Of a stretch of DNA of 64,000 nt, positions 1-64,000 are shown piece by piece. The first letter of the stretch is position 1. Each line of letters starts with the position of its first letter. Position numbers and translations under genes: made by a program. The stretch is from Streptomyces pristinaespiralis. Lineage in GTDB: Bacteria > Actinomycetota > Actinomycetes > Streptomycetales > Streptomycetaceae. The DNA is taken from the NCBI RefSeq assembly GCF_001278075.1, contig NZ_CP011340.1, positions 1,054,001 through 1,118,000 of the forward strand, in the 5' to 3' direction. The notes below the pieces were generated by a model that had not been told where the DNA came from, did no database searches, and saw nothing but the letters and a program-made list of their open reading frames with translations.

Positions 1-768
1 GGCCCTCAGGTCCTTGGCGATGGACAGGTACTCATGGGTGGCGACCTTCAGCGGGTTGTACGTCTCGATGTTCTTGGTCAGCCCGAAGACGCAGCGCTCG
101 GTCTCCGGCACGAAGGTGCCGAACGCTCGGTCCCAGACGATCAGGATCCCGCCGAAGTTCCGGTCCAGATAGCCGCCTTGGGAAGCGTGATGGACACGGT
201 GGTGGGACGGGGTGTTGAAGGCGAACTCGTACCAGCGGGGCAGCTTGTCGATGCGCTCTGTGTGGATCCAGAACTGGTAGACGAGGTTCGCCGAGGAGCA
301 GAAGGCGAGCGCGGCCGGGTGGACTCCACAGGCGATCAGTGGCAGGTAGAACGGCCAGGAGGTGACCGAGGTCCAGGGCTGGCGCAGCGCCGTGGAGAGG
401 TTGAACTTCCGGCTGGAGTGGTGGACCACATGGCAGGCCCAAAGGATCCGGATGACGTGGTGCCCGCGGTGGGACCAGTAGTAGAAGAAGTCCTGCGCGA
501 GCAGCATCAGCACGATCGTCCACCAGAGCACCGGCACCCGCAGCGGCGTGAGCTCGTACACCGCGGTGTAGACCGCGACGACCGGGATCTTCCACAGGAA
601 GTCGGAGAACAGGCTGCCGAGCCCCATGCTGATGCTGGTGGCGGCGTCCTTGGTCTCGTATCCTGCGGCGTCCTCGTCGGGATGCAGACGTACGGCGACG
701 ATCTCGACGGTCGTGAGCAGCACGAAGGCGGGGATGGACCACAGCACGACATCGGGCAGGTTCGGCAT
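1..768 (-). CDS. sterol desaturase / fatty-acid hydroxylase family protein (3' end cut by window)
   Basis: The minus-strand frame is open from an ATG at 768 to the window edge, giving about 256 residues. It reads as an integral-membrane di-iron hydroxylase of the sterol desaturase/fatty acid hydroxylase superfamily, which oxidises lipid C-H bonds. The histidine clusters that bind the two irons are visible: WSHRGHH and HVVHHSS near residues 85-105, and SHHRVHH near residue 190, followed by the family-typical stretch DRNFGGILIVWDRAFGTF. Hydrophobic segments near the N-terminus and between the histidine boxes fit membrane helices. The start MPNLPDVVLWSIP is the first in-frame ATG. The true stop lies beyond base 1. 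The lipid substrate cannot be told from the sequence. Confidence 0.9.
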   Translation of the reverse strand, partial: MPNLPDVVLWSIPAFVLLTTVEIVAVRLHPDEDAAGYETKDAATSISMGLGSLFSDFLWKIPVVAVYTAVYELTPLRVPVLWWTIVLMLLAQDFFYYWSHRGHHVIRILWACHVVHHSSRKFNLSTALRQPWTSVTSWPFYLPLIACGVHPAALAFCSSANLVYQFWIHTERIDKLPRWYEFAFNTPSHHRVHHASQGGYLDRNFGGILIVWDRAFGTFVPETERCVFGLTKNIETYNPLKVATHEYLSIAKDLRA

Positions 769-962
769 CTGTGCACGGTAAGGGTGCTGGTCGGGCCTGC
801 GCCAGGGGTTGTTACCCCCAAGTATTTCCGGCGGTACGGGTCGGGATGTTCGGCGGTCTTCACCCATGTCGTGCGGGGACGGGCGGGGCACCGTCGGCGT
901 CGGCCTGTCCGGGTGCGGGTGATGTGGGCCTGTGTGAACCTGGCCGCGGAACCATGCCGTCA

Positions 963-1166
963 ATGACCAGGGAGCGGGTCGTGAACCAGCTCGGAGACAA
1001 GCCGGAAGAGGTCCGCAAGCGGCTCGAGGAGGAGAAGCGCCGGAACGGGAAGGGCCGGCCCGATGGTGAGAAGACCGGCGATGCCGCGGAACGGGCCGAC
1101 AGGTCCGGCGAGGCGTCTGCCTCCGAAGGAGAATCACCGGGGAACGAGGAGCAGAACCCTTTGTGA
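963..1166 (+). CDS. small charged hypothetical protein
   Basis: This is a 67-residue, highly charged and probably disordered protein beginning MTRERVVNQLGDKPEEV and ending in NPL-TGA. An alternative ATG lies three codons upstream at 954. It is rich in Glu, Arg, Lys and Gly, with no Cys, membrane segment or recognisable domain. The coding call rests on codon bias and on the intact frame. No strong Shine-Dalgarno is seen. It lies directly before the remains of a glutathionylspermidine-synthase gene and may be a stand-alone small protein. Function unknown. Confidence 0.5.
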   Translation: MTRERVVNQLGDKPEEVRKRLEEEKRRNGKGRPDGEKTGDAAERADRSGEASASEGESPGNEEQNPL

Positions 1167-1222
1167 GGTCGGGTCGCCGTCAGCACCCGGACGCCCCCGC
1201 CCGCAGCACCGGACCCGCGAAG

Positions 1223-1580
1223 ATGCGGGAGTACAACGCCGACACCCCGACATCCCTGGTCGAGGCGGCAAGCCCGCAGTGGTTCTGGATGGAAGAGCGC
1301 TTTCCCGGCGCCGACCAGTGGAACTCGCTCCACGAACGCCTGGTCGCCGCCTGGCGGCGTCAGTCCCCACTGCTGCCGCCCGGCCCGGTCCACTTCGCGC
1401 ACACCGACGGTGACGAGTGCGGCGAGGACCTGATGACCGTCGCCTATCTGCGGGAGACCGCCGAGCAGGCGGGCATACCGACCGAGGCACTGTCGGTGGA
1501 ACGCATCGGCTGGGACCGGATCACCGGCCGCTTCGTCGACGAGAGGCTGCGCTTCATCCGCAGCTGCTTCAAGCTCTACC
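1223..1580 (+). pseudogene. glutathionylspermidine synthase family, 5' remnant
   Basis: The translation MREYNADTPTSLVEAASPQW, then HTDGDECGEDLMTVAYL and CFKLY, is the ATP-grasp core of the glutathionylspermidine synthase family (amide ligase of glutathione/spermidine type). Roughly the first hundred residues of a normal family member are missing: the frame upstream runs into the small gene ending at 1166. The frame stops making sense after the codon for Tyr (1576-1578), exactly where the IS605-type element begins. The gene continues at 3397 with WEWLVTDHFG, so LYPWEWLV was once contiguous. This is a 5'-truncated and interrupted gene, not functional as it stands. Confidence 0.85.
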
Positions 1581-3396
1581 GTTCCTATTCAGTGAGCAGG
1601 AGTGAGTCTTGGACCCATTCCTGGTCACTGCGGGCACCCCGAACGGTGTTGGATGCCCTGGTTGCCCGCGTTCGTTCCGCGTCCGGGGGCACGCATCGTG
1701 TGCGTGGTCCGGGAATGCGGGGGCGGGTTTCCTCACGCCCAAGCGCACGCCGGTCGGCCTGGACGGTCCGATGCCCCGCACGATCGCTCCGGTCGTGCGG
1801 GGGCGGTGCCGTCCGTCGCCGGACCGGGTGCCCTTGGGCGCGTCTGCCGATCGCGATGCTCGCCGCATCGTGCCGGCTGGTCCTACGGGTGGTGCTGGTG
1901 AGGGGCTTCTGCCAGTGCTGGGCGCCCCACTTGGATGTGTAGGCCGGGTCGACGGCGATGATCGCGATGCCGATGGCGTCGGCCATGGAGACGAGGCGGG
2001 CACGCAGGCGTCCGGTGGGCATGCCGGAGATCAGCTGCCGGAACCTTCGCCTGCGGCCGTGCTTCTCCCTGGTCTTCTCGGCCTGGAAGTCGAGGTCCTC
2101 GACCGCGATGGCTGTGACGCCGCAGGCCTTGGCCCAGTGCAGGAGGCGGGTGAGGGCGTGGCGGACTTGGGCGTCGCGGTGGGGGGCGGTGCCGGTGAGG
2201 TCGTAGGCGAAGCGGCGTGGATCGCCGCACGGGTTGCCGTGGGTGCCCAGGCGCCAGGCGGCGAGGTGGTCGGCGTTGGTGTCGACCCCGATCACGCCGT
2301 GGGCGAGGGCGGCTTCGAGCGGAACGGTCTGGGCGGCTGGGATCTGCCAGGAGGCGGTCACATACCAGCGGCCGCGTCCGGTGTCGTGGTGGATGCGGTA
2401 GGCCACCGCCCGGTTGGCCGCCACCCGGTCCGCCCACTCGGTGCCCCGGTGCGCGAAGGAGACCTTCGTGGCGAGTGCGTACCGGCCGTGCGCGGCGTTC
2501 GCCAGATGCGCCAGCGGGGCCGGGAGCTTGATGCTGACCTCACCTTCGGGAGTGACGCGGATCGTCTCGTTGCCGAACCTCTTCCCCGACTCACCATCCG
2601 CCTGGAAGAACCAGCGCCCAGCCTCCCACCGCCGGCGCCACTGGGCCTCGGTCAGCCCCGCATCGGCGAGGTGATGCCGGGTACGGGCCAGCCGTCGGCC
2701 GCCGCGCACCACACGTACCCGGCCCGCGTCCCTCTCGGCCCGCACCCGCTCGAGCCGGTCCTCCAGCACCCGCAGGCGCCGGGTCTTGGCATGCCACTCC
2801 CGCCGCGAACGGTAACCACCCGCGGCACGCTTCGTGCCCTTGTGTCCGACCGGCAGCGACAACCGATGCCGGATCACCTTGACACCGGCTTCGAGGTTCT
2901 GGATGTGCGCGGCCTGCCCGCGCCGGGCCAGTGCCCACTGATCGTGCGTGGCCTTCGTGACCGACCCCGCCCACCTGGACGACGACACCCCCGTCAGGCC
3001 GCGCTTCCGGGCCGCCCACGACTCGGCGGAGTGCTCCAGCCCGTCAGCGCAGCGGGCCATCAAGTCCCGCGAGGCCAGCGAGCCGAGATGCGCACCCACC
3101 AGCCGCAGCACCTCCTCGTCCCCGGCCGTCAGGCCCTTGAGCCGCGTACGCACTGCCACACCCGAAGGTCCGGTGACCACGAACGGCACCGCCACCTCCC
3201 GCAGACCACCCACCATGTCCACCCCCTCCGCACCGGACCACCCACACCCGCCACCACCCCCAACGACCCGCCCCCGCAAAGGTCACCCATTCGACACACG
3301 AACCCCCATCCGCCCTCCCACACCACAGCCCACAACCACTCACCTGTACACGGCAGAACTCACTTATACGAAGTCGAACAGCAGCAGTTCACGGCC
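1581..3396 (-). mobile_element. IS200/IS605-type tnpB-only insertion element
   Basis: The boundaries come from reading the broken glutathionylspermidine-synthase gene. The left flank ends CTCTACC (to 1580) and the right flank resumes CTGGGAGTGG (from 3397), so about 1816 bp are inserted. No terminal inverted repeat and no obvious target duplication is seen, as expected for single-strand (TnpA-type) transposition. The element carries only tnpB; no tnpA-type transposase is present, so it would need one in trans. The tnpB stop lies 4 bp from the left boundary, so any guide (omega) RNA must overlap the 3' end of tnpB. End points may be off by 1-3 bp because C residues are shared at the junction. 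Confidence 0.8.
1585..3216 (-). CDS. tnpB: TnpB-like RNA-guided nuclease of IS605-type element
   Basis: The 543-residue protein starts at ATG 3216 (MVGGLREVAVPF); longer in-frame starts exist up to 3279. The RuvC-type triad of TnpB is recognisable in order: Asp in GVIGVDTNADHLA, Glu in AIAVEDLDF, and Asp in SRHDAASIAIGRRA. The zinc ribbon that normally sits between the last two (TSxxCxxCG) reads TSKWGAQHW, without cysteines, so the Cys4 finger is missing. A basic coiled region lies at about residues 100-190. The C-terminal ~80 residues are Arg/Pro-rich with no family match that I recognise. TnpB proteins of this family cut DNA using an RNA made from the element's right end. Intact frame; activity unproven. 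Confidence 0.85.
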   Translation of the reverse strand: MVGGLREVAVPFVVTGPSGVAVRTRLKGLTAGDEEVLRLVGAHLGSLASRDLMARCADGLEHSAESWAARKRGLTGVSSSRWAGSVTKATHDQWALARRGQAAHIQNLEAGVKVIRHRLSLPVGHKGTKRAAGGYRSRREWHAKTRRLRVLEDRLERVRAERDAGRVRVVRGGRRLARTRHHLADAGLTEAQWRRRWEAGRWFFQADGESGKRFGNETIRVTPEGEVSIKLPAPLAHLANAAHGRYALATKVSFAHRGTEWADRVAANRAVAYRIHHDTGRGRWYVTASWQIPAAQTVPLEAALAHGVIGVDTNADHLAAWRLGTHGNPCGDPRRFAYDLTGTAPHRDAQVRHALTRLLHWAKACGVTAIAVEDLDFQAEKTREKHGRRRRFRQLISGMPTGRLRARLVSMADAIGIAIIAVDPAYTSKWGAQHWQKPLTSTTRRTSRHDAASIAIGRRAQGHPVRRRTAPPPHDRSDRAGHRTVQADRRALGREETRPRIPGPRTRCVPPDAERTRATRASNTVRGARSDQEWVQDSLLLTE

Positions 3397-3873
3397 CTGG
3401 GAGTGGCTGGTCACCGACCACTTCGGTCCGCATGTCCTCGACACCCTGGACAACGGCGGCGGCACCGGTACCACCTGCTGGATCGAGCCCGCCTGGAAGA
3501 TGCTCCTGTCGAACAAGGCGCTGCTGGCGGTCCTGTGGGAGCTCTACCCGGGCCACCCGAACCTGCTCGCCGCCCACCTCGACGGACCGCGCGACCTGGC
3601 CGACGGCACGGGCTGGGCCGCCAAGCCACTCCTCGGACGGGAGGGGCCGGGATCACCCTGCACGCACCGGGCGACGCGCCCGTGGTGCGCGAGGAGCCCT
3701 GCTGCTACCAGGAGTTGGCTCCGCTGCCCGACTTCGACGGCAACCGCGTGGTGCTGGGCGCCTGGGTCGTCGAGGGTGAGGCCGCCGGTCTCGGGATCCG
3801 GGAGTCCGCGGGGCCGGTCACCGACGGATACGCCCGGTTCCTGCCCCACGTGATCCTCCAGCCGGGCGCCTGA
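3397..3873 (+). pseudogene. glutathionylspermidine synthase family, 3' remnant
   Basis: This is the continuation of the gene broken at 1580. It reads WEWLVTDHFGPHVLDTLDNG, then IEPAWKMLLSNKALLAVLWE and WAAKPLLGREG, and then switches frame near 3643-3648, where one G appears to be lost. It continues as AGITLHAPGDAPVVREE and ends LPHVILQPGA-TGA at 3873. The ATP-grasp C-terminal parts (ALLAVLWELYPGHPNLL; EEPCCYQELAPLPDFDG) are typical of the glutathionylspermidine synthase family. The frameshift is independent of the insertion, so the gene has been decaying rather than being freshly disrupted. Confidence 0.85.
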
Positions 3874-3956
3874 TCCGTCGACGCCCTGCCCGGGACCGGC
3901 CCGGCCACAGGGCAGGCGGCCCGTCAGCCGTCACGCCTCGGCGGGGCCCGACCCGC

Positions 3957-4751
3957 TCAGGCCAGCAGGACGTCCTCGCCCGCCGTCACGGGGACGACCT
4001 GCCCCGCCGACGGCGCCTCGGCCTTCACCGGTGTCCCGAAGTCCGACAGCGTCATCGTGGTCATGGCCTTCATACCGCCGAAGTAGGACAGCCGGGCCTG
4101 TACGGCGCGCCCCTCGTCGTCGACCCACACGTCCGCGTAGACGGGCACGTCGTCGCCCAGCTTCTCGCGCATGTCCTCCAGCCCCCGTTTCGTCTCCGTC
4201 GTCATCCGGAGCGTCGCCGTGGCGTGGTCGATCGTGCCCCGGTAGTGCACCGCGGGGGCGCCGTTCACCTGCTCCTTGCCCTCGTTCGACACCTGCCGCA
4301 TCGCCTTCATCTGGCGGAGCAGGTGCTCGGGGTCGTTCAGCGGCGCCCGCAGGAAATAGCGGGTCAGGGCCTCGCTCCGGTCGGCCGAGGCCCACTTGCC
4401 CTCGTCCACCGCCCGCGAGCCCCGCACGTAGACGGTGTCGCCGACGAAGACCTCCTCGACAGGGTCCATGCCGCTGTCCTCGAGCTCCACCGTGAGCCGG
4501 CCCCTGTCTCCCGCCAGGTCGAAGGCGCCGGCGATCGCGAACACGTACGTCGTGGGGCTGTCGGCGGACCGCAGCTCGATCTTCTCGTCCACGCGGGCAC
4601 TGGACGCGCTCGTCCTCTCGATCGCGGCACGCACGGCCGCCCCGTGATCCACGGCCTTCTTCGCCCTCTCCCCCGAGTCACGGTCCGGACCGCCGGAACA
4701 GGCGGTGCAGAGCAAGAGGACGGCGGCGGAGAGGAAGTGGGCGCGGCGCAT
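3957..4751 (-). CDS. secreted lipoprotein (LppX/LprG-like fold likely)
   Basis: The 264-residue protein begins at ATG 4751 with a lipoprotein signal: MRRAHFLSAAVLLLCTACSG, lipobox CTAC with Cys18 as the lipidation site. The mature part has alternating strands and the phrases AIAGAFDLAGDRGRLTVELE and DTVYVRGSR, then DVWVDDEGRAVQARLSYFGG. These resemble actinobacterial LolA/LppX-type lipoproteins that bind a lipid or carry it across the cell wall. That assignment is by general pattern only. A longer upstream frame exists, but the signal peptide fixes the start. It stands alone on the minus strand, divergent from the NACHT gene, with about 200 bp between them. Confidence 0.8.
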   Translation of the reverse strand: MRRAHFLSAAVLLLCTACSGGPDRDSGERAKKAVDHGAAVRAAIERTSASSARVDEKIELRSADSPTTYVFAIAGAFDLAGDRGRLTVELEDSGMDPVEEVFVGDTVYVRGSRAVDEGKWASADRSEALTRYFLRAPLNDPEHLLRQMKAMRQVSNEGKEQVNGAPAVHYRGTIDHATATLRMTTETKRGLEDMREKLGDDVPVYADVWVDDEGRAVQARLSYFGGMKAMTTMTLSDFGTPVKAEAPSAGQVVPVTAGEDVLLA

Positions 4752-4957
4752 GGGCCCTCCGGGGAATCGGTACTGCGCGGGATGGAGCCCGAAAGGGCCT
4801 GGAGATCTTCGCACGAAACCGGTGACGGGCCCCGGGGATCCCGGCCTTGACGTCCCTGTCCGCACAAGTACCGCCGAACACCGTCCCGCCGCCCACGCCC
4901 TGTGCCACAGTGCGTCGGGGAGTCGTCACGACCGACGTACAGACGCTGGGGGGAGCG

Positions 4958-7909
4958 GTGAGGGTACGCAGGCTGCTGTCGTTCTCGGACGCGCTGGTGC
5001 TGTTGGGCGGTGACCCGCCCGCCGTTGCCGCGCTGGACCGGGCGCTCGGCGGAGCGCTGAACCTCGCGACCGGCGGCGTCGGCGACGGCTTGCTGCGGAT
5101 CGCCGACGCCCGCGGCAGTGTCCTGGGACTGGGCCGCGACGCCGTACGCGGCGTGGGACAGCGCCTGGGCCGGGCCGACGGCCGCGCCCGGCGGACCGAG
5201 TTGCTGCACGCCGCCCACACCGTGATCGTCGTCCTCGCCTGGTTCCAGGCCCTGGAGGAACTGCGGCTCCCCGTCCACGTCGACGACCTGGAGCTGACCC
5301 GCCGGGAACAGCTCGCCCTCGCGGGAGCACCGCGACCGGAGGGCAGCGGCGCCGCGTTCGTCCGCTCGCTGGCCGCGACCGACTTACCGCACCCCGCGCC
5401 ACACCGTCCCTTCGAGGCGGTGACCGGCGAACTGGCGGGCTGGTACGAGGGTCTGTCGGCGCGCTTCCTCGACTTCGCCGAAGGACTTCACGTCTGGAGT
5501 GCCCAGACGGAAGCCGCACGCGCCGAGGCCCGGCGGGCCCTGAGCACCGAGCTGCCCCGTGAAGCGGTCCGGCAGTACGAGGCCCTGTATGCCCAGCTGG
5601 CCCAGCAGGCACCGGAGTTCGGCTTCTGGACGGCCCAGGTGGAACACCGGGCCACCCGGGCGGAGGTGCGCCGCTCCCTGACCGGCGTGGCCGACCTGCT
5701 GGCCGACCTGGCGCGGACCGCCCATCCGCCCACGGACGTCGCCGCCGCACTCTCCCGCTCCTACGAGGCCGTCCTGACCCGCCCCGTTCTCGACGCGTCG
5801 ACCGGACCCGAAGGCATCCGCGTACCGACCCTGCGGGAGATGTACCTCGACCCGGACTTCCGGGTCCGCGAGGTCGCCGGTCACAGCGGACCGGCCACCG
5901 AGTCCTGGTGGGAACAGGCCACGGTGCGCCACGACCTGACCTCCTACCTCGCCGGAGCCCTCACCTCCGCCGGGCTGGCCGAGACGCCCCTCCTGGTGCT
6001 CGGGCAGCCGGGCGCGGGCAAGTCCGTCCTCACCCGGGTCCTGGCCGCCCGGCTCCCCTCCGCCGGCTTCCTGCCCGTCCGCGTACCGCTGCGGGACGTC
6101 CGCGCCGAGGACGACCTCCAGGACCAGATCGAGCAGGCCGTACGCAGCGCGACCGGGGAGAGGACGTCCTGGCCCGAGCTGGTCCGATCGGCGGGGACCG
6201 CCGTGCCCGTCCTGCTGCTCGACGGATTCGACGAACTGCTGCAGACCACCGGGGTCCACCACAGCGACTTCCTCTCCCGCGTCGCCCGTTTCCAGCAGCG
6301 TGAGGCGGAACAGGGCCGCCCCGTCCGGGCCCTCGTCACCAGCCGCATCGCCGTGGCCGACCGCGCCCGCTACCCGGAGGGCCTCGTCGTCCTGCGCCTG
6401 GAGCCCTTCCGCCCCGAGCAGATCCGCCGCTGGCTCGCCCTGTGGAACGAGGCGAACGCCGGCAGTTTCGCCTCGCGCGGGCTGCGACCGCTGTCCTGGG
6501 CCGCCGTCGCCCGTCACCAGGCACTCGCCGCGCAGCCGTTGCTGCTGACCATGCTGGCGCTGTACGACGCCGCCGACAACGCGCTGCGGCGCGACAGCGA
6601 CGGTCCTCTCGACGAGGGCGAGCTGTACGAGGAACTGCTCACCTCCTTCGCCCGCCGCGAGATCGACAAGACCGGCCCCGCGCCCGCGGCCGCACCGGAC
6701 GAGGAAGCGCGTGCCCGCGCCGAGCGGGAACTGCAGCGCCTGTCCCTCGTCGCCTTCGCCCTGCACAACCGCCGCCGGCAATGGGTCTCCGCCACCGAAC
6801 TCGACGCGGACCTCACAGCGCTCCTCGGCCGGTCCTCCGTCGACGCGTCAGGGTTCCGCACCCCGCTCGGCGCCGCCGACGTGGCGCTCGGCCGCTTCTT
6901 CTTCGTCCAGCGCGCCCAGTCCGTGCGCGACGGTCGCGTGCTGGCCACGTACGAGTTCCTGCACGCCACCTTCGGCGAGTACCTGGTCGTCCGCCTCGCC
7001 CTGCACGTGCTCACCGGCATGCTCGGGCAACGGCCGGCCCTGTCCCTCGCCGAGAGCAGTGTCGACGACGACCTCGCGTACACACTGCTGTCGTACGCCC
7101 CGCTGTCCTCGCGGCAAATGCTGCGCTTCGCCGGATCGATGGTGCGCCGGATTCCCGGTGACGAGCGCGAACGGCTGGCGCGCCTCCTCATCCGCGTACT
7201 CGAACAGCACGCCGATCGCACGGACGAACCCCGCCCCGCCTACCGCCCGGGCCGCCTGCGTACCTCGGCCCGGCACGGCATCTACGGCGCCAACCTGGTC
7301 CTGGTCATCCTGATCCTGAAGGGCCGCACCACCGCGCGGGAGCTGTTCCCGTACTGGACGGACCACGCAAGCGCCTGGCACCGGCATGTGCTGCTGTGGC
7401 GTTCGTCGTTCGACGAGGAGCAGTGGACGGACTTCGCCCTGTCCGTGTCGACCCGGCATGCCTGGAGCGGGAGCGGCAGGGAACTGGAGATCGCTCTCCG
7501 GACGGGCGAGCCGTCCCCGCCGGACCCGCTGGACATGAACTGGCTGTACCGCTATCCCCGGGACAACGACGGCCCCGGCTGGTCGCGCACCTACTGGGAC
7601 GAGCTGTGGCACAAGCTCGATGTCTCCGGGGGCACGAACGACGCCGTCGTACGGCACGCCATGGACCCGGTCTTCGTGTGGCTCGGACCGGCCGTCACCA
7701 CGTTCGTCACCTCGCCGGGCGGACCGGCCACGTCCCTGGCACACGATGTGCTGCGGCTGCTGATCGGCGGCAGCGACGAGCTCCCGGCAGGCGAACCGCA
7801 CGCGCTGCGCGACCGGGTGCTGCGCGGCCTCGACCGCGTGCCGCCCGAGGTGCGCGCACGAGTGCGGCGGCTGCTCGAGGAGCACCTGCGACCGCCCGGC
7901 GACGCCTGA
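4958..7909 (+). CDS. NACHT-domain NTPase with helical N-terminus (bacterial NLR-like)
   Basis: The start is GTG 4958, chosen because GGGGGGAG lies 5 nt upstream and coding sense begins there (VRVRRLLSFSDALVLLGG); the open frame itself extends back to 4847. The 983-residue protein has an N-terminal helical domain (about 1-130, Gly/Ala/Leu-rich) of the kind called NNH in actinobacterial NACHT proteins, then a middle helical region. The NACHT core has a Walker A (LGQPGAGKSVL, near residue 350) and a Walker B with the NACHT-type acidic cluster (VLLLDGFDELLQ, near 420). A C-terminal helical region follows, without obvious LRR or TPR repeats. Related bacterial NACHT proteins act as phage sensors. 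It is monocistronic, flanked by unrelated genes, with no separate effector gene. Confidence 0.88.
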   Translation: MRVRRLLSFSDALVLLGGDPPAVAALDRALGGALNLATGGVGDGLLRIADARGSVLGLGRDAVRGVGQRLGRADGRARRTELLHAAHTVIVVLAWFQALEELRLPVHVDDLELTRREQLALAGAPRPEGSGAAFVRSLAATDLPHPAPHRPFEAVTGELAGWYEGLSARFLDFAEGLHVWSAQTEAARAEARRALSTELPREAVRQYEALYAQLAQQAPEFGFWTAQVEHRATRAEVRRSLTGVADLLADLARTAHPPTDVAAALSRSYEAVLTRPVLDASTGPEGIRVPTLREMYLDPDFRVREVAGHSGPATESWWEQATVRHDLTSYLAGALTSAGLAETPLLVLGQPGAGKSVLTRVLAARLPSAGFLPVRVPLRDVRAEDDLQDQIEQAVRSATGERTSWPELVRSAGTAVPVLLLDGFDELLQTTGVHHSDFLSRVARFQQREAEQGRPVRALVTSRIAVADRARYPEGLVVLRLEPFRPEQIRRWLALWNEANAGSFASRGLRPLSWAAVARHQALAAQPLLLTMLALYDAADNALRRDSDGPLDEGELYEELLTSFARREIDKTGPAPAAAPDEEARARAERELQRLSLVAFALHNRRRQWVSATELDADLTALLGRSSVDASGFRTPLGAADVALGRFFFVQRAQSVRDGRVLATYEFLHATFGEYLVVRLALHVLTGMLGQRPALSLAESSVDDDLAYTLLSYAPLSSRQMLRFAGSMVRRIPGDERERLARLLIRVLEQHADRTDEPRPAYRPGRLRTSARHGIYGANLVLVILILKGRTTARELFPYWTDHASAWHRHVLLWRSSFDEEQWTDFALSVSTRHAWSGSGRELEIALRTGEPSPPDPLDMNWLYRYPRDNDGPGWSRTYWDELWHKLDVSGGTNDAVVRHAMDPVFVWLGPAVTTFVTSPGGPATSLAHDVLRLLIGGSDELPAGEPHALRDRVLRGLDRVPPEVRARVRRLLEEHLRPPGDA

Positions 7910-7926
7910 GCGGCCCGATGCGCACG

Positions 7927-8913
7927 TCAGGTCGTGCGAGCCGTACCACCCCGGCTCGCCGTCCCGGCCCGCAGGTGCCCGTGGCGGGGGCCGGGGAGCG
8001 GCCCGTCGCCCTCACCGGGGAGCGGGCCCTGGCCGCTCCTGGCGGCGACCATGTCCGCGAAGGCGCGGGCCAGCGGCGACAGGGCGTCCCACTGCCGCAC
8101 GGCCCACCCCGCCGAGAGGGCGGGGAGCTCCGGGATCGGCACGAAGCGCAGCGAAGGATGGGCGGATCCGCTCCAGCCGGGCAGGGCGGGGACGACGGCG
8201 TGGCCGACGCCGAGTTCGGCGAGGAGGATCGCGGTGTCCCAGTCGGCGACGCCGGTGTCCGAGGTGACGTGGACGCCCCATTCGGCGAAGGCCGCGTCGA
8301 GCCGGGCGCGCGAGGTGGAGTTCTCGGGCAGCCGGATGTGGCGGATGCCCGTGAGATCCCCCGGTTCGATACGGCTCCGGGCGGCGAGCGGGTCGTCCGC
8401 GTGGACGGCGAGCACCCAGGGCAGGTCGATCACCCGGCGCTGCTCGATGCCGCGTACGGGAGCGCCGATGGTGATCCATGCCAGATCGAGGTCGTGGGCC
8501 GCGAGTGCCTCGAAGCAGCTGCGGCTGGAGTTCTCCGTCTGGAACTCCAGGCTGACCTGCGGGTGCAGGCGCCGGAATTCGACGACCGCCGCCGACATGA
8601 AGTGGCGCACGGTGGTGGCGCCGGTGGTGATGCGTACCGAGCCGCCGTCGCCGCGGACGAGGTCCGCGAGGCGTCGCAGTGCGACGTCGAGGCCGGCGAT
8701 GCCGTCCGCGGCTGCGGCCTGGAGGAGCCGGCCGGCCTGGGTGGGCACGACGCCGCGCGGATGCCGTTCCACCAGGTCGGTCCCGATCTCCCGCTCGAGC
8801 CGCTTCACATGCTGGCTGACGGCGGACTGGGTGCAGGACAGTTCGCGGGCGACGGCGCTGAGGCTGCCGGCGCGACACACGGCGACGAAGACGCGCAGAT
8901 CATCGAGAGTCAT
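7927..8913 (-). CDS. LysR-family transcriptional regulator
   Basis: The 328-residue protein starts at ATG 8913 with the classical LysR winged helix-turn-helix: MTLDDLRVFVAVCRAGSLSA, then CTQSAVSQHVKRLEREIG (residues 1-60). The periplasmic-binding-like effector domain follows (VRITTGATTVRHFMSAAVVE; TENSSRSCFEALAAHDLDLA). The C-terminal 25 residues are Gly/Pro-rich, and the stop lies 17 bp from the end of the convergent NACHT gene. It is divergent from the lipoprotein gene at 9227 with about 310 bp between, which probably holds its promoter and possible target promoter. The ligand cannot be inferred. Confidence 0.92.
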   Translation of the reverse strand: MTLDDLRVFVAVCRAGSLSAVARELSCTQSAVSQHVKRLEREIGTDLVERHPRGVVPTQAGRLLQAAAADGIAGLDVALRRLADLVRGDGGSVRITTGATTVRHFMSAAVVEFRRLHPQVSLEFQTENSSRSCFEALAAHDLDLAWITIGAPVRGIEQRRVIDLPWVLAVHADDPLAARSRIEPGDLTGIRHIRLPENSTSRARLDAAFAEWGVHVTSDTGVADWDTAILLAELGVGHAVVPALPGWSGSAHPSLRFVPIPELPALSAGWAVRQWDALSPLARAFADMVAARSGQGPLPGEGDGPLPGPRHGHLRAGTASRGGTARTT

Positions 8914-9226
8914 CAGAGAGCCAAGATATTTCTTGGGCTGCTGCAAGGAAACCCTAGGATTGACTTGGGAGTTGAGTCTCGCGAGGATCTTTGTGGATCC
9001 AGGGCGGCAACCTGGAACGCGTGACGACGTGCTCCAGGTGCCGACCCGTCCGCGCGCGCCCCGCGCCTGCGGGGCCCGGGGCAGCACGGCCGGCCCGCCG
9101 CACGCTTCGACCAGGGCCCGGGCCGCGCCTCTGTCCGTGCCGAGCAGTCCGGGCCGCCGGCTCTTGTGGTCCGGCGGGATGGAAGACTGGGCGGCCGGGA
9201 ACGGTACAGAGGGAGCGGACGAGACC

Positions 9227-9748
9227 GTGCGACTGCGACGGGGGCGCAAGGGCCTCACGGGCCTGGCCATGCTGAGTGTGCTGACGATGACGGCGACGAC
9301 CGGCTGCGGCGCTCTGCTTCTGGAGGACAAGGGCCCGCTCCCGCCACGCTATTCGGGCCCGCCGCTGCCCGCGGACACCGTGGTCTCGGACCTGACCTCG
9401 GCTCTCAAGGCCGAGGGCATCACGCTGGAGCGGACGCCGCAGGAACTGATCCCGACCGAGTGCCACGAGCGCTTGACGGGTGAGCACGAGTCGGCGACGG
9501 CGGACACGGCCGTGCAGGCCGGATTCGACCGGGCGCGGTCGGACCACGGCTGGCAGTCCGGTCGTGAGATGGGTGAGGGTTGGCTCGTCCTCCGCAAGGG
9601 CAACTGGACGGCTGCGACCGTCCTGCCCGGCGCCTCGGGCGCGGACGCGACCCCCACATCGCTGATCGTGATCACGCTGATGTGCGACGGTGGCCGCTCG
9701 AAGTCGTCACCCACGGACTCCGCGCGTCCGTCACCCGCGGCCTCCTAG
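9227..9748 (+). CDS. small secreted lipoprotein
   Basis: The GTG at 9227 gives VRLRRGRKGLTGLAMLSVLT followed by lipobox ATTGC, a well-formed lipoprotein signal of a 173-residue protein. An ATG at 9179 would add 16 residues in front of the charged n-region and is less likely. GGGAG lies about 10 nt before the GTG. The mature protein contains LLEDKGPLPPRYSGPPLPAD, a conserved-looking central part (ECHERLTGEHESATADTAVQ) and a Ser/Pro-rich tail. I recognise no domain. It probably sits on the outer face of the membrane. The regulator at 8913 is divergent to it, which makes regulation by LysR possible but unproven. Confidence 0.7.
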   Translation: MRLRRGRKGLTGLAMLSVLTMTATTGCGALLLEDKGPLPPRYSGPPLPADTVVSDLTSALKAEGITLERTPQELIPTECHERLTGEHESATADTAVQAGFDRARSDHGWQSGREMGEGWLVLRKGNWTAATVLPGASGADATPTSLIVITLMCDGGRSKSSPTDSARPSPAAS

Positions 9749-10088
9749 GACCCGTCCCGTCCTCGGTCGTGTGACAAGCCGGGCGACCAGGGCCCGCGGG
9801 GAGGCTGTCGGGCTTCTCGTGCGGCCTGCCCGGGCGATTCTCGCGGCAGGTCCTGGCCCTGCGCGGGAAGTGCCGGCACGTGCGGATCATCGTGCGCCCA
9901 CATGAAGGACCGCCGGCGTCGGCGGCCCCCGACTGGTCGCGGGGCCGAGCGACACCGGTCCGCCATCGCCGAGGCCCGCGCCGCCTACGACGATGCGGCG
10001 GAGCTTGCCCCGACGCATGCTGAAACGGCCCCGGGCAGGCTTCCTGGCCCGACGGCGAGCTGAGCTCGAACCGGGCCCGCCACCGGCG
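9749..10088. other. intergenic stretch without a supported gene
   Basis: Between the lipoprotein gene and the next convergent gene there are 340 bp of high-GC sequence. Short open frames exist on both strands, for example a plus-strand phrase RSAIAEARAAYDDAAELAPT around 9960-10020, but none has a plausible start, length or family. No strong hairpin was noticed. Confidence 0.5.
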
Positions 10089-10709
10089 TCACGAGCCCGA
10101 CATGCCCTGTCCGGCTCGGCATGTGTCCGCTCGGAGATCTTCCTCGTGACTGTCGAGCCAGCGTCGTGCCGCCAGGCTCAGCGGTGGCTCGTCCGGCTCG
10201 TCCATCGTTCCCTCCGCCACCGCCTCTGCCCACCGCCGCAGGACCTGCGAACGGTGCGGCGCTGTCAGCACGGAGGTGCTGATGTCGTGCTCCCATGTCG
10301 TCGCGAAGCACAGGACGTTCCCGTCGAGCGAGAGCATGCGGAACTCGGGGCGGCAGGGCGCGCTGCCGAGCAGTCCGGCGGCACCCTTGCCCATGATGTC
10401 CCACCCGTTCCGCAGCTCGACGCAGAACCACCGGGAGGAGCGGTTCTGCTCCGGCCGGAGCGCGAGCAGGAACCTGCGGTCGGTCTCCGAGAACAGCCCT
10501 CCTTCGACCGACAACCGGTACCAGTCGGCGTTCGCCTTCTCGCGCAGCTGCGGCTCGAGGACGTCCAGCACGGCCTCGACGCGCCCTTCCTGGGGCGGGC
10601 AGCTCGGTGCCTGGCCGGTGACAATGGGCGGGATGAGCCCTTCGGGCTCGGTCCACCCGTCCACGATGCGCAGACCCGCCGCGGCAAGAGACTTCATGAT
10701 CCCCATCAT
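10089..10709 (-). CDS. hypothetical protein, 206 aa
   Basis: The protein starts MMGIMKSLAAAGLRIVDGWT at ATG 10709; ATG codons at 10706 and 10697 are alternatives, and GGCGGGAA lies just upstream. It is a soluble, slightly acidic globular-looking protein with phrases such as NADWYRLSVEGGLFSETDRR and FCVELRNGWDIMGKG, without signal peptide or membrane segment. I do not recognise the family. The C-terminal part is rich in Asp/Glu/Arg. It is followed downstream by the intergenic stretch and preceded upstream by the tRNA-Pro terminator region, so it is probably monocistronic. Confidence 0.65.
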   Translation of the reverse strand: MMGIMKSLAAAGLRIVDGWTEPEGLIPPIVTGQAPSCPPQEGRVEAVLDVLEPQLREKANADWYRLSVEGGLFSETDRRFLLALRPEQNRSSRWFCVELRNGWDIMGKGAAGLLGSAPCRPEFRMLSLDGNVLCFATTWEHDISTSVLTAPHRSQVLRRWAEAVAEGTMDEPDEPPLSLAARRWLDSHEEDLRADTCRAGQGMSGS

Positions 10710-10980
10710 GCCGTTCCCGCCGGTCGGCACACGAGGCAGGGCGGTGGGCGGCTTCGGCCCGGCCCGGCCCGGCCATGGAAGCAGAGCGCCGCGCCGGAGT
10801 CCTCGGTCCTCCGATTCCGGTTCAGGGACGGACCGCTGCTGAGCGGGAGTCGTCGGGCGCCGCTCCCGACGACTGCGTGAAGTGGCCAAGGGCCCGTACG
10901 GCGGGCCCCGTTGCCCCGCCCGTGTCGCCGGCCGCCTCACGGCGGTCGGCGTGCTGCCGCGACACGGTGCGGCAGAACGG

Positions 10981-11020
10981 CCAAGGGGCCGTTTCAGATT
11001 CCTCTGAAACGGCCCCTTGG
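10981..11020 (-). terminator. strong stem-loop terminator behind tRNA-Pro
   Basis: A perfect 18-bp inverted repeat (arms 10981-10998 and 11003-11020) with a 4-nt TTCC loop. It lies 17 bp beyond the 3' end of the minus-strand tRNA. There is no U-tract, which is common for Streptomyces terminators. Confidence 0.8.
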
Positions 11021-11037
11021 CTCACGACTCTCACGAG

Positions 11038-11111
<74 letters not shown>

Positions 11112-11258
11112 GTGCGCGGCTCTGCCGGTTTCCCTGGCTGACCGCGCAAGAGAACATTACCTCACTCTGCGGGGTCGTCGAACGCCCGGCCTGCGACGCG
11201 GCGGCATGTGGGGCACACCGCCCGTCGCCCACGAAGCCGTACGAGGGACAATTGCGGC

Positions 11259-11726
11259 ATGGACAAGGCACGCAGGGACCGCGACGCCGAAGGCCGGGCG
11301 CGCAACGCCCGCCCCCGGGACGGGCTGGGGCGCCCCCTCCCCCATGGCGCGCCCGGTGTGGAACGCCAGCCGGAGGGTGTGCTGCGCACTCCCGCCGAGA
11401 CGCTGTCAGAGGCGCAGCGACTACTCGACGCCGGGATGCCGTTCCATGCGCACGAGGTTTTCGAGGACGCATGGAAGTCCGGCCCGGAGGAGGAACGCGA
11501 GCTGTGGCGCGGCCTGGCCCAGCTCGCGGTGGGACTCACGCACGCGGCGCGCGGCAACACTGCGGGCGGCGCCCGTCTGCTGCTGCGGGGCGCCGACCGG
11601 ATCGCCGGCTTCCCCGCGCCGCACGGCATCGACGTGTCGGGGCTGACCGGCTGGGCCCATGAGCTGGCTGGCCGGCTGACCGACCCCGTGGACCCGGCCG
11701 CGGAATCCCCACGGCTGCGCCTCTAG
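11259..11726 (+). CDS. DUF309 family protein
   Basis: The 155-residue protein begins at ATG 11259 (MDKARRDRDAEGRARNARPR). After a charged, proline-containing N-terminal extension of about 50 residues comes the DUF309 core, with the family signature FHAHEVFEDAWK and later LWRGLAQLAVGLTHAARGN. This is a small all-helical domain of unknown biochemical role. Length and composition fit the actinobacterial members. It is divergent from the tRNA and convergent with the SUMF1-type gene. An upstream ATG in the same frame at 11208 is unlikely, because it would overlap the tRNA upstream region. Confidence 0.85.
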   Translation: MDKARRDRDAEGRARNARPRDGLGRPLPHGAPGVERQPEGVLRTPAETLSEAQRLLDAGMPFHAHEVFEDAWKSGPEEERELWRGLAQLAVGLTHAARGNTAGGARLLLRGADRIAGFPAPHGIDVSGLTGWAHELAGRLTDPVDPAAESPRLRL

Positions 11727-11853
11727 CAGGATCACTCCGAGCCCGCGGGGCCGTTCCCGTTCACGTCGGGTCGCTCCCGGAGTCGTACGGCCGCGGCGCC
11801 GGCGCCGGGCGACCGCGTGCAGCCGGGACGACGGCGCCCGGACCGGGTTCGGC

Positions 11854-12567
11854 TCAGGCGGTCCGCACGCCCTGCACGGTCCGCGCGAGCCGAAGGCCCA
11901 GGTCGTCGATCGCGAACGTCGGGTGGCTGCGGCGTCGCACGGACGCTCCGCAGCCTCGCGCCGACTCGGCCCAGCCCCCGCCTCGGAAGATGCGGTAGGA
12001 GCCGTAGACCTCCTCGTCGTACAGGTCCCAGCACCACTCCCACACGTTGCCCAGCATGTCGTGCAGCCCCCACGGGTTCGGCTTCTTGCCGCCGACGTCG
12101 TGGGGCCGGCCGTCGGAGTTGTCCGCGTACCAGGCGATGTCGTCGATCTCCCCGTAGCGGTAACCGCTGGTGCCCGCCTTGCAGGCGTACTGCCACTCCG
12201 CCTCGGTCGGCAGCCGGTAGCCGTCCGAGGTCCGGTCCCAAACCACTTCGCCGCTGCGCGCGTCGCGGGAGTACGCCTGTCCGAGCCCGGCCCGGGCCGA
12301 CAGCAGGTTGCACAGCTCGATCGCCTCCAGCCAGCTGATGTTGGTCAGGGGCGCGGCTCCGCCCGCGGCGGGCGCGGCGGGATCGGGAGTCGGGCCGGTT
12401 CCGGTGACGGCGCGGTGCAGGTCCCTGGTGACGGGATACGTGCCGAGCAGGAACGGAGCGAGCTCGGTGCGCCAGCGGGTGTCGCGCCGGTCGTCGCGGA
12501 GCTCCACGGCACCGCCGGGCACGGGAGTCATCCAGGGGGCCGCCGGATCGTTGGTGGACAGATGCAC
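11854..12567 (-). CDS. formylglycine-generating-enzyme/SUMF1-domain protein
   Basis: The 237-residue protein starts at ATG 12567 (MHLSTNDPAAPWMTPVPGGA) and shows the FGE-sulfatase (SUMF1) fold throughout: FLLGTYPVTRDLHRAV, NISWLEAIELCNLLSARAGL, GYRLPTEAEWQYACKAG, LGNVWEWCWD and RGGGWAESARGCG. True formylglycine-generating enzymes oxidise a sulfatase cysteine using a copper site of two Cys close to the C-terminus. Here I see only one Cys in that stretch (RGCGAS), so it may be a SUMF1-fold protein with another role. No sulfatase gene is adjacent. It is monocistronic. Confidence 0.85.
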   Translation of the reverse strand: MHLSTNDPAAPWMTPVPGGAVELRDDRRDTRWRTELAPFLLGTYPVTRDLHRAVTGTGPTPDPAAPAAGGAAPLTNISWLEAIELCNLLSARAGLGQAYSRDARSGEVVWDRTSDGYRLPTEAEWQYACKAGTSGYRYGEIDDIAWYADNSDGRPHDVGGKKPNPWGLHDMLGNVWEWCWDLYDEEVYGSYRIFRGGGWAESARGCGASVRRRSHPTFAIDDLGLRLARTVQGVRTA

Positions 12568-12666
12568 TCGGGCGCCCTCTCGTCATGGGGCGACTGCCGG
12601 GTCGTCGCCGGGGCCACGATACGGGGCCTGCCCCAAAGAGCTTGCCTCACAGCGGAGTTGGGCGCG

Positions 12667-13026
12667 TCAGAGCAGGCTGCGCAGCACGGTGGCGTGGCTG
12701 TGGTCCGGTTCCTTGGACGCTGTCAGAAGCGTCAACGGGCCTTCGGCGGCAAGGCTGCGCAGTTTCTCCAGCGCCTCGGCGGCCGCGGGTTCGGCGAGCT
12801 CGGCCTCGTAGCGTCGCCGGAACTCCTCGTACTCCCCGTCCGGCCCGTGGTACCAGCGCCGCAGCTCCGGTGACGGCGTCAGCGCCTTGGGCCACTCGTC
12901 GACGTGTGCCGCCTCCTTGCTCAGGCCACGCGGCCAGAGCCGGTCGACCAGGACCCGCAGGCCGTCGTCCGGGGCGGGCTCCTCGTAGACCCTGCGGACC
13001 TTCGTCGTGCCACTTCCTCGTCGCAT
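12667..13026 (-). CDS. DUF488 (YeaO-like) family protein
   Basis: With ATG 13026 as start (MRRGSGTTKVRRVYEEPAPD) the protein has 119 residues, the usual size for DUF488. Family motifs are present: VLVDRLWPRGLSKE, WPKALTPSPELRRWY and EGPLTLLTASKEPDHSHATV. The last includes the LLT..KD..HNHA-type segment, here KEPDHSHA. The function is uncharacterised. A longer frame to 13131 starts inside the operator region and is not favoured. Confidence 0.85.
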   Translation of the reverse strand: MRRGSGTTKVRRVYEEPAPDDGLRVLVDRLWPRGLSKEAAHVDEWPKALTPSPELRRWYHGPDGEYEEFRRRYEAELAEPAAAEALEKLRSLAAEGPLTLLTASKEPDHSHATVLRSLL

Positions 13027-13099
13027 GCCCCCAGGGTCACAGGACCGGACCGCCGGGGCGACCGATGGAGGGCCTGCCGGGAGCCGAGCTTCCGCGGAG

Positions 13100-13128
13100 C
13101 TGACGTGAAATCGATTGCACAGAATACT
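13100..13128 (+). promoter_or_regulatory. promoter with LacI-type operator upstream of lacI-family gene
   Basis: TGAAATCGATTGCA at 13106-13119 matches, at 13 of 14 positions, the palindrome TGAAATCGATTTCA built from the two copies at 20426 and 20530. It sits between a possible -35 (CTGACG, 13100-13105) and -10 (AATACT, 13123-13128) spaced 17 bp. It lies about 300 bp upstream of the regulator's start, suggesting autoregulation with a long leader. The hexamers are weak; the operator match is the stronger part. Confidence 0.65.
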
Positions 13129-13421
13129 CATGCGGCATACAAATACCCTTGAAGCCCTGGCGACGACAGTGTCGCCCGGGCGCCCGGACGCTAGGGCGGT
13201 TCAAAGCGGATTCGAGGAAGGCCCCGGAGGTGGACCGTTCTCCCGGACCGGGCGAGAAATCCTTTTCAGTGGCGGGTAAAGTCAAGACGACCCACGGCGA
13301 ACCGGCTGGTGCGGCACCATCTCGCGACTGAGCGCCGACCCGGCGTGGCAGACCGGCAACGGGATGCGTGGCGGCGCGACAGCGCGGCGGACTGCGCGGG
13401 TCCGCGCAGTGGACGAAAGGT

Positions 13422-14453
13422 GTGGACACGACAGTGGTGACGATTCAGGACGTGGCTCGTGCGGCCGGAGTGTCGCCGGCGACGGTGTCGCGGGTGTTCA
13501 ACGGCGGCAACGTCACGGCCGCCCGGGCCGAGTCCGTACGGCAGGCCGCCGCCGAGCTCGGCTTCGCGCCCAACCGGCTCGCCCGGTCGCTGCGCAAACA
13601 GCAGTCGAGCGTGATCGGCCTGATCATCCCGGACATCGAGAACCCCTTCTTCACCTCCCTCGCCCGCGGTGTCGAGGACGCCGCACAGCGCACCGGCATG
13701 TCGGTCGTCCTGTGCAACTCCGACGAGGACGTCGAGAAGGAACGCCGCTACATCGACATCGTCATGGGCGAGCAGATGGCCGGAGTCATCGTCGCCGCCG
13801 CCTCGCGCGACCGGACCGACCTCAGCCCGCTCCTGGCCAGGGGAATGCCCGTGGTGGCCGTCGACCGCCGGCCCCACGACGCCGACGTCGACGCGGTCAT
13901 GGTCGACAACCAGCACGGCGGCGAGGTCGCCACCCGCCACCTGCTCCGCGCCGGGTACCAGCGGGTCGCCTGCATCACCGGTCCCGCCGGGGCCTCCACC
14001 TCGGAAGAGCGCCTCGCCGGCTACCGGTCCGCCCTGCGCGGCGAACTGGGCAACGACTCCGGGGAGCCGGCGCGGGCCGCGTCCTACATCCGGCACGCCG
14101 ACTTCCGTGTGGAGGGCGGCCGGGCCGCCATGCGGGAACTGCTCGCCCTGCCCGAGCCGCCGGACGCCGTCTTCGTGGCGAACAACCTGATGACCGTGGG
14201 CGCGCTCCAGGCCCTGCGCGAAGTGGGGCAGGCACCGCCGGGCGTCGGCGTCCTGTCCTTCGGCGACGTGCCGTGGGCGTCGCTGGTGCGGCCCTCGCTC
14301 ACGACGGTCGAACTGCCGTCGTACGACCTCGGGCGCACGGCGGCGGAACTGCTGCTCCAGCGGATGGCGGGCAGCGCGGCGCTCCTGCAGACGGTGGTGC
14401 TGCGTACGACGCTCAAGCCCCGCGAGAGCACGGCGGGGCCGAGCCAGGCGTGA
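13422..14453 (+). CDS. LacI-family transcriptional regulator
   Basis: GTG 13422 (VDTTVVTIQDVARAAGVSPA) or GTG 13437 starts a protein of about 343 residues. GAAAGG stands just before 13422. The LacI DNA-binding head is clear (VTIQDVARAAGVSPATVSRV, hinge FAPNRLARSLRKQQS), followed by the periplasmic-binding-like sensor domain (VIGLIIPDIENPFFTSLARG; MVDNQHGGEVATRHLL). Three copies of one palindrome, at this gene and in the 20.4-20.55 kb divergent promoter, suggest that it represses the sugar ABC/GH172 and kinase/isomerase operons and itself, with a sugar as inducer. The tail RESTAGPSQA is nonconserved. Confidence 0.93.
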   Translation: MDTTVVTIQDVARAAGVSPATVSRVFNGGNVTAARAESVRQAAAELGFAPNRLARSLRKQQSSVIGLIIPDIENPFFTSLARGVEDAAQRTGMSVVLCNSDEDVEKERRYIDIVMGEQMAGVIVAAASRDRTDLSPLLARGMPVVAVDRRPHDADVDAVMVDNQHGGEVATRHLLRAGYQRVACITGPAGASTSEERLAGYRSALRGELGNDSGEPARAASYIRHADFRVEGGRAAMRELLALPEPPDAVFVANNLMTVGALQALREVGQAPPGVGVLSFGDVPWASLVRPSLTTVELPSYDLGRTAAELLLQRMAGSAALLQTVVLRTTLKPRESTAGPSQA

Positions 14454-14510
14454 CGCCACGGGTCCGGGCGGCCGGGCCAGGGCCATGAGCGTCGCCCCCT
14501 TTGCGTCGGC

Positions 14511-14589
14511 CGGCCCGAGGTCGCTGCGCCCGTGCCCGCGTCGTACGTGACGCCCCCTGGTGCCGCCCGGCCCGAGGTCGCTGCGCCCG
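14511..14589. repeat. 22-bp direct repeat in the lacI / CPT intergenic region
   Basis: The 22-bp sequence beginning CGGCCCGAGGTCGCTGCG occurs at 14511-14532 and again at 14568-14589, a 57-bp period with similar sequence in between. The 301-bp region 14454-14754 is convergent between two genes and holds no gene that I can support. Confidence 0.7.
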
Positions 14590-14754
14590 AGTCGGGCGTG
14601 ACCGCGCCCGGGGTCTTCCCGGGGTCTTCAAGACGCGCGCCCGTAGCTCCGCCTGGGCCGGGGCCCTACCTGCCCGGGTCCTGGCCCCTCGGGATTTCCC
14701 TGGCCGCGGCCCGCCCCGGCCGCGGACACCCCGGGTCGGGAGCTGATCCGTCGG

Positions 14755-15288
14755 TCAGCGCACGTGGGCGGCGATCGCCCGCGCGCACGCCAGGGACTCC
14801 GTGTGCGTCGTGTCGACCTCCAGGTCGTACGTCACCCCTTGGTGAACCACGTCCGCCTGCGACGCGGCCATCCCCTGGGCCCGGTCTCCCCGTGCCGTCT
14901 CGCGGCCCGCGGCGACCGTGCTGTCGCATCTGACGCCGACCCACAGCACCGCCAGGGCGCCAAGTGCCTTCTGCCACCGCTGCTGTGACGCCGCTCCGCG
15001 CAGGAAGACGTCGTCGACGACGATCCGGGCTCCCGCGCGGGCCATCGCCACGATGCCCTCGGTCCAGGCGGCCTCCAGCGCCAGGAAGCCCGCGCCGACG
15101 CTCACGCGGCCGTCCGAGGCGATGTCGAGCCCCGCGTCCGACGCCTGCATCTTGGCGGGCATGGCGTCGACGAACGAATCGACCCCGAACGCCAGCCATG
15201 GATCCGGAAGCACGGCCTGGAGACACCGCACGATCCCCGACTTCCCCGAGCTGGATCCACCGTTGAGAATGATCATCCGAGTTGTCAC
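14755..15288 (-). CDS. chloramphenicol phosphotransferase-like P-loop kinase
   Basis: The GTG at 15288 ([20 protein letters not shown]) is taken as start, with ATG 15276 as an alternative, giving 177 residues. The Walker [10 protein letters not shown], the phrase [10 protein letters not shown], the acidic [16 protein letters not shown] and the family-typical [20 protein letters not shown] identify the CPT family. Its founder phosphorylates the primary hydroxyl of chloramphenicol in Streptomyces venezuelae. Many homologues are of unknown substrate. It lies alone between the regulator and a VOC protein and is probably unrelated to the sugar island. Confidence 0.88.
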
Positions 15289-15498
15289 GGCGCCACAGTA
15301 GGGGCGCCTCCCCGGATCACGAAAACGAATTCCGGCAGGCTGACGACCCGGCATTCTCCACCGGCCGCCCAGGCCGACCACGGCTTCACGGGAGCCGGAG
15401 AGCCGCAGAGCCGCAGAGCCGCAACACACCCTCGCAGGCTTTCCGCTGACGCGCCGTGAGCTCCAGAACCGACGCGGCGCCGCGCTTACCATGGCGGC

Positions 15499-15840
15499 AT
15501 GGCGGTCGACCTCTTCGCAGGCATCCCTGTCAACGACCATGCGGCGGCACTCGCCTGGTACGAACGGCTGCTCGGTTCGCCGCCGACATTCGTCGCGAGC
15601 GACACGGAGGCCGTGTGGGAGCTCGCGGAACACCGGTCGGTGGCCGTCGAGCAGCGGCCCGAGCACGCCGGCCACGCCATGCACACCATCTTCGTCGACG
15701 ACTTCGATGCCCGTATCGCCCGGATCGCCGACCGGGGACTCGAGCCCACGAAGCGCGAGACGTACCCGAACGGCGTGCGTAAGGCCGTCTATCACGATCC
15801 GGACGGGAACGAGATCGGCTTCGGCGGCGCCCCACTGTGA
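15499..15840 (+). CDS. VOC (glyoxalase/dioxygenase fold) family protein
   Basis: This 113-residue protein starts at ATG 15499 ([20 protein letters not shown]). It has the two beta-alpha-beta-beta-beta modules of a VOC fold: ...[20 protein letters not shown], and [18 protein letters not shown] at the end. The DPDGN turn near the C-terminus and the absence of extra domains resemble the small actinobacterial VOC proteins annotated as glyoxalase or bleomycin-resistance-like. Metal ligands are not certain. Reaction unknown. It is monocistronic and convergent with the ABC operon's end. Confidence 0.85.
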
Positions 15841-15969
15841 CCGCAGACCGTCAGGTGATCCGCACCGGGTCGGCCTCGCGGCGCCCCGTCCTCCCGGAGT
15901 CCCCTGTGCGCCGCCTGAAAACGGCACGCGCCCCGGCCGGGGCCGGGGCGCGGGGCGGGATGCGTCGGG

Positions 15970-16812
15970 CTACTTCATACCGGACGTCTTGATCGACTCG
16001 ACGATCTGCCGCTGGAAGGTGAAGAACAGCGCCAGCATCGGCAGAGCCGCGACCGTCGCCGCCGCCAGGATGTAGTTCCAGTTGGAGAGGTACTGCGTCT
16101 GGAACGAGGCGATTCCGAGCTGGACCACCGTCAGGCTCTGGTCGCTGGTGACGACCTGCGGCCAGACGAAGGCGTTCCAGTTGGCGAGGAAGAAGAACAC
16201 CGCCAGCGCGGAGAGGATCGGCCGGGACATCGGCAGCACGATGTTCCAGTAGACGCGCCAGTGCCCGCAGCCGTCGAGGACCGCCGCCTCCTCGAGTTCC
16301 TTGGGCAGTCCCAGGTAGAACTGGCGGAGCAGGAAGATGCCGAAGGCGTTGAAGACGGCGGGGACGATCAGTCCCGCGTAGCTGTCCAGGAGGCCCAGTT
16401 CGCGGGCGACGATGAAGAGCGGGATCAGCACCACGGGGGCGGTGACCAGAAGGGTCGAGAAGATCGCCATGAAGATCTTCTCCCGGCCCGGGAACCGCAG
16501 CCGCGCCAGCGCGTACGCGGCCATCGAGTGGAACAGCAGCGCGGCGATCGTGATGACGGCCGAGATGAAGAAGCTGTTCCAGAGGTAGCGGACGAACGGG
16601 ACCTCGGTGAAGACGTAGACGAAGTTCTGGACCGTGAACTCCGTCGGGATCAGGTTGCCGTCGGTCACCGTCGAGCGGGACTTGAAGGCCGCGGAGACCA
16701 TCCACAGCACCGGCAGGACGCTGACGACCGCCGCGCAGGCGGCCAGTGCCGTCAGCCCGACGCGTCCGGAGAGCCGCCGCCGGCCGCCCACCGCATTCGC
16801 TTCACTCGCCAT
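15970..16812 (-). CDS. carbohydrate ABC transporter permease (MalG-type)
   Basis: The 280-residue inner-membrane protein starts at ATG 16812 (MASEANAVGGRRRLSGRVGL). Six hydrophobic segments are visible. The EAA loop that contacts the ATPase reads LEEAAVLDGCGHWRVYWNIV. The C-terminus RQIVESIKTSGMK is typical of CUT1-family MalG-like permeases. Its start overlaps the end of the upstream permease by 11 bp. No ATP-binding subunit is encoded in the operon; in Streptomyces such importers usually share the MsiK ATPase encoded elsewhere. Confidence 0.93.
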   Translation of the reverse strand: MASEANAVGGRRRLSGRVGLTALAACAAVVSVLPVLWMVSAAFKSRSTVTDGNLIPTEFTVQNFVYVFTEVPFVRYLWNSFFISAVITIAALLFHSMAAYALARLRFPGREKIFMAIFSTLLVTAPVVLIPLFIVARELGLLDSYAGLIVPAVFNAFGIFLLRQFYLGLPKELEEAAVLDGCGHWRVYWNIVLPMSRPILSALAVFFFLANWNAFVWPQVVTSDQSLTVVQLGIASFQTQYLSNWNYILAAATVAALPMLALFFTFQRQIVESIKTSGMK

Positions 16813-17755
16813 CGTCGAACCTCCCGCCTCTCGTGAGCTTGAAGATCACCGCGGAGACGACGACCATGATCAGCACCAGGAACGAGCCCATGGCCGACGC
16901 ATAGCCGTACTCCCCGAATCCGAACGCCTGCTGGTAGATGTAGAAGATCGCCAGCGAGGTGCCGTTGGCGGGGCCGCCGTTGGTGAGGACGAAGATCAGG
17001 TCGAGTCCGCCGGTGATGGCGGCGACCGTCGACATCAGCAGGACGAAGAAGCTGGTGGGACGCAGGAGCGGCCAGGTGATGGTGCGGAACGTGGTCCACG
17101 GCCCGGCGCCGTCGATCCTCGCGGCCTCGTAGTACTCCTTGGGGATCTCCTGGAGCCCCGCAAGGAAGATGATCATGTAGTAGCCCATCATCACCCACAC
17201 CATGACGGCGATGACGCAGCCGAGCGCGAGGGTGGGGTCTCCCAGCCACGACTCGCCCTCGAGCCCGATGGCCCGCATGGCGCGGTTGACCGCGCCGACC
17301 TGCTCGTCGAGGAGGAACTTCCACAGCACGCCGACGACGACCAGGCTGATGACGTACGGCAGGAAGAGCGCGGTGCGATAGGCCCCCATGCCGGGGAGCT
17401 TCTGCTTGACGAGCAGCCCGAGGCCGAGGCTCACGCAGAACAGGACGGGGACGAGGATCACCACGTAGAGGCCGGTGACCTTCATCGAGTCCCAGAACAG
17501 CGGGTCGGCGATCATGCGCTCGTAGTTGCCGAGCCCGATCCACTCGTAGCTGCCGAAGCCGCTGACCTGGAAGAAGCTCAGGAAGATGGAGAGCACCATC
17601 GGGACGCCGACGAAGAGTGTCAGGCCGATGGCGTCCGGCGCGAGGAAGAGGCCGGCGGCGATCCACTCGCGCTGCTTGCGCCCGGGTCCGCGCCGGGGCC
17701 GTGCGGGCGCCGGGGCCGCGGGGGTCCGGTGGTCCTGTGCGGCGACACTGCTCAT
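16802..17755 (-). CDS. carbohydrate ABC transporter permease (MalF-type)
   Basis: This 317-residue protein starts at ATG 17755 after an Ala/Pro/Arg-rich cytoplasmic head. Membrane segments follow (WIAAGLFLAPDAIGLTLFVG onward). The EAA loop reads YYEAARIDGAGPWTTFRTIT. Together with the MalG-type partner it forms the channel of a CUT1 sugar importer. Its start overlaps the stop of the binding-protein gene (ATGA type, 17752-17755), which suggests translational coupling and equal synthesis. Confidence 0.93.
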   Translation of the reverse strand: MSSVAAQDHRTPAAPAPARPRRGPGRKQREWIAAGLFLAPDAIGLTLFVGVPMVLSIFLSFFQVSGFGSYEWIGLGNYERMIADPLFWDSMKVTGLYVVILVPVLFCVSLGLGLLVKQKLPGMGAYRTALFLPYVISLVVVGVLWKFLLDEQVGAVNRAMRAIGLEGESWLGDPTLALGCVIAVMVWVMMGYYMIIFLAGLQEIPKEYYEAARIDGAGPWTTFRTITWPLLRPTSFFVLLMSTVAAITGGLDLIFVLTNGGPANGTSLAIFYIYQQAFGFGEYGYASAMGSFLVLIMVVVSAVIFKLTRGGRFDDGE

Positions 17756-19116
17756 ATCAGGCTCGCCCCCTGGTAGCTCTTGGCGTAGGCCGCGATCGAC
17801 TCGGCGGCTCTTTCCGTCTCACTCGCCACGCTGCGGCCGGCGAGCATGGTGCCCTGGATGGCGTCGGAGATCGCCTTGTAGACGACCGGGGGGTAGCGCG
17901 GCTCCGCGCGTCCGCCGGGGAACACCTCGTCCTTGAACTTCTTCATCGCCGCGGAGTCGTAGCCGCCCTTGGCGGCGCCGCGTTCGAGGGCGGTGGCGCG
18001 GGGCGCCACGTCCGACTTGGCGCGGGTGCACCAGTCGACCATCCGGTCGATGGAGTCGTCGCTCATGGAGCCGAGCGCCCAGGCGCAGAACTCGGCAGCG
18101 GCGTCCGGGTCGCGGCCCTGCGCGTTGGCGCAGAAGGACCAGCCTCCGAGGGCGGTGGTGTACCGGCCGCCGTCGGGCACGGGGAGCTTGAAGACGCCGT
18201 ACCGGTAGTCGGGGGCGTACGCCTTGAAGCTGGAGACCTGCCAGATGCCCTGCTGCCACATCGCGACGTTCTCTGCCTTGAACGCGCTGATGACGTCTCC
18301 GGCGGCGGGCAGGGTCCGCGGTGTGATGCCGTGGCGCACCGCGTCCTGCCAGAACCGCAGGGCCGCGCGGGTGGCCGGGGAGTCGAAGGCGACGTCGCCC
18401 TGCTCGTCGAGGACGTCACCGCCGCCCTGCCACATCCACGGGTACCAGGTGAAGTTCTGGTAGTAGCCGGGGTTGGTCTCGAAGACGAGGCCGGCCCGGG
18501 TCTTCGTGCGCAGCTTGTCGCCGATGTCGAGCATCTGGTCCCACGTGGTGGGGATGTCGGCCTCGGACAGTCCGGCCTTCTCCCAGGCGTCGACTGCGTA
18601 GAACATCGACAGCGGTTCGACCTCCATGGGGAGGGCGTAGACCTTGCCGTCGACGGTGCGGCTGTCGAGCGCGGTGCCGAAGTCGGCGACTGCTTCCTTG
18701 TCCATGTACGGGGTGAGGTCCGCGAGGACGCCGCCGTTGTAGTAGCGCAGGAAGTCGCCGGGGCTGAGCAGGAAGATGTCCGGGCCCTGGCCGGTGGCGA
18801 AGGCGGAGGGCAGCTTGAAACCGTTGAGGTAGGTCGGCTGCGGGAGGTGCACCAGTTCGATCTTGGTCTTGTGGCCGGCGTTCCACTTGGCGACCATGTC
18901 GACGAACCACTTGGACTGGGCGTTGATCGCCGGGTCCGGCGATCGCTGCGGTCCGTAGAAGTTCCAGAACTGCAGGGGGCCGTCCTTCGCCTGGGCCGTT
19001 CCGCAGCCGCTGAGCAGGCCGGACGCCGCGGTGGCGACGCCCGCGCCGGCCAGCGCGGTGAGAAGACGGCGGCGTGTCGGGGCCGGATGCCCGGCGTCGT
19101 TGCCGTGCTGGAGCAT
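17752..19116 (-). CDS. sugar ABC transporter substrate-binding lipoprotein
   Basis: The 454-residue extracytoplasmic protein starts at ATG 19116. The signal region TRRRLLTALAGAGVATAASG with lipobox LLSGC combines a twin-arginine-like motif and a lipidation Cys. The mature part is a family-1 solute-binding protein: LQFWNFYGPQRS, QGPDIFLLSPGDFLRYYNGG, ALPMEVEPLSMFYAVDAWEK, WQQGIWQVSSFKAYAPDYRY. It is expected to capture a sugar or oligosaccharide and pass it to the two permeases. A 115-bp gap separates it from the glycosidase gene upstream in the same direction, so all four are likely co-transcribed. Confidence 0.93.
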   Translation of the reverse strand: MLQHGNDAGHPAPTRRRLLTALAGAGVATAASGLLSGCGTAQAKDGPLQFWNFYGPQRSPDPAINAQSKWFVDMVAKWNAGHKTKIELVHLPQPTYLNGFKLPSAFATGQGPDIFLLSPGDFLRYYNGGVLADLTPYMDKEAVADFGTALDSRTVDGKVYALPMEVEPLSMFYAVDAWEKAGLSEADIPTTWDQMLDIGDKLRTKTRAGLVFETNPGYYQNFTWYPWMWQGGGDVLDEQGDVAFDSPATRAALRFWQDAVRHGITPRTLPAAGDVISAFKAENVAMWQQGIWQVSSFKAYAPDYRYGVFKLPVPDGGRYTTALGGWSFCANAQGRDPDAAAEFCAWALGSMSDDSIDRMVDWCTRAKSDVAPRATALERGAAKGGYDSAAMKKFKDEVFPGGRAEPRYPPVVYKAISDAIQGTMLAGRSVASETERAAESIAAYAKSYQGASLI

Positions 19117-19231
19117 GCGCGCGCTCCTGTCGGAGGTGAGAGGGAGAGGTGGGAGCGTGGGGGGGTGTTCCGGATGCGGGTGGTACGGGGGGCGGGGGCG
19201 CGGTCGTCGGCCCCGGCACTCACCGTGGTCG

Positions 19232-20323
<1,092 letters not shown>

Positions 20324-20425
20324 GGTTCTGTCTGCTCTCGCGGGGTGATGTTCTCGGAGGTGCGCCGCGCCCCGCACCGTCGGCGGGGGAACACGGGCAA
20401 GGACCGCGTGCGTCGTCGAGACGCC

Positions 20426-20439
20426 TGAAATCCATTTCA
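20426..20439. promoter_or_regulatory. LacI-family operator (copy 1 of divergent pair)
   Basis: TGAAATCCATTTCA has perfect 6-bp arms about a CC centre. It lies at the predicted transcription start of the GH172/ABC operon, where bound repressor would block initiation. The same arms recur at 20530 and 13106. Confidence 0.8.
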
Positions 20440-20443
20440 CGGC

Positions 20444-20472
20444 AACGTAGGTACAGCCCCGCACCGTGTCAA
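20444..20472 (-). promoter_or_regulatory. promoter of GH172-ABC operon
   Basis: On the minus strand, TTGACA (20472-20467) and TACGTT (20449-20444) are separated by 17 bp, a near-consensus housekeeping promoter. The predicted start near 20437 falls inside the operator at 20426-20439. Confidence 0.75.
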
Positions 20473-20521
20473 GGCACCAGGGCAAGATTCTTCGATCGCC
20501 CTGGGATCGCTCGTCGAGGGG

Positions 20522-20550
20522 TTGACGGTGAAATCGATTTCTGCCAGCGT
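20522..20550 (+). promoter_or_regulatory. promoter and operator of kinase-isomerase operon
   Basis: TTGACG (20522-20527) and CAGCGT (20545-20550) are 17 bp apart, and the perfect palindrome GAAATCGATTTC (20530-20541) occupies the spacer. Transcription would start at about the ATG at 20558, and no Shine-Dalgarno is present, so the kinase mRNA may be leaderless. The -10 hexamer is poor. Confidence 0.6.
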
Positions 20551-20557
20551 GCACGCC

Positions 20558-22036
20558 ATGCTTCGCAACGCAGTCATCGGTGTGGACATCGGCACATCCA
20601 GCAGCAAGGGGGTCCTCGTCGGACTCGACGGCACGCTGCTGCGCTCTGCCGTCAGGGAGCACACCCCCGCACGCCCCGGTCCCGGGCGGTTCGAGATGGA
20701 CGCCGCCGTGTGGTGGCGTGAGTTCACGGAGCTGACGCGGGAGCTCACCGCGCCGGCCGACGCCGCCGTGATCGCGGTGGGCGTCAGCGGCATGGGCCCC
20801 TGCGTCCTGCTCACCGACGAGGACGACGAACCGCTGCGCCCGGCGATCCTCTACGGCGTCGACACCCGGGCGGTCCGCCAGATCGAGCGCCTCGACCAGC
20901 AGCTGGGCGGCGAAGAGATCCTCGCCCGCTGCGGCTCCGCCCTCACCACCCAGGCGGCCGGCCCGAAGATCGCCTGGATCGCCGAGGAGGAACCGGAGCT
21001 GTACGCGCGGGCACGCCGCCTGTACATGCCGAGCTCCTGGCTGGTGCGCAAGCTCACCGGCGCGTACGTCCTCGACCATCACTCGGCCAGCCAGTGCACG
21101 CCGCTGTACGACACGACGGCCCGGCAGTGGTACGCGCCCTGGGCCGAGGCCGTGGCCCCCGGTATCGAGCTGCCGGCCCTCGCCTGGTCCGGCGAGTCGG
21201 CCGGCGTGCTCACCACCGAGGCGGCACGCGCGGCGAACCTGCCCGCCGGCATCCCCGTCACCACGGGCACCATCGACGCCTGGGCGGAGGCGCTGAGCGT
21301 CGGCGCGCAGCAGACCGGCGACCTGATGCTGATGTACGGCACGACGATGTTCCTGATCCACACGGTGCCGGAGCCGCTCACCAGCCCGTCCCTGTGGGGA
21401 ACCGTGGGAGCGCTTCCCGGCACCCGCAACCTGGCCGGCGGCATGGCCACCTCGGGCGCCGTGACGAACTGGCTGCGCGACCTGGTCGGTGCCGCCGACC
21501 ACCCCGAGCTGCTGAGCCTCGCGGAAGCGGCGGGTCCCGGCGCCAACGGCCTGCTGATGCTGCCGTACTTCTCCGGCGAACGGACCCCCGTCATGGACCC
21601 CGAGGCCCGCGGCGTCATCGCGGGGCTCACCCTGTCCCACACCCGCGGCGACCTCTACCGTGCCGCGCTCGAGGCCACCGGCTTCGGCGTCCGCCACAAC
21701 ATCGAGGTCCTCGAGGCCGCCGGCGGCGACATCCGCCGGGTGGTGGCCGTCGGCGGCGGCACCCAGGGGGCCCTGTGGACCCGGATCGTCTCCGACATCA
21801 CGGGCAGGGAGCAGGAGCTGCGGGCCACGTCCATCGGCGCGAGCTACGGCGGCGCGCTGCTCGCCGCGCAGCTGGTCACCGATGCCTCCATCGACGAGTG
21901 GAACCCGGTCCGGCAGACCGTGAGGCCCGCGGCGGAGAACGCCGCCCGGTACGACGAGCTGTACGCGCTCTACCGCCGGCTCTACCCGGACACCGCTGCT
22001 GTCGTCCACTCACTCGCAGCACTTCAGGACCGCTGA
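20558..22036 (+). CDS. FGGY-family carbohydrate kinase
   Basis: ATG 20558 gives 492 residues (MLRNAVIGVDIGTSSSKGVL). The two-domain ribulokinase/xylulokinase/gluconokinase fold is recognised by the N-terminal phosphate loop GVDIGTSSSKG, by TTGTIDAWAEALSVGAQQTG in the middle and by the second adenosine motif VVAVGGGTQGALWTRIVSDI. It phosphorylates an open-chain or keto sugar with ATP in the cytoplasm. The exact sugar is not readable, but its operon partner is a fucose-isomerase-like enzyme, which would supply a ketose such as ribulose. An in-frame ATG upstream at 20522 would overlap the promoter and is not used here. Confidence 0.92.
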   Translation: MLRNAVIGVDIGTSSSKGVLVGLDGTLLRSAVREHTPARPGPGRFEMDAAVWWREFTELTRELTAPADAAVIAVGVSGMGPCVLLTDEDDEPLRPAILYGVDTRAVRQIERLDQQLGGEEILARCGSALTTQAAGPKIAWIAEEEPELYARARRLYMPSSWLVRKLTGAYVLDHHSASQCTPLYDTTARQWYAPWAEAVAPGIELPALAWSGESAGVLTTEAARAANLPAGIPVTTGTIDAWAEALSVGAQQTGDLMLMYGTTMFLIHTVPEPLTSPSLWGTVGALPGTRNLAGGMATSGAVTNWLRDLVGAADHPELLSLAEAAGPGANGLLMLPYFSGERTPVMDPEARGVIAGLTLSHTRGDLYRAALEATGFGVRHNIEVLEAAGGDIRRVVAVGGGTQGALWTRIVSDITGREQELRATSIGASYGGALLAAQLVTDASIDEWNPVRQTVRPAAENAARYDELYALYRRLYPDTAAVVHSLAALQDR

Positions 22037-22099
22037 ACCCGGGGACTCCACCCGGCCCACCCCGCACCTCCCGCAACACATTACGGAGACCGAGAGCGC

Positions 22100-23734
22100 A
22101 TGACCTCCTACACCCTCCCCGAGCCGCACCGGGCGCCCGTCGCGGAGCCCGGCACCGTCTACACCGTGGCCAGCGGCGACCTGCGTCCCAGCGCCAACAC
22201 CACCTGCTGGCCCGCGCAGCAGAAGCTCGAGAGCGACCTGGCCGCGGCCCTCGCCGATCTCGGCCGGCAGGTCCGGCGCGGTCACGAGTTCGACCCGGAC
22301 AAGGGACACGGCTTCATCGACAGCCAGCGCGCCGGCATCGAGGTCTTCAAGAACATCCCCAGGGACGCCCCGCTGATCGTCGTGGAGGGCGTCTGGCAGT
22401 ACAGCCACCACGTCATCGCCGGCCTGCGCAGCCACCGCGGGCCGATCCTGATCGTCGCGAACTGGAACGGCGAGTACCCGGGCCTGGTCGGCCTGCTGAA
22501 CCTCGCGGGCAGCCTCACCAAGGCGGACATCGCCTACTCCGTGCTGTGGAGCGTCGACTTCACCGACGAGTGGGCGCGGCGGGGACTGCGGACCTGGCTG
22601 GAGACCGGCACCCTCGTCCACGACACCGGCCACGTACGCGACCTGCCGGCCCTCCCCGAGGACGCGGAGACGGCGCTGGGCGTGGCGCTGGCCCGTCAGC
22701 TGCGCGAGGAGAAGGCCGTCATCGGCGTCTTCGACGAGGGCTGCATGGGCATGTACAACGCCATCATCGACGACGAGCTGCTCAATCCCCTCGGCATCTA
22801 CAAGGAGCGCCTGTCCCAGAGCGCCCTGGTCGCCGAGATGCGGCACGTCCCCGACGAGGAGGCCCTGGCCGTGCGGGCGTGGCTCGACAAGGCCGGCATG
22901 ACGTTCCACACCGGCACGGACGAGGCGACCGAGCTCACCGACGCCCAGCTGCTCAGCCAGTTCAAGATGTACATAGCCGCGCTGCGGATCTCCGACGACT
23001 TCGGGCTCGACGCCGTCGGTATCCAGTACCAGCAGGGACTCAAGGACACGGTCCCGGCGAGCGACCTGGCGGAGGGCCTGCTCAACAACGTCCAGCGGCC
23101 GCCGGTGCTCAGCCGCGACGGCGCCCGCGAGCTGTACGCGGGGGCGCCGCTGCCGCACTTCAACGAGGTCGACGAGGGCGTGGCCGTCGACTCCCTGGTC
23201 ACCAACCGGATCTGGACGGCGATGGGCCTCGACCCCGCCACGACGCTGCACGACATCCGGTGGGGCGAGGAGTACGAGGGCCGGTTCGTGTGGGTCTTCG
23301 AGATCTCCGGCTCCGTGCCCGCGTCCCACAACGGCGGGTACGACAAGTCGTGGAGCATGCGCCAGCCGCCCATGTTCTTCCCGCTCGGCGGCGGCACGCT
23401 CAGCGGCGTCTCCAAGCCGGGCGAGGTCGTCTGGTCCCGGGTCTTCCTGATGGACGGGAAGCTCCATCTCGACCTGGGCAGGGCGAGCGCGGTGGAGCTG
23501 CCGGAGGAGGAGACGCAGCGCAGGCTCGAGGCGACGAACCGGCAGTGGCCGATCATGCACGCCGTACTGCACGGCGTCAGCCGCGACCAGTTCATGGCCC
23601 GCCACCGCGCAAACCACCTGAACGTGGCGTACGCCCCGGACGCGGAGACCGCGGACAAGGCGCTGCGTGCCAAGGCCGCGCTCTTCGCGGAGCTCGGCGT
23701 AGAGGTCCACCTCTGCGGGGACGTCGCGATCTAG
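22100..23734 (+). CDS. L-fucose/D-arabinose isomerase-like protein
   Basis: The 544-residue protein starts at ATG 22100, preceded by GGAGACC. It belongs to the fucose/arabinose isomerase fold: an N-terminal Rossmann-like part (VEGVWQYSHHVIAGLRSHRG; PILIVANWNGEYPGL), a central part with FDEGCMGMYNAIID supplying a metal-ligand Glu, and LDAVGIQYQQGLKD resembling the DxxGIKCQ segment of FucI that carries the second ligand. The C-terminal domain ends with a His-containing stretch (HANHLNVAY-like). FucI-type enzymes convert L-fucose to fuculose and D-arabinose to D-ribulose with Mn2+. It lies 63 bp behind the kinase, in one operon. Confidence 0.8.
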   Translation: MTSYTLPEPHRAPVAEPGTVYTVASGDLRPSANTTCWPAQQKLESDLAAALADLGRQVRRGHEFDPDKGHGFIDSQRAGIEVFKNIPRDAPLIVVEGVWQYSHHVIAGLRSHRGPILIVANWNGEYPGLVGLLNLAGSLTKADIAYSVLWSVDFTDEWARRGLRTWLETGTLVHDTGHVRDLPALPEDAETALGVALARQLREEKAVIGVFDEGCMGMYNAIIDDELLNPLGIYKERLSQSALVAEMRHVPDEEALAVRAWLDKAGMTFHTGTDEATELTDAQLLSQFKMYIAALRISDDFGLDAVGIQYQQGLKDTVPASDLAEGLLNNVQRPPVLSRDGARELYAGAPLPHFNEVDEGVAVDSLVTNRIWTAMGLDPATTLHDIRWGEEYEGRFVWVFEISGSVPASHNGGYDKSWSMRQPPMFFPLGGGTLSGVSKPGEVVWSRVFLMDGKLHLDLGRASAVELPEEETQRRLEATNRQWPIMHAVLHGVSRDQFMARHRANHLNVAYAPDAETADKALRAKAALFAELGVEVHLCGDVAI

Positions 23735-23908
23735 CGGCAGATCCGTGAGGTGCTCACGCCAGGAGAGGGCTGTCCGGCGGCAGCCCCCTCCTGTGCGTCC
23801 GCGGCTCCCCGGGCCCCCGCGGCGCCCGGGCGCCGCCGCGACGGGAGGGCCCGCCCGGCGCATCATCTTCGTCCTCTGACTAGCTCCGACCCTGCGAACA
23901 ACGGCAGC

Positions 23909-26377
23909 ATGGGGAACAGCGCGGTACATGACCGCGTACGGAGGCGGTGCGCGTTGACACGGGCGAGTTTTGCGTTCTGCGGGGCCGAGCTGGCCGCTGT
24001 CTACGTCCTCACGGAGGGCGCGGACGAGCTGCGGCTGGCCGAGGTCGTGGGGGACCGCGGCGGGACGTACGGGCTGCCGGCCGTCATCGGCCTCGGCAGC
24101 CGCTCCCCCGCCACGGACGCCTACCGCGCCGCCCGGCCCCTGTGGCTGAGCCCTGCGGAGCTGTCCGCGTACACCGCCGGCGACCCCCGCGGAGTGACCC
24201 CCGTGGGCGCGGGGACCCTGCCGCCGAAGTTCTCGCTGGGCGCGCTGCCGCTGGGCCACGGCGCCGCCAAACTGGGGTGCCTGGTGGTGGGGGGCGAGAC
24301 GGCGGACGGGTTCGACGCCGACCGCCGCAGCCTGCTGGAGCTCTACGCCGATCAGGTGGCCGCCGGACTCGAGTCCGTACCGGCCCGCGTCGTCGGGCGG
24401 GCGGGCCCCAGGTCGCATCCCGGGCCCACGCTGGTCCCGCTCCACAGCGGCGCGTTCACCCTGACGATGGACACCGGGCACATGGAGGCGGACGAACGCG
24501 TGCTGGAGCTCCTCGGGATCGCCCCGGAGGACTTCGACTCGCGGGTGGAGACACTGCTGTCCTGCGCGGTCCCCGACGACATTCCGGCGCTGATGGCCGT
24601 GGTCGAGCCGGGCAGGCTGTCGTCCTCCGGAGAGCAGCTGGCGTTCCGTATCCGCCGGCCGGGCGGTGAGCTGCGCTGGCTGGGCCTGCGCTGCCGGCTG
24701 CGGTTCGGCGCCGACGGCATGCCCGAACGGGTGCTCGGTGTGGTCGCGGACGCCGTCTACCTGCGCCCCACCGACGACGAGGTCGCCATCGTGCAGGGGC
24801 TGTCCGCCCGGCTCGCGGGGGCGAGCACCGTACGGGACGTCAGCCGTATGGTCGTCGACGCTCTGCGCCAGCCCTTGGACGCGAGCCGGATCGCCGTCGC
24901 GGAGCTGGAGGCGGACCGGCTGCTGGTCACCATCCTCGACCCGCCGGAGCCGGACTCCTGGCCGGGCGTGTGGCAGACGGAGTGGCGGTCCGAGTGGCCG
25001 GACGCGTCGTGCCACGCGCTGCCCACGCTGCAGAACGCCCTTCGGGACGGCCATATGAGCCTGTGGCCTCCCGGCGCCGACCTGGAGCCGGGTCTCCTCG
25101 GCATCGGCCCCGGCGGCCTGGCGGTCGTCCCCCTGCCGGCCGACGGGCGCCTCATCGGGGTGTGCCTGGTGGGCTGGGACACCGACCACGAGTTCACCCC
25201 GGAGGAGCGGTCGCTGCTGACGGCGGTCGCCGGACTGGTCGGCAACGCCCTGAGACGCGCCCATGCGCTCGACGCGGGGCACGAGCTCGCCAGGATGCTC
25301 CAGCGCAGTCTGCTGCCCCGCAAGCTGCCGGTGCTGCCCGGCGGCGTCGCGGTCGCCCGTTATCTGCCGGCGACCGTGGGGCTGGAGGTCGGCGGCGACT
25401 GGTACGACGTGATCCCGCTCTCCGACGGGCACGTGGCTCTCGTCATCGGCGACGTGCAGGGACACAGCGCCGCGGCCGCCACCATCATGGGCCAGATGCG
25501 CACGGCGGTCCGCGCCTACGCGGTGGAGGGCCATCCCCCCGACGTGGTCGTCTCACGCGCCAACCGGCTGCTCGTCGGCATGGAGACGGACCTCTTCGCC
25601 ACCTGCCTGTACGTCGATCTGGACATGGAGGAGGGCATCGCCATCTTCGTCCGGGCCGGGCACCTGCCGCCGGTGCTGCGCCACCCGGACGGCAGGACGG
25701 AGGAGCTGGTGGTGGAGGGCGGGCCGCCGCTCGGTGTGCTCGCGGACGCGGAGTTCACCATGACGGAGGCGGGTCTGGTCCCCGGCACCGTGCTCACGCT
25801 GCTCACCGACGGTCTGGTGGAGTCGTCGCAGCTCCCGCTGGAGGAGGGCATGCGCCATGTGGGCGAGGCCCTCGCGGCCGCGGACCCGTCCGACATCGGG
25901 CGGGTGGCCGACGAACTCCTCGGCACCGCCGACGGGCGCGACGACGACGTCGCGGTGCTGCTGCTGCGTTACGACGGGTCCCGTGTGCGTCCGCTGCGGA
26001 CCCACTGGACGGTGTGGCGTCTGACGAACGCGGTGCTCCACGCCCGGCGCTTCGCCGCGCGGACGCTGCGTTCCTGGGGCGTGGCGGAGGAGGTGGACAT
26101 CGCGCTGCTGGTGGTGTCCGAGCTCGTCACCAACGCCATCGCCCACACGCAGGGCGAAGTGGGACTCGACCTGACGCTGTCGTCGGACCGGCTGCGGATC
26201 GCCGTGAACGACACCTCGCCCCGGTCCCCGGTGATCCCCGCGGACCTCGACTGGGAGGCGACAGGCGGCCGCGGTCTGCTCATCGTCGAGGCGACGACGG
26301 CGTCCTGGGGCTCGCTGCCGCTGAGCGGCGGCAAGCAGGTGTGGGCGGAGATCGAGGTGTCGGGCACCGGGAGCTGA
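23909..26377 (+). CDS. GAF-PAS-GAF SpoIIE-type phosphatase with HATPase (anti-sigma/anti-anti-sigma regulator)
   Basis: ATG 23909 (MGNSAVHDRVRRRCALTRAS) gives 822 residues. In order: a GAF-like sensor (about 10-150), a PAS domain (170-285, ending GELRWLGLRCRLRF), a second GAF (290-450), a PP2C/SpoIIE serine phosphatase (from MLQRSLLPRKLP near 463; metal-binding VGGDWYDV, VIGDVQGHSAAAATIMGQ and GRDDDVAVLLLRY), and a C-terminal HATPase of the RsbW/SpoIIAB type (VVSELVTNAIAH; TGGRGLLIVE). Streptomyces has dozens of such proteins, which reset sigma-factor partner switches. The signal and target are unknown. It is monocistronic. Confidence 0.93.
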   Translation: MGNSAVHDRVRRRCALTRASFAFCGAELAAVYVLTEGADELRLAEVVGDRGGTYGLPAVIGLGSRSPATDAYRAARPLWLSPAELSAYTAGDPRGVTPVGAGTLPPKFSLGALPLGHGAAKLGCLVVGGETADGFDADRRSLLELYADQVAAGLESVPARVVGRAGPRSHPGPTLVPLHSGAFTLTMDTGHMEADERVLELLGIAPEDFDSRVETLLSCAVPDDIPALMAVVEPGRLSSSGEQLAFRIRRPGGELRWLGLRCRLRFGADGMPERVLGVVADAVYLRPTDDEVAIVQGLSARLAGASTVRDVSRMVVDALRQPLDASRIAVAELEADRLLVTILDPPEPDSWPGVWQTEWRSEWPDASCHALPTLQNALRDGHMSLWPPGADLEPGLLGIGPGGLAVVPLPADGRLIGVCLVGWDTDHEFTPEERSLLTAVAGLVGNALRRAHALDAGHELARMLQRSLLPRKLPVLPGGVAVARYLPATVGLEVGGDWYDVIPLSDGHVALVIGDVQGHSAAAATIMGQMRTAVRAYAVEGHPPDVVVSRANRLLVGMETDLFATCLYVDLDMEEGIAIFVRAGHLPPVLRHPDGRTEELVVEGGPPLGVLADAEFTMTEAGLVPGTVLTLLTDGLVESSQLPLEEGMRHVGEALAAADPSDIGRVADELLGTADGRDDDVAVLLLRYDGSRVRPLRTHWTVWRLTNAVLHARRFAARTLRSWGVAEEVDIALLVVSELVTNAIAHTQGEVGLDLTLSSDRLRIAVNDTSPRSPVIPADLDWEATGGRGLLIVEATTASWGSLPLSGGKQVWAEIEVSGTGS

Positions 26378-26489
26378 GGCGGGCTCGGGTGACGAGACGT
26401 CAAGCGGTCTCTCACGCCGGGGACTTGACTCCCCGCTGGGCAGATCCACCACCGGTCGACCGGATGACTTCCCTCGATGATCGGCTGCC

Positions 26490-26765
26490 GCGAGGTCCGC
26501 GCCGGAATTGAGCCGGATCGCGTCCAGCACCGCCGTCCACGACGTGAGGCCGGTCTCCGGTGCGGCGACGATCGAGTACGGCCGGCCGGGCACCACCTGG
26601 TGTTTGCCGGGCCCGGCCTGAGGTGTGGCGGAACGACCGGTCCAAGCAGGTGTCGGCGTCGGGCCGAAGTCACGGTGAGATGTCCATCGCGAGCATGAGG
26701 CGGCCGTCGGCTGCCCGGGGCAACGCCATCCCGGCCAGAGCCCGGCGCAGCCGAGCGACGTCGAT
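26490..26765 (-). pseudogene. DDE transposase fragment (Streptomyces IS701-like type)
   Basis: On the minus strand the translation RLRRALAGMALPRAADGRLM, then LAMDISP-stop, then RPDADTCLDRSFRHTSGRA and, in another frame, VVPGRPYSIVAAPETGLTSW followed by TAVLDAIRL, follows the order of a common Streptomyces DDE transposase (VDVSPWLR..; GWPYSFVAALE.GRTSWTA). A nonsense codon replaces the expected Trp, and a frameshift follows, so this is a dead remnant. It lies immediately behind the four-gene CHAT/STAND operon. The 400-bp gap 26378-26775 holds nothing else that I can support. Confidence 0.7.
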
Positions 26766-26775
26766 CCGGCCTGGT

Positions 26776-28104
26776 TCAGCCCGGCTCCTGCACGTCAGCG
26801 CGCTGAGTACTCCGCGGTCCGGCTGCCGCTTCGGTTGTCAGCAGGCCTGCGAGTTCCCGGCCGAGGGCCGCATCCCGCCTCACCGCCAGGTCCCCCGCAC
26901 CGGCACCCCCACGTGGGCCCTTGGGCACGAGAGCCAGTACGTCGCGCATCGCCCGTTCCCCCACTGCGGCCTTCTGGTATGCGTCCGGGTCGTGGACGAA
27001 GGCGAGGGTCGCTGCGGCGAATACGCCAGGCACATCCCGCCGGCCGGAGGAGAGGCGACTGCGGAGCCTTTCCCGGGAGTCCGCGAGCCCGCCGGGCCGA
27101 CGGAGACCGATCAAGGAGGCCAGTGTGCGGCCACCCAGTTCCGTGAGGCCGTTGCCGAGCAAAGCCGCAACCACGGCTTCCGCCTCCGAATCGGTAGGCT
27201 GCGGCCGGCCAGGGAGGGCGGGCAGCGGGCCGGGCTCGTCCGCGGTGAGGCAGGCCCGGCAGACCAGCGCCCGCATCCTGGGTGACGGATACTCGCCGGC
27301 ACCGGCATGGGGGTCGGCCCCCGCGCTGGTGAGGGCGTCGGTCAGCGTCCACACGTAGGCCGTCCCGCACGCGAGTGCCGCGCACATGTCGGCGAACGCC
27401 TCCCCCAGCCACGGCTCCCACACAGCGATGCGCCCCTGCGCCAGTCCCGTGTCCTCACGCAGTCGTGTCACGAGGGTCGCGGTGAGACCGAAGTCGTCCT
27501 CGATGTGGTGGCCCGTCTCGTGGGCGACAGCCAGCAGGGACGGGATGTGGCGACTTGCCGACCAGGGAATTCCGATGACCGGAAAGGGCAGATGCCGACT
27601 GGCCCGGCGGCCTGCGCCGGTCCGCTGCCTGCCAGGGGCCAGCAGGTCCTCGAAGTCGCTGCCACGGGCGGAGGCGAAAGGCACAGGCTGCCGGTTCAGG
27701 AAGGTCAGCGGCGGCTCCTTGAACACCGACCCCGCTGTTCCCGTCGCTGCGTCCCGGACGGGGCGGTAGAGAGCCCAGGCCAACTCGTCGGTGACGGTCA
27801 ACCATGCCCGGTAGGGGTCGTGGTGGCGCAGCATCAGTTTGCCGCGGAAGAAGTCCCACACATGGTGCAGGTCCAGGACGATCTCGGCCCCCTTCGTGTC
27901 CTGATCGGTAGGCAGCATGGCTGACACGTGTTCCAGCGCGGTTGCCACGACCCTGGCGGCGCTCTCGATCTGCGACCGGTGCGTCGCCATCGGGGCGCTC
28001 TGCGCGATCTTCCGCCAGTCGTCGAGTTCGGACGTCAGCGCTTCCATGGCTTGGCGGACCTCGAACCGGCGCCGGGCGGTGTAGCCGGGGTCCGGGTCTT
28101 CCAT
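26776..28104 (-). CDS. HExxH zinc metallopeptidase (gluzincin-like), last gene of CHAT/STAND operon
   Basis: The ATG at 28104 overlaps the stop of the preceding gene by one base (TGATG), so the two are translationally coupled. The 442-residue protein begins MEDPDPGYTARRRFEVRQAM, with a helical first half. It then carries a zinc-peptidase active site, VAHETGHHIEDDFG near residue 195, and a plausible third ligand Glu in WLGEAFADMCAALACG about 40 residues later, the gluzincin arrangement. No signal peptide or membrane span is seen, so it should act in the cytoplasm. It is not a family I can name. Its place in the operon suggests an effector or a protease processed or released by the CHAT/STAND proteins. 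Confidence 0.8.
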   Translation of the reverse strand: MEDPDPGYTARRRFEVRQAMEALTSELDDWRKIAQSAPMATHRSQIESAARVVATALEHVSAMLPTDQDTKGAEIVLDLHHVWDFFRGKLMLRHHDPYRAWLTVTDELAWALYRPVRDAATGTAGSVFKEPPLTFLNRQPVPFASARGSDFEDLLAPGRQRTGAGRRASRHLPFPVIGIPWSASRHIPSLLAVAHETGHHIEDDFGLTATLVTRLREDTGLAQGRIAVWEPWLGEAFADMCAALACGTAYVWTLTDALTSAGADPHAGAGEYPSPRMRALVCRACLTADEPGPLPALPGRPQPTDSEAEAVVAALLGNGLTELGGRTLASLIGLRRPGGLADSRERLRSRLSSGRRDVPGVFAAATLAFVHDPDAYQKAAVGERAMRDVLALVPKGPRGGAGAGDLAVRRDAALGRELAGLLTTEAAAGPRSTQRADVQEPG

Positions 28105-31100
28105 CAGGTCCGCTCCGGGGTACGCAGGGCGGCCGGGGTGGCGAAGAGCGCGGCGCTGAGGGTCTCGATGACGTCTTGGCCCCAGTCCACTCCGGCAGGG
28201 ATCGTGACGGGGCTCGTGGGTTGGCTGCCGCCGGTGGGCGCCGATCGCAGGGCGCGGTGCAGTTCGTGCAGCGGCTGCTCTTCCGCGATTGCCTGCGCGA
28301 GGAGCGTGGTCTGGTGGAGCGGTGTGCGGATGAGTCCGCATCCGACGACCGCCGGGGCGATACCAGAGGCGAAGAGCGTGGCGGCGAACAGGTTACGGAG
28401 CACGAGCTGGAGGGGGATATCGGCCGGTGAGGCGGGGCGTGGCGGATCGAGCACGATCAGGGGTTGTGTGCCGGGTACGAATCCCGCAAGCCACTCCACG
28501 AGTCGGCTGGGTTCCAGGTCTGATCCGGAGGCTTTGCTCTTCAGACGGTCACCATGGCTGAGTCCGGCGGGCGACAGATCGAAGTAGGGGATGGAGCCGC
28601 TCTTGAGTCGCAGGGGTGCACAGACGTGCAGCAGGGCCGGAGGGCCCTTGCGAGGGGGTGGGAGGGCTGCGGGCGCCCGCAGTCGCCGCACTGTGCAGCC
28701 GTGACTTTCGAAGATTTTCGCCGGCGCCCGGCCGAGTGCGGAGTGAGCCGATGCGTCGCCGGCGTCGCAATGGAGCATGAGGACGGACTTCGCCCCGTAC
28801 TCCGACCTGGCCGATTCGCGCAGTTTCCACAAGGCCGTGGCGACGAGGACCGATACAAGCGTCTTGGACGTGTTGCTCATGTGCTTCGGCAGAGCTGCGA
28901 CGACTCCTGCGGTGATGGCCGTATCGGTGAGAGCGCCGAACACCCCGTCGATCACCAGGTCGACTCCCTGCCCGGCTTTCAGCGCCATCTGGAGGACCCG
29001 CGTGTCTGCCGACTCCGCCGCGTCAGGCAGTGTCCGGTAGAACACTGCGGCCCTTGCCTCGCTCGGCAGATCAGCCAGTTCCCAGGGAAACGCGTGAAGA
29101 GCTGTGTCGTCGGACTGGAGCTGCAGGGCCGACAGCGGGGGGCGGCCCCGGTGAAGGACCTGAAGGCGGCCGCAGCCTGCTGCGGAAGCGTGACGCCAAT
29201 CGTCCAACAGCGAGCGCGCGATCAGAGTGGGGTCGGAGTCACCGTCCCGCTTGAGGATGGGAGAGATGACGCGTTCGGTCTCGGACGGCACACGGAGAGG
29301 GGTGTGCCGTTCGGTTTCCTGGGAGTCGACGGGATGACCGAGATGGGCTGCCATCCGGTTGGCGATCTGCTGGGTCGACGTGTCACCGAGCAGGGCGGCG
29401 CTGGAGTGCAGGATACGAGCGGTCCACGCCGAAGGGCGGTGCACCTGGCTGAGGAACTCGGTCGCGGCCCGCAAAGGATTCTCTCTGCTGTCGGCCGGCT
29501 CGGCAGAAGCGTGCAGCCAGTGCGACACCGCCGTCAGCAGTGGAGCGTCCTGGGGGCTCGCTGAGCAGAGGAGCCGGGTGAGTTCCCGGCCGGGCACGAG
29601 GTCGAGGCGCAAGTGGGCACGCGCTTGCCGCCATGCTTGCAGCGGCTCTCCGCCAGCTGCTCGGCCGAGCTCCTGGTCGGCCTGGACGGTGAGCTGAAGC
29701 GCCTGGTTGAACCGCCCGCGCACACGCGCGAACTCGGCGAGGTACCTGCATCGCATCAGTTCGTCGGAGCTCAGGGGTTCCGGCCCGATGATGTCGTCGA
29801 ACAGGGGCTGGAGCAGCTCCAGCCCGGCGCTTTCGCCGTCGTCCGTACCGGGGGAGGGACACCATGCGAGGTCTTCCAGGACGGCGAGGCGGGCCGCCGG
29901 TGGCTGCATCTTCGCGAGCGCATCAGCCAGGTCACTCACCCGCTCGGGGGCGGTGAGTACGGCGGCCACACCCCCCTGGAGCAGATCCTGTGGTGAAGTC
30001 ATGGGCACCGCGCGCAGCGCACCGTCCACTTCGTATCCCTGACGGTGGAGCTCGGACCACAGCAAGGCACGTTGCACGGACCATGTGCCGGACACATCGG
30101 CGGTTCTCAGGAGGGTGAGTGCGGTGGCGGCCTGGTGCAGATCACCCAGATCGCGGGCGAGGAAGCGGGCATACAGCAGCAGGCACTCGGGGTGACCGTG
30201 GGGAAAGCCGAGGTCGCTCCACAGGCCTGCCGCACGATCGAAGGCCGCTTGTGCGGTGTCCACGGCGAGAAGTTCACCGGCCAGGACGCCCCGAGCCATG
30301 AGGTTCCTCGCCAGGTGACGGTACTTGGCCGGGCCGCCGGCCTTCGCGAGGGCCATGTCGGCTTCGTCCAGGGATGCGAGTGCAGCGCGGGAGTGGCCCA
30401 GTTGCCGATACGCCTGGGACAGTGCGAGGCAGGCTTCGGCCTGCTCGAGTGGGGAGGCGGCGTCCGGGTCCAGCGCGGTGAGGGTGGCGATGGCTCCGGT
30501 CGGTGTGAACGTGCGGAGTTGGTTGCGGGCCTTGCCCAGGAGGGCTCGTCGTTGCAACGCCATCAGTTGGACGTTCTCGGCTCGGGGATCCGTTCCGGCG
30601 GCGGCGCCGCGGTTCACCGGGGTGGCGTCCATGGCGAGCACCGAGTCCTGCAGTGCGAAGGCCTGGTCGAGACGGGTACCACGTTCCAGTTCCTGAGCCA
30701 GCTCGAGGGCGATCAGCGCCTCGCTGGTCGCGGCTCCGCGTTCTCGAGCGGTCACGCGTGCTCGCCGGTACGTGGATTCCGCGTCCGGGTGGGCGAGCGC
30801 CGTCTGGATGCGGGCGAGAATCGTCAGTAGCCGCTCACGCCACTTCCCGTCGGTCTCACTTTCCAGTCCCGACAGGACGAGTTCCGCGGCCTCCGCGTGC
30901 ATGCCCTGGCTGCTTTGCAGGCCGGCGCGGAGGATGACTTCGGCGCTGGCGGTGGGGACCGGGTCGGGTGAGTGTTCCCGGAGCCGGTCGACGAGGGCGA
31001 GGCGGTGTTCGATCTCGTTCCACATCGGGTCGGCGGAGTTGAACTCCGGATTGTCGGCCTGCTTCATGGCCAGGGACATGGCAATGGCCAGATGCGCCTG

Positions 31101-33233
31101 CACCAAGGTCGCGTGGCTGATGAGGGGTTCTCCGTCCAGACGGAGTCGCGGTCGCCCGTCGTCCACGTACTCGGGTCCGAGGATCTCCTCGCTCAGCTCC
31201 CGCACGGCCTCGACGCGGTGGTGATCCTGCATGCGTTCCACGGCGGCCTGCCACACCTGGGCGGCGTTGCCGGCGTCGATCTGGAACCGGTGATAGAGCG
31301 CCTCCTTCGTACAGGCCACCCATTGCTCGGCATCCGTCTCTGCCAGGGCCTCGAAGTGGTCGATGAACGCCTGGTGCAGGTGTTGGGAGACACGTTGGTC
31401 TGCGACCAGTTGGCGCATGGGGGCGAGGACGTTGGTGTGGAAGACCACCACGGAGTCGTCGCCCGCGTGACGGGAGACCCAGGAGGACGAGCTCGCGTAG
31501 TCGAGCAGTCGCCGCCATGCCTGGCGGAGATCCTGCTCCGTCGGCGCTGTCGCCACGGTCGGGAAGATGTCGGCACTTCCCTGCCGGTGATGCCGGTCGT
31601 TGCGCGGATTGTCGGCGCCACTCCTGCCACTGATCCCCGCTGCCAGCCAGGGCTCCATGACAGTGAGCGCCTCCTCCAGCCGTAGTCGGCGGGGAACGAC
31701 TCCGTAGCGCAGCAGCCACCGCACAGCCGGGTCGTCGATGCGCTCGACCACGCGATCGATGAGGTAGCGCAGGTGGGGCTCGTCGTGACCGCGTAACTCC
31801 TGCTCTGTGATCGTGGGTTCCTGATCGATGGCATCGGCGTACAGCGCCAGCTTCAGGGGGAGACCGCCTGCCATGTCGGCCGCCGCGTGAGCGAGCTTGT
31901 TGTCGCGGATCCCCCGTAGGCGGAGGTATCTCATCGCCTGCCTCACGCTCAGCGGTGCTACTTCGCTGTGTTTGGTCTGGCGTCTGCCGAACGAGTCCAT
32001 GGCCTGCGGCAGCCTCTCGCGCAGGTCGTTCCGGCTGGCGAGCGCGAGCCGCAGTCCCGGGCAGCTCTGCAGCAGCCGTCCGAGCAATCGTAGGAACCGC
32101 TCTGCCTCCTGCTGGCCGTGCAGGAGCAGCTCCTCCATGGTGTCGACGACCAGCACCGCCGGGCCTTGCGGGCGTGCGCGGTTCAGCCTCTCGGCGAATG
32201 CGGTGACCAGCTCCTCCTCGACGGCGGCGGAGTCCAGTGAGGCGATGTTCTGAGCCGCTTCCCTGGCAGGTGGGGAGGGCCGCCGTGCCAAGAGGATCCG
32301 GTAGGCGGCGTAGTCGTCCAGTCGTTCGAAGGGTCGACCCGGGAGTCGCCTGTCGAACTGGTCCGCGATCTCCAACAGGACGAGCCATGGGTGCCGGCCC
32401 ACGGCACGGGCGCTGATGACGTCGAAGTCGATCCGGGCGCACGGTACGTCGTTCGGTTCAGGGACGCAGTACCGGGCGACGATCCAGCGCAGCTGCATGG
32501 TCTTCCCGGCCCCCCCTTGGCCGTAGAGCTGCCAGACGCGCCGCCGGCCGCCCAGCCAGCGTTCGATGTTCCTCTCGAGTCCTCTGGGCAGAAGGAATTG
32601 TGCCGCGCGGGCGTAGTCCGCCGCCCAGTACGAGCGTGCTCGGACGTAGCCTGCGCGATCCGCGAGGACTTCCTGCAGTGCGTTCGGAAGTCGGGGACCG
32701 CGGTCGGCGTCGGCCAGGACGTCGATGAGGTCCTGGCAGGCGGGGAAGTCACGCAACCGGTCGGCTTCGGTGAACAGGCGCTCGAACATCACGCGGGCGG
32801 TATCCGGCGAGGGGAGCAACAGGTGGCGTAGCTCTTCGGTTTCGTCACCTGTGGTTCGTAGATGGCCGGCGATGCGTTCCTCGAGCTGGTGCAGTCTGCC
32901 GGTGAGCTCGGGGCGGCCCGGGTCGAACCACTGATGGAAGTAGCCGCTGCGCACCTCGTCGGCCAACGCGTAGCTTCCCGGTTCGCCGGCGACCGGGTGC
33001 ACTGTGCTGGTCGAGAGAAGGTCGTCCAGGGAAGGAGTGGCGATCTCTTCCGCCGCCGCCCAGGGGTGCAGCACCTCGTCGTAGAGGACGGAGGTGAAGG
33101 TACGGGCGGCGGCGCAGGCCCGTAGGACGGGCGCCCAGGAGGGAGGCACGAGGGAGCGGCAGATCGTACTGGGACTTTCCCCCGTGGCCAGCCTGCGGGC
33201 GATCTCCAGCAACGTGTCTGTGCCGTTGGTCAT
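28104..33233 (-). CDS. giant STAND ATPase with repeat region and CHAT-like C-terminus
   Basis: ATG 33233 (MTNGTDTLLEIARRLATGES) overlaps the stop of the CHAT-ATPase gene by 4 bp (ATGA). The 1709 residues comprise an N-terminal helical region (1-220), a STAND/AAA ATPase with Walker A LYGQGGAGKTMQ (near 240) and Walker B VLVVDTMEELLLH (near 360), a winged-helix-like part and a long helical TPR-like array (about 700-1250; EACLALSQAYRQLGHSRAAL). The C-terminal ~350 residues resemble a CHAT domain: FPWELAD near 1385 and ALLHVCAP near 1537. Where active CHAT proteases have a Cys (VVLNAC), this one reads PLIVLDPPRP, so it may be a pseudo-protease. It probably serves as sensor/scaffold. Confidence 0.85.
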   Translation of the reverse strand: MTNGTDTLLEIARRLATGESPSTICRSLVPPSWAPVLRACAAARTFTSVLYDEVLHPWAAAEEIATPSLDDLLSTSTVHPVAGEPGSYALADEVRSGYFHQWFDPGRPELTGRLHQLEERIAGHLRTTGDETEELRHLLLPSPDTARVMFERLFTEADRLRDFPACQDLIDVLADADRGPRLPNALQEVLADRAGYVRARSYWAADYARAAQFLLPRGLERNIERWLGGRRRVWQLYGQGGAGKTMQLRWIVARYCVPEPNDVPCARIDFDVISARAVGRHPWLVLLEIADQFDRRLPGRPFERLDDYAAYRILLARRPSPPAREAAQNIASLDSAAVEEELVTAFAERLNRARPQGPAVLVVDTMEELLLHGQQEAERFLRLLGRLLQSCPGLRLALASRNDLRERLPQAMDSFGRRQTKHSEVAPLSVRQAMRYLRLRGIRDNKLAHAAADMAGGLPLKLALYADAIDQEPTITEQELRGHDEPHLRYLIDRVVERIDDPAVRWLLRYGVVPRRLRLEEALTVMEPWLAAGISGRSGADNPRNDRHHRQGSADIFPTVATAPTEQDLRQAWRRLLDYASSSSWVSRHAGDDSVVVFHTNVLAPMRQLVADQRVSQHLHQAFIDHFEALAETDAEQWVACTKEALYHRFQIDAGNAAQVWQAAVERMQDHHRVEAVRELSEEILGPEYVDDGRPRLRLDGEPLISHATLVQAHLAIAMSLAMKQADNPEFNSADPMWNEIEHRLALVDRLREHSPDPVPTASAEVILRAGLQSSQGMHAEAAELVLSGLESETDGKWRERLLTILARIQTALAHPDAESTYRRARVTARERGAATSEALIALELAQELERGTRLDQAFALQDSVLAMDATPVNRGAAAGTDPRAENVQLMALQRRALLGKARNQLRTFTPTGAIATLTALDPDAASPLEQAEACLALSQAYRQLGHSRAALASLDEADMALAKAGGPAKYRHLARNLMARGVLAGELLAVDTAQAAFDRAAGLWSDLGFPHGHPECLLLYARFLARDLGDLHQAATALTLLRTADVSGTWSVQRALLWSELHRQGYEVDGALRAVPMTSPQDLLQGGVAAVLTAPERVSDLADALAKMQPPAARLAVLEDLAWCPSPGTDDGESAGLELLQPLFDDIIGPEPLSSDELMRCRYLAEFARVRGRFNQALQLTVQADQELGRAAGGEPLQAWRQARAHLRLDLVPGRELTRLLCSASPQDAPLLTAVSHWLHASAEPADSRENPLRAATEFLSQVHRPSAWTARILHSSAALLGDTSTQQIANRMAAHLGHPVDSQETERHTPLRVPSETERVISPILKRDGDSDPTLIARSLLDDWRHASAAGCGRLQVLHRGRPPLSALQLQSDDTALHAFPWELADLPSEARAAVFYRTLPDAAESADTRVLQMALKAGQGVDLVIDGVFGALTDTAITAGVVAALPKHMSNTSKTLVSVLVATALWKLRESARSEYGAKSVLMLHCDAGDASAHSALGRAPAKIFESHGCTVRRLRAPAALPPPRKGPPALLHVCAPLRLKSGSIPYFDLSPAGLSHGDRLKSKASGSDLEPSRLVEWLAGFVPGTQPLIVLDPPRPASPADIPLQLVLRNLFAATLFASGIAPAVVGCGLIRTPLHQTTLLAQAIAEEQPLHELHRALRSAPTGGSQPTSPVTIPAGVDWGQDVIETLSAALFATPAALRTPERT

Positions 33234-35269
33234 CGGCGCACCCCCAGGGCGTTGGCCGCTTCGAGCCACTGCGGCACATGCGGAGTCAACGTGTGGAACA
33301 GGTCGACGGCGAAGAACTCGCCCGCGGTCTCCTGGTAACTCTGCAGGAAGTTGAGGACCTTTTCATCAGGGACATACCCGAGTCGGCTGCTGTATGCCCG
33401 CGCCAGCCGTATGAGCTCTGATGTTCTGAAATCTCCGACCTGGACTCTGCCGATCATGTGTGCGTCGGACTCGCGCAGGGCGGGGCTCACACTCTCCTCA
33501 CGAGCGACGATGACGAGTCGCACCGCGGGTGGCTTGCCGTACGCGACGGGTTGGATCAGGCCCTCGTAGAGTTCGCCCGCGAGAGAATCCGGCATGATGC
33601 ACTCCGTGTGGTCCAGAGCCAGCACCAGCCGCTGAGCACCCGCGGCACCGGACAGAGCGTCGAGGAATGCGGAGAAGATGCCGGCCTTCCGCTCGTCGGC
33701 CCGTGCCGCTTCGTCGTTGAACCCGCGGCCCTCGTCGACTTCGGGTCGATGCTCGTTCGGAGCCGTTCTCGCACTGCCGAGGACGAGCTGGTTGAGTTCC
33801 GCATTGAACTTCGCGAAGGCGTCCTTGGGAATCGGGCACAGCTGATCCGGAGAGGTGGCCTGGTCGCGGATCATCCGTAAGACGGTCAGCCAGTCCTTGT
33901 TCCTCACGCCGCCCCCCGGCCGCCCCCCGGCCGGACCCGACCTGCCGGCCAGGTCCACGGAAACAATGTGATGCCCCCTCAGGAACCAGGTCAAGAGGCA
34001 CCAATGAGCCAGCCACGTCTTGCCGGTCCTGTGATGACCGGTCTGTGAATGGCCGCTGATGACGAGCACTGAGCGATCCATGGCGGCGGGCGAGGCGTGC
34101 GGGGCGTCCACAGCCCACCAGGCCTGCCTCCGCTCCTCGGAACGGCCCACGAATCGGCGAAGCTCGGCGTACGGCCTGCTCCGCAGAATGTCGCGGAGGA
34201 CGTCGGCAGCGGGGCGGAACGCGACGGGCAGTACAGCATCGGGTTCGCAGCAGGTCAGGAGCACCGGCAGCGCCCATACGCCGGTGCGCACTGGCATCCG
34301 GGCGAGCGCTGCACGGGCCGCGGCCACGCACATGTCCACGGGGCTTGACTCCGCCAGCCGCGCGTAGAACGTGTCCGAAAAGACCACCGCGGCATCCGAC
34401 TCGATGTCAGCCTGCATGGACACCACCGCCCCTGCCCCGGCGTCGAGGAAGGCCCTGGCCACCCCACCGACCCAATCAGCAGGGTCGGCTGCTGAACGGC
34501 AGGCGTTGAGCACCACCAGGCGAGGCTGATGGTTGGCCAGAGCCGGCACATCGTCGGCCGTGAGGGACCACGGTTCGCCCGACGTAGGGGTGAAGACCAG
34601 TTCGGGACCGCCGATGCCGGGGCGCGGCATGCCGTGAGCGATGAAGTGGAGGATGTGGGGGCGCAGTCGGTCGATGGCGTCCGACAGCGCGGCCGCGCTC
34701 GCCGGATCATCGAGCACTTCCAGGTGAACACGTGCCGGAGCGCTCTCCAGAGCCCCGGACATGGCCGCGAGCTCCTGCTCCGCCAGAAATTCCTCATCGT
34801 GCGCAGGAGTGCCGATGACGACCAGCACCCGTAGCGGGCCAAGCTCCGTTGGGCCGGCCTCGACTGTTCGGGCCGTCCCACGTCTGATCAGCAGTTCAGG
34901 CCTGTTCCACAGCCACCATCCGTGCTGCCACATCAGCTCCCACGGCAGCCCTCTCAGCTCGGAGGGCTCGACGTCCAGCACCACCCGAACCGGGTCCTGC
35001 CGTGTCGCGCCGCCGCGGAGTCGGTCCCACTGCGCCGCCAGACCTCCACCGAGCAAGGCACGGCACAGGACTTCTCCGGCATCCCGGCGGATGCCCTCAT
35101 CGGCGTCGCGATCGAAGACCGTGTCGAACCCACGGTCAAAGTCGATACTCCCCAGCGAACAACGGCTCTCATGCCCCCCGTCCACTGACAGATGGACCGT
35201 GTAGTCGCTCTCCCTGCCTCGCCCTGAGCCGAACGAGCCGGCAATTCGCAGAACAGCCTTGCTTGCCAT
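33230..35269 (-). CDS. CHAT-family caspase-like protease fused to P-loop ATPase
   Basis: The 679-residue protein starts at ATG 35269 (MASKAVLRIAGSFGSGRGRE). Residues 1-330 form a CHAT peptidase domain: GLPWELMWQ, catalytic His in LHFIAHGMPRPG (near 211) and catalytic Cys in LVVLNACRSAAD (near 255), both intact. From about 370 comes FVGRSEERRQAWW and then an ATPase with Walker A SQTGHHRTGKTWL (near 413) and Walker B-like LVLALDHTECI (near 560). The C-terminal helical part resembles a STAND winged-helix arm. Active CHAT proteases paired with STAND sensors work as regulated death or defence effectors in bacteria. It lies 18 bp behind the 272-aa gene. Confidence 0.88.
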   Translation of the reverse strand: MASKAVLRIAGSFGSGRGRESDYTVHLSVDGGHESRCSLGSIDFDRGFDTVFDRDADEGIRRDAGEVLCRALLGGGLAAQWDRLRGGATRQDPVRVVLDVEPSELRGLPWELMWQHGWWLWNRPELLIRRGTARTVEAGPTELGPLRVLVVIGTPAHDEEFLAEQELAAMSGALESAPARVHLEVLDDPASAAALSDAIDRLRPHILHFIAHGMPRPGIGGPELVFTPTSGEPWSLTADDVPALANHQPRLVVLNACRSAADPADWVGGVARAFLDAGAGAVVSMQADIESDAAVVFSDTFYARLAESSPVDMCVAAARAALARMPVRTGVWALPVLLTCCEPDAVLPVAFRPAADVLRDILRSRPYAELRRFVGRSEERRQAWWAVDAPHASPAAMDRSVLVISGHSQTGHHRTGKTWLAHWCLLTWFLRGHHIVSVDLAGRSGPAGGRPGGGVRNKDWLTVLRMIRDQATSPDQLCPIPKDAFAKFNAELNQLVLGSARTAPNEHRPEVDEGRGFNDEAARADERKAGIFSAFLDALSGAAGAQRLVLALDHTECIMPDSLAGELYEGLIQPVAYGKPPAVRLVIVAREESVSPALRESDAHMIGRVQVGDFRTSELIRLARAYSSRLGYVPDEKVLNFLQSYQETAGEFFAVDLFHTLTPHVPQWLEAANALGVRR

Positions 35270-35287
35270 CGTTTCTCTCGCGCAGCT

Positions 35288-36106
35288 CTACTGGTCAGTG
35301 ATCCCGAAAGGCTGATCGTCCGCACCGAGAACTTCGATGACTGATCGGGGGTCTTCGTGTGCTTCGTCGACCAGCGCAGGAGGAACCGGGACCGGTCCTG
35401 CGCCACGGCCCGGCTGCCGTGGACCGTAGTCCTGCTTCACCTTGCCGAACCAGCCCTTCCTGAGGCCGACGACACGGAAGAACGGAGTACACCCCTGGTC
35501 GCTCGTCCAGTGCAGGCCGAGGCCTTTCGCCCGCGCCACCGAGACTCGGCCTGCCACATCGGCGAGGCCGAGCTGCGCCTGTCCGGCCCCCGCTTGCAAA
35601 CGCAGTTCGGCGGAGGCGCTGGTACCTGCCGCCGTCAGTACCGTGCCCGACTCCGCTGCGATCACGTGCGTCACCGCGAGCAGGGAGTCGTCCCACGTCT
35701 CCCACGTGAGGCGTACGAGTGCTGCGGCGATGGCGCGCTCGTCTGTCACGCCGTTCTCGACCAGCCCTCGGTAGACGATGAGAGCGGAGTCGTCCTTCTC
35801 GAAGGTGACCAGGGCACCGAGGTCAGCCACCGCCAACGCGGTGACCCCGTCCATTGCGACGCCGGCCGTTTTGAACCGCACAGCCGCGGAGCCCTGCGTG
35901 GCATACAGGTAGTCGTTGTGCGGAGTGCCGCCGCGTGAAGCAAACGTCACGCCGCGATCGGAGAGTGCCCCGGCGGGTCGGACCCGGCTGTCCGAAAGAT
36001 GAAACACGTCCCCCAGGTGAACCGACTGCGACAAAGGCCAAGCCGTCCACCAGTCGCGCCACACATCGCGCACCGCGTCCCGATACACCTCGTACGACTC
36101 TTTCAC
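35288..36106 (-). CDS. unrecognised 272-aa protein, first gene of CHAT/STAND operon
   Basis: GTG 36106 follows GGGGGACGG closely and starts a protein VKESYEVYRDAVRDVWRDWW of 272 residues, ending PFGITDQ. Tryptophan-rich helices (WRDWWTAWPLSQSVHLGDVF) are followed by an alternation of beta strands (TALAVADLGALVTFEKDDSA; LIVYRGLVENGV) and a C-terminal part ending in a Pro/Gly-rich segment. No signal peptide, membrane span or known catalytic motif is visible. Because it leads an operon of two CHAT proteins and a peptidase, it may be a sensor, an inhibitor or the substrate cleaved by the CHAT enzyme. I do not recognise the family. Confidence 0.75.
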   Translation of the reverse strand: MKESYEVYRDAVRDVWRDWWTAWPLSQSVHLGDVFHLSDSRVRPAGALSDRGVTFASRGGTPHNDYLYATQGSAAVRFKTAGVAMDGVTALAVADLGALVTFEKDDSALIVYRGLVENGVTDERAIAAALVRLTWETWDDSLLAVTHVIAAESGTVLTAAGTSASAELRLQAGAGQAQLGLADVAGRVSVARAKGLGLHWTSDQGCTPFFRVVGLRKGWFGKVKQDYGPRQPGRGAGPVPVPPALVDEAHEDPRSVIEVLGADDQPFGITDQ

Positions 36107-36383
36107 CCGTCCCCCATCACCGCGCCGAATCGTGTGATGCACAGTACTGGAGCCAATACGCTGTGTGTCCGGACTTACGCCAAAAATGGGACCTCGGCCC
36201 GCTCCGGGTCTGCCGCAGGTCGTGGCCCGCCCGGGCCGGTCGGGTGCCCGGGACCCGCCCGGAGGGTGATCCGGATGCCACCCTGCCCCGAGGTTCCGCC
36301 CGCTCCCACGGCGCGTCCGGTGACAACGGACTCCAGCCGGTGTCCAGTCCGGTTCAACCCCGCCCGCAGCGCACGAGGCAGAG

Positions 36384-36640
36384 TCCAAGAGGCACCGCGC
36401 CACCGTCACCCAGGCCGACCTGCACTGCGTCGGGTCCAGGACCGTCGACTGCCACCTCATGGACGCCGCCGACCGGGCACGTCGACGTAGACAACGGAAT
36501 CGCGGCGCTCGGCTCCGCCGCGCCGAGCCGGTGCCCGGCAGCCCGACGCCGGTGTCGACGACGACGCGCTCCCGTGCGGTGACCGCGGCATCTCCTGCGG
36601 CTTCGCAGCGCAGTACCTCGGCACCGACCCTTTGACCAAG
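36384..36640 (+). pseudogene. panD: aspartate 1-decarboxylase remnant
   Basis: The frame from 36384 reads [20 protein letters not shown] and [10 protein letters not shown], nearly the beginning of PanD ([31 protein letters not shown]). It then shifts frame and continues as [12 protein letters not shown], and a third frame gives a weak echo of the C-terminus. The Met start, the autocleavage Gly-Ser in its normal frame and the remainder are not continuous. PanD makes beta-alanine for pantothenate. This copy is dead and presumably a duplicated or transferred relic, caught among transposase fragments. The 277 bp before it (36107-36383), upstream of the 272-aa gene, hold no gene I can support. Confidence 0.75.
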
Positions 36641-36659
36641 GGGCAGTCGACGCCTCGTC

Positions 36660-36990
36660 CGTGCCCTGCTGTCGCGGCGGGTCGCCAACGACGAGCCCGA
36701 GCTGCTGAAGCTGATCGCCGGTGACCTGGACTTGGCCGACGGCCGTGAGGTCACCTGGGCGATCGACATGACCGGCGGGGAACCCGCACTGCTGCCGGCT
36801 CTGCTCGTCGGTCCCTGCCAAGAGGTTGTGAATGCCCGGGCGGCTGGTGAACGGGGCATCCGGCTCCCGCGGCGAGGGCAAGGCTGACGCCCGCGACGCC
36901 TATGTCACCGCTCACCAGGCCCGGGATGCGCCACGACCTGCGTCCATCCACCCCGGTGACGAAGTCACTGACCGGACGGCCACACCCGAA
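36660..36990 (+). pseudogene. IS110-family transposase, N-terminal fragment
   Basis: RRVANDEPELLKLIAGDLDL and ADGREVTWAIDMTGGEPALL match the DEDD N-terminal domain of IS110 transposases. After a frameshift near 36820 the match goes on as MPGRLVNGASGSRGEGKADA and RDAYVTAHQARDA (family: PGRTVNRASGAYRGEGKTDAKDA). The C-terminal Tnp20 domain is missing. The following 280 bp (36990-37268) include a minus-strand frame VVWLVRDDDGMPTSLSTDGT that I cannot assign. Confidence 0.8.
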
Positions 36991-37268
36991 CCAACTGACC
37001 AACCCATCAAAGAGACAGGCTCTGGTCGGCAAGCCGGTCGGTTGAGAACTTCCATGGGCGTGAAGTCCCAGCCGACCAGGCGCGGCCACCTCCAGTTGAT
37101 GCCGATCTTGAGTCCATAGGGAATTCGCGTGCCGTCCGTGGAGAGGGAGGTCGGCATTCCGTCGTCATCCCGGACAAGCCAGACCACTCTGCTTTTGCGG
37201 GTGTCTCGGAAGCATGTTGCCGCTTGAGAACCGCTGCAACTCATGGCCACTGAGCCTAAGGGTTTGTA

Positions 37269-38186
37269 TCAGCGGGTGGTGGTGTTGCGGTCGGAGACGA
37301 GGCTGGCGATGGCCCGGTAGGTGGTGGGCAGGGTCTCGCGGCGGTGTGTTCCGCGGACCAGTTGTTTCCAGCGTTTGTGGTCGGCGAGGGCGTGTTCGAC
37401 GGTGATGCGTTTCGGGGAGTGCCGGTGTCGGGCTCGTAGGCGGGCTTCGAGGACCTCGGGCGGGCTGATCTTGTTTCCCTTCCTGGGCGGGGTCACCGCC
37501 TGGCCGGGATGGTCACGGCGGAGGCCGAGGTTGCCGTCGTCCAGGAGGATCTCCACGTCGGCGAAGTGTCGGAAGCAGGTATCGATGCCTTCGTTGCGTG
37601 CGACGGTCGCATCGTGCATCCGCCTTGGTCGCAGAGCATCGGTCCAGAACGTGCGGCCCTGGGCGTCGGCGATGACGGTGGCCTTCATCGTGTTCTGCTT
37701 CTTCTTGCCCGAGACGAACGCACGCCTGCCGCCGCGGCCGGCCAGGGGGCGGCGGACCTGGATCTCGGTGGCGTCCAGCCGCAGCTCGATACCCTCGGCC
37801 TGGGCGTAGGCGAACACATCCGCCAAGGTCCGCAGCCGCAGGTTCGGACGGTCGGGAACCGCACATCCCCGGCCGGCCAGAAGCGTACGTATCTCGCCGA
37901 TGGCCCGGGTGACGGTGGAGCGGTCGACAAGGAACAGCAAGGCGAGGACGGAGTGCGGGAGATCGTGCCGCAAGTGAATCAGCGTGACGACCAGCCGGTC
38001 GACGAAGACCAGCTGGTGTCGGGGGCCGCGTCCTGCCGCTCGCTTCCTGGCCCCGCCGCGTGCCTCGTGACGGCGCCCCTCGACCACGGCCTGCCACGGG
38101 CCAGCCAACTCCTCGACTAAGCAAGCGGGACGCTGCCGGGAGATCCCCGTGAACAACTGATGCGCGAGAACCGCTTGACTGACCAT
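37269..38186 (-). CDS. IS5-family transposase (DDE_Tnp_4 type)
   Basis: ATG 38186 (MVSQAVLAHQLFTGISRQRP) gives an uninterrupted 305-residue protein; a GTG lies 7 codons upstream. The N-terminal helix-turn-helix region (VDRLVVTLIHLRHDLPHSVL; VDRSTVTRAIGEIRTLLA) precedes a DDE catalytic core: Asp in ELRLDATEIQVRRP, Asp in EILLDDGNLG, Glu in ITVEHALADHKRWKQLV. It appears intact and may be active. I could not convince myself of terminal inverted repeats, so element ends are not given. It lies beside an IS3 orfA fragment that its insertion may have cut. Confidence 0.85.
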   Translation of the reverse strand: MVSQAVLAHQLFTGISRQRPACLVEELAGPWQAVVEGRRHEARGGARKRAAGRGPRHQLVFVDRLVVTLIHLRHDLPHSVLALLFLVDRSTVTRAIGEIRTLLAGRGCAVPDRPNLRLRTLADVFAYAQAEGIELRLDATEIQVRRPLAGRGGRRAFVSGKKKQNTMKATVIADAQGRTFWTDALRPRRMHDATVARNEGIDTCFRHFADVEILLDDGNLGLRRDHPGQAVTPPRKGNKISPPEVLEARLRARHRHSPKRITVEHALADHKRWKQLVRGTHRRETLPTTYRAIASLVSDRNTTTR

Positions 38187-38258
38187 GATCGCCACAGACG
38201 GTGTCACCCACCAGCACAGACGTCCTCACCCGCTGTCACGCACCAGCTCGTTAGAGTC

Positions 38259-38417
38259 ATGCCGGCACCGAGGAAGTACACCGCGGAGTTGCGGGAGGGG
38301 GCCGTGCGTCTCGTGTTCGAGATGCGTCAGGAGACAGGGCAGAAGGTGGGCGTGATCGCACGGGTCGCCGATCAGCTCGGGGTCTATCGCGATGCCAGTC
38401 AGCCTTGTAAGCGATGA
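38259..38417 (+). pseudogene. IS3-family transposase OrfA fragment
   Basis: MPAPRKYTAELREGAVRLVF then VADQLGVYRDAS is the helix-turn-helix start of an IS3-type OrfA (MPAPRKYPDELRERAVRLVFE). It breaks off after about 50 residues, 10 bp from the end of the YcaO gene. It marks the left border of the RiPP cluster. Confidence 0.75.
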
Positions 38418-38427
38418 GCGGATGGCA

Positions 38428-39738
38428 TCAGGGAAAAGGATGAGGGTCAGGGTTGAGGTCGGCCATCTGATGGCGTCGATAGCCCAGTCGAGCCGGGACT
38501 GTGAAGACCCGGGCTCCTCCCATGTAGCGGTACCGGTGGTCATTGTCCAGCGGCTGAGCATGCGGGACGACACTTCTCACGACGCGGAACCCGAAGTCGG
38601 CGACATCTTCGGTAGTGACGTCGACCCAGAATGCTTCCAAACCAGCCCGGTGGAGAGATCTCGAGATCGAGATCTCTCCACCGGGAAACCGGTCGCACAC
38701 CTCTGTGAAAGTCAACTGCGGTCCGTCGTCCGTGAGGAAGCCAAGCCGCGAACGGAGGACTTGGGACGAAGCGTGGACGTTGAGATGATCACGCAGGGTC
38801 CGGACGGTGTGACTTCTGGGTTCCCCGGCGATGGGCTGCACACGACTGCGATTGATTAGCACACGAGTGAGTGCCGCCTCCTCGAGGGCGAGGAGAAGTG
38901 CGCGTTGTGGGTCCGCATTTGCGGCCATACCAAAAGAAGTGCGTGGAGGATCGCCTGGATCGATTAGAGCGGCGCTGATGATCGGCACGTCAACATCGAG
39001 CGTGAGGAGGTTGATATGCCAAGTGGGGCCACTCGGGGACTCGGCGGCCAACAGGCGATCAATGAGCCGATCAAGCCCAAGACAGCTGGATGCGTTGATC
39101 CGAGGAACAGGCATGCGATTATGCCATATGATCATGAACGCATCTCGTTCGAGGATTTCGAGGATGCCTTTATCGATCGCCTCCCCTGTCGACCTTTGTG
39201 CAGCCAAGCCGGTAGAGATCGGCATGTGCGTGAACGGTTCTACCCTTCGGTCGAAAAGATAGGGAGTGTAGACGCAACTTGCCGGCACGAAAGCATGCGC
39301 ACCGGTGCGGGTAGAAGTTGCCTGCACCCAGGATATTGACCGGCCGTCCGTGAGATCGTAGGGAAAGCCATCATCGGTCACCGACGAGCCGAACGGGTAA
39401 AGCTCTTCCACTGGCACATAGCTATCGCCCGCTGCAGAAAGTTCCGCACAGGAAGCATATGCTCTTTCAGTATTGCGAAAAAAGGCCGAGCAGTACCTCT
39501 CGATCGACTCACCGCAGGCGCGGATTACTGCGCGATCTCGTGACGGCGAACAGGCCGCACCTTTGTTGGCGGCGGCGATGCCAACTAAGGCAGACGTGTC
39601 ACAAGGTTCTGCATACGCCATGAAGACATCCGGGTCATTAGGGGATACTTTTACCAGTTCGACACGACGGATGACTCCCGTACGCTCGTCAACCAAAGCG
39701 CCGAACTCCATCAGCGCGGAACTGTAGTCGGTGTTCAT
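38428..39738 (-). CDS. YcaO-domain azoline-forming cyclodehydratase
   Basis: The 436-residue protein starts at ATG 39738 (MNTDYSSALMEFGALVDERT), overlapping the preceding gene's stop by 4 bp. It is a YcaO ATP-dependent cyclodehydratase: GIAAANKGAACSPSRDRAVI, then ACGESIERYCSAFF and STGLAAQRSTGEAIDKGILE ILERD carry the ATP-binding Glu-rich motifs. The C-terminus LNPDPHPFP is the Pro-rich PxPxP tail seen in azoline-forming YcaO enzymes. With the E1-like partner it would cyclise Cys residues of the precursor to thiazolines. A 19-bp palindrome lies inside the gene. The codon choice is less GC-biased than in the flanking housekeeping-like genes. Confidence 0.93.
   Translation of the reverse strand: MNTDYSSALMEFGALVDERTGVIRRVELVKVSPNDPDVFMAYAEPCDTSALVGIAAANKGAACSPSRDRAVIRACGESIERYCSAFFRNTERAYASCAELSAAGDSYVPVEELYPFGSSVTDDGFPYDLTDGRSISWVQATSTRTGAHAFVPASCVYTPYLFDRRVEPFTHMPISTGLAAQRSTGEAIDKGILEILERDAFMIIWHNRMPVPRINASSCLGLDRLIDRLLAAESPSGPTWHINLLTLDVDVPIISAALIDPGDPPRTSFGMAANADPQRALLLALEEAALTRVLINRSRVQPIAGEPRSHTVRTLRDHLNVHASSQVLRSRLGFLTDDGPQLTFTEVCDRFPGGEISISRSLHRAGLEAFWVDVTTEDVADFGFRVVRSVVPHAQPLDNDHRYRYMGGARVFTVPARLGYRRHQMADLNPDPHPFP
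38646..38685. repeat. long perfect palindrome inside YcaO gene
   Basis: The arms at 38646-38664 and 38667-38685 are perfectly complementary over 19 bp with a 2-bp centre. They encode, on the minus strand, the stretch around GGEISISRSLH, which looks low-complexity compared with the surrounding conserved protein. Confidence 0.85.
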
Positions 39739-40853
39739 TCCTCCTCCTCCGCCGTCTCAGGGGCCGGGAAACGGACGTCCCAGGCGAGTCGGCGCGGCTT
39801 CCCCGACGTGCATCCAGCACAACGCGGGACGCGCAGGACCGGGTGCCGGTCGGCCGTGCCGCCCAATACGGTGTGCTCGACGAACGCGCCCATCGTCGTA
39901 ACCCTCTCTCGCGCCGCAATGCGGGCGAGTTCCAGCACGAACAGTCGGGCCATGGCTTCTCTGAATGTAGGGTGCGACGGCCAGGGTTCCGGTACACGCT
40001 CTTCCGACCGCGCACGCAACTCAGCATAGGTGCGGATTTCCTGAGTTCCAGCATGCGAAAGCAGTCTCCCGAGGGCGCACTCCAGGCAGGCAGTCGCGCC
40101 TGGCATAACATACGGACCGATACGCGCCACGATGCCTTCGCACGCGCCAAATAGAATGGGCGTGCGTCGTGATACCGCAAGCTCATTGAGCTTGCGCGGC
40201 AATGCGAATCGATACGGCATACCCCAGCAAGCGATGGTTCGCACACCATCGTTGAGCTCATATGCAACGTTTTCGATGATCTCTGCCACGGAGTCACCGG
40301 GAGCCGCTTGGAAGACACTGCCAGCGATACCCACTTCCCTAAGGAGTGGTGCCAGGCCAGGCTCTGCCCCAGCAGGCTGGATGACGATAGCCTGACTTTC
40401 ACGAAGTTCATCAATCCTTGCTTTCGGATCCTCACCCAGACTGGAATAGTAGCTGGCCAATTCTGGATTTTCCCAGCAAGCGTTGTAGCTCCCCTCCGAC
40501 CCCACGGCGAAACATTGTGCCTTTATAGCCATGTCAAAGGCGTACTCTATAAAGCTTTCCGGATACCCAGAGATCGATGCAGCCGAACGAACGGCAGTCG
40601 AGCGGCTAATACTCTCCTCCTCAATAGCCTCAAGAATGGCGTGAAGCGCTGCGACGACGGGAACTCCGTCAAATGTCGCCGTATAGTTGGGGAAGGCAAT
40701 CTGTAGCTGATCTGCCGAGATCGGCAGGATACAGGCGCCGGGACGGAGGCTGTACAGCTCGGCGGAATTCTTCGGCCCTGAATCGGCCTGGAGACCTCTC
40801 TCCTTCTCTCCAAGGCGGGGATCCCCTGTCGGTACCTGGCCGGTGGAAGTCAT
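39735..40853 (-). CDS. E1-like / ocin-ThiF-type leader-binding partner of the cyclodehydratase
   Basis: The 372-residue protein starts at ATG 40853 (MTSTGQVPTGDPRLGEKERG). The N-terminal part after the first 35 residues (LRPGACILPISADQLQIAFP) resembles a winged-helix RiPP recognition element. The middle has a nucleotide-binding-like fold (TIACWGMPYRFALPRKL) and the C-terminal part holds zinc-type Cys pairs: ATACLECALGR and RVPRCAGCTSGK. This is the cyclodehydratase C/F-type protein that delivers the precursor peptide to YcaO. Its stop overlaps the YcaO start (ATGA), so the two are made together. The catalytic adenylation residues of true E1 enzymes are not evident, as usual for this group. 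Confidence 0.8.
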   Translation of the reverse strand: MTSTGQVPTGDPRLGEKERGLQADSGPKNSAELYSLRPGACILPISADQLQIAFPNYTATFDGVPVVAALHAILEAIEEESISRSTAVRSAASISGYPESFIEYAFDMAIKAQCFAVGSEGSYNACWENPELASYYSSLGEDPKARIDELRESQAIVIQPAGAEPGLAPLLREVGIAGSVFQAAPGDSVAEIIENVAYELNDGVRTIACWGMPYRFALPRKLNELAVSRRTPILFGACEGIVARIGPYVMPGATACLECALGRLLSHAGTQEIRTYAELRARSEERVPEPWPSHPTFREAMARLFVLELARIAARERVTTMGAFVEHTVLGGTADRHPVLRVPRCAGCTSGKPRRLAWDVRFPAPETAEEEE

Positions 40854-40877
40854 GCCACTCCTTGAGGCAGGAGGAAA

Positions 40878-42221
40878 CTAAGATGACGCCTTCTTCGCAT
40901 AGGAGAGCACCTGCTCAACGCTCAAGTTTGAGACGAATTGGGGGTACTGGATTTTACCCCGATTATCGCCGACGTAAAAAGATTTGCAGACGTTGTTGAT
41001 GTAGCGACGACCCTTGCCTGTGACGACATAGTCATCGCCATCAAGCTTCAGGACCCCTAGGTCACTCAGCTCGTCGAATACACGACCGAATATCTCCTCT
41101 GGCTCTACTCCGAAGCGCTCAATGAATCCAGCACGCGGCACCCTCTGAAACTTTACTCCAAGGACAAAATACCTGGACATGAGCTCCATAGACGTCGCCT
41201 GGTGAGCCAATGCGATCGGATCGCGACCCGCAAATATCTCCTTCTCGTAATTGAGTAGGTCAGCGTGATTGCAGTAGATATGCCCGTTCATGAACGAGTA
41301 ACTGCTGACGCCAAAGCCGACATAGTCGCATTGAGGAGCAACGAAGGCCACTCGGTTGTGAACGCTGCGATATCCGTGTTTGGCAAAGTTGAAAGCTCCA
41401 TACTCCTCGTAGCCCAGGCCGAGAAGAACCTCTCTCACCACGTCGTCCATCTCATTCAGCTGTGACTCATCGAGTCGACTGGGAAGCAGGCCAGCACCTT
41501 CCCGCAACTTCAAAGCGGTAAAAGGGATGATTTCAAGGCGAAAACAGGAAAGATGAGACGCCCCTGTGGCCGCTGCTCGAGTGAGATCCTCTCGAAGACA
41601 GTCGACCGTCTGCCCGGGTACACCATATATAACGTCAAGCGAGAAGTTGTCGAACCCCGCTTGGTGTACCACTTCAATAGCATCTTCCACATCCCCAGCA
41701 CGATGCGGGCGTCCAATCGTACGCAGAACTTGGTCGTCGAATGATTGAACGCCGATACTGATACGGTTGATGCCGCCTTTTGCATATGTTTCCGCCTTAT
41801 CGGATGTGAAGCTGATGGGGTTGACCTCGATTGTCACCTCGGCGTCAGATGAAACATCACAGCAGGAGTCGATCAGCCGCTTGATTGAAATTAGATCTTC
41901 GGCATCGATTGCCGAAGGAGTCCCACCACCGAAATGACCACATACGAACCGATGGCCATTTAGCCTACCGGCGTCAGCGTAGCGTCTGATTTCGGTGGAA
42001 AGCGCCTCCATGTAGCGGGCGATGTGAGCGCCCTTCGACCGCTGCACGGAGAATCCGCAGTAGTCGCAGATGGCCGTGCAGAACGGAATGTGAACGTAGT
42101 AGCCGGCTGGGGAGGGGGTCCACACGGTCGACGCCTCTTGCGCGTTCAGCACGAGCGGGTACCAGGCAACGAACTCATTGTCCTTCTTTGCCCAGATGTC
42201 AGAAGGCCCAGCGTCATTCAT
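40878..42221 (-). CDS. HemN-like radical SAM enzyme (class C methyltransferase candidate)
   Basis: ATG 42221 is preceded at 4 nt by GGAGGT; it overlaps the SagB-like stop by 8 bp. The 447-residue protein has the radical-SAM cluster motif CTAICDYCGFS (near residue 52), the SAM-binding GGGTPSAI, then INRISIGVQSFDDQVLRTIG and DVIYGVPGQT, all HemN/HemW-like. The C-terminal HemN domain (YVGFGVSSYSFMNG; YFVLGVKFQRVPRAGFIERF) is present. In RiPP clusters, HemN-like proteins are class C radical SAM methyltransferases (NosN, TbtI) that methylate thiazoles or indoles. That assignment here is by context. Lower GC and the RBS AGGAGGT-like site differ from neighbours. Confidence 0.9.
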   Translation of the reverse strand: MNDAGPSDIWAKKDNEFVAWYPLVLNAQEASTVWTPSPAGYYVHIPFCTAICDYCGFSVQRSKGAHIARYMEALSTEIRRYADAGRLNGHRFVCGHFGGGTPSAIDAEDLISIKRLIDSCCDVSSDAEVTIEVNPISFTSDKAETYAKGGINRISIGVQSFDDQVLRTIGRPHRAGDVEDAIEVVHQAGFDNFSLDVIYGVPGQTVDCLREDLTRAAATGASHLSCFRLEIIPFTALKLREGAGLLPSRLDESQLNEMDDVVREVLLGLGYEEYGAFNFAKHGYRSVHNRVAFVAPQCDYVGFGVSSYSFMNGHIYCNHADLLNYEKEIFAGRDPIALAHQATSMELMSRYFVLGVKFQRVPRAGFIERFGVEPEEIFGRVFDELSDLGVLKLDGDDYVVTGKGRRYINNVCKSFYVGDNRGKIQYPQFVSNLSVEQVLSYAKKASS

Positions 42222-43029
42222 CGCTACCTCCAAGAACCAGCGCGTGAACGACGATCTCCTCGATGCCATCTAGCCCAAGATCGGCAGCGAGGCCGTCGTC
42301 GTCGAAGCCCCCCACCGCGGTTGCCCGGAGGCCCAGGTGCTCAGCGGTGAGGAGAACGTTCTGAGCGGCATGTCCGGCGTCCAGCAGTACGAGTCGGTAA
42401 CCCCGGTCGCCATACTTGCACAAGCTGCGTTCCAACGGAGCCACAAAAAGCATGCAGAGAGCGGCTTCCGTTGCGAAGTCCTGCCAAAAGAATCCCTCGG
42501 TGAGGATTTCATGGGGATGGCGCGCAGATCGCCGTTCAAGTTCGTGTGTCAAGAAATTGTAGTGATACAGGCCTGGCTCCAAGCCATGCACCCTCTGTAC
42601 GACGACATAAAAATCAATTGGATAGAGGCCCCCAGCCGACGGCCAAGCGCGCAGAACCTGACTGACGCCGAATTCAGTATTCTTCGTGACGTTCGTCGGC
42701 CCGAGCGACATCTGAAGGAGAGATGCCAATTTGGACAATTCAATCTCTCTAGAAACTTCCCGACTCGACCGGCGTCGATTAAGCAGTTCGCGAAGGTTGA
42801 TATTGGCGCCTACTTCTGATTCTGGTAGTGCAATGCGCTGGGCGTGACTATATTGGCGGAAGCCTCTGCTAGTGACAAATAGGTCGAACGGAGCCACAGC
42901 GAACTGGCCGGCGATTTGTTGTGCGTGAAACGCACTGAGCTTTGTGTTCTCGTGGTATATTTCGCAGAGTCTGCCGCTGCCCTGCTCAGCGAGTGTCTGG
43001 GTCGTTCCGTTTTCCCAGGAAATCTCCAT
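42214..43029 (-). CDS. SagB-type FMN dehydrogenase (azoline oxidase)
   Basis: The protein of 271 residues starts at ATG 43029 (MEISWENGTTQTLAEQGSGR). It has the nitroreductase-like SagB fold: ELLNRRRSSREVSREIELSK (FMN phosphate site), RAWPSAGGLYPIDFYVVVQR, LEPGLYHYNFLTHELE, LLDAGHAAQNVLLTAEHLGL and TAVGGFDDDGLAADLGL. SagB-type enzymes oxidise thiazolines and oxazolines to aromatic azoles. It is the second gene of the cluster, about 95 bp behind the precursor, and that gap contains a strong stem-loop. Confidence 0.92.
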   Translation of the reverse strand: MEISWENGTTQTLAEQGSGRLCEIYHENTKLSAFHAQQIAGQFAVAPFDLFVTSRGFRQYSHAQRIALPESEVGANINLRELLNRRRSSREVSREIELSKLASLLQMSLGPTNVTKNTEFGVSQVLRAWPSAGGLYPIDFYVVVQRVHGLEPGLYHYNFLTHELERRSARHPHEILTEGFFWQDFATEAALCMLFVAPLERSLCKYGDRGYRLVLLDAGHAAQNVLLTAEHLGLRATAVGGFDDDGLAADLGLDGIEEIVVHALVLGGSDE

Positions 43030-43065
43030 AATTCAACTCCCAAGCAGCGCGCTTCGACGCCTTTC

Positions 43066-43118
43066 GCTTCGCCGAAGGAACCAGACGGCCGCTGGCAGTA
43101 CGGGCCCTTCGGCGAAGC
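43066..43118 (-). terminator. stem-loop between precursor and SagB gene (attenuator candidate)
   Basis: Perfect 13-bp arms at 43066-43078 (GCTTCGCCGAAGG) and 43106-43118 enclose a 27-nt loop, 7 bp downstream of the precursor stop. In RiPP operons such hairpins let most transcripts end after the precursor, giving excess substrate over enzymes. Confidence 0.75.
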
Positions 43119-43124
43119 TTCATG

Positions 43125-43517
43125 TCAGCCCACGATGGTAACGACTGATGTTTCACCGCAGCAGCAGCAACAACAACTGCAGCCGCTGCCACCGTTCTCC
43201 ATCGAGGCCCAGGTTTCCCCTTTGGCGCGCCCCAGAGCGGCCTGTTTGATGGATTCGGCTCGCAGCAGATCCACCGATGTGACATCCGCGCCAGACATGA
43301 TGGCTGCTGTTCTTAGGGCTTCCAATTCTTTCGGCTCCAATTGGAAGTCGCTAACCAGCTGCTGAGGGTTAGCAGTGGCTTGAATCCGGTAGTCGGGATC
43401 GCTGGCCAGCTGGCTCAGAGCCTGCCTGAAATTCTGCCGTTCACCCTCGTCCGGACGGCCCCTTTGTTGTTGCTGTGGCGGTTGACCGTGCCCGGGATCT
43501 TTGTCTTCACAGCCCAC
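43125..43517 (-). CDS. RiPP (thiazole peptide) precursor with hexa-cysteine core
   Basis: GTG 43517, preceded by GAGGTG, starts a 130-residue peptide MGCEDKDPGHGQPPQQQQRG. The leader has an acidic helical part (FRQALSQLASDPDYRIQATA; NPQQLVSDFQLEPKELEALR) that resembles LigA-like or nitrile-hydratase-like leader peptides, with a second helix ending ...AALGRAKGETWASMENG. The core follows a GG: GSGCSCCCCCCGETSV and then VTIVG. Seven Cys, six of them consecutive, with a Ser between the first two, point to a chain of contiguous thiazoles made by the YcaO/E1-like/SagB set next to it. The cleavage site is unknown; the GG before SGCS is a guess. No protease gene or exporter is in the cluster. Confidence 0.85.
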   Translation of the reverse strand: MGCEDKDPGHGQPPQQQQRGRPDEGERQNFRQALSQLASDPDYRIQATANPQQLVSDFQLEPKELEALRTAAIMSGADVTSVDLLRAESIKQAALGRAKGETWASMENGGSGCSCCCCCCGETSVVTIVG

Positions 43518-43763
43518 GAGATCACCTCATCCGCAGAATTCGGATATCTCGACAGTAACCGAGGCCGTAGAGGTGCGCCACTTGTGTCCAAAAGGGGGGC
43601 GATTGACGTCGGCAATGCTTTCGCTGATAATACAGTTCGTCATCAAGCGCTATTCTTGAATATGAATCTAATGAAGGCTAAACCATTATTGCAGTCTCGG
43701 TGATGGTGGGGGGCAACGTTGCTTGACTCCCTGCTTGTGATCCGTGTAATGCACTACCCACCA
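43518..43763 (-). promoter_or_regulatory. AT-rich leader and presumed promoter of RiPP operon
   Basis: This 246-bp stretch upstream of the precursor gene is noticeably A+T-rich for this genome (for example TATTAT at 43632-43627 on the minus strand). It contains no gene. It should hold the operon promoter, but I could not pair a -35 with correct spacing to the TATTAT box. Confidence 0.4.
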
Positions 43764-43833
43764 GGGGCGGCTGAACTATCTGATGCGCTCGCGCCACCTG
43801 CTGTGTGACTACCAGAAGCTGCCGGCGCAGTGA
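43764..43833 (+). pseudogene. IS5-type transposase C-terminal scrap
   Basis: The frame GRLNYLMRSRHLLCDYQKLP-AQ-stop matches the end of IS5-type transposases (SFAWLMRSRRLVRDYERLPEH). Only about 22 codons remain, with altered residues. It marks the right border of the RiPP cluster. Confidence 0.6.
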
Positions 43834-44174
43834 GACGCCATCGGCATTCCGAACGTGATTGTGTGGTTCGGACTGGGCTGGGCATGAATTCCGGCTATCC
43901 GTGGGAGAGATGGGCGCGCATCGCTCGTGCATGTGGCTGGTGCCGTTGGTTGTTGCTCTGCTGGAGACCCCGCGAGAAGAAGCACCGGGAAGAGGAGGCG
44001 GGGCGGTGGGAGGTGGCCGAGCGGGTGCAGGCCGCGCTCACCTTAAGGCTTCATGCACGCATCTCGAGTCAGTCCTCCCGGGACGAGCTCTTTTCTGCCC
44101 GGCGGCGAGGTCGCCGCCGGTTGCGTCGACTTTGCATAGCAGTGGGTGGCGAGCCAGCACCCCGTGCACGGCAA
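43834..44174. other. no supported gene
   Basis: Between the transposase scrap and the phosphatase pseudogene lie 341 bp with short overlapping plus-strand frames. One (from 43884, MNSGYPWERWARIARACGWC) is Trp/Arg-rich and could be a small remnant, but it matches no family I know and runs on into sequence antisense to the pseudogene. Confidence 0.5.
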
Positions 44175-45890
44175 TCACTCGTCGACGGGCAGCGTCATCT
44201 CGAACCAGAACATCTTCCCGACGGACAGCCGAGTTGCTCCCCATCGCCTCGCGAGACGATTCACGGTCGACAATCCGCCACCAGCACCCTCGTCGTCCCG
44301 CAGGGGCGATGCCGCGGCATCTGTGGTGAGTCGTCGACGACCTCACATCGGAGAACATCAGCACGCAGCAACCGCAACGCCACTGGCCGTTCGGCGCACA
44401 TCACCGCATTGGCGACAAGTTCCTGACCACCAGTTCCACTGAGTCCCACATTCGGTCCAGGGCCCAGCGGGTCAGTGCCCCTCGGACGAGGCGGCTGGCG
44501 TGATCCGACGCCCCGTCATCCGGGTCCAAAAACCAGTAGGTGACGTCATTCGCCGCAATTCCGTCGAAACGGGCCGCCAACAGGACGACGTCGTCGTCGC
44601 GGTCGCCGGGGCCCAGCGTGTCCAGCACGGTATCGCACAGGGCTTCCAGCCGCGGCGAACGGTCGGGACCGGTGAGCTGCGCGGTGTTGGCAAGCTGTTC
44701 CCGGAGCAGCTCGATGCCTCTCCAATGGTCACGCGTCCGGGACTCGATTAGCCCATCGGTGTAGAGCAGTAGCGTCGCTCCTACCGGGGCCTCAAGCTCC
44801 ACGGCCTCGAAGTCGACCCCGCCGACGCCATTGGGGCACCTGCTGGCACAGGGAGCACCTCAGCCCTGCCGTTGGGGTGAAGCAGGATGGGGGGGCGGGT
44901 GTCCGGCGTTGGCGACGGTGATCCGGCCGGAAACCGGGTCATAGACCGCGTACAGACAGGTAGCCAAGTAGTCCGTGCCCAGCTGTTGCGCCTGCTTGTC
45001 CAAGTGGTGCAGTACCTCCTGTGGCGGGAGGTCCAGGTCGGCCAGCGTTTGGGCCGATGTCCGCAACTGGCCCATCATCGCGGCGGAGGCTAGAGAGTCA
45101 CCCATAACGTCGCCGACCACGAGGCGCGACCCGGCTACCAGGAAGCGGAATCGCGTCGTACCAGTCACCGCCTACGCGGGCCGTCTCTGCACCCGGGAGG
45201 TAGCGGGAGGCGAGCCTTACGCCGGTCGGCCGGGGAAGCGCGCGTGGGAGCATCAAGTGCTGCAGACCATCGGCAATTTGTGCCTGGGCTCCGTAAAGCC
45301 CAGCCTTGTCGATTCCCAGCGCGGTCTGCGTGCCGAGTTGGGCGGCAACCAGGAGATCAGGAGTATCGAAGGCGGGGCGGTCGGGGTCGCGTATAAAGAC
45401 AGCGGCGCCCAGAATGCGGCGACGGCCGCGGAGCGGAGTCAAGATCGTGCTCCTATCCCCTGACACACTGCAGCCGTCGCCGAGCAGCTCGGACAAGGCG
45501 GCCTGGGCGCGAGGCCGCTCGCCGAAGATCGGCCGTACTTCAAGCAGTACCTGGGACAGCCTGCCGCCCGACCGCACCGCGCATAGTTCGGCTGCCGTGT
45601 CCAGCTCGGCCTCCACGTCCATTGGCGGGATGGAAGCAGCCCTGCTCTGGCCTGCGTCGTCCACATGGAAGCGGAGTCTGTCGGCGCGGCGCATTCGCAG
45701 TACGAACGGGGAGACCGGCTGCTCGTCGCCAACCGGCAGTGGGTCACGGAGATAGACCATGATCGCGTCTGCCCAGGTGGGCACCGTGGCGCGGCACAGC
45801 CCAATGACGATTTCGTCCACGCACGGCCTTGCGCCCACGCGACGATCTCCGGCGTCTTCCAGAACACACCGCCGCCGGTCTGTGCCCGCG
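44175..45890 (-). pseudogene. SpoIIE-type PP2C phosphatase/HATPase, frameshifted
   Basis: Pieces of one gene follow each other on the minus strand in changing frames. They are a GAF-like/N-terminal part (YLRDPLPVGDEQPVSPFVLR; QAQIADGLQHLMLPRALPRP; RVGGDWYDAIPLPGSR), the phosphatase core (VVGDVMGDSLASAAMMGQLR; YAVYDPVSGRITVANAGHPP), PVGATLLLYTDGLIESRTRD, and an HATPase end (LVANAVMCAERPVALRLLRA; GGGLSTVNRLARRWGATRLS), stopping at 44175 after FEMTLPVDE. Frame changes near 45130, 44880, 44425 and 44320 make it a pseudogene. The intact gene would have resembled the protein at 23909-26377 without its first sensor domain. Confidence 0.85.
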
Positions 45891-45891
45891 G

Positions 45892-46214
45892 CTAGGACCA
45901 GGGAATGAAGGGCAGCTCGGGCAGTCCCAGGACTGGCGCGATGAAAGCGTTTGCTTCTTCCTCCCAGGTGGTCGCCCACACAAGGTCAAAGGGAAGGGCG
46001 TCCAGCGCCGGGCCGTGGATCCGGGTTGAGCCACACCCGCAGCGGCTTCACGGGCTTGCTCGGCAGACCCCACTCAGTCAGCCGGCGCCGCTCGGCGGCC
46101 TCCCAAGCGAGGCGTCAGCAGGCGGTGCGTCTGATAGCCCTCGGGCCGGCGGTGCGGCTTCGCAGCATACGGATTGAGCGGTCCGTCCACATCCACCAAC
46201 AGCACCGGGCGCAC
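45892..46214 (-). pseudogene. HAD-like Streptomyces hypothetical protein, broken
   Basis: From GTG 46214 the minus strand reads VRPVLLVDVDGPLNPYAAKP and HRRPEGYQTHRLLTP, then after frameshifts KPVKPLRVWLNPDPR and FDLVWATTWEEEANAFIAPV, then LGLPELPFIPWS-stop at 45892. This is the sequence order of a common small actinobacterial protein (DVDGPLNPYAAKP...VWATTWEHEANEWI..LGLP.LP) with a HAD-type DxDG start. At least two frameshifts destroy it. Confidence 0.75.
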
Positions 46215-46334
46215 CAGCTCGTCCCCCTTGGTTCTGCGTCGCACGGTACCGCCCGATGACGAGACCGCCCAGTGAAATTCCGGCGCGCAGGGGTCTCCGG
46301 AAGTCCAGCCTGGGGGTGGTGGGACGATCTTGAT

Positions 46335-47130
46335 GTGACAGTAGTGATCACGGCGTCGGAGCCGTCTTGGATAGCCCCGTTCACCGGGCTGAACCCGCGC
46401 GCTTACCGCAACTGATCACAATGCTGCGCCACGAGTATGCCGAAGTGCTGCAGCCGGGACGACCATGGTCGCTACCGCTGGAAGACCGGGCATTGCTCGT
46501 CGCCGCCTACTGGGGCACCAACCTGACGCTGCGGCAGCTCGCCCCGCTGTTCGGCATCTCGAAGTCCGCGGCCGACCGGATCGTGGCCCGCACCGGCCCA
46601 CTGCTCGCGCTCAAGCAGTGACAGCGTTTCCGCAAGGGCACGGTGCTCAACGCGGACGACACCCTGGTTCCCACTCGCGACCACAGCATCGCCGAACAGT
46701 TCAAGAACCACAGGTACTCCACCAACCACCAGGTCGTCATCGGCGCCGACACTCGGCTCGTCGTGGTGGTCGGCCGGCCCCTGCCCGGCAACCGCAACGA
46801 CTGCAAGGCGTGGGAGGAGTCGGGCGCGAAGGCCGCCGTCGGCAAGACCGTGACGATCGTCGACGGCGGCCATCCAGGCACCGGGCTCGTGATGCCCCAC
46901 CGTCGCCGCAAAGGCAAAGACCTGCCCGACTGGAAACACGCCCACAACAAGTCCCACAAACAGGTCCGCACCGGCGTCGAACACGTCTTTGCCCGCATGA
47001 AGACCTGGAAGCTCCTCCGCGACTGTCGCCCCTTCAAGGCGACGGCGTCCACCACGCCATGCCCGAGATCGCCCGCCTGCGATCATTTACTGGACAGGCC
47101 TTAGCGACTCCCCGCCACTCATTTCGATAG
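46335..47130 (+). pseudogene. IS5-family transposase with three lesions
   Basis: GTG 46335 opens VTVVITASEPSWIAPFTGLN, but the frame is lost near 46410 (one C missing). It is regained as LPQLITMLRHEYAEVLQPGR, hits a TGA at 46619-46621 in LALK-Q-stop-QRFRKGTVL, and goes on through YSTNHQVVIGADTRLVVVVG, LPGNRNDCKAWEESGAKAAV, VEHVFARMKTWKLLRDCRPF and a last frameshift near 47035 to GDGVHHAMPEIARL. The DDE core of an IS5-type transposase is recognisable, but the gene is dead. The 187 bp after it (47131-47317) hold a minus-strand phrase (RTTLRPCARLRLELTALIRT) that may be another transposase end. Confidence 0.85.
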
Positions 47131-47317
47131 GGGTTCTAAGGGCCGTTTCGTTCGAATCAATGCCGTCAGCTCCAGTCGCAACCGTGCGCACGGACGAAGG
47201 GTTGTCCGTTGAGCGATCCACGAGCCAACGCGGGCCGGGTTGTCCCAGTCGCGCTTACCTCGAACTTGGTCGGAGGAACTGAAGGTTCGGCACCGGCACG
47301 TTGCGTAGGCTCGTTGC

Positions 47318-47944
47318 GTGCAGTGGCATCTGGTACTCGGCTTCGTGGCTGCAGTCATACCCCTGACATTGATCCCTGGTACGAGCTGCACCCTGGTCAC
47401 GCAGCAGGTGATCGCCGGTTCACGATCCGGCGGTGTGCGCGCCTCTGTGGGCTCGGTGTGCGGTCTGTTGGTCCACGCGACGTTCGCCGCAGTGGGCCTG
47501 TCTGCCCTGGTCATGTCGTCGGCGCGGGCGCTGACGGTGGTGAAACTCGTGGGCGGCATCTATCTCATCTGGTTGGGTGTGGCCACATGGCGTTCAGCGC
47601 GTCGAGGCGTCGGGCCAACGCCACGCAGACGATGGCGTCTGCCGTGGGCGCAACTCGGTCCCTTTGGCCAGGGGTTGTGGTCCAATGTCCTCAATCCGAA
47701 AGCTGCGTCGGTCTATCTCACCCTGGTACCGCAGTTCCTGACCCCCAGCCGACCCGTCGCACCGCAGATCACCGCACTTGCCGTCGCGCACATAGCAGTC
47801 GTGTTGGTGTGGCTGTTGTTCTGGACGTCTGTGGTCGGCGTCGCGCGCACGGCAATCGACACCTCTCGCTTCCGGCGTGGGACAAGTCGTCTTGCGGGAG
47901 CCGTGCTGGTCGCCTTTGGACTGCGAACAGCAACGGCAAGCTGA
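47318..47944 (+). CDS. LysE/RhtB-family amino-acid exporter
   Basis: GTG 47318 gives a 208-residue membrane protein (MQWHLVLGFVAAVIPLTLIP with the start read as Met). It has the LysE/RhtB features: PGTSCTLVTQQVIAGSRSGG in the first loop, SVCGLLVHATFAAVGLSAL, KLVGGIYLIWLGVATWRSAR and NPKAASVYLTLVPQFLTP, plus six hydrophobic segments. Members export amino acids or homoserine lactones. It is the only intact non-mobile gene between the RiPP cluster and the siderophore locus, so it may be a resident gene or cargo. Its relation to either system is unknown. Confidence 0.88.
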   Translation: MQWHLVLGFVAAVIPLTLIPGTSCTLVTQQVIAGSRSGGVRASVGSVCGLLVHATFAAVGLSALVMSSARALTVVKLVGGIYLIWLGVATWRSARRGVGPTPRRRWRLPWAQLGPFGQGLWSNVLNPKAASVYLTLVPQFLTPSRPVAPQITALAVAHIAVVLVWLLFWTSVVGVARTAIDTSRFRRGTSRLAGAVLVAFGLRTATAS

Positions 47945-48044
47945 GCCAGCACGTCCTGTCCATCCCAGAGCTGCGGCCCCGGATCAGAAATCACGCACAA
48001 GCCAAAACAACGAACCGACGGTGTTCGATTCCTCAAGCACCCAC

Positions 48045-48185
48045 ACGAGACCGGTACTCCAAAGAACCACCAGGTCGTCATCGATGCCGATACCCAACTC
48101 GTCGTGGTCACCGGCCCGGCCGCTGCCCGGCAACCGCAACGACTGCAGGGCGCGGGAAGAATCCGGCGCCAAGGACGCCATGGCG
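48045..48185 (+). pseudogene. IS5-family transposase scrap
   Basis: KNHQVVIDADTQLVVVTG and, one frame on, LPGNRNDCRAREESGAKDAM repeat the central part of the transposase at 46335-47130 (NHQVVIGADTRLVVVVG; LPGNRNDCKAWEESGAKAAV). A short, frameshifted copy. Confidence 0.75.
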
Positions 48186-48199
48186 GCGCCACCACGACC

Positions 48200-48365
48200 C
48201 GGCCGGTCTGCCGGGGCTCCTGTAAACGGGCCATGACCTCGCGGAACGCCGGCGCGTCACCGGCCTGGCCGGGTCCGATGGCGAAGGCCGGCGGGCGGCA
48301 GCGGCTGCCGGCGGCAAGTGGGACTTGATGGTCAGCCCGCCGCGGCAGCGTCTGAGGGCATGCAT
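48200..48365 (-). pseudogene. DDE transposase scrap (IS4/IS5 superfamily)
   Basis: The minus-strand pieces CRGGLTIKSHL and, in another frame, RCRPPAFAIGPGQAGDAPAF then REVMARLQEPR follow the order RGGLTTKIHL...RCRPLSFVLTPGQAGDAPAF of a Streptomyces DDE transposase. Frameshifted and truncated. The rest of 47945-48501 shows no gene. Confidence 0.65.
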
Positions 48366-48501
48366 GCGCTTCCGGCACGCCGCGTCCACACTTGTGGACG
48401 GCCCGGCTTGCCGCCCCCTGGCGGAAGCGGCTCAGGCCAGGCGCACTGGCCGCTCGTCAGACCCCCACGTCCCTCGACACGTGATCATCAACGCACAAGG
48501 C

Positions 48502-49266
48502 CTACTTTCGCGACCGCCCCTGGCCGCCGGCGCGCACGGCGCAGGCCGCCGCGTAACCCTGGGGGACCGGGACGTCGGTGAGTGACCAGCCCGGGAGGGC
48601 CGCGGGGGCGGGGCCGGCTCCCACGTAGGTGATCGAGGGGTCCTCGCCGAGGCCGATGCCGACGGCTTTGAGGTACGCCTCCTTGCGGGTCCAGCAGCGG
48701 CCGAACGAGGCGGGGCGGGCCCGGTGAGGTACGGCCGCCAGTTCCGCGCGCTCACGGGGATGCAGCATGGCGCCGATCTCGGCCGTCGCCTCCGGGGACG
48801 GCTCGGCCTCCACGTCGATGCCGACGGGGGTGTCGGCGAAGGCGATGAGGGCGAGGTCGCCGGAGTGCGCGAGGGAGAAGTGGAAGGGCGCGCCGGCCAC
48901 GGCCGGGCGGCCGTGCGGCGCGCCGCAGCCGGGGCACGGCTCACGGACGAGGCGGACGGCTGCCGGGTCCTCGCCCAGGTACGCGCCGAGCAGGCGCCGC
49001 AGCACCACGTGCGCGACGCGGTAGCGGTCGCGGTCGGCGTCCCGTACGAGCGCCCGGACCCGGGCCCGCTCCTCGGTGTCGAGCAGGCGCTCGTCCGCCG
49101 CGGCCAGTGCGGCGTACTCGCTCGCACGCACGCACCACAGGCGGGGCCCGGCACCGGCGTCCCAGCGTGCGGGCAGCCGACCCGTGAACGTGCCGGGGAG
49201 GACCGGGACACCGCTCTCCCGTGGGGTGCCGGCCGGGTCACGCGCGAGCACGCAGTGCACGATCAT
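48502..49266 (-). CDS. Sfp-type 4'-phosphopantetheinyl transferase
   Basis: The 254-residue protein starts at ATG 49266 (MIVHCVLARDPAGTPRESGV), overlapping the amidohydrolase stop (ATGA). The PPTase signatures are FHFSLAHSGDLALIAFAD, then PVGIDVEAEPSP with Mg2+ ligands Asp/Glu, and FGRCWTRKEAYLKAVGIGL. It transfers phosphopantetheine from CoA to carrier domains, here most likely those of the adjacent NRPS. It is the last gene of the iron-regulated import operon, so it should be co-induced with siderophore production. Confidence 0.93.
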   Translation of the reverse strand: MIVHCVLARDPAGTPRESGVPVLPGTFTGRLPARWDAGAGPRLWCVRASEYAALAAADERLLDTEERARVRALVRDADRDRYRVAHVVLRRLLGAYLGEDPAAVRLVREPCPGCGAPHGRPAVAGAPFHFSLAHSGDLALIAFADTPVGIDVEAEPSPEATAEIGAMLHPRERAELAAVPHRARPASFGRCWTRKEAYLKAVGIGLGEDPSITYVGAGPAPAALPGWSLTDVPVPQGYAAACAVRAGGQGRSRK

Positions 49267-50846
49267 CCCCCGGACGCCACCGGCCGCCGCTCGCGGCCGT
49301 CGACGAACGTCGACACGATCTCGATGTCACCGATGTCCGAGGTGCCGACGCGACGCGGGTCGTCCCCCAGCACCACGAGGTCGGCGCGCTTGCCGGGAGC
49401 GAGAGTGCCCGCGCTGTCCTCCCAGTGGCAGGCGTAGGCGCCGCCGATCGTGTACGAGCGCAGCGCCTCTTCGACGGTGATGCCCTCGTCGGGGCCGATC
49501 ACCAGGCCGGATTCCGAGGCGCGCTCGACCATGAACTGGACCGCCCGCAGCGGCGATCCGTCGGTGACCGGACGGTCCGAGCTGCCCACCAGAGTGATGC
49601 CGTGGTCGAGGAACGCCCTGCCGCGGTAGAGCCACGGGGCCCTGTCCTCACCCATGATCGAGGCGTAGTCGTCCCCGAAGTAGCGGAGGAAGTTGGGCTG
49701 GACGACGGCGCTGGCGCCGAGCCGTGCGAGCCGGGGAAGCTGGTCGGGCCGGATCAGGCCCGCGTGTTCGATGCGGTGGCGGGCGCCGGGGCGCGGCCGC
49801 AGCCGCTGTGCCCGTTCCAGTGCGTCCAGCGCCAGGTCCGCGGCGCGGTCGCCGATCGCGTGGACGGCGAGCTGCCACCCCGCGAGATGTCCGTCCACGA
49901 TGACGTCCGCGATGCGCTCCGGGTCGTCCTGGAACTCCCCCGTGTGTTCCATGCCGTGGTACGGGGCGGTGAGTGCCGCGGTCCGGGCCATCATGCCGCC
50001 GTCGGTGTAGACCTTGAGGGCGCCCACGGACAGCCAGTCGTCACCGAACCCGGTGCGCAGGCCGAGGTCGAGTGCGCGGGGTATGCCGTCCGCGCTGTGC
50101 GAGCCGACGGGCCGCAGCGTGTCCGCGGCCGCCATGAGCTGGACCCGCAGGGGCAGCCGGCCCTGGTCCCGCAGGAGTTGGTAGGCGCCGAGCTCGACGG
50201 GACTGTGGCCGAGGAGACCGCCCCCGATGCCGGCCTCTGCGCAGGCCGTGACGCCCTCGTCCAGGCAGGTGCCGGCGGCGCGCTCGATCGCGTCGGCGAG
50301 TTCCTCCTGCGAGTACGGCAGCCGCAGCCGGCGCGCCGCGGTCATGGCGCTCTCCGCGAGGAACCCGTCCTGGTGCGGGACATCGGCCGGCAGCAGGTCC
50401 AGGACGGCGGTGTTGACCACGCAGCCGTGTCCGGAGTCGTGCATGATGAACAGCTTGTGCCCGTCGCTGACCTTGTCCAGCTCGGCGGCGGTCAGGTGGC
50501 GCCCCAGGGCGCGCTGGTCGTAGCCGCCGATGTCGACCCAGCCGCCGGAGCCCTTGCGACGCGCGACGGCGTCCGCCACCACCGCGAGCACGTCGTCGAC
50601 CCGCTCGCACGGGGCCACGCTGGGTGCGCTCGCCTTCAACCCGGCCCAGGCGAGGTGCACATGGGCGTCGATGAATCCGGGGAGCACGGTGGCGCCCTGG
50701 AGGTCGATCACCTCGCGGGCGGGAGTTGAGCTCACCGCGTCGTCCAGGCCGACGATCCGGCCGCGCCAGATGCCCAGTTGACGGGCGACGGGATGCCGCG
50801 GGTCCATGGTGACGATGTTCGCGTTCGTCAGCCTCGTGCAGAGCAT
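49263..50846 (-). CDS. YtcJ-like metal-dependent amidohydrolase
   Basis: ATG 50846 (MLCTRLTNANIVTMDPRHPV) gives 527 residues. The amidohydrolase/YtcJ fold is shown by the metal-binding GFIDAHVHLAWAG, by LQLAVHAIGDRAADLALDAL, ARHRIEHAGLIRPDQL and GSSDRPVTDGSPLRAVQFMV, and by the C-terminal beta-sandwich TLAPGKRADLVVLGDDP. YtcJ-type enzymes hydrolyse amides, formamides or esters. Its position, 14 bp behind a siderophore-import ATPase gene and overlapping the PPTase gene, suggests a role in siderophore processing or release, for example deformylation of hydroxamates. No direct evidence for the substrate. Confidence 0.88.
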   Translation of the reverse strand: MLCTRLTNANIVTMDPRHPVARQLGIWRGRIVGLDDAVSSTPAREVIDLQGATVLPGFIDAHVHLAWAGLKASAPSVAPCERVDDVLAVVADAVARRKGSGGWVDIGGYDQRALGRHLTAAELDKVSDGHKLFIMHDSGHGCVVNTAVLDLLPADVPHQDGFLAESAMTAARRLRLPYSQEELADAIERAAGTCLDEGVTACAEAGIGGGLLGHSPVELGAYQLLRDQGRLPLRVQLMAAADTLRPVGSHSADGIPRALDLGLRTGFGDDWLSVGALKVYTDGGMMARTAALTAPYHGMEHTGEFQDDPERIADVIVDGHLAGWQLAVHAIGDRAADLALDALERAQRLRPRPGARHRIEHAGLIRPDQLPRLARLGASAVVQPNFLRYFGDDYASIMGEDRAPWLYRGRAFLDHGITLVGSSDRPVTDGSPLRAVQFMVERASESGLVIGPDEGITVEEALRSYTIGGAYACHWEDSAGTLAPGKRADLVVLGDDPRRVGTSDIGDIEIVSTFVDGRERRPVASGG

Positions 50847-50860
50847 TGGGCGGTCCGTCC

Positions 50861-51691
50861 CTAGGATGTCCGGGCCATGGCACGGCGTTTGGGGGCCGTG
50901 GGCACCATCAGCGGAGTACCGGTCTCGGGGTCGTCGATGATCCGGCAGGGCAGGCCGAACACGTCCTCCACCAGCTCGGCCGTCATGATCGCCGCCGGGT
51001 CGCCCTCCGCGGCGATGGTGCCGCCGGCCTTCATGACCACCAGGTGGCTCGCGTAGCGGCACGCCTGGTTGAGGTCGTGCAGGACCGCGACGATCGTGTG
51101 ACCCTTGCGTTCGTGCAGATCGGCGCAGAGGTCGAGGACCTCGACCTGGTGGGCGATGTCGAGGTAGGTGGTCGGTTCGTCGAGCAGCAGGACGGACGTC
51201 TCCTGGGCCAGCACCATGGACAGCCAGACGCGTTGCCGCTGTCCGCCGGAGAGGTCGTCGACGGGACGGTGGGCGAGTTCCAGCACACCGGTCTGCCGCA
51301 TCGCCGCGATCACGGCGTCCTCGTCCTGTGCCGTCCACTGCTTCAGCAGCCGCTGGTGCGGGTACCGGCCCCGGGCCACGAGGTCCCCGACCGTGATGCC
51401 TCCGGGCGCGGTCGACGACTGCGGCAACAGGCCTAGCCTGCGGGCGACTTCACGGGAGCGGTACGACGAGATGGCGGCGCCGTCGAGGTACACCTGCCCG
51501 GCCGTCGGCCGCAGCATCCTGGCCAGCGCTTTGAGCAGGGTGGACTTGCCGCAGGCGTTCGGTCCGATGATCACGGTGAACGAGTGGTCGGGTATGACGA
51601 CCCCGAGCGAGGTGGCCACGGTCCGCTGGTCGTAGGAGAGGGTCAGGTCCTCGGCCCGGAGCCGGGCCGTCGGGGCGGTCGTCGCTGTCAT
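50861..51691 (-). CDS. iron-siderophore ABC importer, ATP-binding protein (FecE/FepC-type)
   Basis: ATG 51691 overlaps the permease stop by 4 bp. The 276-residue protein has all ATPase motifs: Walker A IIGPNACGKSTLLKAL, Q-loop LGLLPQSSTAPG, signature DLSGGQRQRVW, Walker B SVLLLDEPTTYLDIAHQVEV and H-loop VLHDLNQACRYA. The family-typical GRYPHQ is also present. It powers uptake of a ferric siderophore with the two FecCD permeases. The substrate-binding lipoprotein is not in this operon or elsewhere in the window. Confidence 0.94.
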   Translation of the reverse strand: MTATTAPTARLRAEDLTLSYDQRTVATSLGVVIPDHSFTVIIGPNACGKSTLLKALARMLRPTAGQVYLDGAAISSYRSREVARRLGLLPQSSTAPGGITVGDLVARGRYPHQRLLKQWTAQDEDAVIAAMRQTGVLELAHRPVDDLSGGQRQRVWLSMVLAQETSVLLLDEPTTYLDIAHQVEVLDLCADLHERKGHTIVAVLHDLNQACRYASHLVVMKAGGTIAAEGDPAAIMTAELVEDVFGLPCRIIDDPETGTPLMVPTAPKRRAMARTS

Positions 51692-52809
51692 ACGCGGCTC
51701 TTTCGTGACTCCGTGACCAGCAGCCAGATGAGGTACAACCCGCCGATGGTGCCGGTCGCCGTGCCCACCGGCAGGAGGGCGGGTGAGAAGACGCGCTGCA
51801 CCGCGAGGTCGCTCCCGGCCAGCATCACGGCGCCCATCAGGGCGGCCGGGACCAGTCCGGGGCCGGGCGACCGGATCAGCTTCCTCGCCACCTGAGGGGC
51901 CGCCAGCGCGATGAACCAGATCGGTCCCGTGACCGCCGTGCCGAAGGCCGCCAGCGCGACGCTGACGAACAGCAGGGCGACCCGGCTGCGCGCCACGTCG
52001 ACACCGAGGGCCGTCGCCGTGTCGTCGCCCATCTCCACCATGGAGAGCCGGCCGGCCAGGCCGAAGGCGAGGGGCAGCAGGACGGCGACGGCCACGCCGA
52101 TCGCGATCGCGTGGTCCCAGCCGCGGTTCCCCAGGCTGCCGATCAGCCACGCCTGCGCCTCGAGCGCCTCCTGCCAGCTCGCCCGGGTGATCAGGTACGA
52201 GTTGACGGCGAGCAGCAGGGCGCTCACCCCGATGCCCATGACGACGAGCCGGAAGCCCTGCATCCCGCCGCCGAACACCAGCAGATAGACGACGACGGCG
52301 GTGGCCAGCCCGCCGATCAGTGCCCCGACGGCGATCTGGGTCATGCTGCCGTGGAACACGACGATGACGACCAGCGCCCCCGTCGCCGACCCGTTGGTGA
52401 AGCCGATGATGTCCGGGCTGCCGAGCGCGTTGCGGGTCAGGCTCTGCAGCACCGCTCCGCTGACGGCCAGTGCCGCCCCGACGCACAGCGCGGTCACCAG
52501 CCGGGGCATACGCAGGGTGTTGACGATGAAGTCCGCGCCGCCCGAACCGTTGCCGGCGAGCGCCCGGAGCACCTCGCCCACCGACAGCTCGAAGTCCCCG
52601 GTGGTCAGGGTCACCCCCGTGATCACCACGAGCGCGACCACGAGCACCGACGTCACGGCCAGCGCACGGCCCTGGACGCGCAGGGAGACGCGCCCGCCGC
52701 GGGTGCGGACGACCCTTCCGCTGACGACCCGCGGCTTCGTGGCGCCGACCGGCGCCCCACGTCCGGTCGTCGCTGTCGCCGGGGCACCGGCCTTCCGTGC
52801 GGCGCTCAC
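51688..52809 (-). CDS. iron-siderophore ABC importer permease (FecCD type), second
   Basis: GTG 52809 (VSAARKAGAPATATTGRGAP), just before the end of the first permease gene, gives a protein of 373 residues. A 50-residue cytoplasmic head precedes the FecCD membrane domain: NTLRMPRLVTALCVGAALAV, SGAVLQSLTRNALGSPDIIG, GPIWFIALAAPQVARKLIRS, AALMGAVMLAGSDLA. About nine to ten hydrophobic spans are visible. Its stop overlaps the ATPase start. Together with the first permease it forms a BtuC/FepDG-like heterodimer. Confidence 0.92.
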   Translation of the reverse strand: MSAARKAGAPATATTGRGAPVGATKPRVVSGRVVRTRGGRVSLRVQGRALAVTSVLVVALVVITGVTLTTGDFELSVGEVLRALAGNGSGGADFIVNTLRMPRLVTALCVGAALAVSGAVLQSLTRNALGSPDIIGFTNGSATGALVVIVVFHGSMTQIAVGALIGGLATAVVVYLLVFGGGMQGFRLVVMGIGVSALLLAVNSYLITRASWQEALEAQAWLIGSLGNRGWDHAIAIGVAVAVLLPLAFGLAGRLSMVEMGDDTATALGVDVARSRVALLFVSVALAAFGTAVTGPIWFIALAAPQVARKLIRSPGPGLVPAALMGAVMLAGSDLAVQRVFSPALLPVGTATGTIGGLYLIWLLVTESRKSRV

Positions 52810-53876
52810 AGCGTGGCCGGCTTCCGTCGGCGGCACAGGGCGAGGAACAGCGGCGCACCGAGGAACGCGGTGACGATGCCGACCTGGACCTCGCCGGGGG
52901 CGCCGATCACCCGGCCCAGCGTGTCGGCGCCGATCACGAGGATCGGGGCGAGCAGCATCGAGTACGCCAGCAGCCACCGCTGGTCGGGGCCCACGAAGAA
53001 GCGGGCCACGTGCGGCACGACGAGTCCGACGAAGCCGATCGGGCCGGCGGCGGCGGTGGCGGCGCCGCACAGCAGCATCACCGACAGCGCGCCGAGCGCC
53101 CTGGTCCGCCCGACGTTCACCCCCAGCGCCCGCCCCAACTGGTCGCCCATCGCCAGCGCGTTCAGGGACGGGGCGAGCGCCAGGGCTGTCACCAGGCCCA
53201 CCACGACGAACGGCAGCACCACCTGCACGATGCCGAGGTCCCGGCCGGCGAGCGCGCCGACCGTCCAGAACCGGAACTTGTCGAACGCCCGCGGATCGAG
53301 CAGCAGCACGGCCGAGTTGAAGGCGTACAGCACCGCCGTCACCGCGGCTCCCGCGACGACGAGCCGGTCGGGCGTGGCCGGCGCACGGCCCGCGGAGCCG
53401 AGCAGATGGACGACGACGGAGGCGACCGCGGCGCCGATGAACGCGAACCACACGTAGCCGAGGGCCGACCCGACACCGAGGAACGCGATGGCCACGACCA
53501 CGCCGGTCGAGGCGCCCAGGCTCACACCGAGCAGACCGGGATCGGCGAGCGGGTTGCGGGTGAGCGCCTGCATCAGCGCGCCCGACAGGCCCAGCGCCAT
53601 GCCCACCAGCAGACCGAGCAGGGTCCGCGGGATGCGGTAGTCGTGGATGATGACCGCCGCGTCCGACCCGTCGGGCCGCCACAGCACGCTCCACGTCGAG
53701 GTGAACGGGATGTCCCTCGTGCCGACCCAGACGCTGAGCAGGGCGATCAGGACCAGCACGCCGAGGGCCACGAGGAGTCCGAGGCTCCGCAGCGCCGCCA
53801 CCGCGGCCCGCCGGGTCGGGGGCGCGGCCGGATCGTCGGCACCGCTTCCGGACGGCGCCTGCGCCTCGACCAACAA
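52806..53876 (-). CDS. iron-siderophore ABC importer permease (FecCD type), first
   Basis: The start is taken as TTG 53876 because AGGGGG lies 7 nt upstream; a longer frame to 53933 would begin 5 bp from the iron box. The 356 residues show the FecCD family: HDYRIPRTLLGLLVGMALGL, SGALMQALTRNPLADPGLLG, GPIGFVGLVVPHVARFFVGP and GADTLGRVIGAPGEVQVGIV. It is the promoter-proximal gene of a five-gene operon (two permeases, ATPase, amidohydrolase, PPTase) that starts at the iron box 53938-53956. Confidence 0.9.
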   Translation of the reverse strand: MLVEAQAPSGSGADDPAAPPTRRAAVAALRSLGLLVALGVLVLIALLSVWVGTRDIPFTSTWSVLWRPDGSDAAVIIHDYRIPRTLLGLLVGMALGLSGALMQALTRNPLADPGLLGVSLGASTGVVVAIAFLGVGSALGYVWFAFIGAAVASVVVHLLGSAGRAPATPDRLVVAGAAVTAVLYAFNSAVLLLDPRAFDKFRFWTVGALAGRDLGIVQVVLPFVVVGLVTALALAPSLNALAMGDQLGRALGVNVGRTRALGALSVMLLCGAATAAAGPIGFVGLVVPHVARFFVGPDQRWLLAYSMLLAPILVIGADTLGRVIGAPGEVQVGIVTAFLGAPLFLALCRRRKPATL

Positions 53877-53937
53877 GCGATACCCCCTGGCGGCAAATCG
53901 CGTAGCCCGCAGGCAATGTGACGAAGTCACCAATGAC

Positions 53938-53956
53938 TTAGGTGAGGCTAACCGAA
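53938..53956. promoter_or_regulatory. iron box (DmdR1/IdeR type) for import operon
   Basis: TTAGGTGAGGCTAACCGAA differs at two of 19 positions from the actinobacterial iron box TTAGGTTAGGCTAACCTAA. It lies 62 bp before the first permease start. Expected to repress with Fe2+. Confidence 0.85.
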
Positions 53957-54071
53957 CTGCTGCCGGAGGGTCAACGCCCCGGTACTTTCCGCCATTTCGG
54001 GCCGAGGGTTCGGGCCCACGCGCCGCGCAGCCGGACGGAACTCGCCGCGGCCCGACGAACGGGGGTGCTGA

Positions 54072-54090
54072 TCAGGGTAGCCTTACCTGA
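54072..54090. promoter_or_regulatory. iron box for exporter operon
   Basis: TCAGGGTAGCCTTACCTGA matches the reverse-complement iron-box consensus at 15 of 19 positions and lies 29 bp before ATG 54119. The pair of boxes flanks the divergent promoters of import and export operons. Confidence 0.8.
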
Positions 54091-54118
54091 CTTGCCCGCA
54101 TCTCCTCGGAGGTACCGC

Positions 54119-55816
54119 ATGCTCGACGGAGGACCGACGGGGGGCCAGGTCCTCCGCAGGGCGATCGGCGGCCGGCGTCGCCACATCGCCGTGGCGTCGT
54201 TGCTCGGTATGACGCACCAGGCGTGCGAGGTGATGGTCCCCGTCGTCATCGGCGTCGTCATCGACGAAGCCGTGACGACCGGTTCCTTTGACGCGCTCCT
54301 GGCCAGGCTCGGGCTGCTGGCCGCACTCTTCCTCGTCCTGTCCACGTGCTACCGGACCGCCGCCCGGATCACCGACGGGGCCGGCGAGCACGCCGCGCAC
54401 CGGATCCGGACGGAGCTCGGTACGAAGGTGCTCGACCCGCGCGGCGGCGCCGACACGGGCCGGCTGCCCGGTGCGCTGACCGCCGTCGCCACCGGCGACG
54501 CCGAGCGGGTGGGCGCCGTCGCCGCGGCGCTCTCGTACGGGATCTCCGCGGTCGCCGGACTGGCCGTCAGCGCGGTGGTGCTGCTGCGGATCTCCGTACC
54601 TCTCGGCCTGCTCATCCTGCTCGGTGTCCCGCCCCTGCTGTGGATCGGCCACCGCATCAGCCGGCCGCTCGAGCGGCGCAGCGAGGTCGAGCAGGAGCGC
54701 GCCGCCCACGCCTCCGGCGTCGCCGCCGACCTGGTGGCGGGCCTTCGGGTGCTCAAGGGGATAGGGGCCGAGCAGGCCGCGGTGTCCCGGTACCGGCGCA
54801 CCAGCCAGGACTCCCTGGCGGCGGCCCTGCGCGCGGCCCGCAGCCGGGCCTGGCACGACGGCGCGATCCTCGCCCTCACCGGGGTCTTCATCGCCGTCAT
54901 CGGACTGGTCGGCGCGCACCTGGCGATGCAGGGCGAGATCAGCATCGGTGACCTGGTGGCGGCCGTGGGTCTCGCCCAGTTCCTGCTCGGCCCGTTCCAG
55001 CTGCTCACCTATGTCAGCGGCGAGTTCGCACAGGGGCGTGCCTCCGCCGACCGGATCGCGGAGGTGCTGGCCGCGCCGCCCGCCGTGCCCGGCGGGACGG
55101 CCACACCGCCCCGTCCCGTCACCGGCGCACTGCGGCTGCGCGGCGTCACGTGCGGGGCGCTGCGCGGGACCGACCTGGACATCGGCGCCGGAACGCTGCT
55201 CGGCGTCGTCGCCAGGGACCCGGCAGCGGCGAGCGATCTGCTGCTGTGCCTGGGCCGCGAACTCGACCCGGCGGAGGGGACGGTGGAGCTGGACGGGGTG
55301 CCTCTCTCCTCACTCGCACCGGCCGAGGTGCGGGGCGCGATCCTCGTCGCCCACCACGACGCGGATCTGTTCGAGAGCAGCCTGCTGGACAACGTACTGG
55401 CCGGGCGGGACGGCGGCCCCGTGGACGTCGGACCCGCGCTGACGGCCTCGGCGGCGGACGAGGTCGCACAGGCCCTGCCGCAGGGCGTGGAGACGATGCT
55501 GACCGAACGTGGCCGGTCGCTGTCGGGCGGGCAGCGTCAACGGGTCGCGCTGGCACGGGCGCTCGCCGCCGACCCGCCGGTGCTGGTCGTCCACGATCCG
55601 ACGACGGCGGTCGACACCGTCACCGAGTCGCGGATCGCGGCGCGGCTGAGCGAGCTCCGCCGTGGCCGCACGACGATCCTCGTCACCACCAGTCCCGCCC
55701 TGCTGGCCGTGACCGATCGTGTGGTGGTGATCGACGACGGCGCCGTCACGGCGGACAGCCGCCACCCGGATCTCGTCGCCGATGACGCGTCGTACCGCTC
55801 GGTGGTGCTGGCGTGA
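54119..55816 (+). CDS. ABC exporter, half-transporter with degenerate ATP site (siderophore secretion)
   Basis: ATG 54119 is preceded by GGAGG. The 565-residue half-transporter has a six-helix ABC-exporter membrane domain (GMTHQACEVMVPVVIGVVID; DLVAAVGLAQFLLGPFQLLT) and an NBD. The Walker A position reads LLGVVARDPAAASDLLL, lacking the GKS/T core. The signature LSGGQRQRVALARALA is intact. The Walker B reads VLVVHDPTTAVDT, with Pro where the catalytic Glu belongs. It is translated together with the next gene (GTG overlapping the stop), which carries the complementary good site, so the pair forms one heterodimer, like mycobacterial IrtAB. Confidence 0.9.
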   Translation: MLDGGPTGGQVLRRAIGGRRRHIAVASLLGMTHQACEVMVPVVIGVVIDEAVTTGSFDALLARLGLLAALFLVLSTCYRTAARITDGAGEHAAHRIRTELGTKVLDPRGGADTGRLPGALTAVATGDAERVGAVAAALSYGISAVAGLAVSAVVLLRISVPLGLLILLGVPPLLWIGHRISRPLERRSEVEQERAAHASGVAADLVAGLRVLKGIGAEQAAVSRYRRTSQDSLAAALRAARSRAWHDGAILALTGVFIAVIGLVGAHLAMQGEISIGDLVAAVGLAQFLLGPFQLLTYVSGEFAQGRASADRIAEVLAAPPAVPGGTATPPRPVTGALRLRGVTCGALRGTDLDIGAGTLLGVVARDPAAASDLLLCLGRELDPAEGTVELDGVPLSSLAPAEVRGAILVAHHDADLFESSLLDNVLAGRDGGPVDVGPALTASAADEVAQALPQGVETMLTERGRSLSGGQRQRVALARALAADPPVLVVHDPTTAVDTVTESRIAARLSELRRGRTTILVTTSPALLAVTDRVVVIDDGAVTADSRHPDLVADDASYRSVVLA

Positions 55817-57750
55817 CGGCACGGCACGACGGCGCCCCGCACGACGAGGGCGCCCCGAAGCACATGTCGGCCTCGCCCGACGAAGCCGCCGCGAAGCGCG
55901 GGGCCCGGAACGACGGAGGCCGGACGATGAGTGGGACCAGCAGCGGGACCGGCACACCCGACCGTGAGCTCCTGCCGATCGCCACCGGCGCCCAGACCCT
56001 CGCCGTCGTCCGCACGTTGCTGCGCGGGCACCGGCTGCTGACCGTGTCCGCGGTGACGGTCCTGGTACTCGGCACGGGCATCGGCATGCTGACGGCTCCG
56101 CTGCTGGGCCGCATCGTCGACCTGGTCGTCGCGCAGCGCGGCCCCGGCGCCCTCACGGTGCCGATGGTCCTCCTCCTCACCGTGGCGACGGCCAGGGGTG
56201 TCGCCACCGCCGTCGGCAGCTCGCTCGTCGCCCGGCTCGGGGAGACGGTGCTCGCGAGCCTGCGTGAACGGTTCGTCGAGCGGGCGCTGCGACTGCCGCT
56301 CCAGCGGGTGGAGCGGGCCGGCTCCGGCGATCTGACCTCCCGGGTGACCGGCGACGTGACCCTGATAACGAAGGCGGTGCGCCAGGCACTGCCCGAGTTC
56401 AGCGGCGCCGTGCTCACCATCGTGCTCACCCTCGTCGGGCTCGCCGTGCTGGACTGGCGTTTCCTGCTCGCCGTCCTGCCGGCCGTGCCGGTCCACGTCC
56501 TCACCGTGCGGTGGTACATCCCCCGCTCCTCCCCCGTGTACGCGGCGCACCGGGTGGCCACCGGCGCCCTGCAGCACCAACTCCTCGACAGCGTCGGCGG
56601 GGTGCGGACCGTGCGCGCCTTCCGCCTGAACGGCCGCCACGCGCGGCTGCTGGAGCAGCGGTCCAGGGACGCGGTCGACCTCGCGCTGCGCGGCATCCGG
56701 CTGGTGTCCGGCTTCTTCTCGCGGCTCAACCTCGCCGAGTTCGTCGGTCTGACGTCGGTCCTGGTCACCGGCTTCCTGCTGGTCGGCAGCGGTTCCGTCA
56801 GCATCGGCACGGCGACCGCCGCCGCGCTCTACTTCCACAGTCTCTTCAACCCCGTCAACGCCGCGCTCTTCCTCATCGACGAGGCGCAGTCGGCCGGCGC
56901 GAGCCTTGCCCGCCTGGTCGGTGTGTCGAGCCTGCCGGCCGAGCACGATCCGGCGGGGGCTGCGGTACCGGTCGACGGCTCCGTCAAGGTGTACGCCCTC
57001 AGCCACGCGTACACGCCCGGGCATCCGGTGCTGAGCGACGTCGACCTCGAGGTGCGTGACGGAGAGCGGGTGGCGCTGGTCGGCGCCAGCGGGGCCGGGA
57101 AGACCACCCTGGCGAAGCTGATCGCCGGGGTCCATCCGCCGTCGGGGGGCTCGTTCAGCCTCGGCGGTGTCGACGCGACGGAGCTCGGGCCGGCCGGCAT
57201 CCGGCGTGCGGTGACGCTGATCAGCCAGGAGGTCCATGTGTTCGCCGGACCGCTGGCGGAGGATCTGCGGCTGGCCCGCCCCGAGGCCACCGACGAGGAG
57301 CTGCGCGCCGCGCTCGCCCAGGTCGACGCGCTGGCCTGGGTCGAGGCGCTGCCGGACGGTCTCGGCACCGTCGTCGGTGAGGGCGGCCACCGCCTCACGG
57401 TGACCCAGGCCCAGCATCTGGCGCTGGCCCGCCTGGTCCTGGCCGATCCCCCGATCGCGATCCTGGACGAGGCCACGGCGGACGCGGGCAGCGCGGGGGC
57501 CCGCACGCTGGAGGCGGCCGCGCTGAAGGCACTCGAAGGCCGTACGGCGCTGATGGTGGCCCACCGGCTCCCCCAGGCGGCGACCGCCGACCGTGTCGTC
57601 GTCCTCGACGGGGGCCGGGTCGTCGAGACCGGCACGCACGAGGAGCTGGTGGCGGCGGGCGGGCGGTACGGCGCCCTGTGGTCCGCCTGGTCCGACAGCC
57701 GCCGGCAGCCGGGCGACGACGGGGCGTCGCGGACGGGCGCCAAGGACTGA
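55813..57750 (+). CDS. ABC exporter, half-transporter with intact ATP-binding site
   Basis: GTG 55813 overlaps the previous stop by 4 bp and gives 645 residues. After a hydrophilic head of about 55 residues comes the membrane domain (GIGMLTAPLLGRIVDLVVAQ; VGLTSVLVTGFLLVGSGSVS) and an NBD with intact Walker A VGASGAGKTTLAKLIAG, Q-loop LISQEVHVFAG and Walker B PPIAILDEATADAGS. The signature has become RLTVTQAQHLALARL instead of LSGGQ. With the preceding protein's LSGGQ it can build one canonical ATP site; the other site lacks both elements. Probably exports the siderophore or handles it in the membrane. Confidence 0.92.
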   Translation: MTARHDGAPHDEGAPKHMSASPDEAAAKRGARNDGGRTMSGTSSGTGTPDRELLPIATGAQTLAVVRTLLRGHRLLTVSAVTVLVLGTGIGMLTAPLLGRIVDLVVAQRGPGALTVPMVLLLTVATARGVATAVGSSLVARLGETVLASLRERFVERALRLPLQRVERAGSGDLTSRVTGDVTLITKAVRQALPEFSGAVLTIVLTLVGLAVLDWRFLLAVLPAVPVHVLTVRWYIPRSSPVYAAHRVATGALQHQLLDSVGGVRTVRAFRLNGRHARLLEQRSRDAVDLALRGIRLVSGFFSRLNLAEFVGLTSVLVTGFLLVGSGSVSIGTATAAALYFHSLFNPVNAALFLIDEAQSAGASLARLVGVSSLPAEHDPAGAAVPVDGSVKVYALSHAYTPGHPVLSDVDLEVRDGERVALVGASGAGKTTLAKLIAGVHPPSGGSFSLGGVDATELGPAGIRRAVTLISQEVHVFAGPLAEDLRLARPEATDEELRAALAQVDALAWVEALPDGLGTVVGEGGHRLTVTQAQHLALARLVLADPPIAILDEATADAGSAGARTLEAAALKALEGRTALMVAHRLPQAATADRVVVLDGGRVVETGTHEELVAAGGRYGALWSAWSDSRRQPGDDGASRTGAKD

Positions 57751-58075
57751 TCCCGGGCGGGCGACGGGCGCAGCCGGGAAGGCTCCGCGCGTCGATCCGC
57801 CGACTCCCGGTGCCCGAAGGGGCGTCGCAGGCCGGCCGTCAGGACCCCGGCGTGACGGCCGCCACGGACCTCGCGTCTCGATGCCGCCGACTCCCCTGCT
57901 GCGGCCGGGCGTTCGCCGACGGCCGTCCGCTGGTCCCGGCGCGCGGCGGGGCGCGATCACCAGGGGCATCGCGTCTCGGTGCCGCGACCCCCTCACCCCG
58001 ACGGGACGCCGGACGGCCGGCGGTCAGGTGGCGGCGAGCCTCGCCACCCCCGCCGGCCCGTCCCCGGCCGCGGGT
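57751..58075. other. convergent intergenic region, no gene supported
   Basis: These 325 bp separate the plus-strand exporter genes from the minus-strand MbtH gene. Short repeats of GCCGACTCCC occur at about 57796-57805 and 57885-57894, and the sequence is GC-rich. No clear terminator hairpin or coding frame stands out. Confidence 0.5.
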
Positions 58076-58285
58076 TCAGCCCTGCCGCGCGATCAGGCTC
58101 GCCGGCCGCAGATCGGTCCAGTTGGCCTCCACGTAGGCAAGACAGGCATCCCGGGTTTCCTCGCCGAACACGGTGCGCCACCCCGGGGGCACCTCTGCGA
58201 ACGACGGCCACAGCGAGTGCTGGTTCTCGTCGTTGACGAGGACCAGGAAGCGGCCCTGCGGGTCCTCGAACGGGTTGGTCGTCAT
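58076..58285 (-). CDS. mbtH: MbtH-family protein
   Basis: This 69-residue protein starts at ATG 58285, 6 bp behind the NRPS stop. The family pattern is complete: [53 protein letters not shown], including the conserved Trp residues. MbtH proteins bind adenylation domains and are needed for their folding or activity. Placement behind the NRPS makes it its cognate partner. The minus-strand operon NRPS-mbtH converges on the exporter genes. Confidence 0.96.
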
Positions 58286-58291
58286 AACTCG

Positions 58292-61200
58292 TCACTCCTC
58301 ATGGGTGTTCACGGTGAACAGTTCCGAGAGCGGCTGCTCGGGGTCGGCCGCCACGTTCCGCAGCAACGTCAGGAACTCGTCCGCGAGCCGCCGCGCCTTG
58401 GCCCGCCCCAGCAGCGCGGTGGCGTGGATCAGTTCGCAGTGCACCGGCCCGTCGCCGCGCGGCTCGTAGAAGCTGAGTGTCAGCTCCGCCCTCGCGGAGC
58501 CGGTCGGCACGGCGTGGAACGAGCCCAAGCCGCCCTCCAGCTCCTCCAGGTCCGCCTGCTCGTGGTGGATCACCATGACCTGCGGGCCCTCCGGCGTGAG
58601 GCCGGTCGCACGCGCCACCTCGTCGAAGGGCACGTCCGCCCGGTCCAGCGCGCCGAGCGTCGTCTCCCGCACCCGGGTGAGCAGTTCGGTGAAGGTGGGG
58701 TCCCCCGCGGTGTCGGTGCGCAGCACCACGGTGTTGAAGAAGCAGCCGACCAGGTCGGCCAGCCGGTCGTCGCCACGTCCGGCGACCATGGTGCCGATCG
58801 GCAGGTCGGTGCCGACGCCGTGGGCGGTGAGCAGGGCGGACAGTGCCGAGTGCAGCACCATGAACATGCTGGTGCCGGTGGTCCGGGCGAGCCGGTCCAC
58901 GCCGGCGTGGAGCTGCTCGTCGAGGACGAACCCGACGTGGTCGCAGGCGTGGCCGGACGGCCCCGCCGCGTCCGTACGCGGCCGGTCGGCCGGCAGTTCC
59001 AGGCCGCGGGGTACGTTCTTCAGCGTCCGCTTCCAGTAGGCGAGTTGCCGCCCGCCCACGCTGTCCGGGTCCGCGGGTTCGCCGAGCGTCTCGTGCGCCC
59101 AGTGGGTGTAGTCGCCGTACGTCACCGGAAGGGGCTGCCACCCTGGCTCCGCTCCCGAGGTCCGGGCCGCGTACGCGGTGGTGAGGTCGCGGAACAGCGG
59201 GACGACCGACCATTCGTCGGCGGCCAGGTAGTGCATGGTCAGCAGCAGCGCCTGCGTCCCGTCCGGGCCGGTGAGCAGCCTGGCCCGCAGCGGGGGCTCC
59301 CGCGTCAGGTCCGGCGAATCCGCGGCGAGCCGGGCGAGCCGGGCGTCGAGATCGGCGCACTGCTCGGTCTCCAGCTGCGGCGCGGGGCAGGCCTGCTGGA
59401 GAACGGCTCCCTCCCGCTCGGTGAACGTGGTGCGCAGCGGTTCGTGCCGTGCCACCACATCGGCGAGCGCCGCGGACAGCGCCCCGCTGTCCAGCCCTCC
59501 GGGCGAGCGCAGCACCAGCGCGTGGTCGAACGCCGCGTGCCGCCGGTACGACGACCACTGCGGGCGCTGTACGGGAGCGACGGGCACGGGGGTGCCGTCC
59601 GTACGGTGCCCGACCGGCCGCAGCGACGGGCGGGCGGCCGACGCGCCCTCGATCCTGTCCGCGATGCCGGCGACGGTCAGTGCGTCGAACACGTCCCGGA
59701 TCCTCAGCTCGACGCCGAACTCGGTGCGGATCCGGCCGACGAGCCGCATGGAGGCCATCGAATGGCCGCCCAGTGCGAAGAAGCTGTCGTGGATGCCCAC
59801 GTCCTCCAACGTGAGGATCTCGCCGAACAGTTGCGCCAGCCGGACCTGCGTCGGCGTGACCGGGCGTGCTCCGCCGGTCATCCCCGACCAGTCGGGCACG
59901 GGAAGCGCCTTGCGGTCCAGCTTGCCGTTGGGGGTCAGCGGCAGCGGGCCGTCCAGCGGTACGACGAGGGCGGGCACCATGTACTCGGGCAGCAGCGCGG
60001 CGACGTGCGCGCGCAGCGCCTGCGGGTCGAGGACACCGGGGCCGGATCCGAGGCCGGTGCCGGGCCCGGTGCCGGTCCCGGTCCCGGGGCCGTTCTCCGG
60101 GACGACGTAGCCGACCAGGCGCACGATGTCGCCCTTGCGGTCGGGCACCACGGCGGCCTGGGCGACCGCCGCATGGTCCGCGAGAGCCGCCTCGATCTCG
60201 CCCAGTTCGATACGGAAGCCGCGGATCTTCACCTGCGTGTCGACCCGGCCCAGGAAGTCGAGGTTGCCGTCCCTGCGCCAGCGGGCGCGGTCGCCGGTGC
60301 GGTACATCCGGCTGCCGGGCGGTCCGAACGGGTCGGCGACGAACCGCTCCGAGGTCAGGGCCGGCTTGCCGAGATAGCCGCGGGCGAGGCCCCTGCCCGC
60401 CACGTAGAGTTCGCCGGCCACGCCGGGTGGCACGGGGCTCAGACGGGCGTCCAGGACGTAGCAGACCGTGTTCGGGTCGGGCCTGCCGATGGGCACCCGT
60501 CCGGTGGGCCGTCCTCCGGCCTGCCGGGCGGGCCACAGCGTGGAGTTCACCGTGGCCTCCGTCAGTCCGTACGCCGCGATCAGGTCGGCGGTGGCGCCGA
60601 AGCGGTCGAAGAGGTCCGGCGGCACGGTCTCCGTACCGACCAGGACCGTGGACCCCGCGGGCAGTTCGCAGCCGGCGGGCAGCGCCGACACCAGGGACGG
60701 CGGCAGGATCATGTGGGTGATCCGCTGCTCCGCCAGGAAGTCGGTGAGTGCCGGCCCCGCGACCCGCGCCTCGTCGGGCATGAGCACGAGCCGGCCGCCG
60801 TGGCACAGCGCCATCGACAGTTCGAACACGAAGACGTCGAAGCCGATCGACGCGAACTGCAGGACACTGCTGTCCCGTTCCAGGCCCATCCGGTCGACCG
60901 CGGTCGCGACCAGGCTGGAGATGCCCTCGTGCGGGACGACCACGCCCTTGGGCCGGCCCGTCGAGCCCGACGTGTAGATCACGTAGGCGGCCCGGTCGAG
61001 AGCCGTGGGCAGGCCGGTCACGGCGGAGTCCGGGAGCCGGCCGAGTTCGGCCGTGACGTCCGGCGCGTCGAGCAGCACCACGGGGACGCCGCTCACTTCG
61101 GGTATCTTCCCGGCCACCGGCTCGGTGCCGACGACGACGGCGGCCCCGGAGTCCTCGATCATGTAGGCGAGCCGGTCCGCCGGGTGGACCAGGTCCAGCG

Positions 61201-64000
61201 GCAGGAAGGCGGCGCCCAGTTTGAGGGCGGCGAGCACCGTGGCGACCATGTCGGCCGAGCGGGGCACGGCCACGCCGACCACGCTCTCCGCGCCCACTCC
61301 CCGTGCGGCCAGCAGGTGTGCGAGCCGGTCGGAGCGGGCGTTCAGCTGCGCGTAGCTGAGCGACTGTGAGCGTTCCACGACGGCGACCGCGTCGGGCCGT
61401 TCGGCGACCTGCCGGGCGAACAGGGCGGGCAGCGTGGCCTCTTCGACCACGCGGGCGGTGTCGTTGAAGCGGTCGAGGACCGTCTCCCGTTCGTCCGCGG
61501 CGAGGATCTCCGCGCGGGACAGGGGTTGTTCCGGTGCGCCGGCCACCGCCGCGACCAGTCGCCGCAGGCACTCGGCGAGCTGTTCCGCGCTCTCCTGGTC
61601 GAACAGCTCGGTGGCGTACTCCAGCCGGCAGCCGAGCGTGCCCTCCTGGCCGTCGGCCGCTGTCTGCTCGGTGAAACCGAAGACCAGGTCGAACTTGGCG
61701 GAGCTGATCCGGAACGGCACGTCGGTCACCCGCAGGCCGGGCAGCCGGAGTTCGCCGTCGGTCCGGTTGTGGTAGCCGACCATCACCTGGAACAGCGGGT
61801 TGCGGGCGGGTGACCGGGCCGGGTTCAGCTTCTCGACGACGGCTTCGAAGGGCACGTCCGCGTGGGAGAACGCGGCCAGGTCGGTGGCGCGGACCCTGGC
61901 CAGCAGTTCGGCGAAACTCGGGTCTCCGCTCACGTCGGTGCGCAGCACCAGGGTGTTGACGAAGAAGCCGACCAGGTCGTCGAGTGCCTCGTCGCCGCGC
62001 CCGGCGATGGGCGAGCCGAGGGGGATGTCCGTGCCGGCACCCATGCGGTGGAGCAGCGCGGCGACGGCGGCGTGCACCACCATGAACATGCTGGCGCCGC
62101 TCTCCCTGGCCAGCCGCTTCAGCTGCCGGTGGACTTCTGCGTCGAAGGCGATGTCCAGTTCCGCGCCGGTGAAGGCGGGCCGGGCGGGCCGGGGCCGATC
62201 GGCCGGCAGCTCGATCTCCTCGGGGGCGCCTTCGAGCGCCGTACGCCAGTACTCCAGTTGCCGGGCGGTCAGGCTGCGGGCGTCGGCCGGGTCGCCGAGG
62301 AGGCGCTGCTGCCACAGCGCGTAGTCGGCGTACTGCACGGGCAGCGGCTCCCACGCGGGCGCGGTGCCGCGGGTGCGGGCGGCGTAGGCGGTGGCCAGGT
62401 CGCGCAGGAAGGGCCGGTCGGACCACTCGTCGGTGGTGATGTGGTGCAGCAGCAGGACGACGACGTGGTCCTCCGGGGCCACCTGCACGATCGTCGCCCG
62501 CAGCGGCAGTTCGGCGGCGAGGTCGAACGGGCGGTTGACGGCGGCGTCGACGATGCCGGGCACGTCGGTCCCGGCGGCGCTGAGGCATTCCACGACCGGG
62601 TGCGCCCGCTCGACGGGCAGCACCTGTTGGAACACCTGGCCGTCGCGCTCGAAGAAGACGGTCCGCAGCGCCTCGTGGCGTGCGGCCACATCCGCCAGCG
62701 CCGCCCGCCACGCGGGCACGTCGAGCGTGCCGCGCAGCCGCATCACCAGCGGGAAGTTGTAGGCGGCTGAGGTGCATTCGATCTGCTGGACGACCCACAG
62801 CCGCTGCTGGGCGTGGGACAACGGCAGTTCGGCGGGCCGCTCGCCTGCGGTCAGGGCCGGGCGGGCGGCGGCGGCGGACGGTCGGGCGGCCCGCTCGACG
62901 AGCTCGGCGACGGTCGGCGCCTCGAAGAGGTCGCGGATCGCCAGCTCGGCCAAGAGCGCGGTCCGCGCGCGGCTGATCAGCCTGGTGGCGAGCAGCGAAT
63001 GACCGCCCAGCTCGAAGAAGTTGCTGTCGGTCCCTACGGCGTCCTCGGCGAGGCCGAGCACCTCGGCGAAGAGCGCGCACAGGGTCCGCTCCTGCGGTGA
63101 CCGGGGCGGGCGGACGGAGACCGGTCCGGTGACCTCGGGGGCGGGCAGGGCCTTGACGTCGAGCTTGCCGTTGACGGTGAGCGGCAGGGTGTCCACCGCC
63201 ACCAGCGCCGCCGGAACCATGTAGTCGGGCAGGACGGTACGAAGGTGGTCGCGCAGGCCCCGCACGAGCACGGCCCTCTCCTCTGCGCCGTCCTCGGGCA
63301 CGACGTAGCCGGCCAGGCGCTTCGCGCCGGCGCTGTCCGCCACGACGACGACGGCGGCGTGGGCGACGCCGGGGTGGGCGGCCAGGGCCGCGGTGATCTC
63401 GCCGAGTTCGACCCGGTAGCCACGGATCTTGACCTGGTCGTCGGTCCGGCCGAGGAAGTCGAGGAGCCCGTCGGCCCGTTGCCTGACGAGGTCGCCCGTG
63501 CGGTACATCCTTTCGCCGGGGGCGCCGAACGGGTCGGCGACGAACCGCTCGGCCGTCAGGCCGGGCCGGTCGTGGTAGCCCCGGGCGAGGCCGGTGCCCG
63601 CGATGTACAGCTCGCCGGGGCAGCCGGGCGGCACCGGGCGGAGCATCGCGTCGAGCACGTATGCCCGGGTGTTGCGGATGGGGACGCCGACCGTCGGTGT
63701 GGGGCTGTCGGAGGTGGATCCGCCGAGGGTGTTGATCGTGTACTCGGTGGGTCCGTAGAGGTTGTAGCCGTAGGTGTCCTCGGTGCGGCGCAGCCGGGTC
63801 CACACGGTGTCGGACACGGCCTCTCCGCCGAGCAGGACGAGCGCGGGCCGGTGCCTGCCCCGGTGCTCGGGGGCCACCGTGCACAGGGCGCCGTCGGCTG
63901 CCTGGTCCGTCGTGTCCCGTTCGGCCGGCAGGTCGCCTTCTCCACCGCCTGCTTCGTCCCGGTCGAGCAGGCCCTCCTCGATCAGCAACTGCGCGTACGT
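58292..64000 (-). CDS. non-ribosomal peptide synthetase, C-terminal modules (5' end cut by window)
   Basis: The frame is open from the right edge to the TGA at 58292, 1902 residues. Order: end of an A domain ([20 protein letters not shown]), carrier ([14 protein letters not shown]), condensation ([11 protein letters not shown]), full adenylation ([43 protein letters not shown]), carrier ([14 protein letters not shown]), terminal condensation-like domain ([12 protein letters not shown], second His replaced by Tyr), no thioesterase. By alignment to the PheA pocket, the cut A domain shows L, G, L, I, N (299-331), as in N5-hydroxyornithine-activating domains; the second shows D V F I L G A V N, no confident substrate. 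It fits a hydroxamate siderophore. Release may use the terminal C domain or a separate enzyme. Confidence 0.93.

Follow-up and report, generated by a model that had tools for sequence, protein, structure and literature searches.

The window, a stretch of 64,000 nucleotides of the Streptomyces pristinaespiralis genome, carries a four-gene operon (Table 1). The contig around it is a single piece of 8.5 Mb, and the genome has a completeness rating of 100%. The junctions given in the initial annotation for these same-strand genes are confirmed: genes 1 and 2 are separated by an 18-base gap, genes 2 and 3 overlap in ATGA, and genes 3 and 4 are joined through TGATG. The GC3 of the operon amounts to 0.77–0.83 compared with 0.92–0.97 in four other genes of the window. 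Upstream of gene 1, at a distance of 1.2 kb, is a DDE transposase gene (GC3 of 0.83), which is followed by a low-GC stretch of YcaO and radical-SAM genes. The low GC3, the nearby transposase, and the adjoining low-GC stretch together fit a horizontal gain—the operon is real and conserved and is probably mobile. The YcaO/radical-SAM stretch has a GC content of 0.54–0.58, well under that of the other measured genes, and may be a foreign gene cluster for peptide modification.

Table 1. Genes and features of the operon and its surroundings (positions refer to the window)
Feature	Position	Strand	Description
Gene 1	36106-35288	minus	GTG start, 272 aa; gasdermin-fold, predicted pore-forming effector
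Gene 1 linker, residues 229-241	35384..35422	minus	low confidence, conserved PRQPGRGA; candidate activating cleavage site
Gene 1 C-terminal tail, residues 242-272	35291..35383	minus	candidate autoinhibitory peptide
Gene 2	35269-33230	minus	679 aa; CHAT (caspase-related) protease and C-terminal P-loop ATPase domain
Gene 2 CHAT His212 to Cys257	34499..34636	minus	from sequence; His212 34634-34636, Cys257 34499-34501
Gene 3	33233-28104	minus	1709 aa; STAND/NLR-like ATPase, weak TPR-like middle, pseudo-CHAT C-terminus
Gene 3 CHAT-like domain, residues 1330-1709	28107..29246	minus	catalytic residues missing
Gene 4	28104-26776	minus	442 aa; divergent HExxH...E metallopeptidase-like protein
Gene 4 HExxH (HETGH, residues 195-199)	27508..27522	minus	invariant also in 40-row alignment
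Gene 4 Glu235 in GExFAD	27400..27402	minus	invariant; candidate third zinc ligand
DDE_Tnp_4-type transposase piece	37269-38207	minus	one flank of low-GC stretch
YcaO gene	38428-39738	minus	Pfam E 2.4e-51
Radical-SAM gene	40878-42269	minus	Pfam E 1.8e-26
DDE_Tnp_4-type transposase piece	46643-47104	plus	other flank of low-GC stretch
tRNA-Phe	46991-47067	minus	ARAGORN; inside second transposase piece

Gene 1 has the size given in the initial annotation, which listed it as an unknown 272-aa protein and missed its predicted gasdermin fold and likely effector role. In animals, gasdermins form the pores of inflammatory cell death. Pfam is empty at E-values up to 1—by which an assignment to the known small proteins of conflict systems, such as CATASP and EACC1, was rejected—NCBIfam gives no match, and the family profile finds no gasdermin among PDB sequences. 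On plasmids, nothing is found for gene 1 at an E-value of 1e-5. A Foldseek search of the PDB with the predicted structure returns gasdermins in rows 1–15 of 140, with a best probability of 1.00. As judged by this model, gene 1 would feature the fold of a gasdermin N-domain and, because of this fold, is the likely effector; very likely, the CHAT and STAND proteins are partners of an effector with this fold. Within the domain, the lowest pLDDT occurs at residues 83–92 and about 171–190, both between long strands, sites that presumably match those where gasdermins bear membrane hairpins. The pLDDT drops to about 69 at residues 231–240 and reaches 94–96 at residues 241–260, and the tail is conserved in a 31-row alignment. 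The PRQPGRGA linker is a candidate cleavage site; its GRG is present in 18 of the 21 gene-1 proteins adjoining gene 4, with L021, L023, and L109 lacking it. The tail may be inhibitory by analogy to bacterial gasdermins (bGSDMs), which are kept inactive by a short C-terminal peptide (PMC10989679). The structurally studied bGSDMs, not every gasdermin, carry an N-terminal lipidated cysteine (PMC10989679). The sole cysteine of gene 1 in the window is Cys206, none being near the N-terminus; hence, gene 1 is called gasdermin-fold rather than a member of the bGSDM clade.

Gene 2 features a CHAT domain (Pfam, residues 64–335, E-value of 5.7e-26), in which all 31 aligned rows, one of them from the window, have H208, H212, and C257; H212 and C257 are presumably catalytic, as in the CHAT family. 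The ATPase region aligns with the STAND domain of gene 3 at an hhalign probability of 97.6. Both the intact His/Cys peptidase and the P-loop ATPase that had been annotated in this gene are thereby substantiated. The best PADLOC match is SAVED_CHAT (E 1.1e-10), a BovA match is at chance level, and the single match among PDB sequences at E ≤ 1 is 8tl0, a CHAT domain-containing protein (E 0.0013).

Gene 3 matches NACHT (E 6e-7, 29.9 bits, cut-off 26.7) and AAA_22 (E 9.9e-8, 32.8 bits, cut-off 27) in Pfam, and the Walker A residues G241, G243, and K244 as well as D364 occur in 30 of 30 rows. The C-terminus aligns with the CHAT domain of gene 2 (hhalign probability of 96.5, E 8.7e-10), and in the window Pro takes the place of the CHAT Cys and of the second His. 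The earlier description as a STAND protein with a repeat array and a CHAT-like end thus stands for the ATPase and the end; the repeats are weak, with Pfam TPR_8 at an E-value of 0.13. A comparison of gene 3 with PDB sequences yields nothing useful. Gene 3 is predicted to serve as sensor and scaffold.

The HExxH motif annotated in gene 4 is present as HETGH, and H195, E196, H199, and E235 are invariant in 39 of 39 rows (loci and window). The sequence thus carries the HExxH and downstream Glu expected of a gluzincin metallopeptidase, and from this pattern Glu235 is presumably a zinc ligand. Gene 4 has no Pfam match at E-values up to 1, its family profile finds nothing useful among PDB sequences, and an assignment to peptidase_U41 (PADLOC, E 0.0012) was rejected as too weak. 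The AF2 model, computed from row P0033, which differs from the window at T66A, has a pLDDT of 88.4 and shows weak structural matches to gluzincins and no clear match in the PDB.

Scanning genome contigs with a profile of the gene-4 family yields at least 38 loci; because the scan was seeded with the gene-4 alignment, this set is biased toward gene-4 carriers, and gene 4 occurs in 38 of 38 by construction. A contig scan seeded with gene 3 alone gives 22 pattern matches and zero relatives. Open reading frames of the loci were called by a crude codon-position rule that often places starts too far upstream—the overlong gene-2 frames of L031, L033, and L035 may be artefacts of it—and for the conservation alignment locus rows were trimmed close to the aligned start. 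Genes 2, 3, and 4 keep their order at 28 of the 38 loci listed, which is more than chance. Homologues of genes 2–4 are thus usually together, contrary to what would have refuted the initial annotation, and all four genes occur together in 14 of 38. Variants of the core include the order 4-2-3 in L049 and, in a Beijerinckiaceae MAG (L046:130-2262), one frame of 710 aa in which an intact CHAT domain is fused to the gene-4 metallopeptidase domain. In L047, close to a contig end, gene 4 and the last part of gene 3 are present, gene 4 of L038 lies amid CHAT proteins, and in L041 gene 4 is accompanied by a matrixin, with no CHAT or STAND gene found. Five Streptomyces loci (L024, L026–L029) feature genes 1 and 4 with no CHAT gene found within 18–21 kb, which speaks against CHAT as a constant near partner. 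At these five loci a radical-SAM gene overlaps the end of gene 4 (scanned in L024), and the pair of genes 1 and 4 in L024 is directly preceded by ApbE and FMN-binding genes, a redox-type neighbourhood. Genes 2 and 3 occur in L094 (L094:3768-10879) with no gene 4 found; a DUF7379 protein of 510 aa adjoins them and a further CHAT protein of 729 aa is encoded on the other strand, and this locus is perhaps another variant of the core.

The neighbour of the core is exchanged between loci (matches counted from 45 bits up; families defined by E < 1e-8 and 40% coverage). Gene 1 is the neighbour in 19 of the 38 loci listed, 14 of which hold all four genes. In six, the gene-1 slot is taken by a two-helix membrane protein, a class assigned by eye. 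Trypsin occurs in five (L034, L035, L042, L045, L048), the one of L034 adjoining a second gene-4 copy rather than the core, matrixin in three, subtilase in one, and metallophosphoesterase in two (in L031 additionally an alpha/beta hydrolase); two loci (L040, L046) have no recognised neighbour. The labels of the trypsins in L042, L045, and L048 and of the two-helix loci except L043 derive from similarity to scanned members. Run against six-frame translations of the 38 and the further loci, the gene-1 profile finds nothing under an E-value of 0.5 in those with other neighbours. Three more two-helix loci (L095–L097) come from Streptomycetaceae genomes. All five trypsin partners keep an I[IV]GG site of the zymogen-activation type, and the residue before it is R, S, or F; judged by eye, the trypsin-like partners have no signal peptide. 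A GARP-like motif precedes a conserved C-terminal stretch in the two-helix proteins of L033, L039, L043, and L097 as well as L095 and L096; it resembles RGAxP in the linker of the gasdermins, which may mark a common cleavage site or be chance, and this GAxP-like likeness is too short to test in linkers so rich in proline and alanine. Relatives are also borne by plasmids: a Sinorhizobium plasmid (L114) carries relatives of genes 2, 3, and 4 (tblastn E-values of 7e-28, 3e-45, and 1e-38), and a Bradyrhizobium conjugative plasmid (L115:7733-13376) carries consecutively a phospholipase D, a gene-4 relative, and two CHAT genes. Two proteins encoded upstream in L114 (L114:248-1816) have no Pfam match, one of 285 aa in which several stretches are hydrophobic and one of 226 aa; the L115 genes lie near a patatin-like gene and an S8 peptidase gene.

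Gene 1 also occurs outside the operon. Among 297 Streptomycetaceae genomes, gene 4 is found in nine, gene 1 in nine, and both in four. In three of the five gene-1 relatives without gene 4 (L089, L090, L093), a CHAT gene lies immediately upstream; in L089 this neighbour is a TPR-CHAT with an overlapping start, and the gene-1 relative lacks GRG at the linker place. In L093 the gene-2 CHAT profile matches weakly (E 0.1), though Pfam CHAT reaches 4.1e-10 there. L092 has a CHAT gene about 1.3 kb upstream of its gene-1 relative; for L091 and L110, likewise gene-1 relatives without gene 4, the gene-2 profile detects no CHAT. A wider gene-1 profile matches six of 394 genomes of the class, the window's own included: L109 holds the full four-gene operon in another family, and L110–L113 are also matched, the 430-aa neighbour in L111 having no Pfam match. 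In the actinobacterial L112 (L112:3748-4720), a truncated gene 1 beside a gene-2-like CHAT stretch looks like a decayed copy.

The computed observations comprise the gasdermin fold match of gene 1, the conserved CHAT and HExxH...E residues, the lost active site of the second CHAT copy, the conserved gene order, the swapping of the candidate effector, and, away from the operon, the CHAT genes that accompany gene-1 relatives. We infer that the operon is probably a suicide-type defence module in which the gasdermin-like gene 1 would be freed by CHAT-led proteolysis. The STAND/NLR-like gene 3 would sense an infection signal via its repeats and form an assembly with gene 2, whose ATPase domain is related to its own, by which the CHAT protease of gene 2 would be switched on. 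The CHAT protease would cleave the conserved linker of gene 1, modelled at low confidence, near residues 229–241, and the C-terminal tail would be lost. Gene 1 without its tail would insert into the membrane, and the cell would die ahead of phage release. The cut is assigned to CHAT because CHAT adjoins gene-1 relatives without gene 4 and because of a precedent in Podospora, where gasdermin activation by a CHAT protease with TPRs has been reported (PMC12881547). Gene 4 would most likely be the second protease of the chain and would amplify the release of the effector or complete it, given that it persists while its neighbours swap. The candidacy as a conflict system put forward in the initial annotation is upheld, the conserved STAND/CHAT/metallopeptidase unit being a good candidate. 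The proposal of the metallopeptidase as a second effector fares less well: gene 4 is constant in these loci, by construction of the scan, while trypsin, matrixin, subtilase, and phospholipase D change, a pattern more in keeping with a role in activation or regulation. Going further, and only tentatively, the operon may represent a new class of bacterial inflammasome with a mobile core of genes 2–4, gene 4 as universal activator, and an actinobacterial gasdermin family invisible to sequence search; its killers would be interchangeable and many of them inactive precursors (gasdermin, trypsin, matrixin, subtilase).

The activating cut could instead be made by gene 4, which, switched on by CHAT, would free whichever effector is at hand—gasdermin, trypsin zymogen, matrixin, or subtilase. 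This assignment is somewhat unlikely. Its main evidence is the five of 38 listed loci with genes 1 and 4 and no CHAT or STAND gene found; the matrixin locus L041, the trypsin beside the second gene-4 copy of L034, the I[IV]GG site of all five trypsin partners, and the CHAT–gene 4 fusion of L046 point the same way. The GRG linker, found in 18 of 21 proteins next to gene 4 and missing at that place in L089, also agrees with it, but this contrast is confounded by descent. On the gene-4 tree, in which L049, L038, and L040 are flagged as long branches and the join of L040 and L049 is possibly false, the neighbour label changes nine times, with a minimum of seven and a shuffled mean of 22.5, and none of 200 shuffles is as low. 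Because Micromonosporaceae are found in the gasdermin, two-helix, and matrixin groups, the label tracks gene lineage and not host family. The tree speaks for gene 4 as the cutter, but the pattern could also come from whole-operon descent. Against gene 4 in this role stands the CHAT gene upstream in four of the five gene-1 relatives from genomes without gene 4.

CHAT-led defence has also to be weighed against a cell-death programme that serves development or housekeeping in multicellular actinobacteria. Actinobacteria account for 32 of the 38 loci listed, most of them presumably in mycelial genera, as such a programme would have it; the remaining loci, however, are spread over several other phyla, gene 4 is as patchy as nine in 297 Streptomycetaceae genomes, the GC3 of the operon is below that of other window genes, and relatives are borne by plasmids of Sinorhizobium and Bradyrhizobium. 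A programme of this kind is, hence, quite improbable. Little probability is likewise given to a spurious gasdermin match, caused by a generic twisted β-sheet, with gene 1 unrelated to gasdermins. The whole-chain TM-scores of the best Foldseek entries are only 0.38–0.45, the rmsd is large in several alignments, a search against viral structures gives 0 of 189 matches at E ≤ 0.001 and no gasdermin among the best 50 of these 189, and no sequence similarity to gasdermins is found in Pfam, NCBIfam, or PDB sequences. The 15 leading rows, with probabilities up to 1.00, nevertheless all belong to gasdermins, the structural class that follows is that of cytolysin pore-formers, which are fold relatives of gasdermins, and the CHAT neighbours are independent of the operon. 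That gene 4 is an indiscriminate killer protease, with gene 1 forming no pore and acting as an accessory protein or an anchor in the membrane, would suit the HExxH...E residues kept in 39 of 39 rows, but is very improbable given the gasdermin fold match of gene 1 and the redundancy of changing lytic or degradative enzymes alongside such a killer.

With bGSDMs, the operon shares a gasdermin-fold protein of ~270 aa, a short C-terminal tail, an adjacent caspase-related protease, and a predicted proteolytic release (PMC10989679, PMC12881547); the adjacent protease characteristic of bacterial gasdermins is found here as the CHAT gene 18 bases downstream of gene 1. It differs in that gene 1 has no sequence similarity detectable in Pfam, NCBIfam, or PDB sequences and no N-terminal cysteine and that the operon holds an extra metallopeptidase. 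CARD-NLR systems (Lysobacter; Caulobacter LypABC) consist of a protease-ATPase, an NLR-like ATPase, and a second protease, and their killers—gasdermin, phospholipase, or endonuclease—are exchangeable (PMC13236601). The protease-ATPase, the NLR-like protein, a second protease, and the exchangeable effector recur in the operon, a likeness seen at the level of architecture. In contrast to these systems, the ATPase protein of the operon bears CHAT rather than trypsin, the NLR-like protein bears a pseudo-CHAT, and the HExxH metallopeptidase replaces the second trypsin-containing protein. In fungi, about 17% of gasdermin-linked proteases are CHAT according to PMC10989679, while PMC12881547 gives about 17% for cysteine proteases, CHAT among them. 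The fungal clusters of Podospora and others resemble the operon in the gasdermin gene adjoining a TPR-bearing CHAT protease, but are mostly two-gene eukaryotic clusters without a metallopeptidase or STAND/pseudo-CHAT protein.

NTP-dependent conflict systems of multicellular bacteria (VMAP, iSTAND, EACC1) combine, like the operon, an ATPase, a caspase-like protease, and a variable effector (PMC7159879), whereas the four genes have no Pfam match to vWA, MoxR, VMAP, or EACC1. Kaur et al. 2020 (PMC7159879) describe a zincin-type metallopeptidase processing small peptides; the word "gasdermin" is absent from the main text of that paper, and its available sections contain no comparable four-gene set. 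SAVED-CHAT proteases have the CHAT peptidase in common with gene 2, which features an ATPase domain instead of a SAVED match. The swapped effectors of the operon follow the principle of protease-gated nucleases, which are exchanged between defence systems (PMC12799240). Titles and abstract openings in the literature on bacterial gasdermins, Streptomyces, and metallopeptidases describe no operon of this make-up, though one may have been published.

If CHAT-led release of a gasdermin-like effector is true, the operon adds a family of gasdermins that escapes sequence searches and links this family to CHAT, the protease type most like that of the animal inflammasome. It would also provide a core in bacteria for which the swapping of the killer gene between lineages can be seen. 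The wiring of NLR, caspase, and gasdermin thereby becomes testable in Streptomyces—as does the driving of unrelated killers by one sensor core.
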